Below are positions 1 to 64,000 of a stretch of DNA of 64,000 nt, one piece after another; position 1 is the stretch's first letter, and each line of letters opens with the position of its first letter. A program made the translations under genes and the position numbers. This DNA is from Anaeromyxobacter soli (GTDB taxonomy: Bacteria; Myxococcota; Myxococcia; Myxococcales; Anaeromyxobacteraceae). Under the pieces are notes generated by a model, which worked only from the letters and a program-made list of their open reading frames with translations, made no database searches and had not been told where the DNA came from. Where the stretch lies: positions 1 to 64,000 of the forward strand of contig NZ_JAKZLF010000026.1 of the NCBI RefSeq assembly GCF_022808855.1, written 5' to 3'.

Positions 1-100
1 CTTCGCTCGCCTGTTCGCGAATCGTAACGGCCAGCGCACCGGCGGGGCGCTCCATGAGTGCCCGGCCGGCGCCGGCGTGCGCGGTGCGCCGCCCTGTGGT

Positions 101-337
101 CTAGGCGCGGTCCCGGATCTCCTTCGCCCCCGCGGTGTGCGCGCAGTGGGCGCCGCAGAAGAACTTCCCGCCAGCCTCCACCCCGTGCCCGATCACGTGG
201 CACCCGCAGCGCTCGCAGTGCGGCGCGAGCGCCTGGATCGCGCACTCGAAGCTGTCGAAGACGTGGTGCGCTCCGGCGGCGACCACCTCGAACGCCTTGT
301 CGTACTGGTTCCCGCAGACCTCGCAGCTTCCGGTCAT
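101..337 (-). CDS. Cys-rich metal-binding (metallothionein-like) small protein
   Basis: This 78-residue protein probably binds zinc or another metal in the cytoplasm. It has eight cysteines: a CEVC pair near residue 5, one at 32, a CERCGC cluster at 41-46 and a CGAHC pair at 61-65, with histidines between them. Small proteins of this pattern occur in many bacteria and are often labelled metallothionein-like (family knowledge); no function is proven. The ATG at 337 is preceded on the minus strand by a strong AGGAGGAGC ribosome site. It lies 32 bases downstream of a universal stress gene on the same strand, so co-expression under stress is plausible. A plain zinc-ribbon protein is the alternative. 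Confidence 0.72.
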   Translation of the reverse strand: MTGSCEVCGNQYDKAFEVVAAGAHHVFDSFECAIQALAPHCERCGCHVIGHGVEAGGKFFCGAHCAHTAGAKEIRDRA

Positions 338-369
338 GGCAGCTCCTCCTTCGCCTCCTACGTCCCGGG

Positions 370-795
370 TCACGCCTTCCAGCCCGGGTGAACCGTGAGC
401 ACCGGGCATGGAGCGTTGCGGACGACGCCCTCCGCGACGGAGCCGGTCAGCATGTGCTCCCGATCGACGCGCCCGTGCGTCCCCATCACGATGAGATCGA
501 CCTTCCCCGAGGTCGCGAACGCCACGATGGCGACCTCCGGCGATCCGCCGGCGCGAGCGACGGTGACCTTCAGGGCGCCCAGGCGCTCCGCGGTCTCCTT
601 CCACGCCGAGAGCTCTCCGTCGAGCCCTCCCGCGGGCGGCAGCTCCGTCGCCACCCGCGCGGCGGAGTCCGCGTAGAGGAGGACGAGCTCCGCGCCGAGC
701 CTCCGGCACAGGTCCGCCGCCACGCGCAGGCCGGCCTGCGCCGGCTCCGAGAAATCGACCGGACAGCAGATCCTGCTCCACTCCAGCGGCGCCAT
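370..795 (-). CDS. Universal stress protein (UspA family)
   Basis: The 141-residue product is a single Usp domain, a small cytoplasmic nucleotide-binding stress protein. The start VDFSEPAQAG and the C-terminal ATP-binding pattern G-x2-G-x9-G-S (GTHGR...TGS, about residues 105-118), followed by PCPVLTV, are typical of the ATP-binding subgroup. The ATG at 795 was chosen because GGGAGGGAG lies just upstream on the minus strand; longer readings have non-coding character. It precedes the Cys-rich gene on the same strand, and bacterioferritin is divergent, giving a small stress and metal neighbourhood. The precise role is unknown, as for most Usp proteins. Confidence 0.9.
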   Translation of the reverse strand: MAPLEWSRICCPVDFSEPAQAGLRVAADLCRRLGAELVLLYADSAARVATELPPAGGLDGELSAWKETAERLGALKVTVARAGGSPEVAIVAFATSGKVDLIVMGTHGRVDREHMLTGSVAEGVVRNAPCPVLTVHPGWKA

Positions 796-1146
796 GCGCT
801 CCCTCCCGGCCCGCGGGCCGCGGCCTCGTCCGACTCCGAAGAGAGCGTAAGGAGCCGCCGCGCCCGCGGCGCTCGTCATGCAGGGTCGTGCCGCGGCGCG
901 AGCCTGCCGTGCGAGTGCCCGCCGCCCAGGTCCTCTTCCCCCCCTCCACCGGCCCGCCGCGCCCTTGAGGCCGCCCATCGCGCGGGGCTCGCGGCTCGCC
1001 GGCGGAGGTGACGAATGGGCGAGGGGGATGCGACGCCGCCATGATCCCCGCCCATCACGGAGGCAGCCCCCCTGGACCCACGACGGGGGCGCAGCCGCGA
1101 TCTAGGAAGGGCGTCTGCTCGCAAGGGCCTGAACGCTGGAGGACGC
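796..1146. other. Divergent intergenic region
   Basis: This 351-base gap separates the minus-strand stress gene from bacterioferritin and must hold both promoters. I see no clear -35/-10 pair. One oddity is a near-perfect Shine-Dalgarno GGAGGTGA at 1004-1011, followed by an ATG at 1015 that opens only a nine-codon frame (1015-1044). It could be a leader peptide upstream of bfr or chance. Confidence 0.4.
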
Positions 1147-1629
1147 ATGCAGGGCGATCCCAAGGTCATCGGACTCCTCAACGACCTCCTGTCCGGCGAG
1201 CTCACGGCGGTGCACCAGTACATGCTCCACGCGCGCATCTGCCAGAACTGGGGGTACGCGCGGCTGTTCGAGAAGATCCACCACGAGTCGCGCGACGAGC
1301 TGAACCACGCGGACGAGCTGATCGCGCGGATCCTCTACCTCGACGGCGCGCCCGACGTGCAGCGGCTCGGGACCGTCGCGGCAGGCTCGAGCGTGCACGA
1401 GCAGCTGAAGCTGGATCACGCGCTCGAGCGGAATGTCCGCGACGCGCTGAACTCCGGCATCGAGCGGTGCCGAGAGGCGGGTGACAACGGCACCGCCGAG
1501 CTGCTCGAGCGCCTCCTCGAGGAGACCGAGGGGCATCACCACTGGCTCGAGACGCAGCTCGCCGCCATCGAGCAGATCGGGATCTCGGGCTATCTCGCCG
1601 AGCAGCTGAAGGGCGACGGAGGCAGCTGA
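1147..1629 (+). CDS. bfr: Bacterioferritin
   Basis: This 160-residue protein is an iron-storage ferritin of the bacterioferritin type, which forms a 24-subunit shell, oxidises Fe2+ at a dinuclear site and stores ferric mineral. Length and sequence match the family closely. The ferroxidase residues Glu18, Glu51, His54, Glu94 and His130 are present. Two positions differ from the textbook protein: residue 52, the haem-ligand Met, is Leu, and residue 127, usually the bridging Glu, reads Thr with Glu at 126 and 128. The ATG is preceded by GGAGG. It stands alone between divergent and unrelated genes. Confidence 0.95.
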   Translation: MQGDPKVIGLLNDLLSGELTAVHQYMLHARICQNWGYARLFEKIHHESRDELNHADELIARILYLDGAPDVQRLGTVAAGSSVHEQLKLDHALERNVRDALNSGIERCREAGDNGTAELLERLLEETEGHHHWLETQLAAIEQIGISGYLAEQLKGDGGS

Positions 1630-1658
1630 CGGGCGCCCGGGGCGCGGCGCGCGGACGG

Positions 1659-1689
1659 TTGCGGGCGGCGGCGGGGTTGCTTATACAAC
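1659..1689 (+). promoter_or_regulatory. Promoter and operator of the MarR gene
   Basis: A -35 box TTGCGG (1659-1664) and a -10 box TATACA (1682-1687) are separated by exactly 17 bases, a good sigma70 arrangement. The expected transcription start is about 1694, the A of the MarR ATG, so the mRNA may be leaderless; no ribosome site lies upstream. The -10 box sits inside GTTG-N6-CAAC (1676-1689), which recurs before the next gene and is a probable MarR operator. Confidence 0.6.
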
Positions 1690-1693
1690 TCCC

Positions 1694-2149
1694 ATGAGCC
1701 GGACCCCCGCCGCCCGCGCCTCCGAGGAGATCGCCGCCGAGTGCCTGGCGAGCCGCGCCCGCTTCCTCGACCGCCGCCTCGCCTCGATCTACGAGCGCGC
1801 CCTGCGCCCGCTCGGCCTGCGCCGCACCCAGCTCACGCTCCTCGTCGCCATCGCGCGGGCGGGCGAGCGGGCGACGCCCACGGTGGTGGGTCGGGCGCTG
1901 CAGCTCGAGAAGTCCACCGTCAGCCGGGAGCTGGCCCGGCTGCAGGCGCTGGGCTGGGTCCGCGTCGAGCCGCCCTCCGACGGCCGGACGCAGCGCCTCT
2001 CGCTCACGGCCGCCGGCGCCCGGACGCTCGAGGCCGCCCTCCCCCTCTGGCGAAAGGCGCAGCGGGAGGCGCGTGCGCTCCTCGGCGATCGCGGCGCCGA
2101 GGCGCTCGCCGCGGTGACCGTGAGGCTCCATCCACGCTTCGCGGGGTAG
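1694..2149 (+). CDS. MarR-family transcriptional regulator
   Basis: The 151-residue protein has the MarR winged-helix fold. Helical dimerisation ends flank a DNA-binding core at about residues 45-105, with LEKSTVSRELARL as recognition helix and the wing carrying SDGRTQRLSLT. MarR dimers usually repress their own and neighbouring genes and are released by a small ligand or oxidation (family knowledge). The same GTTG-N6-CAAC element overlaps its own -10 box and precedes the membrane protein downstream, so autoregulation and control of that neighbour are likely (inference). The start at 1694 has no Shine-Dalgarno site and probably begins a leaderless message. Confidence 0.9.
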   Translation: MSRTPAARASEEIAAECLASRARFLDRRLASIYERALRPLGLRRTQLTLLVAIARAGERATPTVVGRALQLEKSTVSRELARLQALGWVRVEPPSDGRTQRLSLTAAGARTLEAALPLWRKAQREARALLGDRGAEALAAVTVRLHPRFAG

Positions 2150-2218
2150 AGGCCCCGCGCTCGCGTTCTCCCCTGGCCAGGGCGCCCGGCCCGGGGTGGC
2201 GGTGGTCTCGGGCGCCAG

Positions 2219-2232
2219 GTTGTACGTACAAC
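2219..2232. promoter_or_regulatory. Perfect 14-bp palindrome, probable MarR operator
   Basis: GTTGTACGTACAAC is a perfect palindrome 28 bases before the start of the membrane-protein gene. It shares the GTTG-N6-CAAC outline with the site at 1676-1689 in front of the MarR gene. Its right half, TACAAC, could also act as the -10 box. Confidence 0.65.
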
Positions 2233-2260
2233 GCGAGCTGTCGGCTCGCGGGAGGTTCAC

Positions 2261-3010
2261 ATGGCAGCGCTCGTTCCCGGGTTCGTGTGGCCGATCGTCA
2301 TCGGCGTGGACGTCCTCCTCATCGCCTTCGTGGTCCTCGCCCTCCGCCGGTACGCCGGACGTGGCGCGGCGGCGGCGGGGGTGCTCCTCGGGGCCTGGCT
2401 CTCCCTGGTGGCTATCCTCGCGGCGACGGGGGCGTTCGCGGGCGCGCCGGATCGCCCGCCGCGGATCGGCCTCGCCGTCGCCGCACCCATCCTCGCCGGC
2501 GGCCTCGCCCTCCTCGTGTCACGCACGGCGCGCGCGCGGGCGCTCGCGATCCCGCAGGCCTGGGTGGTCGGGATCCAGTCGCTGCGCCTCGTCGGCTTCG
2601 TCTTCCTGGTGCTGTACGCGCGCGGTGGGCTCCCCGGCGCGTTCGCGCTCCCGGCGGGCCTCGGCGACGTGGCGGTCGGCGCCGCCGCGCCCCTCGTCGC
2701 GTACGCGCTCGCGACGGGCAGGCGCCACGCGCCGCGCCTCGCGGTCGCCTGGAACGTCGCCGGGCTCCTCGACCTCGTGGTGGCGGTCGGCGCGGGCGCG
2801 CTCTCCGCCCCGAGCTCGATCCAGGTCTTCACGAGCGGCCCCTCGTCGGCCGCCATGGCGGAGCTCCCCCTCTCCCTCGTCCCCACGTTCGGCGTGCCGC
2901 TGTTCGTGCTCCTGCACGCCGTCTCGCTGCTCGGCCTTCGGGCCAGGGGACGCGCGCGCGCCGAGCGCGCTGGCACCGCTCGCGAGGCCACGCCCGCGCT
3001 CGCGCGGTGA
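2261..3010 (+). CDS. Multi-pass inner-membrane protein of unknown function
   Basis: This 249-residue protein has about seven hydrophobic segments: near residues 8-28, 35-60, 66-88, 103-121, 131-150, 156-176 and 200-225. A basic, Ala/Arg-rich cytoplasmic tail follows. I recognise no catalytic motif and cannot place it in a characterised family. A GGAGG ribosome site lies five bases before the ATG, and the perfect palindrome at 2219-2232 sits just upstream. That suggests repression by the adjacent MarR protein, so it may handle or sense the MarR ligand, but this is inference from position only. Confidence 0.85.
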   Translation: MAALVPGFVWPIVIGVDVLLIAFVVLALRRYAGRGAAAAGVLLGAWLSLVAILAATGAFAGAPDRPPRIGLAVAAPILAGGLALLVSRTARARALAIPQAWVVGIQSLRLVGFVFLVLYARGGLPGAFALPAGLGDVAVGAAAPLVAYALATGRRHAPRLAVAWNVAGLLDLVVAVGAGALSAPSSIQVFTSGPSSAAMAELPLSLVPTFGVPLFVLLHAVSLLGLRARGRARAERAGTAREATPALAR

Positions 3011-3161
3011 GGCCCGCCCCGCGGCGGCCGTCCCGGGACCCCCCCGCCGGCCGCCGCGGGCGGAGGCCCGCGCTCGCCCGGCGAGCCGGCGCCTCCTGCG
3101 CCTTTCGTGCGCGTCCGCGCGGGCCCTCGACGCACGCCGGTGGCGCGCGTAGACGCTCCGT

Positions 3162-5540
3162 ATGCCGGACGTACGCTTCGTGTACTCGAGCGGCCTCCTG
3201 AGGTCGCGCTTCGCGAACGCGCTGCTGCGCGGGAGCTGGGACGCGCTCGGGCGCGCCGGCGGCGCGTGGAGCGAGCGGCCGATGGCCGAGGCCACCTGCG
3301 AGGACGGCTGCCCGGGATTCGAGGCGACGGTGTCCTTCCCTGCGACCGAGGTCGGCAAGCGCTTCGAGTGGGACGTCCTCGGGGACGGTCCCTGGGGCCG
3401 CCGGTGCCTCGTCGCGACGGAGGAGGACGACTCGCTCTCGCGCCGGACCGTGCGGTCGTTCACGCTGCGGGAGGGCGGTCAGGTGGAGCGCTACCACCTC
3501 GCCCTCGGCCGCAGCCTGGGCGCGAACCCGATCCCCCGCGAGGGCGGCGCTCGCGCGCTGCGCTTCGCCCTGTGGGCGCCGAACGCCCGCGCCGTGGAGG
3601 TGGTGCTCGGCGACGGGACGAACGGCTACGTCTCCGACGACGGCGCGGGGAGCGCCCCGCTGCCGCCGCTGCCGCTCGCGCCCGCCGGCGGGGGAATCTG
3701 GGAGACCCGCGCCGGCGACCCCGCGCTCCTCGAGTACGGCCGCTGCGAGTTCACGCCCTACGTGTTCCGGGTGACGCGCGACGACGGGTCGGTGTCCTAC
3801 CGCACGGACCTCTACTCGCGCTGGCAGGTGGGCCAGGGAAGCTTCGACCCGCGGGGCAGCATCTACGGCGGCACGGCCGCCGGGCTCGACGGGGCGGTGA
3901 GCTGCTCGGCGGTGGTGGACCCGGAGACGGTGCCGGCGCCCAGGCGCGGCGAAGAGGCGTTCATCGGCTGCGCTGACTTCTGGTGCGACGAGTACGACCC
4001 CGCGCGTCCGGTGCCCTCCCGGCTCGAGGACCTCGTCATCTACGAGCTCCACGTGGGCGCGCTCGGCGTCGGCCGTCCCGACGCCGGGAACCTCGAGGAC
4101 GCTGAGGCGCTGCTCGACGCGCACCTCGTCCCCCTCGGCGTGAACGCGGTCGAGCTCCTGCCGATGGCGGAGTTCAGCGGCGACGCCGCGTGGGGCTACG
4201 GCAACTCGCACCACCTCGCCATCGAGGTCACCGCCGGCGGGCGCGACGCCCTCATGCGGTTCGTGCGCGCCTGTCACCGCCGCGGCGTCGCCGTCATCCA
4301 GGACGTCGTCTACAACCACTGGGACCTGAACGCCGCGCGGGCCGAGTGGCAGGTGGACTCGGCCGCGCCGGAGCGGAACCTCTACTACTGGTACGAGGGC
4401 GTGCCCGGGGAGCACTCGCGGCCCGAGGGCGGCTACGTGAACAACGGCTCCTCCGGGTGGGCGCCGCGCTACTGCGAGGAGCAGGTGCGCCGGCTGTTCG
4501 CCTCGAGCGCCGCCATGCTCGTGGACGAGTTCCACATGGACGGCTTCCGGGTGGACCTCCTCGACGCCATCCACCGCGACAACCGCCTGAACGAGCCGGG
4601 CGGCGCCCCCGTGCCGCGCGCCAACGTTTACGGCGCGAAGATGCTTCGCGAGTGGTCGCGGACCCTGCGCCTCATCCGCCCTTCCGTGATGCTCGTCGCC
4701 GAGGATCACACCGGCTGGGCCGAGGTGACCCGGCCGCTCGACGAGGGAGGCCTCGGCTTCGACGCCGCCTGGTACGTGGACTTCTTCCACCACCTCGCCG
4801 GACCGCGCGCCGAGGGCGGCTGGGCCGCGCTCCTCGCCGAGGCGGGATACGGCGACGACCGTCCGCTCGGGATCGACCGCTTCGACGGCGCGCTGCACGG
4901 CGCGGCGGACCGCAAGGTCGTCTACCACGAGTCCCACGACGAGGCGGGGAACTCCTCCGGCTCCGCCCGCACGATCGTCCTCGCGGTGCAGGGTGCGCCC
5001 CTCGCCGGCGCGACGCGCGACTTCGCCGAGGCGCGCTGCCGGGTCGTCGCGGGGCTCTCGCTGCTCTCGCCGGGGACGCCGATGTTCCTCATGGGCGAGG
5101 AGGTGGGGGCGGCGAACCCCTACCGCCACGACGACTTCCTCGAGCACCGGGAGGACCTCCTCGGCCTGCGCCGCGGCCTCGGCGCACGGCTCTTCCGCTG
5201 GTACCAGGAGCTCATCCGCCTCAGGCTCGGCCGGCCGGCGCTGCGCTCGCGCCGGCTCACGACGGTGCACCGCCACGAGGCGAACCGCGTGATCGCGTTC
5301 CTCCGCGGGGACGCCGAGCTGCTCGTCGTCGCGAGCCTCGCGAACCGTCCCTTCGCGGCGGGGTACCTGCTCGAGAGCGCCGGCCTCCCCGACGCGGAGT
5401 GGCACGTGATCCTCAACAGCGACGCCGCGGTCTACGGCGGCGCCGGCGTCGGAGACGGCGCCTCGCCGCGGCGATCCTCCTCCGGCGTGCTGGAGGTCGT
5501 CCTCCCCGCCTGCGGGCTCGTCGTGCTGGAGGCGCGCTGA
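3162..5540 (+). CDS. GH13 alpha-glucan branching-enzyme-like protein
   Basis: The 792-residue protein has two N-terminal beta-sandwich regions (about residues 20-105 and 120-215, the second CBM48-like), a GH13 catalytic barrel (about 285-680) and a C-terminal beta domain. All four GH13 regions are visible: DVVYNH at 381-386, GFRVDLL with nucleophile Asp465, VAEDH with acid/base Glu514, and ESHDE with Asp593. The SHDE form of region IV is typical of glycogen branching enzymes and trehalohydrolases rather than plain amylases. It likely acts on alpha-glucans in the cytoplasm, since no signal peptide is seen. No other glycogen gene is nearby, so branching, debranching and maltosyl-transfer roles cannot be separated by eye. 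Confidence 0.82.
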   Translation: MPDVRFVYSSGLLRSRFANALLRGSWDALGRAGGAWSERPMAEATCEDGCPGFEATVSFPATEVGKRFEWDVLGDGPWGRRCLVATEEDDSLSRRTVRSFTLREGGQVERYHLALGRSLGANPIPREGGARALRFALWAPNARAVEVVLGDGTNGYVSDDGAGSAPLPPLPLAPAGGGIWETRAGDPALLEYGRCEFTPYVFRVTRDDGSVSYRTDLYSRWQVGQGSFDPRGSIYGGTAAGLDGAVSCSAVVDPETVPAPRRGEEAFIGCADFWCDEYDPARPVPSRLEDLVIYELHVGALGVGRPDAGNLEDAEALLDAHLVPLGVNAVELLPMAEFSGDAAWGYGNSHHLAIEVTAGGRDALMRFVRACHRRGVAVIQDVVYNHWDLNAARAEWQVDSAAPERNLYYWYEGVPGEHSRPEGGYVNNGSSGWAPRYCEEQVRRLFASSAAMLVDEFHMDGFRVDLLDAIHRDNRLNEPGGAPVPRANVYGAKMLREWSRTLRLIRPSVMLVAEDHTGWAEVTRPLDEGGLGFDAAWYVDFFHHLAGPRAEGGWAALLAEAGYGDDRPLGIDRFDGALHGAADRKVVYHESHDEAGNSSGSARTIVLAVQGAPLAGATRDFAEARCRVVAGLSLLSPGTPMFLMGEEVGAANPYRHDDFLEHREDLLGLRRGLGARLFRWYQELIRLRLGRPALRSRRLTTVHRHEANRVIAFLRGDAELLVVASLANRPFAAGYLLESAGLPDAEWHVILNSDAAVYGGAGVGDGASPRRSSSGVLEVVLPACGLVVLEAR

Positions 5541-5659
5541 CGGAGCGCGGGGCGGCGGACCGGCCGCCCGGGCACGACGGATGCGCGAGACGTTGAAGAA
5601 CCCGGCCGCCCCGGTAAAGGAAGCGGGATCGCCGGGCACGCCGTCCGGCTGGAGCCTGC

Positions 5660-7678
5660 ATGCCCGAGCACCCGAGCCCTCGATCGATCCCGTCCATCCC
5701 GCGCGAGCCGGGCGCGGAGGAGGATCGCGCCCGCGCCCGCACCGAGGAGCTGGAGCGAACGGTCGACGAGCTGACGCGGGCGGAGCAGGCGCTGCGGGAG
5801 AGCGAGGCGAAGTACCGCGAGCTGTTCCAGCACATGACGAGCGGGTTCACGCTCTGCCGCGTGATCTTCGACGGCGATCGCCCGGTCGACTACGTCCACG
5901 AGGAGGCGAACCTCGCGTTCGAGACCCAGACCGGCCTGTCCCGCGACGCGGTGCTCGGGCGCCGCATCACAGAGGTCCTGCCCGGCCTGCGCGAGGACCC
6001 CGCCGGCTGGATCGAGCTCCTCGGGAACGTCGCCCGGACCGGAGCGCCGGTCCACTACGAGCGGCACTTCGCGGATCTCGACCGCTGGTACGAGGCGACG
6101 GCGTACCGGCCGAAGCCGGGGTACTTCGCCGTCTTCTTCTCCGACGTGACCGAGCGCAAGCGCACCGAGGAGCGGCTGCGCGAGAGCACGACCCTGCTGC
6201 GCGCGATCAGCGACACCTCGGGCGACGTCATCTTCGCGAAGGACCGCGACGGGCGGATGCGCTTCGCGAACCCCGGCGCCGTCGCGCTCGTCGGCAAGCC
6301 CGCCGCCGAGCTCCTCGGCAAGACGGACCTCGAGTTCCTCGCAGATCCCGCGGTCGCCCGGCAGATCATGGAGACCGACGGGCGCATCATGGCGACCGGA
6401 GCGCCGGCCGAGGTCGAGGAGCACGTCCCCGATTCCGAGGGCCGCCCGCGCGTCTGGCTCTCCCGCAAGACGCCCTACCGCGACGCCGACGGCAACGTCA
6501 TCGGCCTGCTCGGCATCTCGCGCGACATCACCAAACGCAAGCGGGTCGGGGACGCGCTGCGCGAGGCGAACGACCGGCTGCGCGAGGCGGACCGCCGCAA
6601 GGACGAGTTCATCAGCGTCCTCTCCCACGAGCTGCGCAACCCCCTCGCGCCGATCCTGAGCAGCATCCAGCTCCTCGCCCGCGCCGCGCCGGACAGCCCC
6701 CAGGCCGCGCGCGCGCGGGAGGTCATCCATCGCCAGACGGAGCACCTCACCCGCCTCGTGGACGACCTGCTCGACGTGACCCGCGTCACGCGGGGGAAGA
6801 TCCAGCTCCAGCCGCGCCGCCTCGACCTGCGCGACGTCGCGCGCCGCACGTGTGACGACCACCGCGCCATCTTCGACGCCCGCGGCATCGCGCTGCACCT
6901 CGACACGGTGCCCGGCGCCATCTGGGTGGACGGGGATCCGACCCGCCTCTCGCAGATCGTGGGGAACCTGCTCCAGAACGCGGCGAAGTTCACGCCCGAG
7001 GGCGGCACCGTCACCGTCCACACCGGCGTGGCGCGGGGCCAGGCGGAGCTCCGGGTGCGCGACGACGGCGTCGGGATGGAGGCCGGCGAGCTCGAGCGCA
7101 TGTTCGAGCCCTTCGCGCAGGCGGAGCGCAGCCTCGCGCGCACGCGCGGCGGGCTCGGGCTGGGGCTCGCGCTGGTGCGCGGGCTCGCCGAGCTGCACGG
7201 CGGCACGGCGCACGCACGCAGCGAGGGCCCCGGCCGTGGCGCGGAGCTCGTCGTCACCCTGCCGCTCGCGCCGACCCCCGAGGCGGAGGCGGGCCCCGCG
7301 CGGGAGCGCGACGCGCCCACGGGCCGGAGCGTGCTCATCGTCGAGGACAACCTCGACGCCGGGCAGTCGCTCGCGGACCTGCTCGAGCTCTCGGGCCACC
7401 GGGTCGCGCTCGCGCGCGACGGACGGACCGGGATCGCGCTCGCCGGCGAGCTGCGGCCGGACGTGGTCCTGTGCGACATCGGCCTGCCGGACATGAGCGG
7501 GTTCGACGTCGCGCGCGCCCTGCGCGCGGACGAGCGGCTGCGCCGCACGCGCCTCGTCGCCCTGAGCGGCTACGCGCAGCGAGAGGATCTGGAGAAGGCC
7601 CGGGAGGCGGGCTTCGACGCCCACCTGCCGAAGCCGCCGCCGCTCGAGCGCCTCGAGGCGCTGCTCGAGGCCTCGTGA
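5660..7678 (+). CDS. Hybrid sensor histidine kinase with two PAS domains and a receiver
   Basis: The 672-residue protein starts with a short coiled coil (about 20-50). Two PAS domains follow (about 52-168 and 175-285), then HisKA with phospho-acceptor His323 in SHELRNPL, a HATPase domain (about 425-535: NLLQNAAKF N-box, DDGVGM G1, GGLGLGLAL G2) and a C-terminal receiver (about 556-672). The receiver has the acidic pair Glu562/Asp563, phospho-site Asp606 and Lys658. No membrane segment is visible, so it probably senses a cytoplasmic signal. No separate response regulator or output gene is adjacent; phosphotransfer partners must lie elsewhere. It converges on the CoA-transferase gene with only six bases between the stop codons. 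Confidence 0.93.
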   Translation: MPEHPSPRSIPSIPREPGAEEDRARARTEELERTVDELTRAEQALRESEAKYRELFQHMTSGFTLCRVIFDGDRPVDYVHEEANLAFETQTGLSRDAVLGRRITEVLPGLREDPAGWIELLGNVARTGAPVHYERHFADLDRWYEATAYRPKPGYFAVFFSDVTERKRTEERLRESTTLLRAISDTSGDVIFAKDRDGRMRFANPGAVALVGKPAAELLGKTDLEFLADPAVARQIMETDGRIMATGAPAEVEEHVPDSEGRPRVWLSRKTPYRDADGNVIGLLGISRDITKRKRVGDALREANDRLREADRRKDEFISVLSHELRNPLAPILSSIQLLARAAPDSPQAARAREVIHRQTEHLTRLVDDLLDVTRVTRGKIQLQPRRLDLRDVARRTCDDHRAIFDARGIALHLDTVPGAIWVDGDPTRLSQIVGNLLQNAAKFTPEGGTVTVHTGVARGQAELRVRDDGVGMEAGELERMFEPFAQAERSLARTRGGLGLGLALVRGLAELHGGTAHARSEGPGRGAELVVTLPLAPTPEAEAGPARERDAPTGRSVLIVEDNLDAGQSLADLLELSGHRVALARDGRTGIALAGELRPDVVLCDIGLPDMSGFDVARALRADERLRRTRLVALSGYAQREDLEKAREAGFDAHLPKPPPLERLEALLEAS

Positions 7679-7684
7679 CGAGGC

Positions 7685-8977
7685 TCAGATCCGGTTCAGG
7701 CGCCGCGCGGCGAGGGTGAGCTCGCGCCGGAAGTCCGGGTGGGCGATGGCGATGAGCGCGAGCGCCCGCTCCCGCGCCGTCCGCCCGCGCAGCCGCGCCA
7801 CCCCGTACTCGGTCACCACGTGGTCCACGTCGTTCTTGCCGGTGGTGACCACCGCGCCGGGCTCGAGCGTCGCCACGATGCGCGACACGGTCCCCTTCCT
7901 CGCGGTGGACGGCGCCGCGATGAAGCTCTTGCCGCCGCGCGACAGGTTCGCGCCCCGCACGAAGTCCACCTGCCCGCCGCTCCCGCTCCACTGCGCGGGG
8001 CCGATCGCCTCCGAGCAGCACTGGCCGAGGAGATCCACCTCGAGGGTGGAGTTGATCGCCACCACGCGGTCGTTCCGGCCGATCTCCCGAGGATCGTTCG
8101 TGTGGTCGACCGGGTGCATCTCGACGGCCGGGTTCTCGTGCATGAAGTCGTAGAGCCGGCGCGTCCCGAGCGCGAACGTCGCGACCGACGTCCCCGGGTG
8201 CGTGGTCTTGCGCGAGTTGTCCACGGCCCCGCAGCGCACGAGGTCCACCACCCCGTCGGTGAGCATCTCGGTGTGGATCCCGAGGCCCCGCTTGCCGGTG
8301 AGGGCGGCGCAGACCGCGTTCGGGATCCCGCCGATCCCGAGCTGGAGCGTGGAGCCGTCCTCGATGAGCTCGGCGATGCAGCCGCCGATGGCCCGCTCCA
8401 CCTCGGTCACCGGCGCGGGCGCGAGCTCGAAGAGCGGGTCCTCGCACTCGATGATGCGGTCCACCTGGGACACGTGGATGCGGCAGTCCCCGCGGGTGCG
8501 CGGCGCTGCGGGGTTCACCTGCACCACGACCGCCCTCGCCTTGCCGAGCGCCGCCATCGTGTAGGCCACGGAGAGGCCGCAGGTGAAGAAGCCGTCCTCG
8601 TCCATCGGCGAGACGACCGTCCCGACCACGTCCACCGGCCAGTGCTCGCGGAGGAGCCGCGGCACCTCGTGGAAGTGGTTCGGGACGAAGTCCGCCCAGC
8701 CCTCCTGCACCGCCGTCCGCGAGGCGGCGCTCGTGAACCAGGAGCAGAGCCTCACGTGCGGCGCCGACTCCCGGTCGAGGTACGCGCCGGTGAGGGTGTG
8801 CTGCTGGTGCACCACAACGCCCGAGAGCTCGTGCCTGCGCGCGCCGAGCGCCTTCACGAACAGCGTCGGCTCCGCCGCGCAGATCGGCAGGACGAGCTGA
8901 TCGCCGGACCGCACGATCGCGGCCGCCTCCTCGGGCGTGCAGCGCCTCTGCCGGTACAGCTCCTCCGCGCTCGCCAT
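7685..8977 (-). CDS. Acyl-CoA:acetate (4-hydroxybutyrate-type) CoA-transferase
   Basis: This 430-residue cytoplasmic enzyme belongs to the acetyl-CoA hydrolase/CoA-transferase family that includes 4-hydroxybutyrate CoA-transferase. These enzymes move CoA between acyl-CoA and a carboxylate through a glutamyl-CoA thioester. The catalytic Glu is Glu237 in GIHTEMLTDG, and the glycine-rich LQLGIGGIPN loop lies at 211-220. It is the last gene of the leucine-type operon, 42 bases after the biotin carboxylase, with a GGGAG ribosome site. In this setting it may activate or release short branched acyl or acetoacetyl groups (inference); the exact substrate cannot be read from sequence. Confidence 0.85.
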   Translation of the reverse strand: MASAEELYRQRRCTPEEAAAIVRSGDQLVLPICAAEPTLFVKALGARRHELSGVVVHQQHTLTGAYLDRESAPHVRLCSWFTSAASRTAVQEGWADFVPNHFHEVPRLLREHWPVDVVGTVVSPMDEDGFFTCGLSVAYTMAALGKARAVVVQVNPAAPRTRGDCRIHVSQVDRIIECEDPLFELAPAPVTEVERAIGGCIAELIEDGSTLQLGIGGIPNAVCAALTGKRGLGIHTEMLTDGVVDLVRCGAVDNSRKTTHPGTSVATFALGTRRLYDFMHENPAVEMHPVDHTNDPREIGRNDRVVAINSTLEVDLLGQCCSEAIGPAQWSGSGGQVDFVRGANLSRGGKSFIAAPSTARKGTVSRIVATLEPGAVVTTGKNDVDHVVTEYGVARLRGRTARERALALIAIAHPDFRRELTLAARRLNRI

Positions 8978-9019
8978 TCGCTCTCCCTCCGGGCCGGGTG
9001 CGCCGGCGCGAGGACCCCG

Positions 9020-11023
9020 TCAGGCCTCGTGGACCTCGAGCGCGAGGAGCTGCGCGCCCTCCTCCACGATCGCCCCCACGCCGTAGTGCAGCTCCGCCAC
9101 CTTGCCGTCGCGCGGGGAGGTGATGGTGTGCTCCATCTTCATCGCCTCGAGCACCACGAGCGGCGCGCCCTTCTTCACCTCCGCGCCCGGCTCCACCATC
9201 ACCGCCACGATCTTCCCCGGCATCGGGGCGGTGAGCCGCCCCGCGTCCGCGTCGCGGTCCGCCGCCGCGGCGCCCGGGTCGAAGAGGCCGAGCCGGTGCG
9301 CGTGGCCGGGGGTCAGGATCGTGATCGCGTCGCCGCCCCGGACGACGGTCGCGCGCGTCCGCGCGCCGCCGAGGTCCGCGAGGAGGTCGCCCGCCGGGTC
9401 CCGCTCGGCGCGCGCGAGGATCGTGCCGCCGGGGAGCTCGAGGAGGTGGCCGCCGGGCCGGTAGTGCGCGACGACCCGGGCGCGCCGCTCGCCGTCGTCG
9501 AAGGTGAGCACGTGGTGGGCGTCGGCGTTGAGCCGCCACCCGTCGGTCCGGTGCCACGGCGAGTGGGGATCGTGCGACTCGCGCGCCGCCGCCGCCGCCT
9601 CCTCGCTCCGCGCGAGGAGCACGTCGAGCGCGGCGAGCGCGAGCACGGTGTCGGGCACCGGCGCCGCCTCCGCCACGAGCCCGGCGCGGTGCCGCTCGAC
9701 GAAGCGGGTGTCGAGGTCCGCCGCGGCGTACGCCGGGTGCGCGGCCACGGCGGACAGGAACGCGAGGTTCGTCGCCACGCCGACGATCTGGTACTCGGCG
9801 AGCGCGGCGCGGAGCCGGCGCAGGGCCGCGGGCCGGTCGACGTCCCAGACCACGAGCTTCGCGATCATCGGATCGTAGTGGACGCTGACCACGTCCCCCT
9901 GCCGGACGCCCGTCTCGACGCGGACGTGGGCGTTCTCGGCGGGCGCGCGCAGGTGCGTGAGGGTCCCGGTGGCGGGGAGGAAGTCGCGCGCCGGGTCCTC
10001 CGCGTAGACGCGCGCCTCGATGGCGTGGCCGGCGGTGACGAGGTCCTCCTGCGTGCACGGGAGCGGCTCGCCGGCCGCGACGCGGAGCTGCCACTCGACG
10101 AGGTCCTGGGCGGTGACGAGCTCGGTGACCGGGTGCTCCACCTGCAGGCGGGTGTTCATCTCCATGAAGTAGAACTGGCCGTCCTCGTCGAGGAGGAACT
10201 CGACCGTGCCCGCGCCGACGTACCCGATCGCGCGCGCGGCGGTGACGGCCGCCCTGCCCATCCGCTCGCGCAGGCCCGCGCCGAGCCCCGGCGCCGGCGC
10301 CTCCTCCAGCACCTTCTGGTGGCGGCGCTGGATGGAGCAGTCGCGCTCGAACAGGTGCACGACGGCGCCGAGCGTGTCGCCGAACACCTGGATCTCGACG
10401 TGGCGCGGCTTCGCGAGGTAGCGCTCGAGGAGGACGCGGTCGTCGCCGAACGCCGCGAGCGCCTCGCGCCGCGCGCCCGCGAGCGCGGCCTCGAGCTCGC
10501 CGGGCCCCGCCACCGCGCGCATGCCCTTCCCGCCGCCCCCCGCGGTCGCCTTGACGAGCACCGGGTAGCCGATGCGCTCCGCCTGCGCGGCGAGCGTCTC
10601 GGGGCGCTGGTCGTCGCCGTGGTAGCCGGGGACGAGCGGGACGCCTGCCTCTCCCATGATCTTCTTGGCGGCGCTCTTCGAGCCCATGGCGCGGATGGCC
10701 GCCGCCGACGGGCCGATGAAGGTGAGGCCCGCGGCGGCGCACGCCTCCGCGAAGTCGGCGTTCTCGGAGAGGAAGCCGTAGCCAGGGTGGATCGCGCGCG
10801 CGCCGCTCCTCCGCGCCGCCTCCAGGATGGCGGCGCCGTCGAGGTAGCTCTCGCGCGCCGGCGCCGGGCCGATGCGGTACGCCTCGTCGGCCATCGCGAC
10901 GTGCAGCGCCCGCGCGTCGGCGTCGGAGTAGACGGCGACGGTCCGCACGCCGAGCCGCCGCGCCGTGCGCATCACCCGGCAGGCGATCTCGCCGCGGTTG
11001 GCCACCAGGATCTTCTCGAACAT
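9020..11023 (-). CDS. liuD: Methylcrotonyl-CoA carboxylase, biotin-containing alpha subunit
   Basis: The 667-residue subunit carries a biotin carboxylase domain (about 1-450) and a C-terminal biotinyl domain. The signatures are VANRGEIA at 7-14, the ATP-grasp loop AGGGGKGMR at 161-169, a catalytic stretch with EMNTRLQVEHPVTE, and the biotin-accepting Lys629 in LEAMKMEH. It carboxylates biotin with ATP and bicarbonate and passes CO2 to the partner subunit encoded immediately upstream (17-base gap). Together with isovaleryl-CoA dehydrogenase this fits leucine degradation. Propionyl- or geranyl-CoA carboxylase alpha subunits look similar, but the neighbours favour methylcrotonyl-CoA. Confidence 0.88.
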   Translation of the reverse strand: MFEKILVANRGEIACRVMRTARRLGVRTVAVYSDADARALHVAMADEAYRIGPAPARESYLDGAAILEAARRSGARAIHPGYGFLSENADFAEACAAAGLTFIGPSAAAIRAMGSKSAAKKIMGEAGVPLVPGYHGDDQRPETLAAQAERIGYPVLVKATAGGGGKGMRAVAGPGELEAALAGARREALAAFGDDRVLLERYLAKPRHVEIQVFGDTLGAVVHLFERDCSIQRRHQKVLEEAPAPGLGAGLRERMGRAAVTAARAIGYVGAGTVEFLLDEDGQFYFMEMNTRLQVEHPVTELVTAQDLVEWQLRVAAGEPLPCTQEDLVTAGHAIEARVYAEDPARDFLPATGTLTHLRAPAENAHVRVETGVRQGDVVSVHYDPMIAKLVVWDVDRPAALRRLRAALAEYQIVGVATNLAFLSAVAAHPAYAAADLDTRFVERHRAGLVAEAAPVPDTVLALAALDVLLARSEEAAAAARESHDPHSPWHRTDGWRLNADAHHVLTFDDGERRARVVAHYRPGGHLLELPGGTILARAERDPAGDLLADLGGARTRATVVRGGDAITILTPGHAHRLGLFDPGAAAADRDADAGRLTAPMPGKIVAVMVEPGAEVKKGAPLVVLEAMKMEHTITSPRDGKVAELHYGVGAIVEEGAQLLALEVHEA

Positions 11024-11040
11024 GCCGTGGGTCTCCGAGG

Positions 11041-12648
<1,608 letters not shown>

Positions 12649-12784
12649 GCGAACCGTCTCCCGATGGTGTTGCGCGCCGGTGCCCTGACGGGGGCCGGGC
12701 CCCCGCCCCGGAGGCGCCTCGTCGCCGCCGCCCGGGCCGGGCTCGCCTCGCTCGCCGGCGGGTCTCGCATCGTCTCTCGGTCGC

Positions 12785-13954
12785 TCAAGCGGCGGTCTCG
12801 TCGAAGAGCTCGCGGCCGATGAGCATACGGCGGATCTCGCTCGTGCCCGCCCCGATCTCGTAGAGCTTCGCGTCCCGCAGGAGCCGCCCGGTGGGGAACT
12901 CGTTGATGTACCCGTTCCCGCCCAGGCACTGGATCGCGTCGAGCGCCATCCGGGTCGCCCGCTCCGACGCGTAGAGGATCGCGCCGGCGGCGTCCTTGCG
13001 GCTCGTCCGGCCGGCGCCGCACGCCCGCGCGACCGCGTAGACGTAGGCGCGGCACGCGGAGAGGGTCGTGTACATGTCGGCGAGCTTCCCCTGGATGAGC
13101 TGGAACGTGCCGATGGGCTGGCCGAACTGCTCGCGCTCGTGCACGTAGGGGAGGACCACGTCGAGGCAGGCCTGCATGATCCCGAGCGGCCCGCCCGCGA
13201 GCACCGCCCGCTCGTAGTCGAGCCCGCTCATGAGGACGTTCACCCCTCGTCCTACCTCGCCGAGCACGTTCTCCGCCGGCACCTCGCAGTCGGCGAAGAG
13301 CAGCTCGCAGGTGTCGGAGCCGCGCATGCCCAGCTTGTCGAGCTTCTGCGCGGTGGAGTAGCCGGGGAAGCCCTTCTCCACGAGGAAGGCGGTGATCCCG
13401 CGCGGCCCGGCGGCGGGGTCGGTCTTCGCGTACACGACGACGACGTCGGCGTGCGGGCCGTTCGTGATCCACATCTTGCTGCCGTTCAGGACGTAGCGAT
13501 CGCCCCTGCGCTCGGCGCGGAGCCGCATGCTCACCACGTCCGAGCCGGCGTTGGGCTCGCTCATCGCGAGCGCCCCGACGTGCTCGCCGGAGACGAGCTT
13601 CGGCAGGTACCGCCGCCGCTGCGCGTCGCTCCCGTTCCGGAAGATCTGGTTCACGCACAGGTTCGAGTGGGCGCCGTAGGCGAGCCCCACCGAGGCCGAG
13701 GCGCGGCTCACCTCCTCCATCGCGACCACGTGCTCGAGGTAGCCCATGCCGGCGCCGCCGTACTCGGGGGAGACCGTGATGCCGAGGAGCCCGAGCGCGC
13801 CCATCTCGGGCCACAGGTCCATCGGGAAGTGGTTCGCGCGGTCGATCTCCGCGGCGCGCGGCGCGAGCTCGCGCGCGGCGAAGTCGCGGACCGACTGGCG
13901 CAGGAGGTCGGCGGTCTCGCCGAGGCCGAGGTCGAGGGCGGGATGGGTCTTCAT
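12785..13954 (-). CDS. liuA: Isovaleryl-CoA dehydrogenase
   Basis: This 389-residue FAD enzyme oxidises isovaleryl-CoA to 3-methylcrotonyl-CoA in leucine catabolism and passes electrons to ETF. Family markers are [13 protein letters not shown] (about 91-103) and the base Glu248 in [10 protein letters not shown], the position used by isovaleryl-CoA dehydrogenases instead of the C-terminal one. The C-terminal [20 protein letters not shown] agrees with this assignment. Length equals the family. It precedes the methylcrotonyl-CoA carboxylase genes, so the operon runs in pathway order. In Myxococcota isovaleryl-CoA also feeds branched fatty acid synthesis (established knowledge). Confidence 0.93.
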
Positions 13955-14021
13955 GGTCGGGTCTCCTCCGCGGGGTGCGCGGGCGATCCCGCCTCGCGCG
14001 AGGCGGCGGGCAGGCCGCGCC

Positions 14022-15179
14022 TCACGCGAGCTCCTTCAGGATCTCTCCCGCGATGATCACGCGCTGGAGCTCGTTCGCCCCCGCGTAGATCGAGGTGAGC
14101 CGCGCGTCGCGCGCGTAGCGCTCGACGGGGTACGCGCGCGTGTAGCCGGCGCCGCCCATCAGCTGCATGGCGGTGTAGCAGGCGCGGTTCGCCGCGTCGG
14201 TCGCGAAGAGCTTCGCCATCGAGGCCGCCTTCACGAACGGCTGGCCGCGCTCCTTCCGCCAGGCGGCGCTCAGGAGCAGGAGCCGCGCCGCCTCGAGGTC
14301 GGTGTACGCGTCGGCGATCATCCACTGGACGCCCTGCAGCGCGGTGAGGCTGTCGTCGAACTGCACCCGCCGCGAGGCGTAGCGCGTGGCGAAGTCCATC
14401 GCCGAGAGGCCGATGCCGAGCGCGAGCGAGCCGATGCCGATGCGGGCCCGGGCGAGCTCGGTCACCGCCATGCGGAACCCGTCGTTGAGCCGGCCGACGA
14501 GCGCGCCGCGCGGGACGCGGCAGTCGTGGAACGCGAGCTCGGTGGTGGCGGTGGCGCGCTGGCCGAGCTTGTCCTCGGTCCGGCCGACGCGGAGCCCTCG
14601 CGTCCCCGCCTCCACGAGGAAGCAGCTCATCCCCTTCCCCTTCGGTGCGGCGCGGTCGGTGACCGCCCAGACGAGGAAGACGCCCGCGAACGGCGCGTTC
14701 ATGGTGAAGCGCTTCGCGCCGTTCAGGATCCAGCCGTCGCCGTCCGGCACGGCGGTGGTCGCCACCGCGGCGGCGTCCGAGCCGGCGCCGGCCTCCGTGA
14801 GGGCGAAGCTCGCGGCGGGGTACTCGCCGGCGCAGAGCCTCGGCAGGTGGAGCGCCTTCTGCTCCGGGGTGCCGATGTCCTGGATGACCTCCGCGACCAT
14901 GTCGTTCAGGACGAGGGTGGTCGCGGTCGAGGCGCAGACCCGCCCGATCTCGGTCATCGCCACGCTGAAGGCGATGGCCCCCGCCTCCGAGCCGCCGTGC
15001 TCGCGCTTCACCTCGAGGCCGGTGAGGCCGAGGTCGGCGAGCTTCTTGAGGTTCGCGACGAAGACGCGGCGGTCGAACTCCCGATCGAGCTGCGCGGCGA
15101 CCGGCTCCAGCTCGGCCTGCGCGAACTCCCGCGCGGTCGTCTGGATCGCCTTCTGCGCCTCGGTCAGCTCGAGGTTCAT
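14022..15179 (-). CDS. Acyl-CoA dehydrogenase family protein, catalytic Glu not found
   Basis: This 385-residue protein has the full acyl-CoA dehydrogenase fold: N-terminal helical domain, the FAD/substrate loop [17 protein letters not shown] (about 125-141), a beta barrel and the C-terminal helical domain with [23 protein letters not shown] (about 339-361). It is the first gene of the leucine-type operon, 67 bases before isovaleryl-CoA dehydrogenase and divergent from the PrpR-like activator. Oddly, both known places for the catalytic base hold alanine: Ala366 in YAGANE (YEG in medium-chain enzymes) and Ala245 in ELARAR (YER in isovaleryl enzymes). It may use another base, act on an unusual substrate, or bind without dehydrogenating. 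Substrate unknown. Confidence 0.85.
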
Positions 15180-15477
15180 GCGAGGACGGTGTGCATCGAG
15201 CGGACCGCGGCCGCGTCCCGAGGCAAGCCCGAACGCATCCCCCCGCCGTCACGAAGGTTTCCGGCGGATCGCGCTTCCCGGCCGGCGGCGGGATGAACGA
15301 GGGGCTGCCTCATCGCTGAAACACCTCCGGCGCTGGCCTCGCAGGCCCCCGCCGCTCCAGTTCGCGCGGCGGGAGCGCCCGCCGCGACTCCTGGACGCAC
15401 TTCGCGCCCCGTCGGGCCTCCCTGTTCCACGCTGACACAGATATGCTTCATCTCTGCAACAGCACCACGGAGACGCG

Positions 15478-17457
15478 ATGCCCGACCCGAGTCGCCGGCC
15501 GATCATCTGGGTGTTCAGCACGAGCCGCCTGAGGCAGGTGTTCGAGGGCGTGGCGCCGAGCTACGCGGGCGCGGCCGACGTCCGCGTGTTCGACAAGGTC
15601 TTCGAGGAGGCGCTCGAGATCGCGCGCGCGCGGGTGGAGTCGGGCGAGGAGGTGGACGTCTTCGTCGCGGCGGGCTGGAACGCGGCCTACCTCCGCGACC
15701 ACGCGCCGGTGCCGGTGGTGCTCGTCTCCCCCTCCGCGAGCGACGTCCTCCAGGCGCTCGCCGAGGCCTGCCGCCTCGCGCGGCGCGTCGCGGCCATCCC
15801 GTTCCGCAAGGCGCTCGCAGGCGTGGAGGCCTTCGCGGAGAGCCTGGGCGTCGTCCTCGAGCAGCGACCGTACGAGACGCTGGAGGACGCGCGCGCCGCC
15901 GTGGCGGACTTCGCCGCGCGCGGCTTCGAGGTCGTCGTCGGCCCGGGGCCGGTCTGCGACGTCGCCGAGAGGGCCGGGCTCCGCACCGTGCTCCTCTACG
16001 CGCGCGACTCGGTCTGCGAGGCCATCGAGCAGGCCATCGAGGTCGCCCGCGCCGTGCACGCGGAGGACGCCGAGCGCGAGCGGCTCCGCGGCATCCTCGA
16101 TCACCTCGTGGAGGGCGTCGTCGCGGTGGACCCCGAGGAGCGGATCCAGTCCGTGAACCCCGCCATGGAGCGGCTCCTCGCCGCCTCCGCGGCCGAGGTC
16201 CTCGGCAGGAAGCTCTCGCAGCTCGCGCCCGACCTCTCGCTCGCGCGGGTGCTCGAGACCGGGAACGCCGAGCTCGACGACGTGCAGCGGATCGGGAACC
16301 GCACCCTCGTCGTGCACCGGATCCCGCTCAGGCAGCGCGGCGGCCCGCGCGGCGCGGTGCTCACCTGCCAGGACGCGAGCACGATCCAGCGGCTCGACCG
16401 GAACCTGCGCTCCCGCTACCGGCCCCGGCGCTTCGTCGCGCGTCACCTCCTCTCGAGCATCGCCGGCAGCTCGCCCGCGATGCAGGAGGTGCGCGCCCTC
16501 GCCGAGCGCTACGCGCGCACGGACGCGACGGTGCTCGTCACGGGCGAGAGCGGCACGGGCAAGGAGCTCGTCGCGCAGGGCATCCACAACGCGAGCACCC
16601 GCCGCGACCACCCCTTCGTCGCCATCAACTGCGCCGCCTTCCCGGAGGCGCTCCTCGAGTCGGAGCTGTTCGGCTACGACGAGGGCGCGTTCACCGGGTC
16701 GCGCCGCGGCGGGCGGCCGGGCCTCTTCGAGGCGGCGCACACGGGGACCATCTTCCTCGACGAGATCGGCGACATGCCGATGACCCTCCAGACCCGGCTC
16801 CTCCGCGTGCTCCAGGAGCGGCAGGTGCTGCGGCTCGGCTCGAACGACCCGACGCCGGTGGACGTGCGCGTCATCGCCGCGACCAACAAGGATCTCAAGC
16901 AGGCGGTCGCCGCGCGCGAGTTCCGAGACGACCTCTACTACCGGCTCAACATCCTGAAGCTGCACCTGCCGCCCCTGCGCGACCGCGAGGAGGACCTCGC
17001 CGCGATCGCGGCGGACCTCCTGCAGCGCGCGCTCCTCCGCCACGGCGCGCCCGGCGCGCACGCGCGGGCGCTCGCCCTGCTGCTGCCGCGGCTCGACGGC
17101 TACTCCTGGCCGGGCAACGTGCGAGAGCTCGAGAACGTGGTCGAGCGCGTCGCGGTGCTGTTCGCGGACCGCGAGCCGGACGCGGCCGTGGCGGAGGGTG
17201 CGCTGCGCCGGATCGTGCCGGAGCTCTTCGCGGAGGAGGGGCCGGGAGAGGCTGCCCCGCCCGCGCGCCGCAGGGAGCCCGCCTCCGGCAGCGCGGCCGG
17301 CGCACGGCCGACGGACCTGCGCACCGCCCGCGACGAGCAGGAGCGGGAGCTCATCCGGCGCGTGCTCGACGAGGTGGGCGGCAACCAGTCGGAGGCCGCG
17401 CGTCGGCTCGGCATCGGCCGCTCCACGCTGTGGCGGAAGCTCAAGGCGGGCGCCTGA
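15478..17457 (+). CDS. Sigma54-dependent activator with PrpR-type sensor domain
   Basis: The 659-residue protein has an N-terminal PrpR-like sensing domain (about 10-190), a PAS domain (about 200-300), an AAA+ sigma54-interaction domain (about 325-560) and a Fis-type HTH at the C-terminus. Walker A is GESGTGK at 356-362, GAFTG at 403-407 contacts sigma54, and Walker B is IFLDEIGD. PrpR-type sensors bind CoA-pathway metabolites such as methylcitrate (family knowledge). It is divergent from the acyl-CoA dehydrogenase/leucine operon, with 298 bases between, so it most likely activates that operon in response to a pathway intermediate (inference). I could not find a convincing -24/-12 promoter in the gap. 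Confidence 0.92.
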   Translation: MPDPSRRPIIWVFSTSRLRQVFEGVAPSYAGAADVRVFDKVFEEALEIARARVESGEEVDVFVAAGWNAAYLRDHAPVPVVLVSPSASDVLQALAEACRLARRVAAIPFRKALAGVEAFAESLGVVLEQRPYETLEDARAAVADFAARGFEVVVGPGPVCDVAERAGLRTVLLYARDSVCEAIEQAIEVARAVHAEDAERERLRGILDHLVEGVVAVDPEERIQSVNPAMERLLAASAAEVLGRKLSQLAPDLSLARVLETGNAELDDVQRIGNRTLVVHRIPLRQRGGPRGAVLTCQDASTIQRLDRNLRSRYRPRRFVARHLLSSIAGSSPAMQEVRALAERYARTDATVLVTGESGTGKELVAQGIHNASTRRDHPFVAINCAAFPEALLESELFGYDEGAFTGSRRGGRPGLFEAAHTGTIFLDEIGDMPMTLQTRLLRVLQERQVLRLGSNDPTPVDVRVIAATNKDLKQAVAAREFRDDLYYRLNILKLHLPPLRDREEDLAAIAADLLQRALLRHGAPGAHARALALLLPRLDGYSWPGNVRELENVVERVAVLFADREPDAAVAEGALRRIVPELFAEEGPGEAAPPARRREPASGSAAGARPTDLRTARDEQERELIRRVLDEVGGNQSEAARRLGIGRSTLWRKLKAGA

Positions 17458-17583
17458 GCCGTCCACGCTCGACGCCTTCCCGGCGCCGCACACCCGACCC
17501 TCACCGGCGGCCGCTCGCTCGACCGTCCTTGCTCCTTCCGGCCGAGCGGTCTCCGCAGCCCCGGAGAGGTCAAATGCGAGGCG

Positions 17584-17609
17584 ACTTGAATTTTCTTCAA
17601 ACCACATGT
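17584..17609 (+). promoter_or_regulatory. Heat-shock (sigma32-type) promoter
   Basis: CTTGAA at 17584-17589 and CCACATGT at 17602-17609 are 12 bases apart and resemble the sigma32 promoter outline (CTTGAA, 11-16 bases, CCCCATnT). The stretch is much richer in A/T than its surroundings. The TTGAA also pairs with TTCAA at 17595-17599 as a small inverted repeat. The next gene encodes an RpoH-like sigma factor, so autoregulation is possible. The predicted leader is under 10 bases and shows no ribosome site. Confidence 0.5.
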
Positions 17610-17622
17610 GTTCCAGTGAGCG

Positions 17623-18363
17623 ATGAAGGGAACGACCAAGAATCTGGAGCTGGATACGCTGACGCCGTACCTCGAGGCGGCGCGCCGTCAGGGCCCGCTG
17701 TCGCGCGAGGAGGAGCGCGAGCTCGCGCTCCGCGCACGGCGCGGGGAGGCGCGGGCGAAGGAGGAGCTCGTGCGCAGGAACCTCGCGCTCGTGGTGATGA
17801 TCGCGCGCAAGCAGATGCGCGGGACGCTGCGCCTCGAGGAGCTCGTGCAGGAGGGCAACCTCGGCCTCCTGCGCGCCATCGAGAAGTTCGACCCGAATGC
17901 CGGGACGCGATTCTCGACGTACGCGGTGTGGTGGATCCGGGCGTACGTCTGGAAGTACCTGAAGCAGGCGCGCTCGTCGGTGAGGCCGAAGAGCGGGACG
18001 GTGGCGGCGGCCGACCTGTCGCTCGACCGCACGGTCGACGAGGAGGGAGACGTCTCGCACCTCGATCGCCTGGAGGACGAGGGGCCCGGCCCGCACGAGC
18101 AGTACGCATCGGCCGAGCACGACCGCCACCTCCGCGCCGCGCTCGAGCGCGTGCGCGGACGGATCGGCGAGGTCGGCTGGGACATCGTCCAGACGCGCCT
18201 CAAGCAGGACCCGCCCGACACGCTCGAGACCATCGGCAAGCGCTGGGGCGTGTCGCGCGAGCGCGTGCGGCAGCTCGAGCTGCAGACGAAGCGCTTCCTG
18301 CACGGTTACCTGACGTCGATCCGCGACGCCGAGGGCGGCGAAGGCGACCGCGAGGCCGCCTAG
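17623..18363 (+). CDS. RNA polymerase sigma factor, RpoH-like
   Basis: This 246-residue sigma70-family protein has region 2 with RRNLALVVMIARKQM, LEELVQEGNLGLLRAIEKFDP and GTRFSTYAVWWIRAYV (about 52-110), a reduced region 3, and region 4 with TLETIGKRWGVSRERVRQLE (about 203-222). Size and layout match the sigma32/heat-shock group; myxobacterial SigB- and SigC-type factors are related (family knowledge). It directs RNA polymerase to stress or developmental promoters. The heat-shock-type promoter just upstream suggests self-activation. The start at 17623 has no Shine-Dalgarno, consistent with a very short or absent leader. It may be co-transcribed with the zinc-finger/HTH gene 28 bases downstream. 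Confidence 0.88.
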   Translation: MKGTTKNLELDTLTPYLEAARRQGPLSREEERELALRARRGEARAKEELVRRNLALVVMIARKQMRGTLRLEELVQEGNLGLLRAIEKFDPNAGTRFSTYAVWWIRAYVWKYLKQARSSVRPKSGTVAAADLSLDRTVDEEGDVSHLDRLEDEGPGPHEQYASAEHDRHLRAALERVRGRIGEVGWDIVQTRLKQDPPDTLETIGKRWGVSRERVRQLELQTKRFLHGYLTSIRDAEGGEGDREAA

Positions 18364-18391
18364 CACCAACCAGGGAGCGCAGGAGGTCGGG

Positions 18392-18868
18392 ATGGCGGGC
18401 GACGGCGAGGGGCGCTGCAGGCGGTGCGGAGACGGCGAGCTGCAGGAGCAGACCGAGACGCTCTCGGTCGAGCTCCCGCGCTCCGCGGTGACCGCCTCGG
18501 TCGCCGTGCCGGCCCGGCGCTGCGCGGCGTGCGACGCCGTCCAGGTGGACGGCGAGCTCCGCGACCGGGTCCGCCTCGCCACCTGCTGCGAGCTCGCCGA
18601 CGCCGGCGTGGACACGGGAGAGGCGCTCCGGCACATGCGCAAGGCCCTCGGCCTGCGCGCCGCGGAGCTCGCGCGGCTGCTCGACCTCACGCCGGAGACC
18701 ATCTCGCACTGGGAGACCGGCCGCGCCGCCCCCAACCGCGCCGCGTTCATCGCCGTGTGCGCGATGGTGCAGGACGCGCTCGACGGGCGGAGCACCACCC
18801 GCGACCGGCTCGCGCGCCTCGCGCAGCACCAGGGTTACCCGCACGCGCTCGCCGTGAAGCTCCGCTGA
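18392..18868 (+). CDS. MqsA-like zinc-finger/HTH transcriptional regulator
   Basis: The 158-residue protein has an N-terminal zinc-binding half with Cys9, Cys12, Cys44 and Cys47 in two CxxC pairs. An HTH_3/XRE domain follows at about residues 75-130, with MRKALGLRAAELARLLDLT and ETISHWETGRAAP. This resembles YgiT/MqsA antitoxins, which repress transcription and bind a partner toxin. No toxin-like gene is adjacent; the upstream neighbour is the RpoH-like sigma factor, 28 bases away, so it may be a free-standing regulator tied to the stress response (inference). AGGAGGTCGGG precedes the ATG. Confidence 0.82.
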   Translation: MAGDGEGRCRRCGDGELQEQTETLSVELPRSAVTASVAVPARRCAACDAVQVDGELRDRVRLATCCELADAGVDTGEALRHMRKALGLRAAELARLLDLTPETISHWETGRAAPNRAAFIAVCAMVQDALDGRSTTRDRLARLAQHQGYPHALAVKLR

Positions 18869-19026
18869 CGCCGCGGGCCGCCTCGCCTCTCGCCATCGCG
18901 CCCGCCCGGCCGGCGGGTGTCTCACGAAGGGACGACGGGTCCGCCCGCCCGTGGCGACGCGCGAAGTTCACGCAGACTTCGCCGCCGCGCCGCCCGCCGA
19001 GCTACGCGCCGAGGCACGATCCGGGC

Positions 19027-19311
19027 ATGAACGACCAGCGAACCATCTACTGCGGAAAGCGGCACCGCCGCGCCGACGGCGTCCCCGTCGGGCACTCCTG
19101 CCGGATCCTCGCGCCCGAGTACCTGCGCGCGGAGCGGCTCGAGGAGTACGGATGGGCCGCCGCCTTGCTCGAGCGCATGCCCATCGTGCTCCATGCGGGG
19201 GCGGCCGACCTCGGGCAGGGTCGCGGCGGCGCGCCCGAGCATCCGAGGACCGCGGCGCTGAGGCCGCTCGACGGCTCGTCGGGCCCCGGGGCGGGACGTT
19301 GCAGTCAGTGA
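19027..19311 (+). CDS. Hypothetical protein
   Basis: The 94-residue frame begins IYCGKRHRRADGVPVGHSC with Cys9 and Cys25 among basic residues. A helical stretch LAPEYLRAERLEEYGW follows, then a Gly/Ala/Pro-rich tail. I do not recognise it. Strong third-position GC over the first 50 residues supports coding; the tail is less convincing. There is no clear ribosome site at the ATG. It sits between the MqsA-like regulator and the convergent triterpenoid operon. Confidence 0.45.
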   Translation: MNDQRTIYCGKRHRRADGVPVGHSCRILAPEYLRAERLEEYGWAAALLERMPIVLHAGAADLGQGRGGAPEHPRTAALRPLDGSSGPGAGRCSQ

Positions 19312-19348
19312 AGCGTGGGGCTCCTGCTCGCCGGACCGCCGCCTGGCC

Positions 19349-20842
19349 TCACGAGGCCGAGCGCGTCGGCTCGGCCTCCCGCGCGGTGGCGGCGAGGAGC
19401 GGCGCGAAGGTCCGCCACGTCTCGCGCAGCCGGCGGCACCAGCCGAGCGAGGCACGGACGAAGGCGATCGTCTCGCGCGGCCTGCCGAGCGCGTCCGAGA
19501 GCGTCCGGACGAGGTGCCCGCCGCGGGAGAGGCCCCGCGCCGCGAGGGCGGCCGCGACGCTGCGGGCCACGGGAGGCAGCGGCGCCGCGGGCGTGTCGGT
19601 GACGACGCGGAGCACCGAGAACGCGATCCCGGCCTCGGCGGCGGTCCGCGCGAGCGCGGCGGATTCCATGTCGCCGGCGGCGGGCGCGCGGAGACCGTGG
19701 CCGGCGGCGGCGAGCACCTCGGCCGCGGACGAGAGCTCGACCGGGCGGGCGCCGGGCGCGAGCCGCAGGAGCGCCGGGGGCAGCTCCAGCGCGGCCCGCT
19801 CTCCGTCCGCGAGCCGGTGCACCGACCGCGCGGTCACGACCGCGCCCACCTCGAGCCCCGGCGAGAGCGCGCCGGCGAACCCCGACGACACCACGAGCGA
19901 AGGCCGCGGTCCGCGCGCGAGCCGCGCCGCGAGCGCCGCCCGCGCGCGCTCCGGCCCGACGCCGGTGCAGAGCACCTCGAGCCCCGCCGCGTCCGCGTCC
20001 GAGATCCCGCGGCGGCAGGCGGCCGCCTCGGCGAAGGTCGCGGCGCAGACCACGATGCCCGCCGCCCGGCGGGGCGCGCGGAGCCGCACCGCCAGCGCCG
20101 CGAGCGTGAGGGCGGACACCGTCGCGCTCGCCGCCGCGAGCGCGTGATCGCCGATCGCGATCGTGACCGCGAGGTTGAAGGCGAGGACGCCCGCGTACAC
20201 GGCGTAGATCCCGGGGACGAAGCGCGGGTGCACCCGCCGGAACGGCCCGCGGCAGCCCGGGAGGCTCGCTGCGCAGCGCTGGAACACCCACGCGCTCACG
20301 GCGCCGACGAGGAACCAGCCCGCGAAGTTGGCGGCGGTCACGCCGAAGTAGAACCCGCGGTAGGGGTAGTCGTAGATGCGCCCCAGGAACCACTTCTCCC
20401 CCTGCAGCGTCACCGGGTCGATGACGACGTCGAGGAGCGTCATGAGCACGCCGGCGAGGAGCGGCGCCAGCGGGTGGAGGAGGCCCGGGGCGCGCCCCCG
20501 GCCGCGCTCCTCCGGCGGCGACAGGAGCGCGCCGGCCAGCGCGAGCGAGAAGTAGGAGAGGAACACGAAGGACAGCGAGTCCCAGAACGGCACGTTCGCG
20601 ATCCAGAGCTCGCGCGTGCGCGTCTCGTCGAAGTAGCGGTACGGCCCGAAGGGGAAGCCGTTGCGGGTGGAGCTGTACTCCGCGCCGAAGGCGAGGAGCC
20701 AGGTCGTCACCCCGAAGACGAGCGTCCGGCGCGGACCGAGCTGGTGCAGCGCGAACACGAGGAAGCACGCGAAGAACGCGTACACGTACGGACGGTGGAC
20801 GACCGTGCCCCAGAGCAGCGCCGCCGTGTCCGCGAGCGCCAT
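19349..20842 (-). CDS. Fusion of carotenoid-type membrane domain and HpnG-like nucleosidase
   Basis: This 497-residue protein joins two families. Residues about 1-260 form a multi-pass membrane domain of the carotenoid-biosynthesis DUF422/CruF type, with WLLAFGAEYSSTRNGFPFG near residue 48 and LLDVVIDPVTLQGEKWFLG near 137. CruF is a carotenoid 1',2'-hydratase. Residues about 265-470 resemble a nucleoside phosphorylase/nucleosidase, with VVSSGFAGALSPGLEVGAVV and GDMESAALARTA. In hopanoid loci the matching stand-alone enzyme HpnG removes adenine from adenosylhopane made by HpnH (family knowledge). It is the last gene of the operon, seven bases after squalene-hopene cyclase. The combination in one chain is unusual; which activities remain is unknown. 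Confidence 0.82.
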   Translation of the reverse strand: MALADTAALLWGTVVHRPYVYAFFACFLVFALHQLGPRRTLVFGVTTWLLAFGAEYSSTRNGFPFGPYRYFDETRTRELWIANVPFWDSLSFVFLSYFSLALAGALLSPPEERGRGRAPGLLHPLAPLLAGVLMTLLDVVIDPVTLQGEKWFLGRIYDYPYRGFYFGVTAANFAGWFLVGAVSAWVFQRCAASLPGCRGPFRRVHPRFVPGIYAVYAGVLAFNLAVTIAIGDHALAAASATVSALTLAALAVRLRAPRRAAGIVVCAATFAEAAACRRGISDADAAGLEVLCTGVGPERARAALAARLARGPRPSLVVSSGFAGALSPGLEVGAVVTARSVHRLADGERAALELPPALLRLAPGARPVELSSAAEVLAAAGHGLRAPAAGDMESAALARTAAEAGIAFSVLRVVTDTPAAPLPPVARSVAAALAARGLSRGGHLVRTLSDALGRPRETIAFVRASLGWCRRLRETWRTFAPLLAATAREAEPTRSAS

Positions 20843-20849
20843 GGGCGGC

Positions 20850-22814
20850 CTAGCCGCTCCGCGCGAACCGCCCGAGCGCCATGAGCGGGAAGTAGTGCCG
20901 GTAGAGGTGGTAGCGGAGGTAGAAGTGGCGCGGGAAGCCGGTGCCGGTGAACGCCTCCTCGCTCCACGACCCGGCCTCCTCCCCGTCCGTCAGCTGCCGC
21001 TCGACGAGCCACGCCACGCCGCGCCGGATCGCGTCGTCCCCCCCGGAGCCGTAGGCGAGGAGCCCGATGAGCCCCCACGCCGTCTGCGAGGCGGTGGAGG
21101 GGCCGCGCCCCATCGCGGCGCGGTCGGCGTAGGACTCGAGCCCCTCTCCCCAGCCGCCGTCGGCGTTCTGCACCGACTCGAGCCAGCGGAGCGCGCGCCC
21201 GACCATCGCGTCCGACCGAGGGACGCGCTGGCGCGCGAGGCCGGCGAGGACGTTCGACGTGCCGTACACGTAGTTCACCCCCCAGCGCCCGTAGAAGCTC
21301 CCCTCCGGCTCCTGCGCGCGGCGGAGGTAGGCGACACCGCGCCGGCAGGCGCCTCGGAGGCGCGGGTCGTCGAGGAGCCCGAAGGCCTCGAGCACGCGCC
21401 CGGTCACGTCGGGGCTCGACGGGTCGCAGAGCGAGTCCATGTCCGAGAACGGGATGTCGTTCAGGAACCGCTTGTCGTTGTCGCGGTCGAACGCGGCCCA
21501 GCCGCCGTCCCGGTTCTGCATGCTCGCGACCCAGGCCGCCGCCCGGCGGACCGCGTCGCCCTCCCGCGAGGCGGGGTCCTGCTTCAGGAGGCCGATGATC
21601 ACCGCGGCGGTGTCGTCCACGTCCGGGTACCAGCTGTTCGCGTACTCGAAGGCCCAGCCGCCGGGCGGGCCCCGCGGATCGTAGACGCGCCAGTCGCCCC
21701 AGTCGTTCGTGAGCTGCATCCCCTCGATCCAGCGGCGCGCCGCGAGCAGGCGCGGATCGGCGGGATCGGCGCCCGCGTCGACGAGGCCGATGAGCGCCAG
21801 GATCGTGTCCCAGACCGGCGACTGGCAGGCCTCCACCCGGAAGCCCTCCGCGTCGCTCAGGGTGAATCGCTCGATCGCCTCGAGCCCGCGCCTGACCGGG
21901 TCCGAGTCGAGCCCGCGGCCGGCCGCGTGGAGCGCGAGGACGCCGTTCAGCATGGGCGGGAAGATCCCGGCCCAGTCGCCGCTCGCCTCCTGCCGGGCCA
22001 GGATCCACTCCTCGCAGGCGCGGAGCGCCTCCGCCCGCAGCCGCGTGAGCGGCGGCACGCGCCGGACCCGCTCGTGCGCGCGGAGGGCCACGTCCGCGGC
22101 GTTGAAGAACGCCTTCCAGCCGAGCCCGTGCCGGCGCACCGTCGCGAGGACCGACTCGCGGTACGGCACGCGCTTCTCGGCGGGATCGAGCCAGAGGTGG
22201 TCGAGCCAGGAGTTCGCGTCGGAGCGGCCGTTCGGGAGCGCGAAGACCGGCCGGTGGTGGAAGAGCACGAAGAGCGGGATCATCGTCGAGCGCGCCCAGC
22301 TCGCGAGCCGGTACGCGTTCACCGGCGCCCAGCGCGGCAGGAAGATGACCTCCGCCGGGACGATGGGGACGGCGTCCCAGGGGAAGAGCCCGAAGAGCGC
22401 GAGGTTGATGCGCGTGAACACGCGCACCCGCGCGAGGCCTCCCGCGGCGCGGATGGCCCGCTCCGCGGCGAGGAGCCGCTCGTCCTCCCGGGCGACCCCG
22501 AGCAGGCGCAGCGCGAGGTACGCCTCGGCGGTCGTGGAGACGTCCCCGGGGAGCGTCGAGGCGATGCCGAAGCTGCCGTCCGGCTTCTGGCGGGAGCAGA
22601 GGTAGCGGACGAGCGAACCGCGGCGCGCGGTGAGGTCGAGCCCGAGCGCCTGGCGCAGGAGCACGTACTCGGCGGTCACCGTGACGTTCGACTCGAGCTC
22701 GCCGCGCCAGTGGTCGCGCCGCTGGGTGCGGTAGAGGAAGTCCTGCGCGGCGAGGGCCGCGCGGCGCGCCGCGCGCGCGAGGGGGTCCTCCGCGAGGCGG
22801 ACGTGGCCGCTCAT
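20850..22814 (-). CDS. shc: Squalene-hopene cyclase
   Basis: The 654-residue enzyme cyclises squalene to hopene or diplopterol and is a monotopic membrane protein. The protonating motif is Asp398-Val-Asp-Asp401 in YPDVDDTA, and several QW repeats are present (QKPDGSFG near 76, QNRDGGWAAFD, QEPEGSFYGRWG, QNADGGWGE). Length is normal. Its ATG overlaps the TGA of the phytoene/squalene synthase gene (ATGA, 22811-22814), showing tight translational coupling. It lies among hpn-type genes, so the operon should make extended C35 hopanoids. A variant acting on another C30 polyene cannot be ruled out. Confidence 0.95.
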   Translation of the reverse strand: MSGHVRLAEDPLARAARRAALAAQDFLYRTQRRDHWRGELESNVTVTAEYVLLRQALGLDLTARRGSLVRYLCSRQKPDGSFGIASTLPGDVSTTAEAYLALRLLGVAREDERLLAAERAIRAAGGLARVRVFTRINLALFGLFPWDAVPIVPAEVIFLPRWAPVNAYRLASWARSTMIPLFVLFHHRPVFALPNGRSDANSWLDHLWLDPAEKRVPYRESVLATVRRHGLGWKAFFNAADVALRAHERVRRVPPLTRLRAEALRACEEWILARQEASGDWAGIFPPMLNGVLALHAAGRGLDSDPVRRGLEAIERFTLSDAEGFRVEACQSPVWDTILALIGLVDAGADPADPRLLAARRWIEGMQLTNDWGDWRVYDPRGPPGGWAFEYANSWYPDVDDTAAVIIGLLKQDPASREGDAVRRAAAWVASMQNRDGGWAAFDRDNDKRFLNDIPFSDMDSLCDPSSPDVTGRVLEAFGLLDDPRLRGACRRGVAYLRRAQEPEGSFYGRWGVNYVYGTSNVLAGLARQRVPRSDAMVGRALRWLESVQNADGGWGEGLESYADRAAMGRGPSTASQTAWGLIGLLAYGSGGDDAIRRGVAWLVERQLTDGEEAGSWSEEAFTGTGFPRHFYLRYHLYRHYFPLMALGRFARSG

Positions 22815-23746
22815 TGCGCGTGGCCGTTGGCGGCGAGCGAGGCCCTCCACAGGGCGCCCGGCACGAGCGCCAGCTTCTCGCTCGCCGAGAGGCTCGCGCG
22901 GCGGCGGAAGACGTCGTAGCCGTTCGCGCGGATCTTGCCGAGGATGGCGGAGTAGGCGTCCACGGCGAACTGGAACGCCAGGCGCCCGCGCGCGTCCGCG
23001 AGGAGCGGGATGAGCGCCAGGCCGCGCTCGTACAGCCCGCGCGCCCGCGCGATCTCGAAGTCCATCAGCGCCCGGAAGCGGCCGTCCACCCGCCGCGCCG
23101 AGAGGTGGCCCTCGCCGAGGCCGAAGAGCGCCAGGTCCTCCTCCGGCAGGTACACGCGCCCGAGCGCGAGGTCCTCGCCGACGTCGCGCAGGATGTTCGT
23201 GAGCTGCATGGCGGTGCCGAGCGTCTTCGCGTGTTCGAGCGCTTCCGTGCCGGCGCGGTAGCCCGCGACCGGGGTGATCATGAGCCCGACCGTCCCGGCG
23301 ACCCGGTAGCAGTAGCGCTCGAGGTCGGCGAAGGTCCGGTAGCGCGCGCCGTCCAGGTCCATGAGCAGCCCGGCCACGAGGTCGTCGAACGGCTCGAGGG
23401 GGATGCCGTGGCGGCGCACCGTCTCGCCGAGCGCGACGAAGCGCGGCTGCACGCTCTGCCCGAGCACGGCCCGGCGCAGCTCCTCGAGCATCGCGGCGAG
23501 CTTCCCCCGGATGGCGTCGGGCGTGTCGTCCGGCCCGGGGACGTCCACCGCGTCGTCGGCCACCCGCGCGAACCCGTACAGCGCGGCGATGTCGCTCCCG
23601 CGCTCGGGCCCGAGCAGCTTCGCCATCATGTGGAACGTCTTCCCGTGCACGCGGAGGATGTCCCAGCACTCGGCGAGCCCCCGCCGCCCCAGCTCCGCCA
23701 GGGCGGGCGTGCGCCCGCGCTCGGCGCCCACTGTCACGGTGTCCAT
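22811..23746 (-). CDS. Phytoene/squalene synthase
   Basis: This 311-residue trans-isoprenyl diphosphate synthase has both Asp-rich motifs: ADDAVD at 63-68, and NILRDVGEDLALGRVYLP around 184-201 with Asp188 and Asp192. The stretch YCYRVAGTVGLMITPV resembles CrtB-type phytoene synthases more than HpnC or HpnD. It condenses two prenyl diphosphates head to head (FPP to C30 or GGPP to C40). Neighbours suggest a C30 product for the hopene cyclase, yet no second HpnC/HpnD gene is present. It overlaps the preceding oxidase gene by 13 bases and the cyclase by four. Confidence 0.9.
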   Translation of the reverse strand: MDTVTVGAERGRTPALAELGRRGLAECWDILRVHGKTFHMMAKLLGPERGSDIAALYGFARVADDAVDVPGPDDTPDAIRGKLAAMLEELRRAVLGQSVQPRFVALGETVRRHGIPLEPFDDLVAGLLMDLDGARYRTFADLERYCYRVAGTVGLMITPVAGYRAGTEALEHAKTLGTAMQLTNILRDVGEDLALGRVYLPEEDLALFGLGEGHLSARRVDGRFRALMDFEIARARGLYERGLALIPLLADARGRLAFQFAVDAYSAILGKIRANGYDVFRRRASLSASEKLALVPGALWRASLAANGHAQ

Positions 23747-25458
23747 TCGGTCCCCCCTTCGACGAGCTGCTCGGACGGCGCGGCCGGCCGCGCGCGGGCG
23801 CGCCCCCTCCGGCGGGCGAGCCGCGCGTGGGCGCGGCGCGCGGCGATCTTCCCGGAGAGCGCCGCAGTCGGCACGGTGCCCGGCCAGACGGTGAAGTGCC
23901 CGGCGGTGTGGAAGTTCTCGAGCGGCGTCTCGACGTGCGCGAGCGGGTTCGAGAACGGGAAGCTCCTGAGGTTGAGCTCGAACCCGCAGGAGCCGCCGAA
24001 GGCGTTGCGCGTGAAGCGCACGGTGGACGGCGGCGCGCCGACGTCGAGGTGGACGACGCGGTCGGCCACCCCGGGGACGAGCCCGTCGAGCTTCTCGAGG
24101 AGCTCCGCGGCGACCTGCCGCTTCAGCGCGCGGTACGCCGCCGGCCTGGGCGGCGGCCGCGCCGCCTCGCGGGCCGGATCGCCCGAGAGGCCCGTGCGCC
24201 AGCCGTCCTGCCAGTCGTGGCGCGTGAACGCCTGCACGACGAGCGCGGACTTCCCCGCGGGAGCGAGCGACGGGTCGCGGAGGCCGTGGGCCGTCACCTC
24301 CAGGAAGGCGTGCCGGTGCGCGTCCGGATCGGCGGGATCCAGCGCGGTCTTGCACGCGAACGAGGGGAAGTAGAAGACGTGCGAGGTGCGGAGCCGCTCG
24401 CGGAGCGCCTCGGGCGCGAGGTCGAGGCCCAGGTACACGGAGACGAGCGCGTCGGACGTGCGCGCGCGGTCGAGGCGCGCGAGCGCGGCGGGCGAGAAGC
24501 GCTCGCGCCCCACGAGCCGGTGGACCGCGAAGCGGTAGTCCCCGGTGTAGACGACCTCCTCCGCCTCCAGCCGCTCGCCGCGCGCGGTCCGCACCGCGAC
24601 CGCGCGGTCGCCGCTCACGTCGAGCGCCGCGACCGTGCGCCGGAAGAGGAACCGCACGCCGCGCTCCTCGAGCCGCGCCACCCAGCGGTCGAAGAACCCC
24701 TGCAGCCCGCCCTCCGGGTACCAGTAGTCGCTCGCCCACAGGTGCCAGAAGGCCGACGCGACGAACACGTTCATCCGCGTGTAGCCGCAGCTCGCGAGGA
24801 GGTCGCGCACGCCGGACGGCGGGAGCTCGCGCGCGTACCAGGCCGCGGAGTCGTCGAGGAGCAGCGTGCGGAGATCGCGGAGGCGCCGGAGGAGCACCGC
24901 CGGCGAGCGCACCGCCTCGCGCTCCAGCGCCCCGAGGGCCCAGCGCGCGGCGCTCGTCCCGCCCGCGTCGCGGACGTAGGGGACCCGCTCCGGGACGAAC
25001 AGGCGCGAGAGCAGCGCGGAGGTCCGCTCGTGGAAGGCGAACACCCGGCCGAGCGACGCCGCGCTCTCCGGGAACGCCTGCTGGAGCGCCCGGCTCACCG
25101 CGCCGAGCGAGGTCACGTCCACGTCCACCCCCGGCATGACGAGCCGGTAGTGGGCGCGGCGGAAGCGCGCGAGGTCCGCGAGCCCGTACTGCTCGAGGAG
25201 CGGGAAGACGATGCCCATGTCCTCGAACGACTGGCAGCCGACGTCGAAGTAGAAGCCGCGGCGGCGGATGCCGCCCATGAGCCCGCCCGCCTGGTGGTCG
25301 TGCTCGAGGACGAGGACGCGGTGCCCGCGCTGGCAGAGGTCGGACGCGGCCACGAGCCCTGCGATCCCGGCGCCGACGACGATCGCGTCGAAGCGGCCCG
25401 CCGCCGCCTCCTCGCGCGCCTCCCGGCGCGAGCGCGCCTTGTCGTCGGGCTCGGTCAT
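23734..25458 (-). CDS. FAD-dependent carotenoid-type desaturase/oxidase
   Basis: The 574-residue protein has an N-terminal dinucleotide-binding fold IVVGAGIAGLVAASDL (about 26-41) with a following acidic residue in VLVLEHDHQAGG. C-terminal FHTAGHFTVWPGTVPTAALSG resembles the FAD-contact region of CrtI/CrtO-type enzymes. These desaturate, saturate or isomerise polyenes. It is longer than HpnE (usually about 420 residues) and has a Pro/Arg-rich tail. It sits between type 2 IPP isomerase (ATGA overlap at 25455-25458) and the synthase. It may complete squalene formation or make a C30 carotenoid-like side product; I cannot decide from sequence. Confidence 0.83.
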   Translation of the reverse strand: MTEPDDKARSRREAREEAAAGRFDAIVVGAGIAGLVAASDLCQRGHRVLVLEHDHQAGGLMGGIRRRGFYFDVGCQSFEDMGIVFPLLEQYGLADLARFRRAHYRLVMPGVDVDVTSLGAVSRALQQAFPESAASLGRVFAFHERTSALLSRLFVPERVPYVRDAGGTSAARWALGALEREAVRSPAVLLRRLRDLRTLLLDDSAAWYARELPPSGVRDLLASCGYTRMNVFVASAFWHLWASDYWYPEGGLQGFFDRWVARLEERGVRFLFRRTVAALDVSGDRAVAVRTARGERLEAEEVVYTGDYRFAVHRLVGRERFSPAALARLDRARTSDALVSVYLGLDLAPEALRERLRTSHVFYFPSFACKTALDPADPDAHRHAFLEVTAHGLRDPSLAPAGKSALVVQAFTRHDWQDGWRTGLSGDPAREAARPPPRPAAYRALKRQVAAELLEKLDGLVPGVADRVVHLDVGAPPSTVRFTRNAFGGSCGFELNLRSFPFSNPLAHVETPLENFHTAGHFTVWPGTVPTAALSGKIAARRAHARLARRRGRARARPAAPSEQLVEGGTEWTP

Positions 25459-26507
25459 TTCGGGGGGAACGCGGTGAGGTCGCGGGCGCGGGAGAGCGGG
25501 CGGTCGCGCAGCTCGGCGACGCGCGTGCAGCCGGTGAGGAACATGGCGAGGCGCAGCTCCTGGACGAGCCGCTCGAGCTCCTCGGCCGCCGCCTCCCAGG
25601 ACCGCTCCGCCGCGCGCAGGAGCGGCAGGGCGAGCGCCACCGCGTCCGCCCCGAGCGCCAGCGCCTTCGCGATCTCGATCCCGTTCCGGATCCCCCCGGA
25701 GGCGACGACCACCCGCTCCGGTAGCGCCGCGCGGCAGGCGGCGATGCTCTCGACGGTGGGGATCCCCCAGCGCGCGAACGTCTCGCCGAGGTCGCGCCGC
25801 GCCGGATCGCGCGCCCGCAGGCTCTCGACCCGGGCCCAGGAGGTCCCCCCGAGCCCCCCGGTCTCCACCCCAGCCACCGGCAGCGCCGCGATCTTCCGCG
25901 CGGTCGTGCGGGAGATGCCAGCGCCGACCTCCTTCAGCAGCACGGGGACGCCCAGCTCCGGGATCACCGCGGCGAGCCTCGGCAGGAGCGCCGCGAAGCG
26001 GGTGTCGCCCTCGGGCTGGATCGCCTCCTGGAGCGGGTTCAGGTGGAAGTTGAAGGCGTCGCAGCCGACCTCGGCCACGAGCCGCCTGACCTCCGGGACG
26101 CCCACGCCCAGGTTGAGCTGCACGGCGCCGAGGTTCCCGAAGAGGAGCGGCAGGCCCGGCGCGGCCTCGCGCACCGCGTAGCTGTCGCGGGTCGAAGGGT
26201 CCTGGAGCATGCGCCGCTGCGAGCCGAGCGCGAAGCCCACGCCGCAGCGCTCCGCGGCGCGCGCGAGGCGCCGGTTCACCTCGCCGGCGCGCGGCGTCCC
26301 GCCCGTCATCGCGCCGACCACGATGGGCGCGGCGAGCCGCTTGCCGAAGAGCTCCGTCTCGGTCCGCACCGCCGCGAGGTCCACCTCGGGCAGCGCGTCG
26401 TGGTCGAAGCGCAGCGCGGCGAACCCGGTGGCGTCGCCGCCCGGGAGCTCGACCTCCTCCGCGAGGCACAGGGCGAGGTGGCTGTCCTTCCGCTCGGCGA
26501 TGGACAT
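25455..26507 (-). CDS. fni: Type 2 isopentenyl-diphosphate isomerase
   Basis: This 350-residue FMN/NADPH-dependent cytoplasmic enzyme interconverts IPP and DMAPP, feeding the prenyl chain for the operon's products. Markers are the N-terminal RKDSHL, VGAMTGGT in the first barrel strands, GSQRRML, NLGAVQLN, FNFHLNPLQEAIQPEGD with the catalytic Gln, VLLKEVGAGIS, and the FMN-phosphate loop SGGIRNGIEIAKALALGADAV. Length matches the family. Start ATG 26507; the stop overlaps the oxidase start. Confidence 0.93.
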   Translation of the reverse strand: MSIAERKDSHLALCLAEEVELPGGDATGFAALRFDHDALPEVDLAAVRTETELFGKRLAAPIVVGAMTGGTPRAGEVNRRLARAAERCGVGFALGSQRRMLQDPSTRDSYAVREAAPGLPLLFGNLGAVQLNLGVGVPEVRRLVAEVGCDAFNFHLNPLQEAIQPEGDTRFAALLPRLAAVIPELGVPVLLKEVGAGISRTTARKIAALPVAGVETGGLGGTSWARVESLRARDPARRDLGETFARWGIPTVESIAACRAALPERVVVASGGIRNGIEIAKALALGADAVALALPLLRAAERSWEAAAEELERLVQELRLAMFLTGCTRVAELRDRPLSRARDLTAFPPK

Positions 26508-26518
26508 CCCTACCTCCC

Positions 26519-27529
26519 TCAGCGCATGAGCGACCGCACGGAGCGGACGACGTTCCCGACGGTGGCCATCGAGTCCTGCACCGCGGAGGGCTCGTAGCCC
26601 GAGTGCACCATGCAGTCGGCGCAGCGCGGGTGGCGCCCCGCCCCGAACTTCTCCCAGTCCGTCGTCTCCATGAGCTCGGCGAAGGTCTTCGCGTGGCCGC
26701 CCTCCGAGAAAAGGTAGCAGGGGCGCTGCCAGCCGAGGACGCTGTAGTTGGGGCTGCCCCACGGCGTGCACTGGTAGTCGCGGAGCCCGGCGAGGAAGTC
26801 GAGGTAGAACGGCGAGTGATTGAAGCGCCAGCCGCGCTCGCGCGCGGGCGCGAGCACGCGGCGGAACAGCGCGCGCGTCTCGTCCCGCCGCAGGAAGTGC
26901 TCCTGGTCCGGCGCCCGCTCGTAGCCGTAGCCGGGAGAGACCGTCATGCCCTCCACGCCGAGCGCCATCACCTCGTCGAAGAACCGGTGCACCTCCTCCG
27001 GGTCCTGGCCGACGAAGAGGGTCGAGTTGGTCGTCACGCGGAAGCCGCGCGCCCGCGCCGCGCGGATGGCCGCCACGGCGGCCCGGTGGACGCCGGCGCG
27101 CTGCACCGACGCGTCGTGGCGCGCCTCCACGCCGTCGAGGTGCACGTTGAACGTCAGCCGCCCGTGCGGCTCGAAGAGCGCGAGCTTCTTCTCGAGCAGG
27201 ATGGCGTTCGTGCACAGGTAGACGAACCGGCCGCGCTCCACGAGCCCGCGCGCGATGCGGGCGATCTCGGGGTGGAGGAGCGGCTCGCCGCCGGCGATGC
27301 TCACGACGGGCGCTCCGCACTCGTCGGAGGCCGCCCAGCACTGCTCGGGCGTGAGCGAGCTCCGCAGCACGGCCTCGGGGTGCTGGATCTTCCCGCAGCC
27401 GGCGCACTCGAGGTTGCAGCGGAAGAGCGGCTCCAGCATCAGCACGAGCGGGTAGCGCGCCCGCCCGCGCAGCTTCTGGGCCACGATGTACCGGCCCACC
27501 GCCACCGCCTGCTTCAGCGGGATGCCCAT
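26519..27529 (-). CDS. hpnH: Radical SAM adenosylhopane synthase HpnH
   Basis: This 336-residue radical SAM enzyme has the cluster motif CX3CX2C at Cys38, Cys42 and Cys45 ([10 protein letters not shown]), followed by [13 protein letters not shown] and C-terminal auxiliary cysteines in [16 protein letters not shown]. HpnH couples a 5'-deoxyadenosyl group to diploptene to give adenosylhopane, the first step toward C35 hopanoids (family knowledge). Sequence and length agree well. Its start overlaps the end of the epimerase gene by 16 bases. The HpnG-like domain that would act next is fused at the operon's end. Confidence 0.93.
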
Positions 27530-28545
27530 GCCGCCTTCCCCTCTCCGGGGCGCGGGAAGTAGCCCCGCTCCCCGAACCACGTGAGCGCATCCTCGAAGGC
27601 GATCCGCACCGGCGTCTGGGGCAGCCCGAGCTCCCGCACCGCCTTGGCTGCGTCGAAGAACATGCGCCGGCGGGCCATGCGCACCGCCTCGAGCGCGACC
27701 GAGGGCGGCCGGTGGGTGACGAGGCGCGACACCGCCGTGTCGAGCGCGCCGACCGCGAGGGCGGCGAGGTAGGGGAGCCGCACGCGCGGGGCCGGACGTC
27801 CGAGGATCGCGCCGACCTCGGCGAGGATCTCGGCGAGCGTCATGTTCCGGTGGCCGAGGATGTAGCGCTCGCCGACGCGCCCGCGCTCCGCGGCGAGCAG
27901 GTGGCCCTCGGCGACGTCGCGCGCGTGCACCACGTTGAGCCCCGTGTCCACGAAGGCCGGGAGCCGGCCGCGCGCGAAGTCCACCAGGATCCGCCCGGTC
28001 GGGGTCGGCTTCACGTCCCACGCGCCCACCGGGGCGGACGGGTTCACCACCACGACCGCGAGGCCGCGCGCGACGTAGGAGAGCGCGGCCCGCTCCCCGG
28101 CGAGCTTCGAGCGCTTGTAGTGGCTGGTGAGCTGGCCGGGCGCGAGCGGCGTCGTCTCGTCGCAGGGCGTGGGGAGCGCTGAGAGCCCGACCGTCCCGAC
28201 CGTGGAGGTGTGGACGACGCGCTCCACCCCCTCGGCGAGGCACGCGTCCATGACGTGCACGGTGCCGTCCACGTTGGAGGCGTACAGCTCGCGCGGGTCG
28301 CGCGCCCAGAACCGGTAGTCCGCCGCGACGTGGAACACGCGGCGGCAGCCTCGCACCGCCCGTCGCACCGCCTCGCGGTCGCGCAGGTCGCCCACGGCGA
28401 TCTCGACGGGGAGGCCGTCGAGGTTCGCGCGCGGCGATCCGGGCCGCACGAGGACGCGCACCTCCGCGCCGCGCTCGAGGAGGAGCCGCGCCACGTTCGC
28501 CCCGACGAAGCCCGTCGCGCCGGTCACGAGCGCACGGCCGGTCAC
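27514..28545 (-). CDS. hpnA: Hopanoid-associated sugar epimerase HpnA
   Basis: The 343-residue protein is an extended short-chain dehydrogenase with the Rossmann motif [16 protein letters not shown] near the start. It carries the catalytic YKRSK (about residues 144-148) and the HpnA-typical [23 protein letters not shown]. HpnA enzymes are NAD(P)-linked sugar epimerase homologues found with hopanoid genes; the exact reaction is not settled (family knowledge). A GTG at 28545 is the likely start, with GGGGGA six bases before it. It opens the triterpenoid operon and overlaps hpnH. Confidence 0.9.
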
Positions 28546-28854
28546 GGCGTCCCCCGTGGCGCCGGATCTTCCGACGAGTCGATCTCCTCGCGCAGTCCCG
28601 CCATTCCGCCTCGCAGCGCGCCGTGGGGCGCGTCGCCCGAGAGTGAAGCTCCCGCCTGTGGCGAGGGGTGTAGGATTCGTTCCTCCCGCCGATCACGCAA
28701 CAGTATTAGGGTCGTCCGGATGCGGTCGCGCGATGGGGTGCGACCGTCCGAGGCGTAAGCACCTCGACCGCGCGCCCACTCGGGGCGCATGCACCCCAGG
28801 TGAGCGCGATCCAGTGTGCGGATCCTGCGCGACTTGCCGCTGCGGTGAGCAGCC
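28546..28854. other. Region upstream of the triterpenoid operon
   Basis: This 309-base gap should contain the operon promoter, reading on the minus strand. The only A/T-rich patch is TAATACTGTTGCG (minus strand, about 28696-28708), which offers a possible -10 TAATAC or -35 TTGCGT, but neither has a convincing partner. I see no gene here. Confidence 0.35.
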
Positions 28855-29091
28855 TCAGCCCGGAATGGCGGCAGCCCCGTGGCGCTCCGCCGCCGCCGCG
28901 GGCCGGACGTCGAGGCGGCGATCCCGGCTGTTGCACGGCGCCTGGCGCCCGAGGGTCCCCGCGCACGGCGCGAGCATCAGCCGGTCCGCCAGCGAGAACG
29001 CCGCCGCTGCCGGGACCACGAAGCGATCGACGCGCCCGCATCGGCAGCATCGGATCCGCAGCGTCGTCCACTCGGTCGCCCGCCTGGCCAT
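28855..29091 (-). CDS. Hypothetical small protein with CxxC
   Basis: The 78-residue protein carries a single CCRCG motif near residue 15 within TLRIRCCRCGRVDRFVVPA. A second Cys-containing segment (APCAGTLGRQAPC) follows. It may be a small metal- or nucleic-acid-binding protein but I do not recognise a family. An excellent AGGAGGAGC ribosome site lies directly before the ATG on the minus strand, the main reason for believing it is real. It lies between the BrkB-family gene and the hopanoid operon on the same strand. Confidence 0.62.
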   Translation of the reverse strand: MARRATEWTTLRIRCCRCGRVDRFVVPAAAAFSLADRLMLAPCAGTLGRQAPCNSRDRRLDVRPAAAAERHGAAAIPG

Positions 29092-29173
29092 GAGCTCCTC
29101 CTGGCGGTCTGCAAAGCATGGGACGTGCCGGCGCGCGCGGCCCCGGGAGCTCGGGCGCTCGCCGTGGCCTCGG

Positions 29174-30634
29174 CTATCCAGGCGAGTCCGGCGCCTTCCC
29201 GTCGAGCACCTCGGGGCGATCCCCCGCCCGCCCGCCCCCCGCTCCGCGCGCGCCGCTCGAGCCCGGCGCGGGGTCGCGCGCGAGGGCGGCGAGCTCGCGC
29301 AGCGTCGCGTTGTGCGGAGAGGAGCGGCGCTCCTCCTCGGTCGCGTGGAGGAGGCGCTGCAGCTCCGGCCCGAGCCGCCGCAGGACCGCGGCGCGCACGT
29401 CGTCCACGCCCGGCTCGCGGCGGAGCGCCTCCCGCAGGTCGCTCGCGCGGATGGCGTCCACGTCGCGCCCGGGGACGTAGCCGACGCCGTGGCTTGAGAC
29501 GGCGCGGACGAGGAGCCCGGCCCGCGCGAGCGCCTCGAGGATCTCCTCGACCTCCGCCGGCGGGACCTCGAGGAGCTGGGCGAGCTCGACGGGCGTCCGT
29601 CGCGTCCCGCCCGCGAGGTAGTCGCGCGTGAGCTGCGCGGCGGCGGCGACCGCGAGCGTCTCCTTCAGCGCCTGGTCCGCCCGGTGGCCGCGGAGCCGCT
29701 CGCGCACGACCTGCTCGTTCTGGTGGCTCGCCGCGACCTCCGCGCCGACGAGCACGATGAGCCACGAGACGTAGGTCCAGACGAGGAAGATCGGGATGGC
29801 GCCGAGGACGGAGTAGAGCGCGTTGTACTTCGCGACGCCCATCTGCAGCTGCACGTGCACGACGAGCGATCCCTGCCAGCCGATCGCGGCGAGCAGCGCA
29901 CCGAGGAGCGCCGACAGCGGGCGGACCCGGACGTTGGGCAGGATCACGTACATCGCGAACAGCGCGAGGCCGACCACCACCACCGGGGTGAAGCCGAGCG
30001 CGAAGTCGATCGCGGGGCCGAGGCCGAGCCGCTCGCGCAGGAACACGACCACGCTCGAGCTCTGCGCCGCGGTGGAGACCGTCGCCGCCGCGAAGACCAG
30101 GATCGGCGTGGTCACGAGCAGCGTCACGTAGTCGGTGATCTGGCGCAGGAACGGGCGGGTGGTCTTGGCGCCGAACACGTCGTTGAGGGCCATCTCGATG
30201 CTCGAGACGAGCGACACGCTCGTGTAGACGAGGACGAGGAGCCCCACAGCGCCGAGGCGCGACACGTCGGTTCGATCGACGAACTCGAGGATCCGCTCGC
30301 TCGCCTGGAACAGGGCCGGGTTCGGCCCGAACGTGTCGGCGAGGTACGGCCTCACGAAGCCCTCGACGAACGCCTGGTAGGCGCCGAAGCCCTTCAGCAC
30401 CGCGAAGGCGAACGCGAGGAACGGCACCACCGAGAGCACGCTGTAGTACGTGAGCGCGGCGGCGCGGACGGTGAGCCGGTTCTCGAGGAACCCGCGGAGG
30501 GTCGAGTAGCCGAGCCGGCTCGCGCGGAACAGCGCGGCCTTCGCGCGGGGCAGCTCCGCGGGGCGGACGTCCCAGATGCGCACCGCGAAGAACTCGCGCA
30601 GCCGGTCGACGGGGTGCGAGGCGGCGTCGCTCAC
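29174..30634 (-). CDS. YihY/BrkB-family membrane protein with C-terminal winged helix
   Basis: This 486-residue protein has the YihY/BrkB domain at about residues 40-300 with six membrane helices. Markers are RAAALTYYSVLSVVPFLAF, LVYTSVSLVSSIEMALNDVFG and YSVLGAIPIFLVWTYVSWLIVLVGAEV. A cytoplasmic C-terminus (about 320-470) predicts a winged-helix fold (VELAQLLEVPPAEVEEILEALARAGLL), seen in many family members. The family is of unsettled function despite its old ribonuclease BN name. The start is a GTG at 30634, but GGAGGA is almost adjacent to it, so a slightly later start is possible. It is divergent from a universal stress gene. Confidence 0.88.
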   Translation of the reverse strand: MSDAASHPVDRLREFFAVRIWDVRPAELPRAKAALFRASRLGYSTLRGFLENRLTVRAAALTYYSVLSVVPFLAFAFAVLKGFGAYQAFVEGFVRPYLADTFGPNPALFQASERILEFVDRTDVSRLGAVGLLVLVYTSVSLVSSIEMALNDVFGAKTTRPFLRQITDYVTLLVTTPILVFAAATVSTAAQSSSVVVFLRERLGLGPAIDFALGFTPVVVVGLALFAMYVILPNVRVRPLSALLGALLAAIGWQGSLVVHVQLQMGVAKYNALYSVLGAIPIFLVWTYVSWLIVLVGAEVAASHQNEQVVRERLRGHRADQALKETLAVAAAAQLTRDYLAGGTRRTPVELAQLLEVPPAEVEEILEALARAGLLVRAVSSHGVGYVPGRDVDAIRASDLREALRREPGVDDVRAAVLRRLGPELQRLLHATEEERRSSPHNATLRELAALARDPAPGSSGARGAGGGRAGDRPEVLDGKAPDSPG

Positions 30635-30821
30635 TCCTCCATGATCCTTCGCCTCGCAGGATCGCGCCGCGCCGGGCGCTCACCGCCCCGGCCGCTCGTC
30701 TGGCGCCGGGACGCCCGGCCGGGACACCGCGGCGAGGGGAGCCCCTTCTTTTCGCGGTCCGCCGGCGATCACCGCCCGGCGGCACAGGAGGAAGATCGCT
30801 CTGGGAGCACGGAGGGAAGCC

Positions 30822-31259
30822 ATGGCCACGTTCAAGCACGTCCTCGCCGCGACCGACTTCAGCGAGGCCTCGGGCCGGGCGCTCGAGATGGCGGTCACGA
30901 TCGCGCGCGACGCCGGCGCCCAGCTGACGGTCGCGCACGTCGCCGAGGTCCCGACCTACACGGAGTTCGCCGCGCCGGTCGACCTCGTGACTCCCATCAC
31001 CGATCTCGCGGAGACCAAGCTCGAGGAGCTGCTCACGTCGATCCGCGACGTGTGCCCCGGGGTGAAGGGCACCGTGCGGGTAGGCGCGCCGTGGGAGCAG
31101 ATCCTCGCGGCCGCCGCGGAGGCGGGCGCGGACCTCGTCGTGCTGGGCACCCACGGGCGGCGCGGCTTCGCTCACGCGTTCATGGGGAGCGTCGCCGAGC
31201 GCGTCGTGCGCCTCTCGCCCATCCCCGTGCTGACGGTGCGCTCGCGCATCGCCTCCTGA
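30822..31259 (+). CDS. Universal stress protein (UspA family)
   Basis: This single-domain Usp protein has 145 residues. The N-terminal VLAATDFSEASGRALEMA and the C-terminal ATP motif GTHGRRGFAHAFMGSVAERV followed by PIPVLTVRS are clear. The ATG follows GGAGGGAAGCC. It is only distantly like the Usp protein at 370-795 (different middle region), so the two are not a recent duplication. It lies alone between the divergent BrkB-family gene and the small CxxC protein that converges on it. Confidence 0.92.
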   Translation: MATFKHVLAATDFSEASGRALEMAVTIARDAGAQLTVAHVAEVPTYTEFAAPVDLVTPITDLAETKLEELLTSIRDVCPGVKGTVRVGAPWEQILAAAAEAGADLVVLGTHGRRGFAHAFMGSVAERVVRLSPIPVLTVRSRIAS

Positions 31260-31316
31260 GGCACGCGCGGACGCGCCCGCGGCGGGCGCACCGCGCGCCG
31301 CCTCGGGCGCGCTCGC

Positions 31317-31511
31317 TCAGGCGTCCGCCGCGACGGCAGCCTCGGGGGCGGCGACCGGCAGCCGGCGCTCGCGGAGGAGCGTGCTGCAGAGCTCGCAGTT
31401 CACCCGGCTGCGAATGGTCCAGTGGGCGCCGGGGTCCACGACACCGCACAGGATCCGCTGCAGTTCGCGGTCGTAGTAGTGGACGATCTTCTTCTGCTCG
31501 TGCTGCTCCAT
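31317..31511 (-). CDS. Small CxxC protein, paralogue A
   Basis: The 64-residue protein contains the core HYYDRELQRILCG, then a short loop with HWTIRSRVNCELCSTLL and an Ala-rich tail. The single Cys near 22 and the CELC pair near 39-42 could form a three-Cys (plus His) metal site. It is clearly paralogous to the protein at 32526-32723: both share H-Y-D-R-E, I-L-C-G, A-H-W-T, R-x-V-N-C-x-x-C and an AADA-like end. The start ATG 31511 has a GGAGAC ribosome site. I know no characterised family for it. Confidence 0.72.
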   Translation of the reverse strand: MEQHEQKKIVHYYDRELQRILCGVVDPGAHWTIRSRVNCELCSTLLRERRLPVAAPEAAVAADA

Positions 31512-31706
31512 TGCGTCTCCGTCCGTCGAAACCGCGGGCCGGGTGAGGGACCAGCCGCCCCTGCACCGGGCCCGCCTGCCAGGGGTTGTAACGTGCGGCG
31601 GCGGGGCTCGCAGAGGCCAGGCGGTCCGCTCGTCCCCCGCGAAGCGTCGAGCAGCACCCCCGGAGCGTGGCATCGTGGGGCGCCCCGCATGACCGAGGAG
31701 CCCCTC

Positions 31707-32489
31707 ATGGACGCCCCCACGCTCGCGAAGCACCTCGAGAAGCACCTCCGCGTCGCCACCTTCCCGGTCGCGATCCGCCCGCTCGCGCCCGGCGAGCCCG
31801 TCCCCGCGAAGGCGAAGCGGCCGTCGAAGGACCTCGGCGCGCAGGTCGCGATCTGCCAGTGCGTCGCGCTCGCGCGCCGCTACGGCTGGACGATCGCGTT
31901 CACGGGCGAGGATCTCGCCTGCCCCATCGCCAAGGCGGCGTTCGGGTTCGAGGATCGCATCCCGTACTACGAGCGCGGCGCGCTCGCCGAGGGGATGTAC
32001 GCGTCGTGCCAGGAGGCCGGCGCGGCGTTCGAGTCGGCGCTGCCGCGCCTCGCCCGCGACGAGATCTCCGGCGTCGTGGTCGGCCCCCTCGAGCGATCGA
32101 CCTTCGAGCCCGAGACGGTGGTGGTCTACGGAAACTCGGCCCAGGTGCTCCGGCTCGTGAACGCCGCGCTCTACGAGCGGGGCGGCAGCTTCAAGGCGGA
32201 GTTCACCGGGCGCGGCGACTGCGCCGACATCGTCATCCGGACGCGCCAGACGAAGGAGCCGCAGCTCATCCTGCCGTGCTACGGCGATCGGCTGTTCGGC
32301 CTCGCCGCGGACGACGAGCTGGCGTTCACCTTCCCGTTCGGGATGGCGGACGCGATCGTCGCCGGCCTGGAGGGGACGGGCCGGGGCGGCATCCGCTACC
32401 CCATCCCCTCGTTCGCGCTGCGGGCGCAGCCGGCGTTCCCGCCGAGCTACGTCGAGCTCGAGCGCCGCTGGCGTGCGGGCGAGGAGTGA
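31707..32489 (+). CDS. DUF169 family protein
   Basis: This 260-residue cytoplasmic protein is of the DUF169 type, with VAICQCVALARRYGWTIAF, EDLACPIAKAAFGF and a C-terminal EDxLA-like region with GMADAIVAGLEGTGRGGIRYPIPSF. Family members are widespread in anaerobes and of unknown function; conserved Cys residues suggest metal or thiol chemistry (family knowledge, weak). I chose the ATG at 31707 because GAGGAG lies six bases before it; an in-frame ATG at 31689 is possible. It is flanked on both sides by minus-strand copies of a small CxxC protein, which is striking. Confidence 0.85.
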   Translation: MDAPTLAKHLEKHLRVATFPVAIRPLAPGEPVPAKAKRPSKDLGAQVAICQCVALARRYGWTIAFTGEDLACPIAKAAFGFEDRIPYYERGALAEGMYASCQEAGAAFESALPRLARDEISGVVVGPLERSTFEPETVVVYGNSAQVLRLVNAALYERGGSFKAEFTGRGDCADIVIRTRQTKEPQLILPCYGDRLFGLAADDELAFTFPFGMADAIVAGLEGTGRGGIRYPIPSFALRAQPAFPPSYVELERRWRAGEE

Positions 32490-32525
32490 GCGCGCTCGCA
32501 GGCGCCGGCGGCCGCTCGTGCAGGC

Positions 32526-32723
32526 TCAGCCCGCGTCTGCGGCGTGCGTCGCCTCCGGCGCGGACGGCCGCTGCTCGCGCGCCCGCAGCATCTCGCTGCA
32601 GCGCGGGCAGTTGACGGTCCTGCGCGTGGTCCAGTGGGCGGTCCGGTCCTCGATGCCGCAGAGGATGCCGGCCCGCTCCCGGTCGTAATGGTGGATGAGC
32701 CTGGCCTTCTCCGGGTGCTCCAT
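32526..32723 (-). CDS. Small CxxC protein, paralogue B
   Basis: This 65-residue protein is the paralogue of the one at 31317-31511. Aligned without gaps it shares the HHYDRE core, ILCG, AHWT, the R-T-V-N-C-P-R-C motif and the tail AADA. The conserved residues are therefore three Cys, two His and an acidic-basic helix, which points to a small metal-binding or redox protein. The ATG at 32723 follows GGGAGACGAG. It ends 37 bases past the convergent DUF169 gene. Unknown function. Confidence 0.72.
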   Translation of the reverse strand: MEHPEKARLIHHYDRERAGILCGIEDRTAHWTTRRTVNCPRCSEMLRAREQRPSAPEATHAADAG

Positions 32724-32952
32724 CTCGTCTCCCTTGGGCGCGGCCGGGGAGGGAGCCACGGCTCCGAGCGACGGTCACACCTTGGAAGCTTGTAGCGCCC
32801 CGTGCCCGGCTCTGCAGGCATCGAGCCGCCGCTCGCCGCGCCGAGGAGGGAGCGCTCGCCGCACCTCGCGGGGCGTGCCGCCTCCCGGATCGGACGGAGA
32901 CCGCCGCTGCCGGGACCATGCCCGGCGCGGCGGCGGAGGACGCCGGAGCGGC

Positions 32953-33159
32953 TCAGGTGCTCTTGCGAGCGAGGGTCTCCGCGCGCTCGAGCAGCCCGCG
33001 CAGCTCCGGGCTCGGCTCCCGCGAGCGATCGCCGTGGCGCACCGCGCGCCGGACCCGGCTCACCGCCTGCGCGAAGTCGACGTCGACGTGGCCGCGTGCG
33101 ACGAGCTGCTCCTCGAGCTTGCGGATGCGGCCCTTGAGATCCTTGAACCCGTCGTTCAC
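32953..33159 (-). CDS. Hypothetical small coiled-coil protein
   Basis: This 68-residue protein has a predicted coiled coil FKDLKGRIRKLEEQLVARG followed by a basic, mostly helical segment. I do not recognise it. The start is a GTG at 33159 overlapping the upstream stop (GTGA, 33156-33159), with AGGAGG six bases before it, so it is translationally coupled to the larger gene upstream. It is probably a partner or accessory of that protein (inference from coupling only). Confidence 0.65.
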   Translation of the reverse strand: MNDGFKDLKGRIRKLEEQLVARGHVDVDFAQAVSRVRRAVRHGDRSREPSPELRGLLERAETLARKST

Positions 33160-34112
33160 CGCGTCCTCCTCGAGCGAGTGGTCGCGCCGTCGACCGCCGC
33201 GGGCTGCGGGCGGCGAGCCGTGGCGACGACGTTCAGAAAGACCTCGACGTCCACGAAGTCCTGGGCGCCGAGCGGAGCGAGGCGCTCCCGGAGCTGCGTC
33301 GCGAACGCCCGCACGGCGGAGTAGGTCGCCCAGTTGGGCGCGGGGTCGTAGCGGAGGTCGCAGCCGAGCCGCTCCGCGGCGGCGCGGGTCGACTTGGGCC
33401 AGATGACGACGTGGCGGCCGGGGTCGGCGAGGAGCGGGAGCGCCGTGGCCAGCGCCCAGCTCGAGGCGGGCGCCACGGCCAGCCCCGCGGCGGCCGCGAA
33501 GAGCTTGTCGAAGCGGGCGCGGGCCGGGACCGGGACGGAGAGCAGGCCGAACAGCGCGTCGAAGAAGGCGCGAGCGGCGGCCTCGTCCTCGAACACCTCG
33601 GCGAGGCCGTCCTCCTCGAGCACCGGGTCGAACAGCGCCGCGAGCGGAGCGGAGCGGGAGATCCGCTTCACGAGCTCGCCCACCTCGCCCTCGTCGGCCA
33701 GCCGCGCGCCCTCGCCGCTCGGGAACGTCTCCTTCCACGCGGCGCTCGCCGCGCGCCACCGCGCCGCCCGCTCGCGCTTGCCGCTCGCGGTGTAGGCGGG
33801 ATCGGCGAAGCCCTGCGGATAGAGCGCCTGGAACTCGGCGACCGCCTCCTCGTGGGTGAGGAAGTTCGCGGCGAGCGCGTATCGGCCGCTCTGCGCGTCG
33901 AGCGCGAAGGACGAGAGCCCCTCGAGCCAGGAGTTCCGCTCCAGGCCGTCGGTCGAGAGCAGCGCCCTCGCGGCGGGCAGGCGGAGCTTCGCGGCGAAGC
34001 GCTTCTCGCTGTCGGGGAAGAAGACGTGCACCGCGTTCGCCTCGAGGGCGACGACCTTGCCGACTCCCAGGGACGCGTGCTGTACCAGCATTCCTTCCTT
34101 CAGATCGGCCAT
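33156..34112 (-). CDS. Hypothetical protein with N-terminal CarD/DUF3553-like domain
   Basis: The 318-residue protein opens with a small SH3-like domain (about 4-45) containing GMLVQHASLGVGKVVALE. This pattern is reminiscent of DUF3553 or CarD-type domains, which bind RNA polymerase or nucleic-acid enzymes. The rest (about 60-318) is alpha-helical with no motif I recognise; segments such as HVVIWPKSTRAAAERLGCDL may form an alpha/beta fold. The ATG at 34112 has GAAAGGACG before it. It overlaps the next small gene by four bases. Function unknown; the N-terminal comparison is tentative. Confidence 0.72.
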   Translation of the reverse strand: MADLKEGMLVQHASLGVGKVVALEANAVHVFFPDSEKRFAAKLRLPAARALLSTDGLERNSWLEGLSSFALDAQSGRYALAANFLTHEEAVAEFQALYPQGFADPAYTASGKRERAARWRAASAAWKETFPSGEGARLADEGEVGELVKRISRSAPLAALFDPVLEEDGLAEVFEDEAAARAFFDALFGLLSVPVPARARFDKLFAAAAGLAVAPASSWALATALPLLADPGRHVVIWPKSTRAAAERLGCDLRYDPAPNWATYSAVRAFATQLRERLAPLGAQDFVDVEVFLNVVATARRPQPAAVDGATTRSRRTR

Positions 34113-34446
34113 CGACGTCCTTTCGCAAGGCTTGTAGCGCGTGTGTCGCGAGAGGACGCGCGCACGCGCCCGACGCGGTGATGCCTGCGTCGCAAAGCGG
34201 GAGAGCGCGGTCTGGGGTCTGCCGTCGAGGAGGGCGCTCGCTCGTTTCCGGTCGCTACGCCCGATCCGGCCGGCGCGCGTCTCTTGTACGCCCTGCGCCC
34301 TCCGCTGGGAAGCCCCGAGCGCCGGCTCGCCCGGCACGGACCCGGCTTGACCGCTCGTGGAGGGACGTCCGAGCCCCGTCTCTCCGAGCCGCGCTCCGGC
34401 CCCTCGTGGGCGGGCTATTCACCGCTGGCGCGATTAACAATGAACG
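34113..34446. other. Divergent intergenic region
   Basis: This 334-base gap separates a minus-strand hypothetical gene from a small plus-strand one. GCTACAAG (minus, 34131-34138) may be part of the minus-strand promoter and resembles sites before the two small CxxC genes. TAACAAT (34435-34441) could be the -10 box of the plus-strand gene, whose message would then be nearly leaderless. Otherwise I see nothing. Confidence 0.4.
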
Positions 34447-34644
34447 ATGAGCGCCGCGCGCATCACCCGGTCCGTTCGCGGGCACCTCGTCGCGATCGAG
34501 CGCGTCGACTCGCACCTCTGGCGCGTGACCGTGGACGGGCAGCTGCTCGCGAGCTTCTGCACCGAGAGCCGCGCGCGCGCCGCGGGGACGGCGGAGGCAC
34601 GTCGCCTCGAGCTCGTCGCGGGCGAGGGGCGCCGCCGCCAGTGA
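34447..34644 (+). CDS. Hypothetical small protein
   Basis: This 65-residue basic protein reads as a short beta-rich segment (GHLVAIERVDSHLWRVTVDGQ) followed by a helix (RARAAGTAEARRLELV). I do not recognise it. An A/T-rich -10-like TAACAAT lies six bases before the ATG, suggesting a leaderless transcript; no ribosome site is visible. The terminator of the convergent carboxylase gene begins about 60 bases downstream. Moderately likely to be real. Confidence 0.5.
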   Translation: MSAARITRSVRGHLVAIERVDSHLWRVTVDGQLLASFCTESRARAAGTAEARRLELVAGEGRRRQ

Positions 34645-34706
34645 GCGGCGGGCGCCGCGCGCGCCGGCAGCCGCCGCCCCGTCTCGTCTGGACGAGGTGC
34701 CCCGCC

Positions 34707-34746
34707 AAAGAAGAAACGAAGAGCCCCGCCCGCCGGGCGAGGCTCT
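34707..34746 (-). terminator. Terminator after the second biotin carboxylase
   Basis: On the minus strand, AGAGCC (34741-34746) pairs with GGCTCT (34720-34725), with an inner CGCCCG/CGGGCG stem. A T-rich run (TCGTTTCTTCTTT, 34719-34707) follows. This is a good Rho-independent terminator 31 bases after the stop codon of the carboxylase gene. Confidence 0.75.
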
Positions 34747-34777
34747 CGAGGGTCCGGCGGCCGGACGGGCCGCCCGG

Positions 34778-37753
34778 CTACACGGCGAGGACGTAGTCGC
34801 CGGCCCGCACGAGGTCCAGCTCCACCTCGCGCGGCTCGACGTCGTACAGCTTCTCGTACGGCGTCATGAGCACCGCCTGGAGCTGCTCGGCGGTGCGCGC
34901 GCGCCGCTCGCGCTCGATGAGCTTGGGATCCTGCGCGACGAACTTCTCGTCCGGCGTGATCTTGAAGAGCGGCTGGCCCTTCTGCACGACCGTCCCGTCC
35001 GGCCCCGTCATGAGGACCCGGTCGATCGTGCCGGAGAACGGCGCGCGGACGGTGTTGAACATCTTCATGACCTCGATGATGTAGAGCGCCTGCCCCTTGT
35101 CGAAGTGCACGCCCTCGCTGACGAAGGGCGGCCTCCCGGGCGCCTCCTGGCGGTAGAGCATGCCGCCGAACGGGGCGACGAGCTCGTCGGCCTTCGTCGC
35201 GGGCGGCGGCACGAGCACCTTCTTCATGCGCGCCTGGAGCTCGGGATCGTTGAGGTACGCGGGGATCGTGACGTCGAGGTTCGCCTCCACGCGGAAGTCG
35301 AAGAACTTCACCGCCTCGGCGACGGTGAAGAGGAGCCCGAGCAGCTCGTTGCCGGCCTCGTAGCCGAGGTGCGCGGCGCGGATCTGGCTCCAGGTCTCGG
35401 CGTCGTAGCCGCCCTGCGGGGCCTCGCTCTTCAGGATCTCGTTCAGCTTGTAGAACTCCTCCTTCTTGAGGCCGAACGTCTTCCGGAGCGCCACGTAGAA
35501 CCGGATCGACTTCTGGAGCAACTCGTGGTCGTGCTGCCAGATCACCTCGGCGGCCGGCTTCCGCGCGTCCCACCCCATGTTCAGGTACTCGTACGTGTCG
35601 TTGAGCACGCCGAGCGGGTTGCGGATCCAGAACACCTTGCCCTGCTCGAGCCGGTAGTGCTTGCGGTTCAGGCTGAGCCAGCCGGCGAGGAGGTGCGGCG
35701 CCTCGAGCAGCCGATCCATCACGCGCGTGAGCAGGGTGAGCTTGCGGTCGATCACCTCCGCCATGGCCTTCGTGACCGACGGGTCGCCGGGGCTCTCCTT
35801 CGCGATCTGCGCCGCGTAGTGCTTCTTCATCTCGGCGAACGCGTAGGCGGTGTCGAGCTTGCTCCCCTCCTCGGCGAGGAGCCCCACGAGCGTGAGGTAC
35901 GGCACGACGAAGCGGGTGGTCGGCTTCGCCATCACGTTCTGGCCGAGGAACCAGTTGACGAGCCCGTAGTGGAACTCGAGGTTCGTGGCGAGGTTCACGC
36001 CGCGCAGGCTCGTCTTGCGCAGCACCTTGGCGAGGTGGAGGTAGCTGTCGAGGCGATCCTCGCCCTTCGTGAGGAGCAGCGCGATGTTGGAGTCGTACGC
36101 GCCCGCCACGTGGTAGCGCATGAACATGCCGGTGTCCGGGTTCGGCATGCTGATGCCCTGGTCGTCGCGGATCTCGCCCTCGATGGGCTTCGACCAGAAG
36201 CGGATGAGGCCGCCCGCGTGCGGCGAGAGCGAGGCGTCGGTCGCGTTGAGGCGCGCCTCGGCCGCGGCGCCGAAGCGCGGGATCCGCGTGGGCTTCGGGA
36301 GCCGCTCCTTGTGGCGCGCGAGGAGCGCCATCGCCTCGACGAGCGACTCGACCACGAACGCGTCGCTCGGGTCGTCCGGGTTCGCGAAGCGCAGCGAGTA
36401 GCAGAGCTCCGTCACCCGGTGCTCGACCTGGATGCGGGTGTTGACCTCCATGAAGTAGTAGCGGTCGCGATCGACGATGCACTCGAAGGTCGAGGCCGAG
36501 TCGAGCCCGACCGCGGCGCCGAAGCGGGCCGCGTCGTCCTCCATCCGCTTCAGGATCTCGAGGTCGGTCGCGAGCGCGCGGGCCTCGTCCTTCCGCCCTG
36601 CCCGCTCCGAGCGCTCGATGGCGGCGGCGAGCCCCTCCTGCGTGACCGAGATCTCGAGGAGCTTCTGCTCGTGCATCTGCAGGGAGCAGTCGCGGCCGCC
36701 GAGCGAGACGCACCACTTCCCGTTGCCGAGGAGCTGGATCTCGTTGTGGCGGGTCTGCTCGATGTTGAGCTCGATGAGGACGTTCTTGTTGTCGCCGACG
36801 CCGGTCGCCTTGACCTCGTTCAGGACCTCGCGGACGAGCGTGGGGGCCTCGGCGGCCGCCTCCTCGATGAGCTTCGCGTCGGCGTGCCTCGCGGTGAGGA
36901 GCGCGCCGCCCAGGATGCGCTGGCCCTTGCCGCCGCCGCCGCCGATGGCCTTGAGGCGCACGCGCGTGCCGGGGTGCTTCTTGAACATCTCGGCGACCTC
37001 GCGCTGCACCTGCCAGCCGAGCTCGTCGATGGTGTAGAGGTCGATCCCCTTGGCATAGGACGCCATGAGGACGTGGTCGGCGAGCTCCTCGAGCGACAGC
37101 TGCTCGTCCTTGAGGAGCTTCCGGTCGACGGTGAGGTCCTCCGCCTCCACGAGCGCGAGGAGCGCCTTGCGCGTCTTGTGCTTCGAGAGGAGCGTGCGCG
37201 CGGTGACGTTGTTCACGCCGGGCGTCACGGAGACGCCCACCTCCAGCGCGGTCCGCTTGGCCTCGTCCTTCTTGCCGGCGCGCGCCTGCGTCACCGAGTT
37301 CGGGCCGATGAACTTCAGGCCCGCCCGCTCGAGCGTCGCGACGAACTCCTCGTCCTCCGCCATGAACCCGTAGCCGGCGAACACCGAGTCGTAGCCGTTC
37401 TCGTGCGCGATGCGGACGATCTGGTTCATCCGCTCGACGCGCTCCTCCTTCGTCGCGCCGGTGTAGTCGGGGACCCGGTGCACGCGGCTCGTGTCGGTGA
37501 GCTGGCGCAGCTCGGGGGCGAGCGCGTTCGCGTAGACGATGGAGTCCTTCTCGGAGAGGAGGATGCCGTAGTGGCGGATCCCCATCTCCTCGAAGACGTC
37601 CATCGCCTCCTTGCGGATCGGGCCGCGGCAGACGATGAGCGGCTTCAGGTCCTCGCAGGCGAAGGAGCGGATCCACGCGGAGCCGGCCTTGCCGAGGCGG
37701 CGGTCGCGGTGAACGAGGGGGTTCGTCTTGTAGTAGTCGGCGGTCGGAGCCAT
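34778..37753 (-). CDS. Large atypical acyl-CoA biotin carboxylase subunit
   Basis: The 991-residue protein contains a biotin carboxylase domain and a C-terminal biotinyl domain with biotin-accepting Lys897 in IEVMKMF. It is about 320 residues longer than the MccA-type subunit at 9020-11023. Differences include a 34-residue N-terminal extension, VCRGPIR in place of the usual ANRGEIA, and roughly 60 extra residues before the glycine-rich ATP loop (IGGGGGKGQ at about 270). A long helical region precedes the biotinyl domain. The active-site stretch EVNTRIQVEHRVTE is intact. It forms one unit with the carboxyltransferase 43 bases upstream. Acetyl- or propionyl-CoA is the likely substrate. The ATG at 37753 is preferred over TTG 37762 on ribosome-site spacing. 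Confidence 0.88.
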   Translation of the reverse strand: MAPTADYYKTNPLVHRDRRLGKAGSAWIRSFACEDLKPLIVCRGPIRKEAMDVFEEMGIRHYGILLSEKDSIVYANALAPELRQLTDTSRVHRVPDYTGATKEERVERMNQIVRIAHENGYDSVFAGYGFMAEDEEFVATLERAGLKFIGPNSVTQARAGKKDEAKRTALEVGVSVTPGVNNVTARTLLSKHKTRKALLALVEAEDLTVDRKLLKDEQLSLEELADHVLMASYAKGIDLYTIDELGWQVQREVAEMFKKHPGTRVRLKAIGGGGGKGQRILGGALLTARHADAKLIEEAAAEAPTLVREVLNEVKATGVGDNKNVLIELNIEQTRHNEIQLLGNGKWCVSLGGRDCSLQMHEQKLLEISVTQEGLAAAIERSERAGRKDEARALATDLEILKRMEDDAARFGAAVGLDSASTFECIVDRDRYYFMEVNTRIQVEHRVTELCYSLRFANPDDPSDAFVVESLVEAMALLARHKERLPKPTRIPRFGAAAEARLNATDASLSPHAGGLIRFWSKPIEGEIRDDQGISMPNPDTGMFMRYHVAGAYDSNIALLLTKGEDRLDSYLHLAKVLRKTSLRGVNLATNLEFHYGLVNWFLGQNVMAKPTTRFVVPYLTLVGLLAEEGSKLDTAYAFAEMKKHYAAQIAKESPGDPSVTKAMAEVIDRKLTLLTRVMDRLLEAPHLLAGWLSLNRKHYRLEQGKVFWIRNPLGVLNDTYEYLNMGWDARKPAAEVIWQHDHELLQKSIRFYVALRKTFGLKKEEFYKLNEILKSEAPQGGYDAETWSQIRAAHLGYEAGNELLGLLFTVAEAVKFFDFRVEANLDVTIPAYLNDPELQARMKKVLVPPPATKADELVAPFGGMLYRQEAPGRPPFVSEGVHFDKGQALYIIEVMKMFNTVRAPFSGTIDRVLMTGPDGTVVQKGQPLFKITPDEKFVAQDPKLIERERRARTAEQLQAVLMTPYEKLYDVEPREVELDLVRAGDYVLAV

Positions 37754-37796
37754 CGGTCTCAAGTCTCCAGTCTTGGATTCGGGTCGAGCCGCGGAC

Positions 37797-39521
37797 CTAG
37801 TGGAACTCGCGCTGCGGGCCGGACATCGGGGACGGCTTGTAGTGCCGGAGCAGGAAGCCCATGTTCTCGCCGAGGACCTTGCGCAGCTCGGTGGGCATCA
37901 CGAGCGAGGAGATGGAGCCGAGCGCGAGCCCTTCCTTCGGGTTCATGAGCTCCTTCTCGTAGCGGCGGTTGAGCGCGGCCTCCTGCTGCTTCAGCCACTC
38001 CGCCGCCTCCTTCTCCGCGTCCTTCTTGGCGGCGGGGCCCTCCATGCCGGCGGCGGTGCGCTGCTCGACGCCCTTCTTCACCATCTCGGCCGCCGCGCCG
38101 CGGACCTTGCGCAGCTCGTCCTTGTAGACGAACTCCTTGCCCGCCGGCCCCATCACCGCGAGGCGCGTGGTCGGCAGCGCGAGCACGAGGTCCGCGCCGG
38201 TCGGGTAGTTGTTGTAGGACGCGTACGCGCCGCCGAAGGCGTTGCGCAGGATGAGCAGGATGCGCGGGGTGCGCACGTCGACGATCGCGTCGAGCATCGA
38301 GCGGCCCGCCTGCACGATGCCGCGCGCCTCCTGCTCGCGGCCGGGGAGGAAGCCGGTCGTGTCCTCCATGAAGATGATGGGGATGTTGTAGATGTTGCAG
38401 AACCGCACGAACCTCGCGATCTTCAGCGCGGTGTCGCAGTCGATCTGCCCGGAGCCGACGGCGCTGTTGTTCGCGACGAAGCCGACGACGTTCCCGCCGA
38501 GCCGGCCGAACGCGGTGACGACCTCCCGCGCGCGCTCCGGCTGGATCTCGAAGTAGTCGCCGTAGTCGCACACCTGCTGGATGATGATCGACACGTCGAA
38601 CGGCGTGTTGAAGCCGGTCGGCGAGTTGAACGCCTTCTTGAGCAGCGTGTTGATCTCCCAGGTCTTCCGGTCGAGCGGGTCGCTCGTCGGCTGGAACGGC
38701 GCGGAGACGCCGTTGTTGTCGGGGAGGTAGGCGAGCAGGCGCACCGCCTGGCGGAGCGCGGCGAGCTCGTCCGCCACGGTGAGGTCGGCGACGCCGGAGG
38801 CGCCGTGGACCTTGGGGCCGCCGAGCTCCTCGGGCGTGATGTCCTCGCCGAGCACCGACTTCACGACGCCCGGGCCGGTGAGGCCGAAGAAGGTGTCGTT
38901 CGGCTGGATGACGAAGCTGCCCTGGCGCGGCAGGTACGAGCCGCCGCCCGCGTTGAAGCCGAACATGCACATGATGGACGGCACGACGCCGCTGATCTTG
39001 CGCAGCGCGGTGAACGCCTCGGCGTAGCCGTCGAGCCCGCCCACGCCGGCCGGCACGTACGCGCCGGCGCTGTCGTTCATGCCGATGAGCGGCATGCCCT
39101 TCTCGCCGGCGAGCCGGAAGAGGCGCGCGAGCTTCGAGCCGTTCGTCGCGTCCATCGAGCCCGCGCGCACGGTGAAGTCGTGGCCGTAGCAGGCGACGTC
39201 GCGGCCCCGGACGTTCAGCACCGCCGTGACGAGCGACGCGCCGTCGAGGTTCTTGCCCCAGTTCTGGTAGAGGACGATGGGGTCCTTGTCCGTCAGGACG
39301 CGGATGCGCTCCCAGACCGTCATGCGCCGCTTGAAGTGCTGCTTCTCGATCTGCTCGATGCTGACCGAGCGGATGGGGCGCTGGACGAGGTCGTGCCCTT
39401 CCCTCATCGCCTCCTCGTAGCCGCCGGTCTCGCGGGCGATCTCGCCCGGGATGTTGAACTCGACCTTCTCGACCGGATCGAGCGGGTTGGTCAGGATCGG
39501 TTTGATCGCCTTCGTGGCCAT
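37797..39521 (-). CDS. Acyl-CoA carboxylase carboxyltransferase subunit
   Basis: This 574-residue carboxyltransferase resembles propionyl-/acetyl-CoA carboxylase beta subunits. It has [46 protein letters not shown] and [19 protein letters not shown] in the N-terminal half. The C-terminal half has [19 protein letters not shown] and [15 protein letters not shown] Lys/Ala-rich linker near residues 490-530 is unusual. It pairs with the large biotin subunit downstream and is separate from the methylcrotonyl system at 9-12.6 kb. The product could be malonyl-CoA or methylmalonyl-CoA. ATG 39521. An inverted-repeat cluster lies about 100 bases upstream. Confidence 0.9.
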
Positions 39522-39612
39522 GGGCTCGGTCCTCTGTACGACGCTGTGTGAATCCCGCGCAAAGCGTGCCGATCGCCCGGTCAGCCTGGCGGCGAACCGC
39601 GCTCGGGCTTCG

Positions 39613-39637
39613 TCACGAAAAAGTGCGTGATTGTCAC
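39613..39637. promoter_or_regulatory. Cluster of TCAC/GTGA half-sites upstream of the carboxylase operon
   Basis: Within 25 bases, TCACG, CGTGA and TCAC alternate: TCACG(8)CGTGA and GTGA-TTG-TCAC form two overlapping inverted repeats. The stretch is A/T-rich for this genome and lies about 90 bases upstream of the carboxyltransferase start. It is a plausible operator; the regulator is unknown. Confidence 0.4.
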
Positions 39638-39812
39638 AAAGCACCGCGCGCCCGGGCAAGGGGTCTCGCAGCTTTTGCGCCCCGGATCGCACCTCGGAGC
39701 GCCCGCTTCGTGGACCGGTGGGGGCGGCGACGCAGCGCGCCGCGCCGGCCGCGGAGGGGCGCACGAGCAGGCGCCGCCCGGCCTCCGGCGGGCCTCTCTG
39801 CGCGGGGAACCG

Positions 39813-40361
39813 CTACGCCTTGACGAGCACCGCCGCGTGGCTCCGCCACACGGCCGGACGCGCGGCGACGAGGAGCCCTGCGTCCGAGGCGGCCACGAGC
39901 TCGCGCTCGAGCTCCGCCGTAGAGACGTGCCCGCTCGGCTCCCCGAGGAGCAGCCGGCCGCCGGGCCGGAGCGCCGCGGAGGCCTCCCCGAAGAAGCGCG
40001 CCGCGCTCGGCAGCTCGTGCACGATCGCGAACGCGACCACCACGTCGACCTCGCCCGCGAGATCCTCGACGCCCAGCGTGTCGGGGTGGGCGAGCCGGAG
40101 GTCGAGCCGCTCGGCGAGGCCGGCGCGACGGCGGAGGGCCTCGAGCATCTTCGGCTGGAGCTCCACCGCCACGACGCGGCCGGAGGGCCCGACGAGCCTC
40201 GCGAGGTCGAGCGTGAAGAAGCCCATGCCCGGCCCCGGCTCGAGCACCGTCATCCCCTCCGCCACGTACGGGCGCAGGAGCGTGAGCGGGTTCTGCACGA
40301 GCCGCCGGAGCGGGTTCACCAGCAGATAACCCAGCCACCAGGGGCAGACGCGGTGGGCCAT
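39813..40361 (-). CDS. SAM-dependent methyltransferase (class I)
   Basis: This 182-residue cytoplasmic methyltransferase has the SAM-binding motif VLEPGPGMGFFTLDLARLV (about residue 35), then GRVVAVELQPKML. Motif IV-like DVVVAFAIVHELP and the late RPGGRLLLGEPSG follow. The HELP segment is similar to UbiE-like small methyltransferases. The N-terminus (VCPWWLGYLLVNPLRRLVQNP) is typical of short enzymes of this group in anaerobes and methanogens. Substrate unknown. Start ATG 40361 without a clear ribosome site. It is divergent from the feo locus. Confidence 0.83.
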   Translation of the reverse strand: MAHRVCPWWLGYLLVNPLRRLVQNPLTLLRPYVAEGMTVLEPGPGMGFFTLDLARLVGPSGRVVAVELQPKMLEALRRRAGLAERLDLRLAHPDTLGVEDLAGEVDVVVAFAIVHELPSAARFFGEASAALRPGGRLLLGEPSGHVSTAELERELVAASDAGLLVAARPAVWRSHAAVLVKA

Positions 40362-40476
40362 GGGCTCCGGGATCGCCCATCCGGCGGGGGCACGGTAGCG
40401 CGACGTTGGGGTGCGGCCACGGGGCGCGATCTCGCGGCGAGGATCACGTGAGCCCGGGCGGACTTGGCCCATTCCC

Positions 40477-40490
40477 TTGATTGTCGTCAA
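40477..40490. promoter_or_regulatory. FNR/Anr-like site upstream of the feo locus
   Basis: TTGAT-TGTC-GTCAA matches the FNR consensus TTGAT-N4-ATCAA with one mismatch. It lies upstream of an operon for ferrous iron uptake, which is commonly induced without oxygen. Confidence 0.55.
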
Positions 40491-40548
40491 CTCAGCCGCA
40501 CTGCGAGTCCGTGGATCGGACCCGCTGAGACCGAGTATCGTCCGTTTC

Positions 40549-40567
40549 GAAATTGAGAATGATTCGC
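40549..40567. promoter_or_regulatory. Fur box upstream of the feo locus
   Basis: The 19 bases from 40549 match 13 positions of the classical Fur consensus, with the core TGAGAATGATTCGC. They lie about 80 bases before the first gene of the feo operon and about 60 bases after the FNR-like site. Iron repression by Fur is therefore likely. Confidence 0.6.
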
Positions 40568-40648
40568 AAGATTGGCGGCCAGAGGACCTCGAGCCCAGCG
40601 CCCCGACCCCGGAGCCCGCACGCGGGCGCCGGCCCGAGGTGACCGAAC

Positions 40649-41431
40649 ATGCGCCCCACGCACTCCTGCTGCTCTTCGCGCTCCCGCCGCTACCGCCGCG
40701 CCGCCCTCCTCGCCCTCGCCGCCCTCGCCGTCGCGCCGCTCCTCGCGCGCTCGCAGGAGGACGCGCCCGGCCAGGAGGAGCCCGAGCTCGTCGCCGAGGC
40801 GCTCTTCCTCTGCGACACGCTCCCACCCGCAGGGCGCGACCTGAACCTCTCCCTCGCCCTCGCCGAGGGCGAGCCGGATCCCGTCACCGGGGAGACCGCG
40901 CTCCAGGCCTCGCCGCGCGTCCAGCTCGCGATGGGGCTGGGTGAGCGCGTCGGCCTCTCCGCGGACGTGGGGCTCGGCACGGGGGGCACCGTCGCGCTCG
41001 ACACCCCCGGCGCGTCGCTCAAGCTCCTGCTCCGCGCCCCGAGCGCGACGCGGACCGGGCTCTCCGCGTCGGTCGATCTGTTCGGCTCGACGCACTCCCT
41101 CCACGAGGCGGAGGCCGGCCTCGGGCTCGGCGCCATCCGCGCGCTCGGCCGCATGGCGCTGCGCGCGAGCGCGAGCGTCGCGAGCGGCGTCACCGCGTGG
41201 TCGCCGCACCTGCACTTCGGCACGTCGGCCGCGGTGGCGCTCGGCGCCCGCTGGCGCGCGCTCGCCGAGGTGGTCTCCGAGGTCTCCGCCGGCGAGGTCG
41301 CGGTCTCCGCCGGCCCCACCGTGAAGGTCGCGCTCGCCGAGAACAGCGCGCTCATGGCCGGCGCGCTCTTCCCGGTCTCGCAGGGCGGTGGCCTGCCGGT
41401 CTTCACCTTCCAGCTCACGCAGTCGATGTGA
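40649..41431 (+). CDS. Putative outer-membrane beta-barrel protein of the feo locus
   Basis: The 260-residue protein begins with a long basic signal peptide (hydrophobic core LLALAALAVAPLLA, cleavage near residue 35). Many alternating strands follow, such as VGLSADVGLGTGGTVAL and MALRASASVASGVTAWSP, and it ends in a short amphipathic strand. I read it as a small outer-membrane barrel of about 10-12 strands. It is first in the feo operon, behind Fur and FNR-like sites, so it may admit ferrous iron or a chelate (inference). No named family recognised. GAGGTG lies seven bases before the ATG. Confidence 0.72.
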   Translation: MRPTHSCCSSRSRRYRRAALLALAALAVAPLLARSQEDAPGQEEPELVAEALFLCDTLPPAGRDLNLSLALAEGEPDPVTGETALQASPRVQLAMGLGERVGLSADVGLGTGGTVALDTPGASLKLLLRAPSATRTGLSASVDLFGSTHSLHEAEAGLGLGAIRALGRMALRASASVASGVTAWSPHLHFGTSAAVALGARWRALAEVVSEVSAGEVAVSAGPTVKVALAENSALMAGALFPVSQGGGLPVFTFQLTQSM

Positions 41432-41454
41432 CTCGCAGTCGGAGAACCCGCCAC

Positions 41455-41730
41455 ATGCCTCGTTCCAGCAGCACCGCAGCGGACGGCTCGCCCGCCCCGC
41501 GCCCCGGGATGCCCCTCGGCCTCCTCGGCGACGGGGAGTCCGCGGAGATCGTCGCCGTCGCCACCGCCGCGCGCGGCGGGTGCGAGTCGCGCGCAGAGGA
41601 GATGGGCCTCCGCATCGGCAAGCGGGTCGTGATGCTCAGCAACGGCGCGGGCCCGGTGCTCGTCAAGGTGGACGAGTCGCGCATCGCGGTCGATCGCGGC
41701 GTCGCCATGAAGATCAAGGTCACCAAGTGA
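41455..41730 (+). CDS. feoA: FeoA domain protein 1
   Basis: The 91-residue protein carries an SH3-like FeoA domain (about 20-91) with LGDGESAEIVAVATAARGGCESRAEEMGLRIGKRVVML and a C-terminal VDRGVAMKIKV. FeoA is a small cytoplasmic protein that binds or regulates the FeoB transporter. The N-terminal 18 residues are a disordered Ser/Pro extension, so a later start is possible, though none has a better ribosome site. It is followed after 14 bases by a second FeoA gene. Confidence 0.85.
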   Translation: MPRSSSTAADGSPAPRPGMPLGLLGDGESAEIVAVATAARGGCESRAEEMGLRIGKRVVMLSNGAGPVLVKVDESRIAVDRGVAMKIKVTK

Positions 41731-41744
41731 CGGAGACGACGGAA

Positions 41745-41972
41745 ATGAACCTGGCGAGGCTCTCTCCCGGCGAGAAGGGGCGCATCACGGCGATCGGGGC
41801 GATCGGCCCGATGCGGCGGCGGCTCATGGACATGGGGCTCCTCCCCGGCGAGGAGGTGCGGGTGGAGAAGGTCGCCCCGCTCGGCGATCCCATCGAGGTG
41901 CGGATCCGCAGCTACCACCTGTCGCTCCGCAAGAAGGAGGCGGAGGGCATCGCGGTGGAGGTGACGCCGTGA
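41745..41972 (+). CDS. feoA: FeoA domain protein 2
   Basis: This 75-residue single FeoA domain has LSPGEKGRITAIGAIGPMRRRLMDMGLLPGEEVRVEKVAPLGDPIEVRIRSYHLSLRKKEAEGI-type organisation, the canonical form of the family. The ATG at 41745 has GGAG eight bases before it; an in-frame GTG at 41727 overlaps the previous stop. Its stop overlaps the FeoB GTG start by four bases (GTGA), tying its synthesis to FeoB. Two FeoA copies before one FeoB suggest that one regulates and one is structural (inference). Confidence 0.92.
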   Translation: MNLARLSPGEKGRITAIGAIGPMRRRLMDMGLLPGEEVRVEKVAPLGDPIEVRIRSYHLSLRKKEAEGIAVEVTP

Positions 41973-44182
41973 GCGCCGCGCCGAAGCTCTCCCCGGTCTC
42001 CGCAGAGCACCCCGGCGCCGCGCGGTCGATCACCATCGCGGTCGCCGGCAACCCCAACTCCGGCAAGTCCACGCTCATCAACGCGATCGCCGGCAGCCGC
42101 CTGCACGTGGGCAACTGGCCGGGCGTCACCGTGGAGAAGAAGGAGGCCGCCTTCGAGCACGAGGGGCGGCGCCTGCGGCTCGTCGATCTGCCGGGCACCT
42201 ACTCCCTCTCGCCCTACTCGCAGGAGGAGATCGTCGCGCGCGACTACCTCGCCCACGAGCGGCCCGACGTCATCGTGAACGTCGTGGACGCGACGAACCT
42301 CGAGCGGAACCTGTACCTCACGGTGCAGCTCCTCGAGCTCGGCATCCCGGTGGTGATGGCGCTCAACGTGTACGACGAGGCGCAGGCGAAGGGCCACCGC
42401 ATCGACGTGCGCGGCATCGAGGCGCGGCTCGGCGTCCGCGTGGTCCCGACCTCCGCGACGCGCAAGCAGGGCCTCGAGGAGCTGCTCGGAGCGGTCGTCG
42501 CCACCGCCGACCGCAGCCACGTCCGGACGATCGCCCCGCTCTCCTACGGCCCCGACCTCGACGGCGCGACCGCGGGCGTGGCGCGCGCCCTCGAGGAGCG
42601 ACACCCGGAGCTCACCGCGCGCCTCCCCGCGCGCTGGCTGGCGCTGAAGCTCGTCGAGGGGGACGCGCGCGTCCTCGAGGAGACCGGCCTCGAGCGCGAC
42701 GCCCTCGTCGCGGCGCCGCTCGCCCACCTCGTCGCCGCCCACGGCGACGACGTGGAGGCGATCGTCGCCGAGGCCCGCTACGGCCTCGCGGCGGGGCTCA
42801 CCCGCGAGGTGCTCGAGAGGCCGAGCCTCCAGAAGACCGAGCTCACCGAGCGGATCGACCGGGTGGTCCTGAACCGCTTCCTCGGGATCCCCATCTTCCT
42901 CGCCGCCATGTGGCTCGTCTTCAAGCTCACGTTCGATCTCTCCGCCCCCTTCGGCGACTGGATCGACGCGATGACGAGCGGCCCCTTCAAGCGCTGGGCG
43001 GCGGTCCTGCTCGGCGCGATCGGCGCGCCGGGCTGGACGGTGTCGCTCGTGAACGACGGCGTCATCGCGGGCGTCGGCTTCGTGCTCGTCTTCGTCCCCG
43101 TCATCTTCGCGATGATGTTCTTCATCACCTTCCTCGAGGGCTCCGGCTACATGGCCCGCGCCGCCTTCGTGATGGACAAGGCGATGCACGCGATGGGGCT
43201 CCACGGGAAGTCGTTCATCCCGATGGTCCTCGGCTTCGGCTGCAACGTCCCCGGCGTGTACGCCACCCGCACGCTGGAGAGCGGGCGCGACCGCATCCTC
43301 ACCGCGCTCCTCATCCCCCTCATGTCCTGCGGCGCGCGCCTCCCCGTGTACGTGCTGTTCGTCGGGGTGTTCTTCCCGCAGCGGCCCGGCACGGTCATCT
43401 GGTCGCTCTACGTCATCGGCATCGCGCTCGCGATCACCATGGGCGTCGTCTTCAAGAAGACGCTGTTCCGCGGCGAGGCGCCGGCGTTCATCATGGAGCT
43501 CCCGCCCTACCGCATGCCGTCGCTGCGCAGCCTGTGCCTCCACACCTGGGAGAAGGGGAAGCACTTCCTCACCAAGGCCGGCACCTACATCCTCGCGGTG
43601 TCCGTCATCGTCTGGTTCATGCTCAACCTGCCCTGGGGCGTGGAGCACAAGAAGGACTCGTACCTCGGCAAGGCGGGGCAGGTGATGGCGCCCGCGCTCG
43701 CGCCGCTCGGCTTCGGCACCTGGGAGGCGGCGTCCTCGCTCATCACCGGCGTCATCGCCAAGGAGATCGTGGTCGGCACGATGTCCGAGATCTACGCGCC
43801 GAAGCCCGCCCACGAGGAGCAGGCGCCGACGTTCGCCGAGGACCTGCGCGAGATCGGCACCTCGTTCGTGGGCGCCGGGCGCGAGGCGCTCTCGAACGTG
43901 GTGTCCACCGCGGGGCTCTCCTCCATCTCCATCGACAAGGCCGACGAGGCGCCCTCCCCGCTCAAGGACGCCGTGCGCGGCGCGTTCACGCCGCTCACCG
44001 CGCTCGGCTTCATGGTGTTCGTGCTGCTCTACATGCCGTGCGTGGTGGTCGCCATCGCCATGCGCCAGGAGTTCGGCGGCTGGAAGTGGTTCGGCGTCGC
44101 CTTCGCGTACCAGACGGCGCTCGCCTGGGGGATGGCGCTCCTCGTCTACCAGGGCGGCCGCCTGCTCGGGCTGGGGGCGTGA
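41969..44182 (+). CDS. feoB: Ferrous iron transporter FeoB
   Basis: The 737-residue protein is an inner-membrane Fe2+ transporter. An N-terminal GTPase domain has G1 GNPNSGKST near residue 28, G3 DLPGTYSL and a NVVDATNLERNLYLT switch region. A helical spacer follows, then a membrane domain with two Gate regions, including FGCNVPGVYATRTLES and MSCGARLPVYVLFVGVFF. Length is normal. The start is a GTG overlapping the FeoA2 stop. Fur and FNR-like control upstream of the operon is expected. Confidence 0.96.
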   Translation: MSAAPKLSPVSAEHPGAARSITIAVAGNPNSGKSTLINAIAGSRLHVGNWPGVTVEKKEAAFEHEGRRLRLVDLPGTYSLSPYSQEEIVARDYLAHERPDVIVNVVDATNLERNLYLTVQLLELGIPVVMALNVYDEAQAKGHRIDVRGIEARLGVRVVPTSATRKQGLEELLGAVVATADRSHVRTIAPLSYGPDLDGATAGVARALEERHPELTARLPARWLALKLVEGDARVLEETGLERDALVAAPLAHLVAAHGDDVEAIVAEARYGLAAGLTREVLERPSLQKTELTERIDRVVLNRFLGIPIFLAAMWLVFKLTFDLSAPFGDWIDAMTSGPFKRWAAVLLGAIGAPGWTVSLVNDGVIAGVGFVLVFVPVIFAMMFFITFLEGSGYMARAAFVMDKAMHAMGLHGKSFIPMVLGFGCNVPGVYATRTLESGRDRILTALLIPLMSCGARLPVYVLFVGVFFPQRPGTVIWSLYVIGIALAITMGVVFKKTLFRGEAPAFIMELPPYRMPSLRSLCLHTWEKGKHFLTKAGTYILAVSVIVWFMLNLPWGVEHKKDSYLGKAGQVMAPALAPLGFGTWEAASSLITGVIAKEIVVGTMSEIYAPKPAHEEQAPTFAEDLREIGTSFVGAGREALSNVVSTAGLSSISIDKADEAPSPLKDAVRGAFTPLTALGFMVFVLLYMPCVVVAIAMRQEFGGWKWFGVAFAYQTALAWGMALLVYQGGRLLGLGA

Positions 44183-44184
44183 GC

Positions 44185-44409
44185 ATGGGCCTCGAAGACG
44201 CCGTCATCGCCGCGCTCGTCATGGCGGGCGCGCTCTACCTCCTCTACCGCTCGCTCTGGAGGGGCGGAGGCGCCTGCCACGGGTGCTCGTCGGGCGGCGC
44301 GTGCAGCGCCCGGGCACGCGCACCCGCGCCCCTCGTGACGCTCGGCCGCCGCCCGGAGCCGCGCCCACCGCGGCCGTCGGCCTCCGCCGGCGGCGGCACG
44401 GGGACCTGA
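44185..44409 (+). CDS. FeoB-associated Cys-rich membrane protein
   Basis: This 74-residue protein has one N-terminal membrane helix (IAALVMAGALYLLYRSLW) and then CHGCSSGGAC, the pattern of the small Cys-rich proteins often found after feoB (PF12669-like). A Pro/Arg-rich tail completes it. These are thought to assist FeoB, perhaps by a metal or redox role (family knowledge, unproven). An ATG start at 44185 is used; a GTG at 44179 overlapping the FeoB stop is an alternative. Confidence 0.82.
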   Translation: MGLEDAVIAALVMAGALYLLYRSLWRGGGACHGCSSGGACSARARAPAPLVTLGRRPEPRPPRPSASAGGGTGT

Positions 44410-44511
44410 TCCGCTCCTCGCACCCCCTCGCCCATCCCGCAGCCCGACTCGACCCGGGGAGGAAGCTCCCCCGGGACCCCACCCCACTCGAATCGCCGGA
44501 GCACGCACCCG

Positions 44512-45375
44512 ATGTCCTCGAACCGCCTCCTCGCCCTGCTCACCGCCGTCGCCCTCTCGGTCCCCGCCGCCGCCCTCGCGGAGGGGGACCTCCCGATCCA
44601 GGACAACAGCTTCCTCATCGAGGAGGCCTACAACCAGGAGCCGGGCGTCATCCAGCACATCAGCACCTTCAGCCGCGTCGGCGGCACGGGCGCGTGGCTC
44701 TACTCGTTCACCGAGGAGTGGCCGGTGCTCGGGCAGACCCACCAGGCGAGCGTCACGCTCAACTACGCCGGCCTCGAGGCCCCCCGCGCCACCGGGCTCG
44801 GCGACCTCATGCTCAACTACCGCTGGCAGGCGATCGGGAGCGGGGAGACGGAGGTCGCGCTGGCGCCGCGCCTCTCGGTCCTCGTCCCCACCGGCGACGA
44901 GCGGCGCGGGCTGGGGCTCGGTGGCGCCGGCGTCCAGGTGAACCTGCCGCTGAGCGCCATGCTCGGGCGGCGCTTCGTGACGCACGTGAACCTCGGCGGA
45001 ACGTACGTTCCGTCCGCGCTCGCCTCCGACGGCGGCCACGGTGCGCTCACCTCGTTCTCAGCCGGGCAGAGCCTCATCTGGCTCGCCCACGCGCGCTTCA
45101 ACGTGCTGACGGAGGTGCTCTACACGCGCTCGGAGACGGCGCGTCCCGGCGCGAACGATCACGCGGAGACGTTCACCGTCAACCCGGGCGTGCGCGGCGC
45201 GATCGACTTCGCGAGCGGGCTGCAGATCGTCCCGGGCGTCAGCGTGCCGCTCGGCGTCGGGCCGAGCCACGGGGAGCGCGCCGTGTTCCTGTACCTGAGC
45301 TTCGAGCACCCGTTCCGCCTCGCCGGTCCGACGGCCGAGGCGTCGGCGAAGCCGAGCGCGGACGGGCGTGGATGA
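44512..45375 (+). CDS. Outer-membrane protein, phenol-degradation MetA type
   Basis: The 287-residue protein has a clear signal peptide (LLALLTAVALSVPAAALA, cleavage near 24). A beta-barrel follows with LMLNYRWQAIG, VALAPRLSVLVPTGD and IVPGVSVPLGVGPS. The layout resembles the MetA-pathway-of-phenol-degradation/outer-membrane transporter family (PF13557), whose members are small channels or structural barrels. It lies 102 bases downstream of the FeoB-associated gene and may be part of the same operon, forming with the first gene a pair of barrels around feoAAB. Confidence 0.75.
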   Translation: MSSNRLLALLTAVALSVPAAALAEGDLPIQDNSFLIEEAYNQEPGVIQHISTFSRVGGTGAWLYSFTEEWPVLGQTHQASVTLNYAGLEAPRATGLGDLMLNYRWQAIGSGETEVALAPRLSVLVPTGDERRGLGLGGAGVQVNLPLSAMLGRRFVTHVNLGGTYVPSALASDGGHGALTSFSAGQSLIWLAHARFNVLTEVLYTRSETARPGANDHAETFTVNPGVRGAIDFASGLQIVPGVSVPLGVGPSHGERAVFLYLSFEHPFRLAGPTAEASAKPSADGRG

Positions 45376-45423
45376 CGGTGGCGTGCCGCCGGCGCGCGGG
45401 CACGGCGCCGGCGCCCCGCGCCC

Positions 45424-46359
45424 TCAGGCCTGGCCCGCCGCGACCAGGATCCAGCGCAGCGCGAGCCCGCCCGCGAGCACCAGCGCGGGCGCCACGCGGG
45501 TCGCGCCGAGGTGCAGGCGCACCTCGAGCGTCTCCATGAGGAGCGGCACGGCGAGGCCGCCGAAGACCACGAGGGCGAAGAACTGCGCCGTGAACGGGCC
45601 GCCCAGCAGGAGCCCCGCGGCGGCGTGACCCGCCGCGCCTCCCGTGGAGAGCCCGACGAGGAACAGGACGATGAGCGCCGCCTCGACGGTGATCGCCGCA
45701 CGGTCCCAGCGCGCGACGAGCCGCCGCTCGTCCGCGTCGAGCCCGAAGAGGAGCAGGAAGGCCGCGCCGGTGGAGAGGCCCGAGACGAGGAAGAGCGGGC
45801 CGAGCAGGGCGGAGCTCCACAGGGCGCGCGCGCCGAGCGTGGAGAGGAGGACGCCGGTGTACACGCCGAGCGCGACGCCCACCCACAGGTTCGCGCGGAG
45901 GAGCGCCGGCGCGCGGCGGAGCGCGTACGCCCGCGCGGTCCGGACGAGGCCGCCCAGGCCGACGCGGCCGGCGAGCGCCGCAGCCCGCGCGGCCTGCGCC
46001 TCGTCGAGCCCGCCGAGCGCGACGAGCAGGCTCACCGGGTAGACGGCGACCAGGATCCACGCGCCCCACGACATGGGCGAGGACGGCCGGAGCGCGAGGT
46101 AGAAGCGCGCGATGTGGAGCTTGTGGGCGAGGTCGAGGAACAGGGCGCCCATGCCCACCGACACGAGCACCGGCGCGGCGAAGGCGAGCCAGCGCGCGGC
46201 GGGGGAGCGCTCCGGCCGCCGCGCGGCGAGGAGTGAGGTGACGATCATGAGCCCGGCCGCCATTCCGCCGAGGAAGAGGTAGACGGGGACCTCCCAGCCC
46301 CAGACGTGCAGCTGCGGATCGATGAGCCGGCTGTGCCGCGCGAGATCGAGCTCGGTCAT
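45424..46359 (-). CDS. NrfD/PsrC-like membrane subunit of a molybdoenzyme
   Basis: This 311-residue protein has eight or nine membrane helices and the NrfD/PsrC pattern, with WGWEVPVYLFLGGMAAGLMIVTSLLA near residue 21 and LFLDLAHKLHIARFYLALRPSSPMSWGAWIL near 75. PsrC-type subunits carry quinol electrons to the periplasmic iron-sulfur and molybdopterin subunits. It is the last gene of the operon with PsrA- and PsrB-like genes, though separated from them by two sulfur-transporter genes. The ATG has a GGGAGACCACC ribosome site. Confidence 0.9.
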   Translation of the reverse strand: MTELDLARHSRLIDPQLHVWGWEVPVYLFLGGMAAGLMIVTSLLAARRPERSPAARWLAFAAPVLVSVGMGALFLDLAHKLHIARFYLALRPSSPMSWGAWILVAVYPVSLLVALGGLDEAQAARAAALAGRVGLGGLVRTARAYALRRAPALLRANLWVGVALGVYTGVLLSTLGARALWSSALLGPLFLVSGLSTGAAFLLLFGLDADERRLVARWDRAAITVEAALIVLFLVGLSTGGAAGHAAAGLLLGGPFTAQFFALVVFGGLAVPLLMETLEVRLHLGATRVAPALVLAGGLALRWILVAAGQA

Positions 46360-46375
46360 GGTGGTCTCCCGTTCG

Positions 46376-47575
46376 TTAGCCGCTGCAGCCGCCGCCGCCC
46401 GCCTTGCGCGGCCCGCCGGGCGCCGCGGCGGGCACGGGGGGCGGCGGCGCCGCCTTCATTCCGGTCATCGCCGCCTGGATCCCGGCGCGCAGCCGGTACG
46501 CCTCGAGGTCGGAAGCCGGCGCGCCCGGAGCGGGCGGAGCGGGCGGGGTGAGCGCGAACGCCTCCCACGCCGCAAAGCCGCCCTCGAGGGCGTACACGCG
46601 GCCCGGGTAGGCCGCGGCGGCCTCCGGCATGGCGGGGAGCTCGGCGGCCCCGACGAGCACGAGGTCGCGCCCGGGGCTCGCGTCCGCGAGCCCGAGCGTG
46701 CCGAGCTTGTCCTGCGGGACGCACTCGGCGCCGGGGATCCGCTTCGCCGAGCAGGCCTCCATCGGCCTCAGATCGACGATGCGGAGCTTCCAGGGCTCGT
46801 CGAACACGCGGCGGGCCAGCGCGAGCGGCGCGAGGCCGGTCGGCGCGCGCCCGCCCTCGCGGGCCACCGTCGGCGCCGCGAGGCCCACGAGGCCCAGGGC
46901 GGCCGCGACGGCGAGCCCCGCGAACACGAAGCGCCCGGGCCGCCCCGCCGGCGTCGGGACCGCGCCGGGATGGGAGCGGCCTGCGAGGACGCGCTCCAGC
47001 TTCTCCGCGCCGACGAAGCACCCGACCGCCATCGCGGTCACGGCGAGCGCGACGACGTACGGGCCGGAGCGCGGCGAGAGGTGGAACAGCTCCCAGAGGT
47101 AGAAGTTGCCGAGGTCGCCGGCGTTGTGGAAGGTCGCGAACCCCGGCCGCCACTCGAGCTCCGCCCAGAGGACCTGCCCCACGATGACGCCGAGCACGGT
47201 CATGAGCCCGTCGAGCTTGCCGGAGGCCATCGCCACGAACGAGGTGCCCGGGCAGTAGCCGGAGACGATGAAGCCCGCGCCGAGCAGGAACCCGCCGGCG
47301 ACCATCGGCACGAGGTAGGTGCCGCTCACGGCGTGATCCGCGAGCGCCTTGAAGTCGGCGAGCCCCAGCGCCGAGGCGAGCACGACCCCGAGCATGGCCG
47401 TCACGATCGCGCTGAACATGACCTTGAAGACGGTCATGTCCTCCCCGTAGAACTGGGCGGCGAGCTTGTTGGCGCGCCCGAAGCCGGCGCGCTCGAGCAC
47501 GAACCCGAACCCGAAGCCGATGAGGACCGCGGCGACGAGCCCGAGCTCGAAGGGCGGCAGGATGGGGAACGTCAT
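46376..47575 (-). CDS. YeeE/YedE sulfur transporter fused to a degenerate rhodanese domain
   Basis: This 399-residue protein has an N-terminal YeeE/YedE transporter domain (about 1-190) with GFGFGFVLERAGFGRANKLAAQFYG and the cysteine motif SGYCPGTS. A membrane linker and a C-terminal rhodanese-like domain (about 230-350) follow. In the rhodanese part, IVDLRPMEACSAKRIPGAECVP is recognisable, but the loop that normally starts with the catalytic Cys reads LVLVGAAELPA and lacks it. The tail ends GGGGCSG. YeeE/YedE proteins import thiosulfate or related sulfur species (family knowledge). It overlaps the second transporter gene by four bases (ATGA, 47572-47575). Confidence 0.86.
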   Translation of the reverse strand: MTFPILPPFELGLVAAVLIGFGFGFVLERAGFGRANKLAAQFYGEDMTVFKVMFSAIVTAMLGVVLASALGLADFKALADHAVSGTYLVPMVAGGFLLGAGFIVSGYCPGTSFVAMASGKLDGLMTVLGVIVGQVLWAELEWRPGFATFHNAGDLGNFYLWELFHLSPRSGPYVVALAVTAMAVGCFVGAEKLERVLAGRSHPGAVPTPAGRPGRFVFAGLAVAAALGLVGLAAPTVAREGGRAPTGLAPLALARRVFDEPWKLRIVDLRPMEACSAKRIPGAECVPQDKLGTLGLADASPGRDLVLVGAAELPAMPEAAAAYPGRVYALEGGFAAWEAFALTPPAPPAPGAPASDLEAYRLRAGIQAAMTGMKAAPPPPVPAAAPGGPRKAGGGGCSG

Positions 47576-48081
47576 CTCCACTCCCTCCTCAGGAACCAGG
47601 CGAGCGCGTAGCCGCCGCCGAACACCGAGAACATGAAGGCCCAGGCGCCGACCGACAGGAGCGCGCCGCCCGAGAGCGCCTGGCCGGAGGTGCAGCCGCG
47701 CGTCATCTTGGCGGCGGCGCCCATGAGCACGCCGCCCGCGAGCGCGAGCGCGAGCCGCGCGCCGTTGCCGATGCGGGGCCCCTTCAGCACCTCGCCGCGC
47801 AGCCGGCCGGAGGTGTAGGCCGCGACGACGCCGCCGAGCAGCGCGCCGAAGATCTCGAACACGAGCCAGGTCACGTGCGGGCTCGCCTCCGCGCGCGCGA
47901 GGGACGGCGTGCTCGCCACGTGCGAGGGCGCGAAGACCTCGAGCGCGGCGATGCCCGCGCGGAGCGACGCGCCGGAGGCGCCGAGGCCCGAGCCCATCAC
48001 CAGGAACGAGGTGAAGAGCACGAGGCCGAGGGCCACGCCGGCGAGGTACGGGTTCCAGAACTTGTCGGGGTTCCGTTGCAT
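47572..48081 (-). CDS. YeeE/YedE family sulfur transporter, short form
   Basis: The 169-residue protein is half of a YeeE/YedE unit: four or five helices with the signature cysteine in MTRGCTSGQALSGGALLSVGAWAFM. Together with the next gene it should build a two-subunit transporter, as in other split YedE pairs. It lies nine bases after the PsrB-like gene and overlaps the following transporter gene. Position inside the reductase operon suggests it moves the sulfur substrate or product across the inner membrane (inference). Confidence 0.88.
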   Translation of the reverse strand: MQRNPDKFWNPYLAGVALGLVLFTSFLVMGSGLGASGASLRAGIAALEVFAPSHVASTPSLARAEASPHVTWLVFEIFGALLGGVVAAYTSGRLRGEVLKGPRIGNGARLALALAGGVLMGAAAKMTRGCTSGQALSGGALLSVGAWAFMFSVFGGGYALAWFLRREWR

Positions 48082-48090
48082 CTCGGGCTC

Positions 48091-48630
48091 CTACGTGAGG
48101 AAGAACACGTTCGGCTCGTTGCCCGACCCGGGCTGGAGCACCTTCACGCGGCGCGAGCGGGTGAGCTCCGCGACGCGGCTCGCCGGGTCGGCGAGGTCGC
48201 CGAAGGTGAGCGCGCGCGTGGGGCAGGTCTCCACGCAGGCGGGGAGGTTCCCCTCGCGGACGCGGTGCAGGCAGAAGGTGCACTTGTCCACGAAGCCCTC
48301 CGGGTGGACGTAGCGCGCGCCGTACGGGCACGACGCCACGCACGCCTTGCAGCCCGTGCACTTCGACCGCGTCACGGCCACCACCCCGCCGTCGGCGACG
48401 TGGCTCGCGCCCGTCGGGCAGGCGGAGACGCAGGAGGGGCGGCTGCACTGGTTGCAGCGCTCCGAGCGGATCTCCATCGAGAGCCCCGGGAACGCGCCGT
48501 GCGTCTCCTCGGCGATCCAGCCGCGGAACCCGCCGCTCGGCAGCGCGTTCTCCGTCTTGCAGGCGATGACGCAGGCGTTGCAGCCGACGCAGCGGGCGGT
48601 GTCGACCGCCATGGCGTAGCGCTTCCTCAT
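48091..48630 (-). CDS. Four-cluster ferredoxin-like subunit (PsrB/NrfC-like)
   Basis: This 179-residue protein carries four [4Fe-4S] sites. The Cys motifs are CVGCNACVIACKTEN, CNQCSRPSCVSACPTGA, CTGCKACVASCPYGARYVHP and CTFCLHRVREGNLPACVETCPTRAL. This is the electron-transfer subunit between the PsrC-like membrane protein and the catalytic subunit. Its ATG overlaps the TGA of the catalytic gene (48627-48630), so the two are made in equal amounts. No signal peptide is seen; the catalytic partner carries the Tat signal for export. Confidence 0.94.
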   Translation of the reverse strand: MRKRYAMAVDTARCVGCNACVIACKTENALPSGGFRGWIAEETHGAFPGLSMEIRSERCNQCSRPSCVSACPTGASHVADGGVVAVTRSKCTGCKACVASCPYGARYVHPEGFVDKCTFCLHRVREGNLPACVETCPTRALTFGDLADPASRVAELTRSRRVKVLQPGSGNEPNVFFLT

Positions 48631-50861
48631 GCCGACCTCTCGGCGCGCTCGAGGCGCACGAAGTTCACGCTCATGCCGGTGCCGCCCATGATGGGGTCGA
48701 CGGCGTAGCGGGTGACGAGCGCGCTGTCGGAGGCGCCGCGGCCGTACGCGTAGCCGAGCCGCTTCGCGGTCTGCCCCCAGCCGTGCACGAGGTACACGCA
48801 GTCACCGCGGATCCGCTGCGTCACCTTCGCGCGCACCGGCCCGGAGCGCGCGCCGTCCTGGTTCACGAGGAACACGCGCTCGCCGTCCTCGAGCGGCTGC
48901 GCGAACCCGGGCAGCGCGCGCGCGACGTCCGCGTTCACCCACACCTCGTTCTCCGGGTAGGGCTCGGCGAGGAGCCGGTTGTTCACCGTGCGGCCGAAGG
49001 TGTGCGTCGGGGCCCGCCCCATGAGCAGCCGGAACTGGCCCGGGGGCGGCTCCTCGTGCGGGTAGTACTGGGGGAGCGGGTCGAAGCCGAGCTTCGCGAG
49101 CTCCTCGCTGCGCAGCTGGATCTTGCCCGACTCGTGGGGCACCTCGACCGCGAGCCCCTCCTCCTCGCAGGTCGCGACCTCGCGGCCGAGCACGACGCCC
49201 GTCTCGCGGGCGCGGGCGACGTCGTGGCCGCCCGCGCGGAGCCGCGCGTCCACGTACTCGCGCGCGTCCTTCCAGGGGAAGTGCTCCGCGAGCCCCACGC
49301 GCCCGGCGAGCTCCTTCGCGATCCACCAGCCCGGCTTCGAGTCGTGGAGCGGCGGCACCACCTCCTGCCGCACCGCGAGGAACGGCCGCTTGTACGCGGG
49401 CGCCGCGATGTCGTCGTCGCGCTCGAGGTAGGTCGCCTCGGGGAGCACCACGTCGCTCCACCCGCAGATCTCCGCGGGCAGCACGTCGATCGACACGACG
49501 AGGTCGAGCCCCTCGAGCGCCTTCACCGTCTGGCGCCGGTCGGGCAGCGCCTGCATGAGGTTGCAGCCGTAGATGAGCCAGGCCTTGAGGTCGTAGAGCG
49601 CCTGGCCCGACACGCTCGCGTCGCACAGGCCCGAGGCGATGACCTCGGTGGCGACCGGGAAGCCGCCCTTCTTCGGCCGGTCGGCCGCGCCCTTCCCCCC
49701 GTGCGGAGGCTCGGCCGTCACCGGGTACGGCGGGAGCGAGAGCTTCGCGTGGCTCACGTAGCCGCCGCGCCGGCCCCAGCTGCCGAGCAGCGCGGAGAGG
49801 ATCGCCATGGCCCGCGCGCGCTGGGTGTCGTCGCCGTACCAGGTGGTGTGGCGGCCGGGGTGGACGAGCGAGGCGGGGCGCGCGGAGGCGATGAGCCGCG
49901 CGCTGTCGCGGATGAGCTCGGGGCGGAGGCCGGTGATGGGATAGGCCCACTCCGGCGTCTTGTCCGCCACGTGCGCGCGGAGCTCCTCGAGGCCGACCGC
50001 GTGCTTCGCGAGGTACTCGGCGTCGTAGGCGTTCTCCGCCAGCATCACGTTCATCCAGGCGAGGAGGAGCGCGATGTCGGTGCCGGGCTTGATGGGCAGC
50101 CAGTAGCGCGCCTTGCTCGCGGCGACCGAGAAGCGCGGGTCGACCACCACGAGCTCGGCGCCGCGCCCGACCGCCTCGGCGAGGTCCTGCACCTGGGTGT
50201 TGTGCATGTTCTCGCCGAGGTGGCTGCCGATGAGCGTGATGACCCGGGCGTTCGCGAGGTCGATCGGCTCCGGCGAGCCGAGCGGCGTGCCGAAGGTGAG
50301 GAGGTAGCCCGCCTCGCGCGGCCCGCGGCACTGCGCGTAGGACGGCGCGCCGACGTTGGGCGAGCCCCACGCCTTCATGAAGTGCTTGAACCAGGTGCCG
50401 CCCGAGCCGTGCGTGAAGAGCGCGACCGCCTCGGGGCCGTGCCGGCGCTTCACCTCGAGGAGCCCCTCGCCGACGCGGTTCAGCGCCGCGTCCCAGCTCA
50501 CCTCCTCGAACACGTCTTCGCCCCGCTTCTGCGTGCGGACGAGCGGCCTCCTCAGGCGATCGGGGTCGTAGAGGAGGCCGGTCGCGCCGGCGCCGCGCGG
50601 GCAGAGCATGCCGCGGGAGAGCGGGTGGTCGGGGTTGCCGACCACCTTCGTCACCCGCCCGTCCTTCACGTGCGCCCTCACCCCGCAGCCCCAGAAGCAG
50701 AGCTCGCAGTACGAGGCGACCACGCGGTCGCCGTCGGTGGCGGGATCCTCCACGCGGTCCGCGTCGAGGCCCCACCAGCGCGTGGTGAGCCCGGACGCGA
50801 GGGCCGCGCCGCCGGCCGCCGCGCCGCCGATCTGGATGAACTTCCTGCGGGTGAGAGTCAT
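48627..50861 (-). CDS. Polysulfide/thiosulfate reductase-like molybdopterin subunit
   Basis: The 744-residue protein has a Tat signal (TRRKFIQIGGAAAGG) and an N-terminal [4Fe-4S] motif Cys52-X2-Cys55-X3-Cys59-X27-Cys87, which marks the DMSO-reductase superfamily. Cys178 in SYAQCRGPREAG is the likely molybdenum ligand, as in PsrA/PhsA. Length and layout fit polysulfide, thiosulfate or tetrathionate reductases. With the PsrB- and PsrC-like genes and two sulfur transporters downstream, sulfur-compound respiration in the periplasm is the best guess. Arsenate- or selenate-type substrates cannot be excluded by sequence alone. Confidence 0.88.
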   Translation of the reverse strand: MTLTRRKFIQIGGAAAGGAALASGLTTRWWGLDADRVEDPATDGDRVVASYCELCFWGCGVRAHVKDGRVTKVVGNPDHPLSRGMLCPRGAGATGLLYDPDRLRRPLVRTQKRGEDVFEEVSWDAALNRVGEGLLEVKRRHGPEAVALFTHGSGGTWFKHFMKAWGSPNVGAPSYAQCRGPREAGYLLTFGTPLGSPEPIDLANARVITLIGSHLGENMHNTQVQDLAEAVGRGAELVVVDPRFSVAASKARYWLPIKPGTDIALLLAWMNVMLAENAYDAEYLAKHAVGLEELRAHVADKTPEWAYPITGLRPELIRDSARLIASARPASLVHPGRHTTWYGDDTQRARAMAILSALLGSWGRRGGYVSHAKLSLPPYPVTAEPPHGGKGAADRPKKGGFPVATEVIASGLCDASVSGQALYDLKAWLIYGCNLMQALPDRRQTVKALEGLDLVVSIDVLPAEICGWSDVVLPEATYLERDDDIAAPAYKRPFLAVRQEVVPPLHDSKPGWWIAKELAGRVGLAEHFPWKDAREYVDARLRAGGHDVARARETGVVLGREVATCEEEGLAVEVPHESGKIQLRSEELAKLGFDPLPQYYPHEEPPPGQFRLLMGRAPTHTFGRTVNNRLLAEPYPENEVWVNADVARALPGFAQPLEDGERVFLVNQDGARSGPVRAKVTQRIRGDCVYLVHGWGQTAKRLGYAYGRGASDSALVTRYAVDPIMGGTGMSVNFVRLERAERSA

Positions 50862-50904
50862 CGCTGGCGCTCCTTCGAGGGAGATCCTGACGCGCCTTGC
50901 CGCG

Positions 50905-52179
50905 CTAGAAGTGGTAGGCGAGGCCGACGTCGATCTCGAGCTGCGACATCTCGGTCGAGTAGGCGGCGATGCCCTGGCCGTTGCCCATCGGCGGCGGCGG
51001 CGCGGCGTTCGAGCCCTCGAGCTTCGAGTTGAGCGCGTACATGCCGGCCACGTTCACGTTGAGCTTCTGGCCGATCGCGTAGCCGACGCCGGCGGTGAGG
51101 TGGTGCTCCGAGACGGCCGGGAACGCCATGTTCTCGAACGCGCGGTCCGGGTCGAGCGGCATCTTGCCGTAGTTGTAGCCGGCGCGGAGCGCGAGCTGCG
51201 CGGTCGGCTTCACCTGGGCGCCCACCTTCACCACCCACTGATCGCTCCAGCCCATGTTGAACGGCATGGCGCCGGTGGCGCTCGGGTCGCTCGTGTACTG
51301 CGGGAGCCCGTCACCCATCGTGCTCGACCAGTCGATCCACTGGACGTCCACCGCGAGGAGGAGGGCGTCCACCGGGGTCACGGCCACGCCGAGGGTGGCG
51401 CTCTGCGGCTGGTCGAACGAGAGCTTGTCGGTGCCGCCCGGGATCGTCGTGCCCGGCGCCATCGGGTTCGGGCGCGCCGGGACGTCGAACGAGAAGTCCT
51501 GGAACCAGCTGCGCGTCTCGTACGCGGCGCCCAGGGTGACGCGCTTCACCGGCGTGAACTTGACGCCGAAGGTGGCGCCGCCGCCCACCGCCGTGGAGGT
51601 GTCGTGCGCCGCCTGGCCGGCGCCGGAGGCGACGTCGTACTTCATCTGCGCCACCATGACGTTCGCGGTGACGCCGAGGCTGAGGCGATCGCTCACCCGG
51701 TAGGACGCGCCGGGCGTGAAGCGGCCCTGCATGTAGGAGGTGAGGGTCGGCCCGTAGTAGAGGTTCGTCGCGTAGTCGACGCCCATGCCGGCGACGCCGA
51801 ACACGCCGAGGCCGGCGGAGATCCGGTCGGTCACCGGCTGGACGTAGGCGATGACCGGGATCGGCGAGGCGCCGCGGTCCGAGTCGAGGGACGCGCCGTC
51901 GTTCGCGACGAACATCGCGGGCATGCTCCCCGTCGCGCTGTAGCTGACCGACGGCTTGAAGTACGAGCCGCCGAGCTCGAAGCACCGCCCCAGGTCGGCG
52001 ATGCCCGCCGGGTTGGTGAGGAGCGAGGCGCCGTCGAGCGTCGCGCCCACGCCCACGCCGCCCATGGCGTCCTGCACGGCGCCGAAGCCGATCATCCGCA
52101 TGCCGTTCGTCGCGTGCGCCGCCGCCGGCGCGATCGTCGAGATCGCGGCGAGGAGCACGGTGAGCCTCTTCATCGTCAT
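50905..52179 (-). CDS. OmpP1/FadL-family outer-membrane porin
   Basis: This 424-residue protein has a signal peptide (cleavage after HA, about residue 23) and the FadL hallmark TNPAGIADLG near residue 55. A 14-strand barrel follows, ending in LEIDVGLAYHF with the typical C-terminal Phe. FadL proteins admit hydrophobic molecules through the outer membrane. It lies 43 bases upstream of the molybdoenzyme gene, so in this operon it may admit polysulfide or elemental-sulfur-like substrate (inference). AGGAAGAGG before the ATG at 52179 supports that start; ATG 52173 is possible. Confidence 0.88.
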   Translation of the reverse strand: MTMKRLTVLLAAISTIAPAAAHATNGMRMIGFGAVQDAMGGVGVGATLDGASLLTNPAGIADLGRCFELGGSYFKPSVSYSATGSMPAMFVANDGASLDSDRGASPIPVIAYVQPVTDRISAGLGVFGVAGMGVDYATNLYYGPTLTSYMQGRFTPGASYRVSDRLSLGVTANVMVAQMKYDVASGAGQAAHDTSTAVGGGATFGVKFTPVKRVTLGAAYETRSWFQDFSFDVPARPNPMAPGTTIPGGTDKLSFDQPQSATLGVAVTPVDALLLAVDVQWIDWSSTMGDGLPQYTSDPSATGAMPFNMGWSDQWVVKVGAQVKPTAQLALRAGYNYGKMPLDPDRAFENMAFPAVSEHHLTAGVGYAIGQKLNVNVAGMYALNSKLEGSNAAPPPPMGNGQGIAAYSTEMSQLEIDVGLAYHF

Positions 52180-52355
52180 GGCCTCTTCCTCTCTCGTGGC
52201 ACGCCGGGCGAGCCGGCGCGCGGTCCGTCGCCAGGCGGTTCGCTGCGTGGCGCAACTCTCGTCGCAGGCGGGCATTGCGCGCCGCGTGCCCGTTCGGGAG
52301 TCACGTCGAATCGCGGACTTGGCTCGAGCACGCGACTCTGCGTTTCAGGTGCGAC

Positions 52356-52390
52356 GACACACCGCGTTTCACGGCGAAACGCGGTGTGTC
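52356..52390. repeat. Perfect 15-bp inverted repeat with 5-base loop
   Basis: GACACACCGCGTTTC (52356-52370) is matched perfectly by its complement at 52376-52390, with ACGGC between. It sits in the divergent region between the porin/reductase operon and the sigma54 activator, 25 bases before the activator start. It could be an operator, an activator-binding site or an mRNA hairpin. Confidence 0.85.
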
Positions 52391-52415
52391 AGGGTGTGCG
52401 ACGAGGGAGAGTCCG

Positions 52416-53858
52416 ATGGAACAGGCCCAGCACCCCACGAGCAACCGCGACGTCGCCTTCGCCGCCGTGAACGCCGCGTTCGGCTCGATCGGCCGCATCT
52501 GCATGGCGCTCGACGGACAGTTCCGGATCCGCCACGCCTCCGAGCGCGTGGAGTCGCTGCTCGGGCCGGGGGCCGCCGCGCGGATCACGGGTGCGCCGGT
52601 CGAGACGGTGCTCGGCAGCGAGCTGTTCGGGCCTGAGGGACCCCTCCGTCAGGCGCTCGTCGCGGGCGAGCGTCGCGAGGGGTGGCGCGCCTACCTCCAG
52701 TGCGAGCGCGGCCCGCGGCTGCTCTCGGTCACCGCCGCGCCCCTGCAGCACGACCCGCACGGCGTCTGCGATCCCTCCGCCGCCTACCTCGTCATCCTCC
52801 GTCCCGCCGACGACGAGTCGCCGGACGTCTGCGCGCCCGTCGCCGGCTTCGGCGTGATGTGCCGCTCGCAGGCCATGACGCGGGTGTTCCGCCTCATCGA
52901 GACGCTGCAGCACAGCGAGTCGACCGTGCTCGTCACCGGGGAGAGCGGGACGGGCAAGGAGGTGATGGCGCGCATCATCCACGCGCACTCGCCGCGCCGG
53001 AACGGCCCGTTCATCGCGGTGAACGCCGCGGCCCTCCCCGCCGAGCTGCTCGAGAGCGAGCTCTTCGGGCACGTGCGCGGCGCCTTCACCGGCGCGATCC
53101 GCGACCGGACCGGGCGGTTCGAGTCGGCCGAGGGCGGGACGCTCTTCCTCGACGAGATCGGCGACCTGCCGCTCGCCGTGCAGGTGAAGCTCCTGCGCGT
53201 CCTGCAGGAGCACACCTACGAGCGCGTCGGCGACGACAAGGTGCGCAGGACGAACGCCCGGATCATCGCCGCGACCCACCGCGATCTCCGCCGCGCCGTC
53301 GCCGCCGGCACCTTCCGCGAGGACCTCTACTACCGGCTGCGGGTGTTCCCGGTGGAGCTCCCGCCCCTGCGCGCGCGGCGCGAGGACATCGAGCCCATCG
53401 CGCGGGTCCTCCTCGGGCGCGTGGGCGCTCGGACGGCGCGGGCGCTGCACTTCTCGCCCGACGCGCTCCGCGCCCTCCTCTCCCACGACTGGCCCGGCAA
53501 CGTGCGCGAGCTCGAGAACGCGCTCGAGTACGCCGCCACCGTGTGCAAGGGGCAGACGCTCCAGCCCGAGGACCTGCCGCCGGAGGTCGGCGCGGCCGCG
53601 GCGGCGCGCGCGGAGCCGCTCGTCGCGCCCGCGCCCGCCCTCGCCCCCTCCTCGACCCCGGCGGCCCTCCTCGCGATCGCCGGGCGCCGCGCCGTCCCGC
53701 ACGACGAGCGCGCCACCCTGCAGGCGACGCTCGACGCCCACCGCTGGAACCGCGCGGACACCGCCAAGGCGCTCGGCCTCTCCCGCAGCACGCTGTGGCG
53801 GCGCATGCGGGCGCTCGGGCTGCTCGACCCCGCGGAGGCTTCCGGCGCGCTCGCCTGA
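52416..53858 (+). CDS. Sigma54-dependent transcriptional activator with PAS domain
   Basis: The 480-residue protein has an N-terminal PAS-like domain (about 22-130), an AAA+ domain with Walker A GESGTGK (175-181), GAFTG (222-226) and TLFLDEIGDLP, and a Fis-type HTH at the end (ADTAKALGLSRSTLWRRMRAL). Scattered Cys residues in the sensor half (96, 118, 139, 149) could respond to sulfur or redox state, but that is speculation. It is divergent from the porin/reductase operon and is its obvious candidate activator. The ATG at 52416 follows GGGAGAG. The perfect inverted repeat lies immediately upstream. Confidence 0.92.
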   Translation: MEQAQHPTSNRDVAFAAVNAAFGSIGRICMALDGQFRIRHASERVESLLGPGAAARITGAPVETVLGSELFGPEGPLRQALVAGERREGWRAYLQCERGPRLLSVTAAPLQHDPHGVCDPSAAYLVILRPADDESPDVCAPVAGFGVMCRSQAMTRVFRLIETLQHSESTVLVTGESGTGKEVMARIIHAHSPRRNGPFIAVNAAALPAELLESELFGHVRGAFTGAIRDRTGRFESAEGGTLFLDEIGDLPLAVQVKLLRVLQEHTYERVGDDKVRRTNARIIAATHRDLRRAVAAGTFREDLYYRLRVFPVELPPLRARREDIEPIARVLLGRVGARTARALHFSPDALRALLSHDWPGNVRELENALEYAATVCKGQTLQPEDLPPEVGAAAAARAEPLVAPAPALAPSSTPAALLAIAGRRAVPHDERATLQATLDAHRWNRADTAKALGLSRSTLWRRMRALGLLDPAEASGALA

Positions 53859-53879
53859 CGAGGTCCGCCGGCCTCGCGC

Positions 53880-55982
53880 TCAGGGCGCGCGCCGCCAGAG
53901 GCCGCCGTGGTGCGACACCCACGCGCCGGACCCGCACATGAGGCCCACGGGCATCTCGGCGCGCTCCCACGTTCGCCCGTCCCAGCGGAATCGATTCATG
54001 GGATCGTGGTTCCAGCGCGACGTCGGGACGGCCCAGACGTCGTCCGCGCCGGTCCCGAAGATGCAGCGCACCGGGTAGGTGGGGCCGGCGGTCCCCGCCC
54101 AGCGGCTGCCGTCCCAGCGGTAGGCGACCTCCCCGATCAACGCCCAGGCATCGTGCGGCGTCGCGCCCCACATCGCGCCGCGCTCCCAGGACGAATCGCG
54201 GGCCGTGAGCGCGCGGCACTCGGTCGCTCCGCGGAGCTCCTCGCTCCAGCCGCCGTCCGACCAGCGCCAGATGACCTGCTGCAGCACCGCCTCGTACGGC
54301 GGGTCGCCCTGGATCGGCGTGACCGCGAACCCCAGCGCGAACAGCAGCCCCGGGCGCGGCGTCCAGATCGCGTGCACCTCGCCCGGCGAGCCGCGGCCCG
54401 TCCACCGCTCGCCGTCCCAGTGGAAGACGCCCGCCTCGTTCGACGCCCAGGCGTCGGTCGCGCCGGTGCCGGTGAGCTTCTCCCGCAACGCGCGGTACCG
54501 CGGGTCCCAGGCCGAGGCCGCGCTCCGGTCGACACGGGTCGGCGTCCAGCGCACGCCGTCCCAATGGAGATAGCCGTCGCGGTGGGCGAGCCAGACGTCG
54601 CTCGCGCTCGAGCCGTACGTGGCCGTGTAGAGGAGCCCCACCTCCGAGGCGGGGAGCCGCGAGCCGGAGACGCGGACCCAGGTTGCCCCGTCCCAGCTCA
54701 CGAGCTCCGCGCCGCCGTCCTCCGTCGGCGCGAGCACCCACGCCTCGTCGGCGGGCGCCAGGTTCCGGTCGATGACCCGCAGCTCGCCTCCGAGGTGAGC
54801 GCGAGGCGTCCAGCGCTCGCCATTCCAGTGGTAGAGCGCGCCGGACACGTCGTCCGTGCGCATGCCCCACACGTCGTGCGCCCCCGCCGCCCAGAGGACG
54901 CGGTCCGGCGCGTCCGCGACCTCGCTCCAGGCGCCGTCCGCGAGGTGATGCTCGCCGACCCAGACGTCGCCGCGCGTCGCGACGAACACGGGGCCCGAGA
55001 TCGACGCGTCCTGCGGCCACCACTCGGCCCCGTCGAACCTCCAGACGGTGGGCTCGGTGGAGCGGAACGGCTCCCGGGCCCGCGAACCGGCCTGCGGAGG
55101 AGACAGCGCGCTCGCCCACACGTCGTCCGGCGCCGAGCCCGAGATCGAGCCCAGCCCATCGGGCAGGCGGACGAGGCCTCCGCCCAGGCGCCACTCGGAC
55201 CAGCTGCCGCCGCGACGCCGCACGACGGCGACCGCCCGCGTGTTCACGCCCGCCCGCAAGCCTTCCCACGGCAACGTGACGCCGAACACGTCGTCGATCC
55301 CCGCCGCCCAGACGCCGTACACGTCGCCGGCGTAGCCTTCCGGGCACGCGAACGTCTCCGCGACGGTGCCGTCGAACCGCTGGAAGCCGCAGCTCCACGT
55401 GCCGGTCCACGCCACCCCGTCCGAAGAGGAGATGGAACCCTGTGTGAACACCTCGCCGCGGGCCTGACGCGTCCAGCGCGTTCCGTCCCATCGGAGGAGC
55501 GTGAGCGGATCGGCCGTCCACGCCTCCGTCGCGCTCTTGCCCCAGACGTCCCTCAGGTCGAAGCCGACGTACAGCGGGATCCCGCCCGGCTCGCGCGCGA
55601 CGCCGAGCCACTCCGCGGACCACGCCGCGCCGTCCCAGTGGAGCATCCCGCCGAGCGTGGTCGTCGCCCACACGTCGCTCGGGCCGCTGCCCCACATGCT
55701 CCGGACGGGCGCGCCGCGCGGGAAGTTCCACCAGCACCAGCCCCCGGCGCACGGGCGGTCCGAGGTCGCGACGCCTGCCTCGACCGGCAGCAGCGACGCG
55801 GGGACCTCGCCTGCGACGTCCGGGGGGATCGGCCCGGAGGGTTGGCGCGGGTCCGGCGGCGGCCCGCTCGCGGGCGGTTCCCCTCCCGCCGGAGGTTCCG
55901 CGCTCGATCGGCCCGCTTCGCCACGTGAGAAGCAGCCGGCCGCCAGCACGGCCGCCACCACCACCACCCCCGTCGCCCGCAT
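53880..55982 (-). CDS. Secreted lipoprotein with repeated WDG/DVWA propeller-like units
   Basis: This 700-residue protein has a lipoprotein signal (VVVAAVLAAGC, lipid-anchored Cys17) and a Pro/Gly-rich linker to about residue 60. About ten imperfect repeats of 45-60 residues follow. Each combines a G-x-x-DVWA-like strand with an h-x-WDG-x-x-W strand, for example MWGSGPSDVWA and LHWDGAAW. This suggests one or two beta-propellers on the outer surface. Such proteins are common and expanded in myxobacteria, with unknown ligands (family knowledge). It converges on the sigma54 activator with 21 bases between them. Confidence 0.8.
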   Translation of the reverse strand: MRATGVVVVAAVLAAGCFSRGEAGRSSAEPPAGGEPPASGPPPDPRQPSGPIPPDVAGEVPASLLPVEAGVATSDRPCAGGWCWWNFPRGAPVRSMWGSGPSDVWATTTLGGMLHWDGAAWSAEWLGVAREPGGIPLYVGFDLRDVWGKSATEAWTADPLTLLRWDGTRWTRQARGEVFTQGSISSSDGVAWTGTWSCGFQRFDGTVAETFACPEGYAGDVYGVWAAGIDDVFGVTLPWEGLRAGVNTRAVAVVRRRGGSWSEWRLGGGLVRLPDGLGSISGSAPDDVWASALSPPQAGSRAREPFRSTEPTVWRFDGAEWWPQDASISGPVFVATRGDVWVGEHHLADGAWSEVADAPDRVLWAAGAHDVWGMRTDDVSGALYHWNGERWTPRAHLGGELRVIDRNLAPADEAWVLAPTEDGGAELVSWDGATWVRVSGSRLPASEVGLLYTATYGSSASDVWLAHRDGYLHWDGVRWTPTRVDRSAASAWDPRYRALREKLTGTGATDAWASNEAGVFHWDGERWTGRGSPGEVHAIWTPRPGLLFALGFAVTPIQGDPPYEAVLQQVIWRWSDGGWSEELRGATECRALTARDSSWERGAMWGATPHDAWALIGEVAYRWDGSRWAGTAGPTYPVRCIFGTGADDVWAVPTSRWNHDPMNRFRWDGRTWERAEMPVGLMCGSGAWVSHHGGLWRRAP

Positions 55983-56175
55983 CGCCGGCCCCCGCTTTCA
56001 CGCAGGGTACCCATTCACCATCCGTGCGCCCACGAATCCGTGAGGGGCAGGCCCGCCATGGGGGGTGCGCCTCGTCCGACGCTCTCCGCCGAGGCCCGAT
56101 CGCGGAGTCGCGGGGCGAGTGCCCGCGCGCCGCGCCCGGCCGGGCGGCGGCCTCGCCGCGCGCGCTCGGCCGCGC

Positions 56176-57612
56176 TCAGCCCGCGCTGCCCCAGCCCCGC
56201 TCGACGGCGCGCGCGCCGCGGGCGAACGCCTCGGCGTTCACCGCGACGAGCGCAGGGCGCTTCTGCAGCGCCTGGCGGATGACGGCGAGGACGGTCTCGG
56301 CGGGGAAGAGCCCGGTGGCCCCCTGCAGCGCGCCGATGGCGACCACGTTCTTCACGAGCGGCTGGCCGAGCTCCGCCGCGATCTCGGAGAGGGGCACGCC
56401 CAGCGCGCGGACGCCGGGCGGGAGGGCGTGCGGCTCGCGGATCACGGAGCGGTCGTAGAGCGCGATCCCGCCGGGCGCGACCGTGGCCCCGAACTTGGCG
56501 AGGCTCGGGGCGTTGAAGGCGACGAGCGCGTGCGGCGAGGGCACGTCGGGGGAGAGCACCTGCGTGCGCGCGATCCGCACGTCGGCGTAGGAGGTGCCGC
56601 CGCGCGACTCCGGGCCGTAGCTCGGGATGTGCGTCGCGTCGAGCCCCTCGTTCACGGCCGCGTGGACCATCAGCATCGCCGCCGTCTGCGCGCCGTCGCC
56701 CCCCGAGCCGGCGAACTTGAGGCCGAGCTCGTCGCCGCCGAACGGCGTGGCGGGAAAGCCCTGCGCGTAGCGCGGCGCCTCCGCCTGCCGCGCGTCGATC
56801 GCCTCGAGCACCGCGTCCGCCGCGTACGTGGGCGTGCGCCACGCGTCGAAGCTCGCGGTCGCCGAGACGTCCTTCTTCACGCCCAGCGGGAAGACCGGGA
56901 CCATCTTCTCCTTCACCCAGCGCTCCGCCTCCTCGGCGGAGAGGCGCAGGTGCGTCGGGCACTCGGCGAGCACCTCGACGAAGGAGAAGCCCTTCCCCTC
57001 CGCCTGGAGCTCTAGGCCCTTCTTCACCGCCTTCGCCGCGCGCACCCGCTGCTTCGCGTCGAAGAGCGCCACCCGCTCCACGTACACCGGGCCGTCGAGC
57101 TGGGCGATGAGCTCCGCCATCTTGAGCGGCAGGCCCATGGAGAGGTCGCGCCCGTGCGGCGAGGTGGTGGTCTTCTGGCCCATGAGCGTGGTGGGCGCGG
57201 TCTGACCGCCGGTCATGCCGTAGATCGCGTTGTTCACGAACACGACCGACAGGGGCACGCCGAGCTGCGCGGCGTGGAGGATCTCGGTGAGGCCGATGGA
57301 GGCGAGGTCGCCGTCGCCCTGGTAGCTCACCACCACGCTGTCCGGGTTCGAGAGCTTGTGGCCGAGCGCGACCGCGGGCGCGCGGCCGTGCGCCGCCTGC
57401 GTGTGGCCGACGTCCAGGTAGTAGTAGAGGAACACGCTGCAGCCGACCGGCGACACCGCGATGGTCCGGTCCTGGATCCCGAGCTCCTCGATGGCCTCGG
57501 CGAGGTAGCGGTGCACGAGCCCGTGGCCGCAGCCGGGGCAGTAGTGGGTGCTGCGCCCCTTGATGCCCTCGGCGTGATCGTGCCGCTCGAACCGCTCGTA
57601 GAAGACGCTCAC
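56176..57612 (-). CDS. 2-oxoacid:ferredoxin oxidoreductase, fused beta-gamma subunit
   Basis: The 478-residue protein joins a TPP-binding beta subunit (about 1-270; THYCPGCGHG at 22-31, GDGDLASIGLTE at 99-110, FVNNAIYGMTGGQ) to a gamma subunit (about 290-478; FAGSGGDGAQTAAMLM). It oxidatively decarboxylates a 2-oxoacid to its acyl-CoA and reduces ferredoxin. The start is a GTG at 57612 overlapping the upstream stop (GTGA). Substrate could be 2-oxoglutarate or branched-chain 2-oxoacids; the isovaleryl-CoA operon elsewhere in the window makes the latter attractive but does not prove it. Confidence 0.9.
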   Translation of the reverse strand: MSVFYERFERHDHAEGIKGRSTHYCPGCGHGLVHRYLAEAIEELGIQDRTIAVSPVGCSVFLYYYLDVGHTQAAHGRAPAVALGHKLSNPDSVVVSYQGDGDLASIGLTEILHAAQLGVPLSVVFVNNAIYGMTGGQTAPTTLMGQKTTTSPHGRDLSMGLPLKMAELIAQLDGPVYVERVALFDAKQRVRAAKAVKKGLELQAEGKGFSFVEVLAECPTHLRLSAEEAERWVKEKMVPVFPLGVKKDVSATASFDAWRTPTYAADAVLEAIDARQAEAPRYAQGFPATPFGGDELGLKFAGSGGDGAQTAAMLMVHAAVNEGLDATHIPSYGPESRGGTSYADVRIARTQVLSPDVPSPHALVAFNAPSLAKFGATVAPGGIALYDRSVIREPHALPPGVRALGVPLSEIAAELGQPLVKNVVAIGALQGATGLFPAETVLAVIRQALQKRPALVAVNAEAFARGARAVERGWGSAG

Positions 57613-59000
57613 GCCGTCACCCGCCTTCCCGCGGACTTCCGTACCCCCGCGGCGATCTCGAGCTGCGACGGCAGGATGCCTCCGTGCCGCCGCACGTGCT
57701 CGATGGGCACCTCTCCGCCGACGCCCGCGTGGCTCAGCGCGAGCCGGAGCTCGTCCTCGAGCTGCCCGTCGCTCGCCTCGACCACGACGATGCGGCGCGC
57801 CCGGCGGACGAGCGGGAGGAGCGCGGCGACCGGGAACGGCCAGACCGTCTGCGGGCGGAACAGCCCGACCCGCACGCCCTCGGCGCGGAGCGCGGCCACC
57901 GCCCCCGACGCCATGCGCGCCGGGGTGCCGCAGGCGACGACGAGCGTCTCGGCGTCCTCGCAGTGGAGGGTCTCGACGCGCTGCTCCGCGGCGGTCATGC
58001 GCGCGTACTTGTCGAAGAGGTGGAGGTTGTGGGCCTCCTGGTCCGCCTCGCGCAGCAGGATCGAGGAGTGGAGGTTCCCGCGGTGCGGGCCGTCGCCCGA
58101 CACGGCCCAGCCCGGGAGCCCCGGCCGGACGAGCGCGCGCGGCAGCTCCACCTTGCCGGTCATCTGGCCGAGGTGCCCGTCGGCCGCGACCACCACCGGG
58201 TTCCGGTAGCGGAAGGCGAGCTCGAAGGCGAGCATCGTGAAGTCGAGCATCTCCTGCGGCGTCGCCGGCGCGAGCACGATGGCGTGCGTGCTCCCGTGGC
58301 CGAGGCCGCGGCAGGCGAGCTTCAGGTCCGACTGCTCGGGCCCGATGTTCCCGAGCCCGGGCCCGGCGCGCATCACGTTCACGAAGACGGCGGGGAGCTC
58401 GGCGCCGATGAGGTAGGAGACGCCCTCGAGCATCAGGCTGAAGCCGGGGGAGGACGTGAACGTCATCGTCCGCCGCCCCGCGCCGGCCGCGCCGTACATC
58501 ATGTTGACGGCCGCGACCTCGCTCGGCGCCTGGACGAAGCTGCCGCCCAGCGCGGGCAGGAGCTTCGCCATGAGCTCGGCGCCCTCGGTGGACGGCGTGA
58601 TCGGGTAGCCGAAGAAGTGGCGGCAGCCGGCGAGCAGCGCGCCGATGGCCGACGCGTGCGTGCCCTTCACGACGAGCGGGGGCGAGTGCGGCAGCGGCAC
58701 CCGCGCGTCCGGCTCGTCCGGCGGGGGGACGAAGCGCGCGCGCGGCGCCACGGCGGCGGGCTCGCGCGCCGCCCCCGGGAGCGCCATCTCGAGCCCGTAC
58801 GGCTCGGGGCACGCCTCGGCGCACAGCCCGCAGCCGTTGCAGGCGTCGAGGCTCAGGACGATGGGGACGAGCCCGGAGAGCTCGTTGATGTCGGTGCCGG
58901 GCGCGATGCAGGCGCGCGCGCAGGCCTCCCGACATCTGCCGCAGCCCTTGCAGCACTCCTCGTGGAGCACCGGCATCTCACGGACGTCGACGTGAGCCAC
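57609..59000 (-). CDS. 2-oxoacid:ferredoxin oxidoreductase, ferredoxin-alpha fusion
   Basis: The 463-residue protein has an N-terminal two-cluster ferredoxin domain (about 10-70, with the CKGCGRCREAC and CNGCGLCAEACP motifs). An alpha subunit follows (about 110-455) with FFGYPITPSTEGAELM and the PFPVAALLPLVRRARRIVVVEASDGQLEDE region. Together with the beta-gamma fusion downstream it packs the usual four subunits into two chains. The start is GTG 59000 with AGGAGGAGG before it. The first ferredoxin cluster has extra cysteines (Cys16 and Cys31). Confidence 0.9.
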   Translation of the reverse strand: MAHVDVREMPVLHEECCKGCGRCREACARACIAPGTDINELSGLVPIVLSLDACNGCGLCAEACPEPYGLEMALPGAAREPAAVAPRARFVPPPDEPDARVPLPHSPPLVVKGTHASAIGALLAGCRHFFGYPITPSTEGAELMAKLLPALGGSFVQAPSEVAAVNMMYGAAGAGRRTMTFTSSPGFSLMLEGVSYLIGAELPAVFVNVMRAGPGLGNIGPEQSDLKLACRGLGHGSTHAIVLAPATPQEMLDFTMLAFELAFRYRNPVVVAADGHLGQMTGKVELPRALVRPGLPGWAVSGDGPHRGNLHSSILLREADQEAHNLHLFDKYARMTAAEQRVETLHCEDAETLVVACGTPARMASGAVAALRAEGVRVGLFRPQTVWPFPVAALLPLVRRARRIVVVEASDGQLEDELRLALSHAGVGGEVPIEHVRRHGGILPSQLEIAAGVRKSAGRRVTA

Positions 59001-59051
59001 GCGACCTCCTCCTGCCGCCCGATCGAAGCGGCGCCTGCGGAAGACGGCGAC

Positions 59052-59081
59052 ACCCTACTCGCGGTCGGGGGAGGAATCCAA
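59052..59081 (-). promoter_or_regulatory. Possible sigma70 promoter of the 2-oxoacid oxidoreductase operon
   Basis: On the minus strand TTGGAT (59081-59076) and TAGGGT (59057-59052) are 18 bases apart, about 50 bases upstream of the GTG start. Both boxes are imperfect. Confidence 0.35.
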
Positions 59082-59422
59082 GTGCGTCGGGAAGAGACCT
59101 CGTGCCCGGCCGGGCCCGGGTCCGGCGAGGACGCCCATCCCTTGGAGGCGCAACGAGATCCGGGGCCAGCCGCCCGTGCGCACCGGCCGTGCCTGCGCAC
59201 GCCGGCGCCGACAGCGATCGACGCGCGGTTCTCCGGAGACCGCGAGAGGAGTGGAGCGAGACGGGCGCACTCCGATGGATCGTCGTCCGCTGCGCAAGCT
59301 CGCGGACGCGGGCGCTCCGGGAGCCGCTCCGCGCCGCCTTCGATCACCTGTGCGCGGGAGCTCGCGAGGCTCGAGCTCTCCTGCTCGTCGCCTGACTCCG
59401 ACCTCGGGAGCCCCGGACGTAC
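59082..59422. other. Gap between the cold-shock terminator and the oxidoreductase promoter
   Basis: I see no gene or motif in these 341 bases. Short open frames on both strands lack ribosome sites and have the amino-acid make-up of chance frames in GC-rich DNA. Confidence 0.4.
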
Positions 59423-59458
59423 GAAAGCCCGGCCCCTCTCGCGAGGAACCGGGCTTTC
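59423..59458 (-). terminator. Terminator of the cold-shock gene
   Basis: A perfect 10-bp stem pairs GAAAGCCCGG (59423-59432) with CCGGGCTTTC (59449-59458). The 16-base loop contains a further CTCGCGAG. On the minus strand it lies 19 bases after the cold-shock stop codon and ends in TTTC. It is a strong hairpin with a short T-run. Confidence 0.8.
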
Positions 59459-59477
59459 ATCTCAGACGTGAAGCGGC

Positions 59478-59681
59478 TTACAGCGGGCGGACGTTCGCCG
59501 CCTGGAGGCCCTTCGGGCCGCGCTGAACGTCGAACTCCACCTTCTGACCCTCGGCGAGGGTGCGGAACCCCTGCGCCTGGATCGCGGTGTGGTGGCAGAA
59601 CACGTCCTCGCCACCGCCGTCCTGCGTGATGAACCCGAAGCCCTTCGCGTCGTTGAACCACTTCACGGTACCGGTCGCCAT
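59478..59681 (-). CDS. Cold-shock protein (CspA family)
   Basis: The 67-residue protein is a canonical cold-shock domain: [28 protein letters not shown] carries the RNP1 (KGFGFI) and RNP2 (DVFCHH) motifs that bind single-stranded RNA and DNA. The usual VFVH of RNP2 is VFCH here. It acts as an RNA chaperone. The ATG at 59681 follows a purine-rich AGAGTAAGAGTA. The leader is about 70 bases with a hairpin, and a strong terminator ends the transcript, so it is monocistronic. Confidence 0.96.
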
Positions 59682-59733
59682 TACTCTTACTCTTTTCTTC
59701 TGAATCGGCGGCATTGAGTTGCCGCGTCGATGC

Positions 59734-59783
59734 GCCTCGAAACGAGGCCGCCGAGGTTTAACCCAGCGCGCGCTCCGCGTCGA
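59734..59783 (-). promoter_or_regulatory. Promoter and leader hairpin of the cold-shock gene
   Basis: On the minus strand, TCGACG (59783-59778) and TTAAAC (59761-59756) are 16 bases apart and form a plausible promoter. The leader then contains GCCTCG/CGAGGC (59734-59748), a 6-bp stem with a 3-base loop. Structured leaders are usual for csp genes. Confidence 0.45.
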
Positions 59784-60465
59784 GCGTACTCGCGGGGGAG
59801 TTTCGTTCGGCCGGCGGGACCCTCTCCGTCCGGGCCGTCGGGGGCAGGGTCGCGTCGGGAGCGATATCGCGCTCGTTTGCCGGGGGGAACGGGGGCCCGC
59901 GAGCGCAGCGCCGGCTCGGCCGGCGTCTCTCCGGCCACCGCCAGTCACGACGATTTAGTCAATGATGTCAGCATGATACGCGGCATGGCGGGCCGCCCGC
60001 CCGCCGTTGCAGCATGCGACCGCACGCGGATCGCCCTTGCGCGGGCGCGGGCCCGGGGCGCACCGGACCTATGCGAAGGCCTGCCGCCGGAGGGCAGCGG
60101 CGGCCACGGCGGCCGCTCCGGTGGACCCACGCCCGGGACGACGGTGGCCCTCCGGAACCGGTGCCGCGACGGCAGCGACCGAGCTCCCTCCTCGCGATCG
60201 GGCTCGCGGCCGCTCACCTCGGTCGTACACCTCAGGTGAATGTTGCCCACGGGGAAGGGCGTGCTCGCGATGGCTGAGCGGCGGGCGGAGCGGTCCGAGG
60301 GCGCGATCGGCTCCGGCGCGAGCGCTCGCCTGCCGCCCTCCCCTGCCGGGCCGAGGCAGGGGAGATCTGACGGCGCTCAAGCTCTGCCCCCCTGCTTTCG
60401 TGACATCCTCCCCGCTCCCGAATCGTTCGAGCCGCAACGAGCCCGAGCGGCGGCGCGGAGGAACC
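59784..60465. other. Long divergent intergenic region
   Basis: About 680 bases separate the cold-shock promoter from bacteriohemerythrin. Most of it is GC-rich with no convincing frame. The exception is a stretch near 59951-59985 (around GATTTAGTCAATGATG) that is far richer in A/T than its surroundings and may hold a regulator site or promoter. A small non-coding RNA cannot be excluded. Confidence 0.4.
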
Positions 60466-60867
60466 ATGCTGAAGTGGACGCCGTCCCTGGCCGTGGGCAT
60501 CGTCGAGATCGACGAGCAGCACCAGGAGCTGTTCCGGCGCGCCGAGCGGTTCGTGGCGAGCCTCGACACCGCGGATCGCCAGGAGATCGGGATCCTCCTC
60601 TCCTACCTCCGCATGTACTGCGTCACGCACTTCGGCGCGGAGGAGGCCTGGATGCGCGACGTCCGCTACGAGGGCTACGCCGAGCACAAGGCGGAGCACG
60701 ACCGCTTCGTGAAGGACATCCTGCGGATGTCCGACGAGCACGAGCGACGCGGCGGTCCGGGGCTCGAGGCGATGAAGATCGGGACCTATCTCTCGCGCTG
60801 GCTGAAGGACCACCTCACGCGGACCGACTCGGCGTTCGCGCGCTTCCTCCTGTCCCAGTCCGCCTGA
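60466..60867 (+). CDS. Bacteriohemerythrin
   Basis: This 133-residue single-domain hemerythrin binds O2 at a non-haem di-iron site. All seven ligands are in place: His19, His55, Glu59, His74, His78, His116 and Asp121. The length is standard for free bacterial hemerythrins, which store or sense oxygen or protect anaerobic enzymes (family knowledge). GGAGGAACC precedes the ATG. No chemotaxis or kinase domain is attached. An 8-bp inverted repeat about 50 bases downstream may end its transcript. Confidence 0.96.
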   Translation: MLKWTPSLAVGIVEIDEQHQELFRRAERFVASLDTADRQEIGILLSYLRMYCVTHFGAEEAWMRDVRYEGYAEHKAEHDRFVKDILRMSDEHERRGGPGLEAMKIGTYLSRWLKDHLTRTDSAFARFLLSQSA

Positions 60868-60918
60868 CGGGCGCGGCGCGCTCCGGCCGCTCCCGGCCGA
60901 GGCCGCCACCCCGGGCGA

Positions 60919-60935
60919 CCCCGCCCTGGGCGGGG
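60919..60935. terminator. GC-rich hairpin after bacteriohemerythrin
   Basis: CCCCGCCC and GGGCGGGG form a perfect 8-bp inverted repeat around a single T. No T-run follows, so a terminator role is only possible. Confidence 0.3.
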
Positions 60936-61045
60936 AGCGGCTCCTCCGACGGTGCTCTACTCGGTGCGTGGCGTGCGGCGCGAGGCGCCGCGCTCCGGCC
61001 CGACGACGCGGGCGGAGCGGCGCGCGGGCGCCGGGACGGTTCTCC

Positions 61046-62164
61046 ATGGCGGCGCTGCACGAGGCGCGGTTCTACGAGCGGCGGCCGGACGACGAGGTGC
61101 GCTGCACCCTCTGCCCCCACGACTGCCACATCCGCGCCGGCGGGCGCGGCGCGTGCGGCGTCCGCTTCAACGTGCGGGGCACGCTCTACACCCTCGTCTA
61201 CGACCGGGTGGTGTCGCGCGGCGTCGATCCCATCGAGAAGAAGCCGCTCTTCCACTTCCTCCCGGGCTCGCTCGCGTACTCCATCGCCACGGTCGGCTGC
61301 AACCTGCGCTGCGCGTTCTGCCAGAACTGGACGGTGTCGCAGTGGCCGAAGGAGCACCTCCCGCGGACGATCGACGCGCGCGGGAACCGCGAGGCGACCG
61401 AGCTCGTCTGCCCGCAGCTCGCGGCCGCGGCGGAGGCCGTGGTGGGCGAGGAGATCTCACCCGAGGAGATCGTCGAGCGCGCCCTCGCCAGCGGCTGCCG
61501 CTCGATCGCGTACACGTACACGGAGCCCACCGTGTTCTACGAGCTCGCCCACGACACCGCGGTGCTGGCGCGGGCGCGCGGCCTCAGGAACGTGTTCGTG
61601 ACGAACGGCTTCATCTCCGAGGCGCCGTTGCGCGAGATCGCGACGGTGCTCGACGCGGCCAACGTGGACCTGAAGTTCTTCGACCCCGAGAGCTACCGCC
61701 GGGTGAGCCGCGCCCGGCTCGAGCCGATCCTGGAGGCGATCCGCCTGTACCGCGCGCTCGGCGTCTGGGTGGAGGTGACGACGCTCGTCATCCCCGGCGT
61801 GAACGACTCGGACGCGGAGCTGCGCCAGATCGCGGAGTTCGTCCGCTCGGTCGGCCCCGAGGTGCCGTGGCACGTGTCCCAGTTCTACCCGGCGTACAAG
61901 ATGCTCGACCGGCCGTTCACGCCGGTCGACACCCTCGACCGCGCCGCGCGGATCGGCCGCGCCGCCGGGCTCCGCCACGTCTACGAGGGGAACGTCCCCG
62001 GCTCGGATGGAGAGACCACGCGCTGCCACCTGTGCGGCGCGCTCCTCGTGGAGCGCTACGGGTTCCACGTGCTCCGGAACCGGGTCGAGAACGGCTGCTG
62101 CCCGGCCTGCGGGACGCGGGTGGACGGCGTCGAGATGTCGCCCGCGCCGGCGTGGCGCGCGTGA
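61046..62164 (+). CDS. amrS: AmmeMemoRadiSam-type radical SAM enzyme (AmrS)
   Basis: The 372-residue protein has the radical SAM motif Cys85-X3-Cys89-X2-Cys92 (CNLRCAFCQNW) and an N-terminal Cys-rich region (Cys20, Cys23, Cys27, Cys37) as in PflA-related AmrS proteins. YTYTEPTVFYE and LDAANVDLKFFDPESYR are also typical. A C-terminal zinc-ribbon-like part (CHLCG ... CCPACG, about 335-362) completes it. AmrS is named for co-occurrence with AMMECR1 and MEMO proteins; its reaction is unknown (family knowledge). Neither partner gene lies in the window. Start ATG 61046 is chosen by homology, as no strong ribosome site is seen. Confidence 0.9.
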   Translation: MAALHEARFYERRPDDEVRCTLCPHDCHIRAGGRGACGVRFNVRGTLYTLVYDRVVSRGVDPIEKKPLFHFLPGSLAYSIATVGCNLRCAFCQNWTVSQWPKEHLPRTIDARGNREATELVCPQLAAAAEAVVGEEISPEEIVERALASGCRSIAYTYTEPTVFYELAHDTAVLARARGLRNVFVTNGFISEAPLREIATVLDAANVDLKFFDPESYRRVSRARLEPILEAIRLYRALGVWVEVTTLVIPGVNDSDAELRQIAEFVRSVGPEVPWHVSQFYPAYKMLDRPFTPVDTLDRAARIGRAAGLRHVYEGNVPGSDGETTRCHLCGALLVERYGFHVLRNRVENGCCPACGTRVDGVEMSPAPAWRA

Positions 62165-62179
62165 CGGCGGGAGGATGCC

Positions 62180-62515
62180 ATGCGGCTCGCCGCGCGAGCG
62201 GCCGTGGGCGCCGCGGCGATCGCGCTGGCGGGCGGCCAGTGCGGCGTCGGCGGTGAGGGCGAGCTCGCCTGCCTGGAGGCGGTCGCCCGCCTCGATGCGT
62301 GCTGCCCCGAGCTCGACGCGACCCTCTTCGCCTGCGGGGACGGCGAGGGCCACGCCTCGGGCTGCGTCGTCTCCTACACCTCGCCCGCGCTCGGCCTCGA
62401 CGAGAGCCGCTGCATCTGCGCCCGCTCCTGCGCCGACCTGCGCGACGGCGGGATCTGCTCGCGGGCGAGCCGGACGGCCCCGGGCGGAGCGCACCCGCCG
62501 CCGCTCTGTCCGTGA
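62180..62515 (+). CDS. Small secreted Cys-rich protein
   Basis: The 111-residue protein begins with a signal-like segment (RLAARAAVGAAAIALAGGQC) and then carries about ten cysteines, including a CC pair near 41 and CICARSC near 88. Disulfide bonds in the periplasm or outside the cell are likely. I do not recognise a family. GGGAGGATGCC precedes the ATG, and the gene starts 16 bases after the AmrS stop, so the two are probably co-transcribed. Confidence 0.7.
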   Translation: MRLAARAAVGAAAIALAGGQCGVGGEGELACLEAVARLDACCPELDATLFACGDGEGHASGCVVSYTSPALGLDESRCICARSCADLRDGGICSRASRTAPGGAHPPPLCP

Positions 62516-62527
62516 AGCAGGCGTCCG

Positions 62528-63250
62528 TCAGCGGCCACGCCGCATCGGGACGAACTGCACGGGCGCGAGGCGCTCCTCGAGCAGCCCGCCCGGCAGCTTC
62601 TTCACGACCACCAGCGTCTGGACTCCGCCCGCCGGCCCTGCGGGATAGACGATCCTCCCCCCCTCCGCGAGCTGGGCGAGGAGCGGCGGGGGGAGCCGCT
62701 CCACGGCGCAGCTCACGACGATCGCGTCGAAGGGCGCCGCCTCCGGCCAGCCCTGGAAGCCATCCCCGGCGCGGAGGTGCACGTTCGCGTAGCCGAGCTG
62801 CCGGAGCGTCTCGACGCTGCGCGCGTGCAGCTCCGGCTCGAGCTCGATCCCGTACACCTCCGCCGCGGCGCGGGACAGCACCGCGGCCGCGTAGCCCGAG
62901 CCCGAGCCGACCTCGAGGACGCGCTCCCCGCCGCGGAGCGCGAGCGCCTGCGCCATGAGCGCGACCACGTAGGGCTGGCTCACGGTCTGCCCGCGCCCGA
63001 TGGGGAGCGGCTCGTCCTCGTACGCGTACGCGCGCCACTCCGGCGCCACGAAGCGCTCGCGCGGCACCTCGCGCATGGCCGCGAGCACCCGCGCGTCGCG
63101 GATGCCGCGCCCCGCGAGCTGGTCGTCCACCATCCGCGCCCGCGCCGCCTCCGGGGACGCCGCGGGACGCGCCGGGCCGGCGCACGCGCCCTCCCGGGCC
63201 CCCGCGGCGAGGAGCAACGTGAGGATCGAGAGGAGCGCCCGGACGAGCAT
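62528..63250 (-). CDS. pcm: Exported protein-L-isoaspartate O-methyltransferase
   Basis: The 240-residue protein has a signal peptide (LVRALLSILTLLLAAGAREGACA) followed by the complete Pcm methyltransferase domain. Markers are RMVDDQLAGRGIRDARVLAAMREVPRERFV, GRGQTVSQPYVVALMAQAL and the SAM motif VLEVGSGSGYAAAVLS. Pcm methylates isoaspartyl residues in damaged proteins. A signal peptide puts this copy in the periplasm, where SAM is not expected, so either the substrate side or the signal's real function is unclear. The ATG has a GGAGG site. It converges on the small Cys-rich gene with 12 bases between. Confidence 0.9.
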   Translation of the reverse strand: MLVRALLSILTLLLAAGAREGACAGPARPAASPEAARARMVDDQLAGRGIRDARVLAAMREVPRERFVAPEWRAYAYEDEPLPIGRGQTVSQPYVVALMAQALALRGGERVLEVGSGSGYAAAVLSRAAAEVYGIELEPELHARSVETLRQLGYANVHLRAGDGFQGWPEAAPFDAIVVSCAVERLPPPLLAQLAEGGRIVYPAGPAGGVQTLVVVKKLPGGLLEERLAPVQFVPMRRGR

Positions 63251-63440
63251 GCGAGCCTCCGGCGAGGCCGTGCGTCCCGGAGATCACCTCACGATCCTCG
63301 CGCCCCGTCGCGCGTTCTCGTGGGGTCCCCGCGGGGTCATGCCGACCGCCCGCACGCCCGGTCCCACGCCGCCCCGGCTCCGGCCGAGACGCCCCGCGCG
63401 AAGGGCCGCGCCCGCCGCCGCGGAGCGCAAGAATGAGATC

Positions 63441-63659
63441 GTGACCCCGTCCTTCGTCACCCGGCTGCTCGCGCTGGCGCTCGTCCTGTTCATCGGGATC
63501 GCCTCCGCCGTGCTCCTCTGGGACGGGATCGCCGGGCTCGCGCCGGGCGGCGGCGCCACGGCGCACGCGTGGCGCGCGCGGGCGCGGCTCGCGGTGGGCG
63601 TCCTCGGGTTCGCGATGGCGCTCTGGATCGTCCTCGGGATGCTCACGCACGCGCACTAG
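63441..63659 (+). CDS. Hypothetical two-helix membrane protein
   Basis: This 72-residue protein has two membrane helices: LLALALVLFIGIASAVLLWDGI at about 9-30 and LAVGVLGFAMALWIVLGMLTHA at about 50-71. A short basic loop lies between them. I do not recognise it. The start is a GTG at 63441; no ATG is available in frame. The next gene begins at the very next base after its stop codon, so the two are surely one operon, and it may be a membrane partner of the DUF362 protein. Confidence 0.65.
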   Translation: MTPSFVTRLLALALVLFIGIASAVLLWDGIAGLAPGGGATAHAWRARARLAVGVLGFAMALWIVLGMLTHAH

Positions 63660-64000
63660 ATGGACCGGTCCTTCCATCGCCGGCTCGGCCGGCGCAGCTT
63701 CCTCGCGGGCGCGCTCGGCGCGGCGTCCGCGGCCGCCCTCTACGCCACCTCCGGGGGCGCGCGCTCGACGCCCGCGGGCGCGCGATCGCACGCGCTGCCG
63801 GACTCGCCGAGCCCGCCGGCGAAGAGCACCGTGGCCGTGGTGCGTCCGTCCGCCTCGCCGAGCCTTCGCGCCGCGGTGGAGGAGGCCGTCCGGCTCGCCG
63901 GGGGCCTCGGGTTCATCCGCCCCGGGGACTCCGTCCTGCTGAAGCCCGCCGTGAACAGCGGGAACGCCTACCCCGCGACGACGGATCCCGAGGTCCTCCA
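63660..64000 (+). CDS. DUF362 family protein, Tat-exported (partial, cut by window end)
   Basis: The first 113 residues of this gene are in the window. A twin-arginine signal (LGRRSFLAGALGAASAAALYA) is followed by the start of a DUF362 domain: TVAVVRPSASPSLRAAVEEAV, IRPGDSVLLKPAVN and ATTDPEVL. DUF362 proteins often carry iron-sulfur clusters and are linked to anaerobic metabolism; their function is unknown (family knowledge). The ATG directly follows the TAG of the small membrane protein. Confidence 0.85.
   Translation, partial: MDRSFHRRLGRRSFLAGALGAASAAALYATSGGARSTPAGARSHALPDSPSPPAKSTVAVVRPSASPSLRAAVEEAVRLAGGLGFIRPGDSVLLKPAVNSGNAYPATTDPEVL

Follow-up and report, generated by a model that had tools for sequence, protein, structure and literature searches.

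Within an operon of Anaeromyxobacter soli, a respiratory reductase of the polysulfide type (PsrABC) is encoded together with a split YeeE/YedE channel, one half of which ends in a rhodanese-fold domain that lacks the catalytic loop cysteine and whose flexible C-terminal arm is tipped with a cysteine. We give about an even chance to the interpretation that the operon specifies a periplasm-facing quinol:polysulfide reductase along with a dedicated sulfur module, which would consist of the split channel and of a tethered carrier--a rhodanese without its loop cysteine--that has its thiol on the arm. More tentatively, and with the odds somewhat against it, the arm domain may represent a new class of sulfur carrier for respiration, in which the active thiol of a membrane-anchored rhodanese fold has been relocated from loop to swinging-arm tip. 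Such a carrier would be common to PsrABC and octahaem tetrathionate-reductase-family enzymes, would have a split YeeE channel as its genetic partner and would occur in at least eight phyla; if true, this would be the reductive counterpart of the Sox carrier, SoxYZ. The proposal bears on how poorly soluble sulfur gets to the buried active site of polysulfide reductase and on why respiratory enzymes have YeeE channels beside them; because the arm can be removed by changing a single residue, both questions are open to direct test.

The operon occupies positions 52179 to 45424 on the minus strand of the window (the whole 64,000-nucleotide stretch of DNA that was analyzed) in the gene order fadL, psrA, psrB, yeeE1, yeeE2, psrC. 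Neighboring genes abut or overlap, with 4-base overlaps at psrA/psrB and at yeeE1/yeeE2. Its features are:

50905..52179, minus strand: fadL, gene for a FadL-like outer-membrane porin (PF03349, 91.6 bits; cut-off 29.7)
48627..50861, minus strand: psrA, catalytic molybdopterin subunit (RRKF Tat-type start; Mo-ligand Cys178; match to Thermus PsrA, 2vpw)
48091..48630, minus strand: psrB, four-cluster iron-sulfur subunit (PF13247; 16 cysteines in four 4Fe-4S motifs)
47572..48081, minus strand: yeeE1, C-terminal half of a YeeE/YedE channel (PF04143 positions 175-309; Cys130 in RGCTSG)
46376..47575, minus strand: yeeE2, N-terminal channel half (PF04143 positions 2-202; Cys108 in GYCPGT), anchoring transmembrane helix, rhodanese-fold domain and cysteine-tipped arm (AlphaFold2 model; orthologues)
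46460..46840, minus strand: rhodanese-fold domain of YeeE2, residues 246-372, without the catalytic loop cysteine (Foldseek matches are rhodaneses)
46379..46459, minus strand: flexible C-terminal arm of YeeE2, ending in KAGGGGCSG, with tail Cys397 at 46385-46387 (pLDDT <50)
45424..46359, minus strand: psrC, NrfD-type membrane quinol subunit (PF03916, 126.3 bits)

An earlier, sequence-only reading of the window had proposed a six-gene operon of this composition, and all six open frames do lie on the minus strand where it placed them and, by profile score, belong to the families that it named. It overlooked the extension of YeeE2 beyond the channel half--a fifth transmembrane helix, the rhodanese fold and the GGGGCSG arm--and a divergent gene for a sigma-54-dependent activator.

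The catalytic subunit groups, as that reading supposed, with a sulfur enzyme: PsrA is 48.5% identical to Thermus PsrA over 722 columns and matches it at 717.8 bits, as compared to 211.8 bits for the next PDB relative. (The PsrA tree was built rapidly and has two long branches in its outgroup; it is relied upon only for the Thermus-versus-PhsA grouping.) PsrA scores 139.9 bits against PF00384 and is above the cut-off for PF04879 as well; its Mo-ligand cysteine is kept in every alignment row that covers the position, and PsrC is present in 58 of 58 covered loci. Identity as a PhsA-type thiosulfate reductase was considered and rejected (30.9% identity; 440 bits versus a cut-off of 694). Judged by sequence, PsrABC is a Thermus-type polysulfide reductase in its subunit make-up, sharing with the Thermus thermophilus enzyme the Mo-ligand cysteine, a four-cluster PsrB and an NrfD-type PsrC, and is predicted to carry out quinol-dependent polysulfide reduction; beyond the three Thermus subunits that were compared, the operon here also includes the split YeeE channel and the cysteine-arm rhodanese. 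Possession of psrABC is no guarantee of sulfur respiration, since most Deferribacteres that have these genes do not reduce S0 (PMC6896113). The open-access literature yielded no sulfur growth data for Anaeromyxobacter; in a plasmid collection only enterobacterial PhsA matched, and no YeeE was annotated in the one region examined.

Two YeeE/YedE transporters had been read between psrB and psrC; the two genes are indeed so placed, but they encode complementary halves of a single transporter, inasmuch as YeeE1 (169 aa; 63.7 bits against PF04143, cut-off 27) matches only the C-terminal part of the profile and YeeE2 (399 aa; 48.6 bits) the N-terminal part. One conserved cysteine occurs in each half. 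In these respects the pair, for which sulfur transport is predicted, resembles YedE1E2/PmpAB (PMC10812762, PMC11582611), which likewise consists of two complementary half-proteins with one conserved cysteine each; unlike those systems, YeeE2 here is linked with a respiratory reductase and either carries a rhodanese-arm domain or precedes one. Zero-valent sulfur is taken up by YedE1E2 (PMC10812762), and SoxT proteins, which are YeeE-like, bring in sulfur that is to be oxidized (PMC11582611). The latter role, together with the use of yedE as a marker of sulfur disproportionators (PMC12998232), would fit a reversed flow, in which PsrABC oxidizes sulfide or joins in disproportionation while the arm and YeeE take product sulfur inward for cytoplasmic oxidation. 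Such a flow is rather unlikely, however, given that PsrA is of the reductase type, that the genome has no DsrA above cut-off, and that the operon includes neither a DsrE nor a TusA gene. (Three TusA homologues are encoded elsewhere in the genome.) Dsr-based disproportionation was rejected on the DsrA result, and a YTD disproportionation cluster, in which yedE, tusA and dsrE occur together, on the lack of tusA and dsrE in the operon.

The rhodanese-arm domain, which is fused to yeeE2 here and encoded by a separate neighboring gene in other loci, has its fold supported by Foldseek matches to rhodaneses and, in the AlphaFold2 model, a disordered arm. The PF00581 profile scores the window copy at 21.7 bits, slightly below the cut-off of 22.2, and detects relatives at 1.7e-16 (orthologue L054) and 4.9e-16 (L139). 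The catalytic cysteine of the CxxGxR loop is kept in 0 of 72 domains, a set whose 25 separate domains were picked by their tails; a few domains (L045 type B, L129 and L134) have a cysteine one position before the loop site. When the tail was counted again without that filter, a cysteine was found within the last four residues of all 62 complete copies (37/37 fused and 25/25 separate) and in none of 317 other operon proteins that served as controls. Typical endings are KKKKEGC, KKGGGC and GGGGCSG, and often this is the sole cysteine of the domain. Charge bias, with which 30 of 37 fused and 16 of 22 separate copies agree, and signal peptides suggest that the domain is probably periplasmic and membrane-tethered. 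The arm itself probably acts like a hand, giving sulfur to both enzyme and channel. No description of such an arm was found in the open-access literature, subscription papers being outside that search.

Loci without the rhodanese domain encode in its place a small, unrelated exported protein that ends in FFKKxGGC; all 13 of its homologues end in GC, and 12 of these adjoin eight-haem cytochromes. The arm module is paired as well with octahaem tetrathionate-reductase-family cytochromes (TIGR04315). This distribution bears on whether the cysteine might instead be a tether or a sensor--fixing the domain to PsrABC or to the channel by a disulfide or thiol contact, for instance--as could be argued from the fact that terminal cysteines can tether complexes and that the carrier role is deduced from position, flexibility and gene context only. 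Such a role is unlikely: the Gly/Lys arm is flexible, the rhodanese thiol has been lost, and an unrelated octahaem reductase shares the arm, all of which suit a mobile carrier better. The small protein also has a weak match (26.7 bits) to ExtJ, from the selenite/tellurite cluster of Geobacter, and that ext cluster likewise has a rhodanese, a porin and multihaem cytochromes (PMC5877670); along with the existence of selenium-linked members of the YedE family, this would accord with a substrate other than sulfur, namely a selenium or tellurium oxyanion or an elemental chalcogen. That substrate is rather improbable, however, because the ExtJ match falls under the cut-off (52.5), PsrA has Thermus PsrA as its nearest relative, and the TIGR04315 partners take their name from tetrathionate reductase.

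The unit consisting of psr, split YeeE and the cysteine arm recurs in soil bacteria resembling Anaeromyxobacter and across at least seven further phyla of bacteria, and hence is not a chance assembly; the operon is also present in A. terrae SG22 (locus L114). Among 80 psrA loci gathered by PsrA similarity (their genes read with a codon-based gene finder tuned to GC-rich DNA, and as stop-to-stop frames for other phyla), both YeeE halves are present in all 58 whose sequence continues for 4 kb or more on the downstream side of psrA; the transporter genes are thus retained in orthologous operons. FadL, by comparison, is optional, occurring in 16 of 42 widely covered loci (about 38%), though it is enriched about 40-fold (about 24 per Mb of operon flank versus roughly 0.6 per Mb of genome). 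Its product is, by profile, a porin of the FadL family (PF03349 above its cut-off) rather than the fatty-acid FadL equivalog of NCBIfam (34.5 bits versus a cut-off of 585). These counts weigh upon a linear arrangement in which hydrophobic sulfur comes in through FadL, its reduction by PsrABC takes place in the periplasm, YeeE imports sulfur independently and the rhodanese tail is incidental. Every gene so named is present, the enrichment of FadL fits, and in Desulfurivibrio dismutans sulfur has been proposed to enter through a porin encoded next to YeeE and sulfurtransferases (PMC12142623); yet this arrangement is quite improbable, because most orthologous loci lack FadL whereas the tail cysteine is invariant, from which it follows that the tail is not incidental. 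The porin-reduction-import path of the sequence-only reading has all of its genes in place but leaves out what is likely the central component, the cysteine-tipped rhodanese arm.

With the arm as a sulfur carrier, zero-valent sulfur (polysulfide or dissolved S8) would arrive in the periplasm, in some strains via FadL, and the arm cysteine would be loaded as a persulfide. The arm would then swing into PsrA, where the bound sulfane sulfur could be reduced to HS- with menaquinol electrons delivered via PsrC and PsrB. Sulfur might also be exchanged between this same arm and the conserved cysteines in YeeE1 and YeeE2, which in turn would carry it across the inner membrane, where acceptors in the cytoplasm (TusA, for example) would receive it.

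In Wolinella, the periplasmic protein Sud has a rhodanese fold and is proposed to supply PsrA with sulfur, and this polysulfide transferase works by its rhodanese catalytic cysteine; the domain here differs in being membrane-anchored, in lacking the loop cysteine and in having its thiol at the C-terminus. The C-terminal arm of SoxY, GGCGG, for its part has a cysteine. SoxYZ is a sulfur carrier (PMC13047784), and the arm protein resembles SoxY in this carrier idea and in its glycine-rich, cysteine-bearing C-terminal arm; unlike SoxY, it has a rhodanese fold, is membrane-anchored and is paired with reductases rather than with Sox enzymes, and the operon includes no SoxZ gene. Desulfurivibrio dismutans (PMC12142623) likewise has a Psr operon with a secreted rhodanese, and a porin near sulfurtransferases and YeeE, but the rhodanese of its Psr operon, with three PF00581 domains, is termed an active sulfurtransferase, and its YeeE and porin genes lie apart from psr. 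The combination of YeeE halves, a rhodanese without the loop cysteine and a C-terminal GGC or EGC may serve as a signature by which sulfur-respiring lineages could be recognized in metagenomic data from Acidobacteriota, Ignavibacteriota, Gemmatimonadota and Myxococcota.

Upstream of fadL are the divergent activator gene and two candidate regulatory elements:

52419..53858, plus strand: gene for a sigma-54-dependent activator (PAS-like, AAA+ and Fis HTH; PF00158, 237.4 bits)
52356..52390, no strand assigned: perfect 35-base palindrome with 15-base arms, a candidate activator site
52277..52291, minus strand: GGGCACGCGGCGCGC, a weak candidate sigma-54 promoter (8/11 consensus positions)

The palindrome occurs once in the genome and ties in no other operon, so that a regulon defined by it was rejected; a GTTTC-N5-GAAAC core similar to that of the palindrome is found in locus L044. 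The candidate promoter is the same in L043, and the activator gene is kept beside the operon in L043-L045, L050 and L051.

The six closely spaced genes pointed out by the sequence-only reading are indeed found at the stated place, on the minus strand, and their identities are backed by both Pfam and NCBIfam. The genome sits with Anaeromyxobacter; in a relative (genome G003) the operon proteins are 89-97% identical to those in the window. Between fadL and a divergent activator gene lie a perfect 35-base palindrome, which occurs only once in the genome, and a weak candidate -24/-12 promoter.

52179-45424, minus strand: fadL, psrA, psrB, yeeE1, yeeE2, psrC
52419-53858, divergent from the operon: sigma-54 activator gene

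YeeE1 matches the PF04143 profile at positions 175-309 and YeeE2 matches it at 2-202; because this coverage is complementary, the two together form a single channel in split form, as in YedE1E2/PmpAB, which has been reported to take up zero-valent sulfur in recombinant E. coli (PMC10812762; PMC11582611). YeeE2 extends through a fifth transmembrane helix into a further domain that had previously been overlooked: AlphaFold2 confidently models residues 246-372 as a rhodanese, beyond which comes a disordered tail (...KAGGGGCSG). In many other lineages this domain is a separate gene immediately after yeeE2, with a clear PF00581 match and a rhodanese fold. The position of the rhodanese catalytic cysteine holds Cys in none of 72 compared domains; most have Ser, Gly or Ala there (for instance LYSEGGIHSAQAW). 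A cysteine does occur within the last four residues of all 37 fused and all 25 separate copies (that is, those that are complete and adjoin yeeE2, picked without regard to the tail) and in that position in 0 of 317 other proteins from the same operons; nor was a tail of this kind (termed here the arm) seen on other rhodanese matches in the window's genome.

The order psrA-psrB-yeeE1-yeeE2Rhd-psrC (where yeeE2Rhd denotes the fusion) is conserved in eight further Anaeromyxobacteraceae genomes. A scan with a PsrA alignment, using one genome per species, recovered 80 loci distributed over Myxococcota, Bdellovibrionota, Acidobacteriota, Gemmatimonadota, Planctomycetota, Ignavibacteriota/Bacteroidota/Chlorobiota, Armatimonadota and Pseudomonadota. 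Both transporter halves, whose retention in orthologous operons had been in question, accompany PsrC in 58/58 loci where 4 kb or more of sequence follows psrA, a figure that applies to this PsrA clade rather than to Psr at large, since loci were picked by similarity to the window's PsrA. The porin proposed as an operon component is a genuine partner (about 24 FadL per Mb of flank versus about 0.6 per Mb of genome, counted with slightly different profiles) but an optional one, found close by in 16 of the 42 loci with wide coverage. In other phyla the sigma-54 activator gives way to a regulator gene upstream of psrA that is of ArsR type in 18 loci and of MerR type in 14 (e.g., L084:8121-8975, L140:8403-8966).

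Rather than grouping with non-sulfur enzymes, PsrA sides with Thermus PsrA (2vpw), its best solved relative (717.8 bits by phmmer, 861.8 by profile; acetylene hydratase, the next, scores 211.8 and 259.6). Identity is 48.5% to Thermus PsrA versus 30.9% to PhsA, and a quick tree joins the YeeE-linked sequences with Thermus PsrA, leaving PhsA separate. The Mo-ligand Cys is present in every alignment row covering that site. PsrA is thus of the Thermus type, although sequence does not by itself prove the physiological electron acceptor.

The YeeE pair plus Cys arm is a portable module, for it also occurs in other gene settings:

L045:2941-8564, L049:2-4791, L057:4855-10386: type B, a second Anaeromyxobacteraceae operon type
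L058:4274-9941, L059:4003-9530, L060:8111-13683; also L252, L253, L262: type C

Type B combines the module with PsrA (44-46% identical), a PsrB-cytochrome b561 fusion and an ArsR regulator bearing two C-terminal Cys; its rhodanese has 218-221 residues and ends GGCG. In type C, PsrABC is replaced by an octahaem tetrathionate-reductase-family cytochrome (TIGR04315 score 569.5 bits for L262, 532 for L058) and cytochrome b561, and the arms end VKGGCG, VIGGC or VLGGC. Four Bacteroidota loci (L245, L247-L249) carry the pair and arm, with tails ...RMGC, alongside other rhodaneses only. The strongest case for the arm as a substrate carrier comes from its being shared by two kinds of sulfur-compound reductase that are unrelated to each other.

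In five Anaeromyxobacteraceae loci lacking the fused domain, yeeE2 adjoins a signal-peptide protein of about 102 residues ending FFKK(A/P)GGC; its 13 homologues from across the phylum all end in GC, and an eight-haem cytochrome lies next to no fewer than 11 of them. These signal peptides, together with a charge bias around the anchoring helix that favours a periplasmic arm in 30/37 fused and 16/22 separate copies, place the arm on the periplasmic side of the membrane, where Tat-exported PsrA also resides. There the tail thiol would most likely take up sulfane sulfur and hand it to PsrA, to be reduced to sulfide with quinol electrons, and would trade sulfur with the YeeE channel, through which flow may run inward or outward; on the cytoplasmic side, a possible partner for the channel is one of the three TusA homologues encoded elsewhere in the genome. 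Dsr-type disproportionation is disfavoured because no DsrA scores above the cut-off in that genome. A role in selenium or tellurium metabolism is retained as a rival because the small exported protein weakly resembles ExtJ (PMC5877670). As to the novelty of the putative sulfur-carrying arm, Psr, the split form of YeeE and porins located near YeeE are already known; searches of open-access papers yielded no report of a rhodanese-fold protein without a loop thiol, with an invariant C-terminal Cys arm, and linked to YeeE and respiratory reductases across many phyla, which does not prove its absence from the wider literature.

At Anaeromyxobacteraceae loci L141-L153 a small exported protein ending (A/G)GC nearly always adjoins an eight-haem cytochrome, whether or not YeeE is present. 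Another contig of the window's own genome (L055:7313-10367) encodes a second YeeE pair, after which come an exported protein of 101 residues with the ending KKAGGC and a cytochrome with eight haems. Judging by sequence, the region is flanked at 41500-44182 by a cluster for ferrous iron uptake of the FeoA/FeoB type and at 56176-59000 by two genes resembling those of 2-oxoacid:ferredoxin oxidoreductases. Convergent with the operon, at 44512-45375 on the plus strand, is a 287-residue exported protein matching no Pfam or NCBIfam family; a frame of similar size occupies its position in A. terrae (L043:6624-7493).
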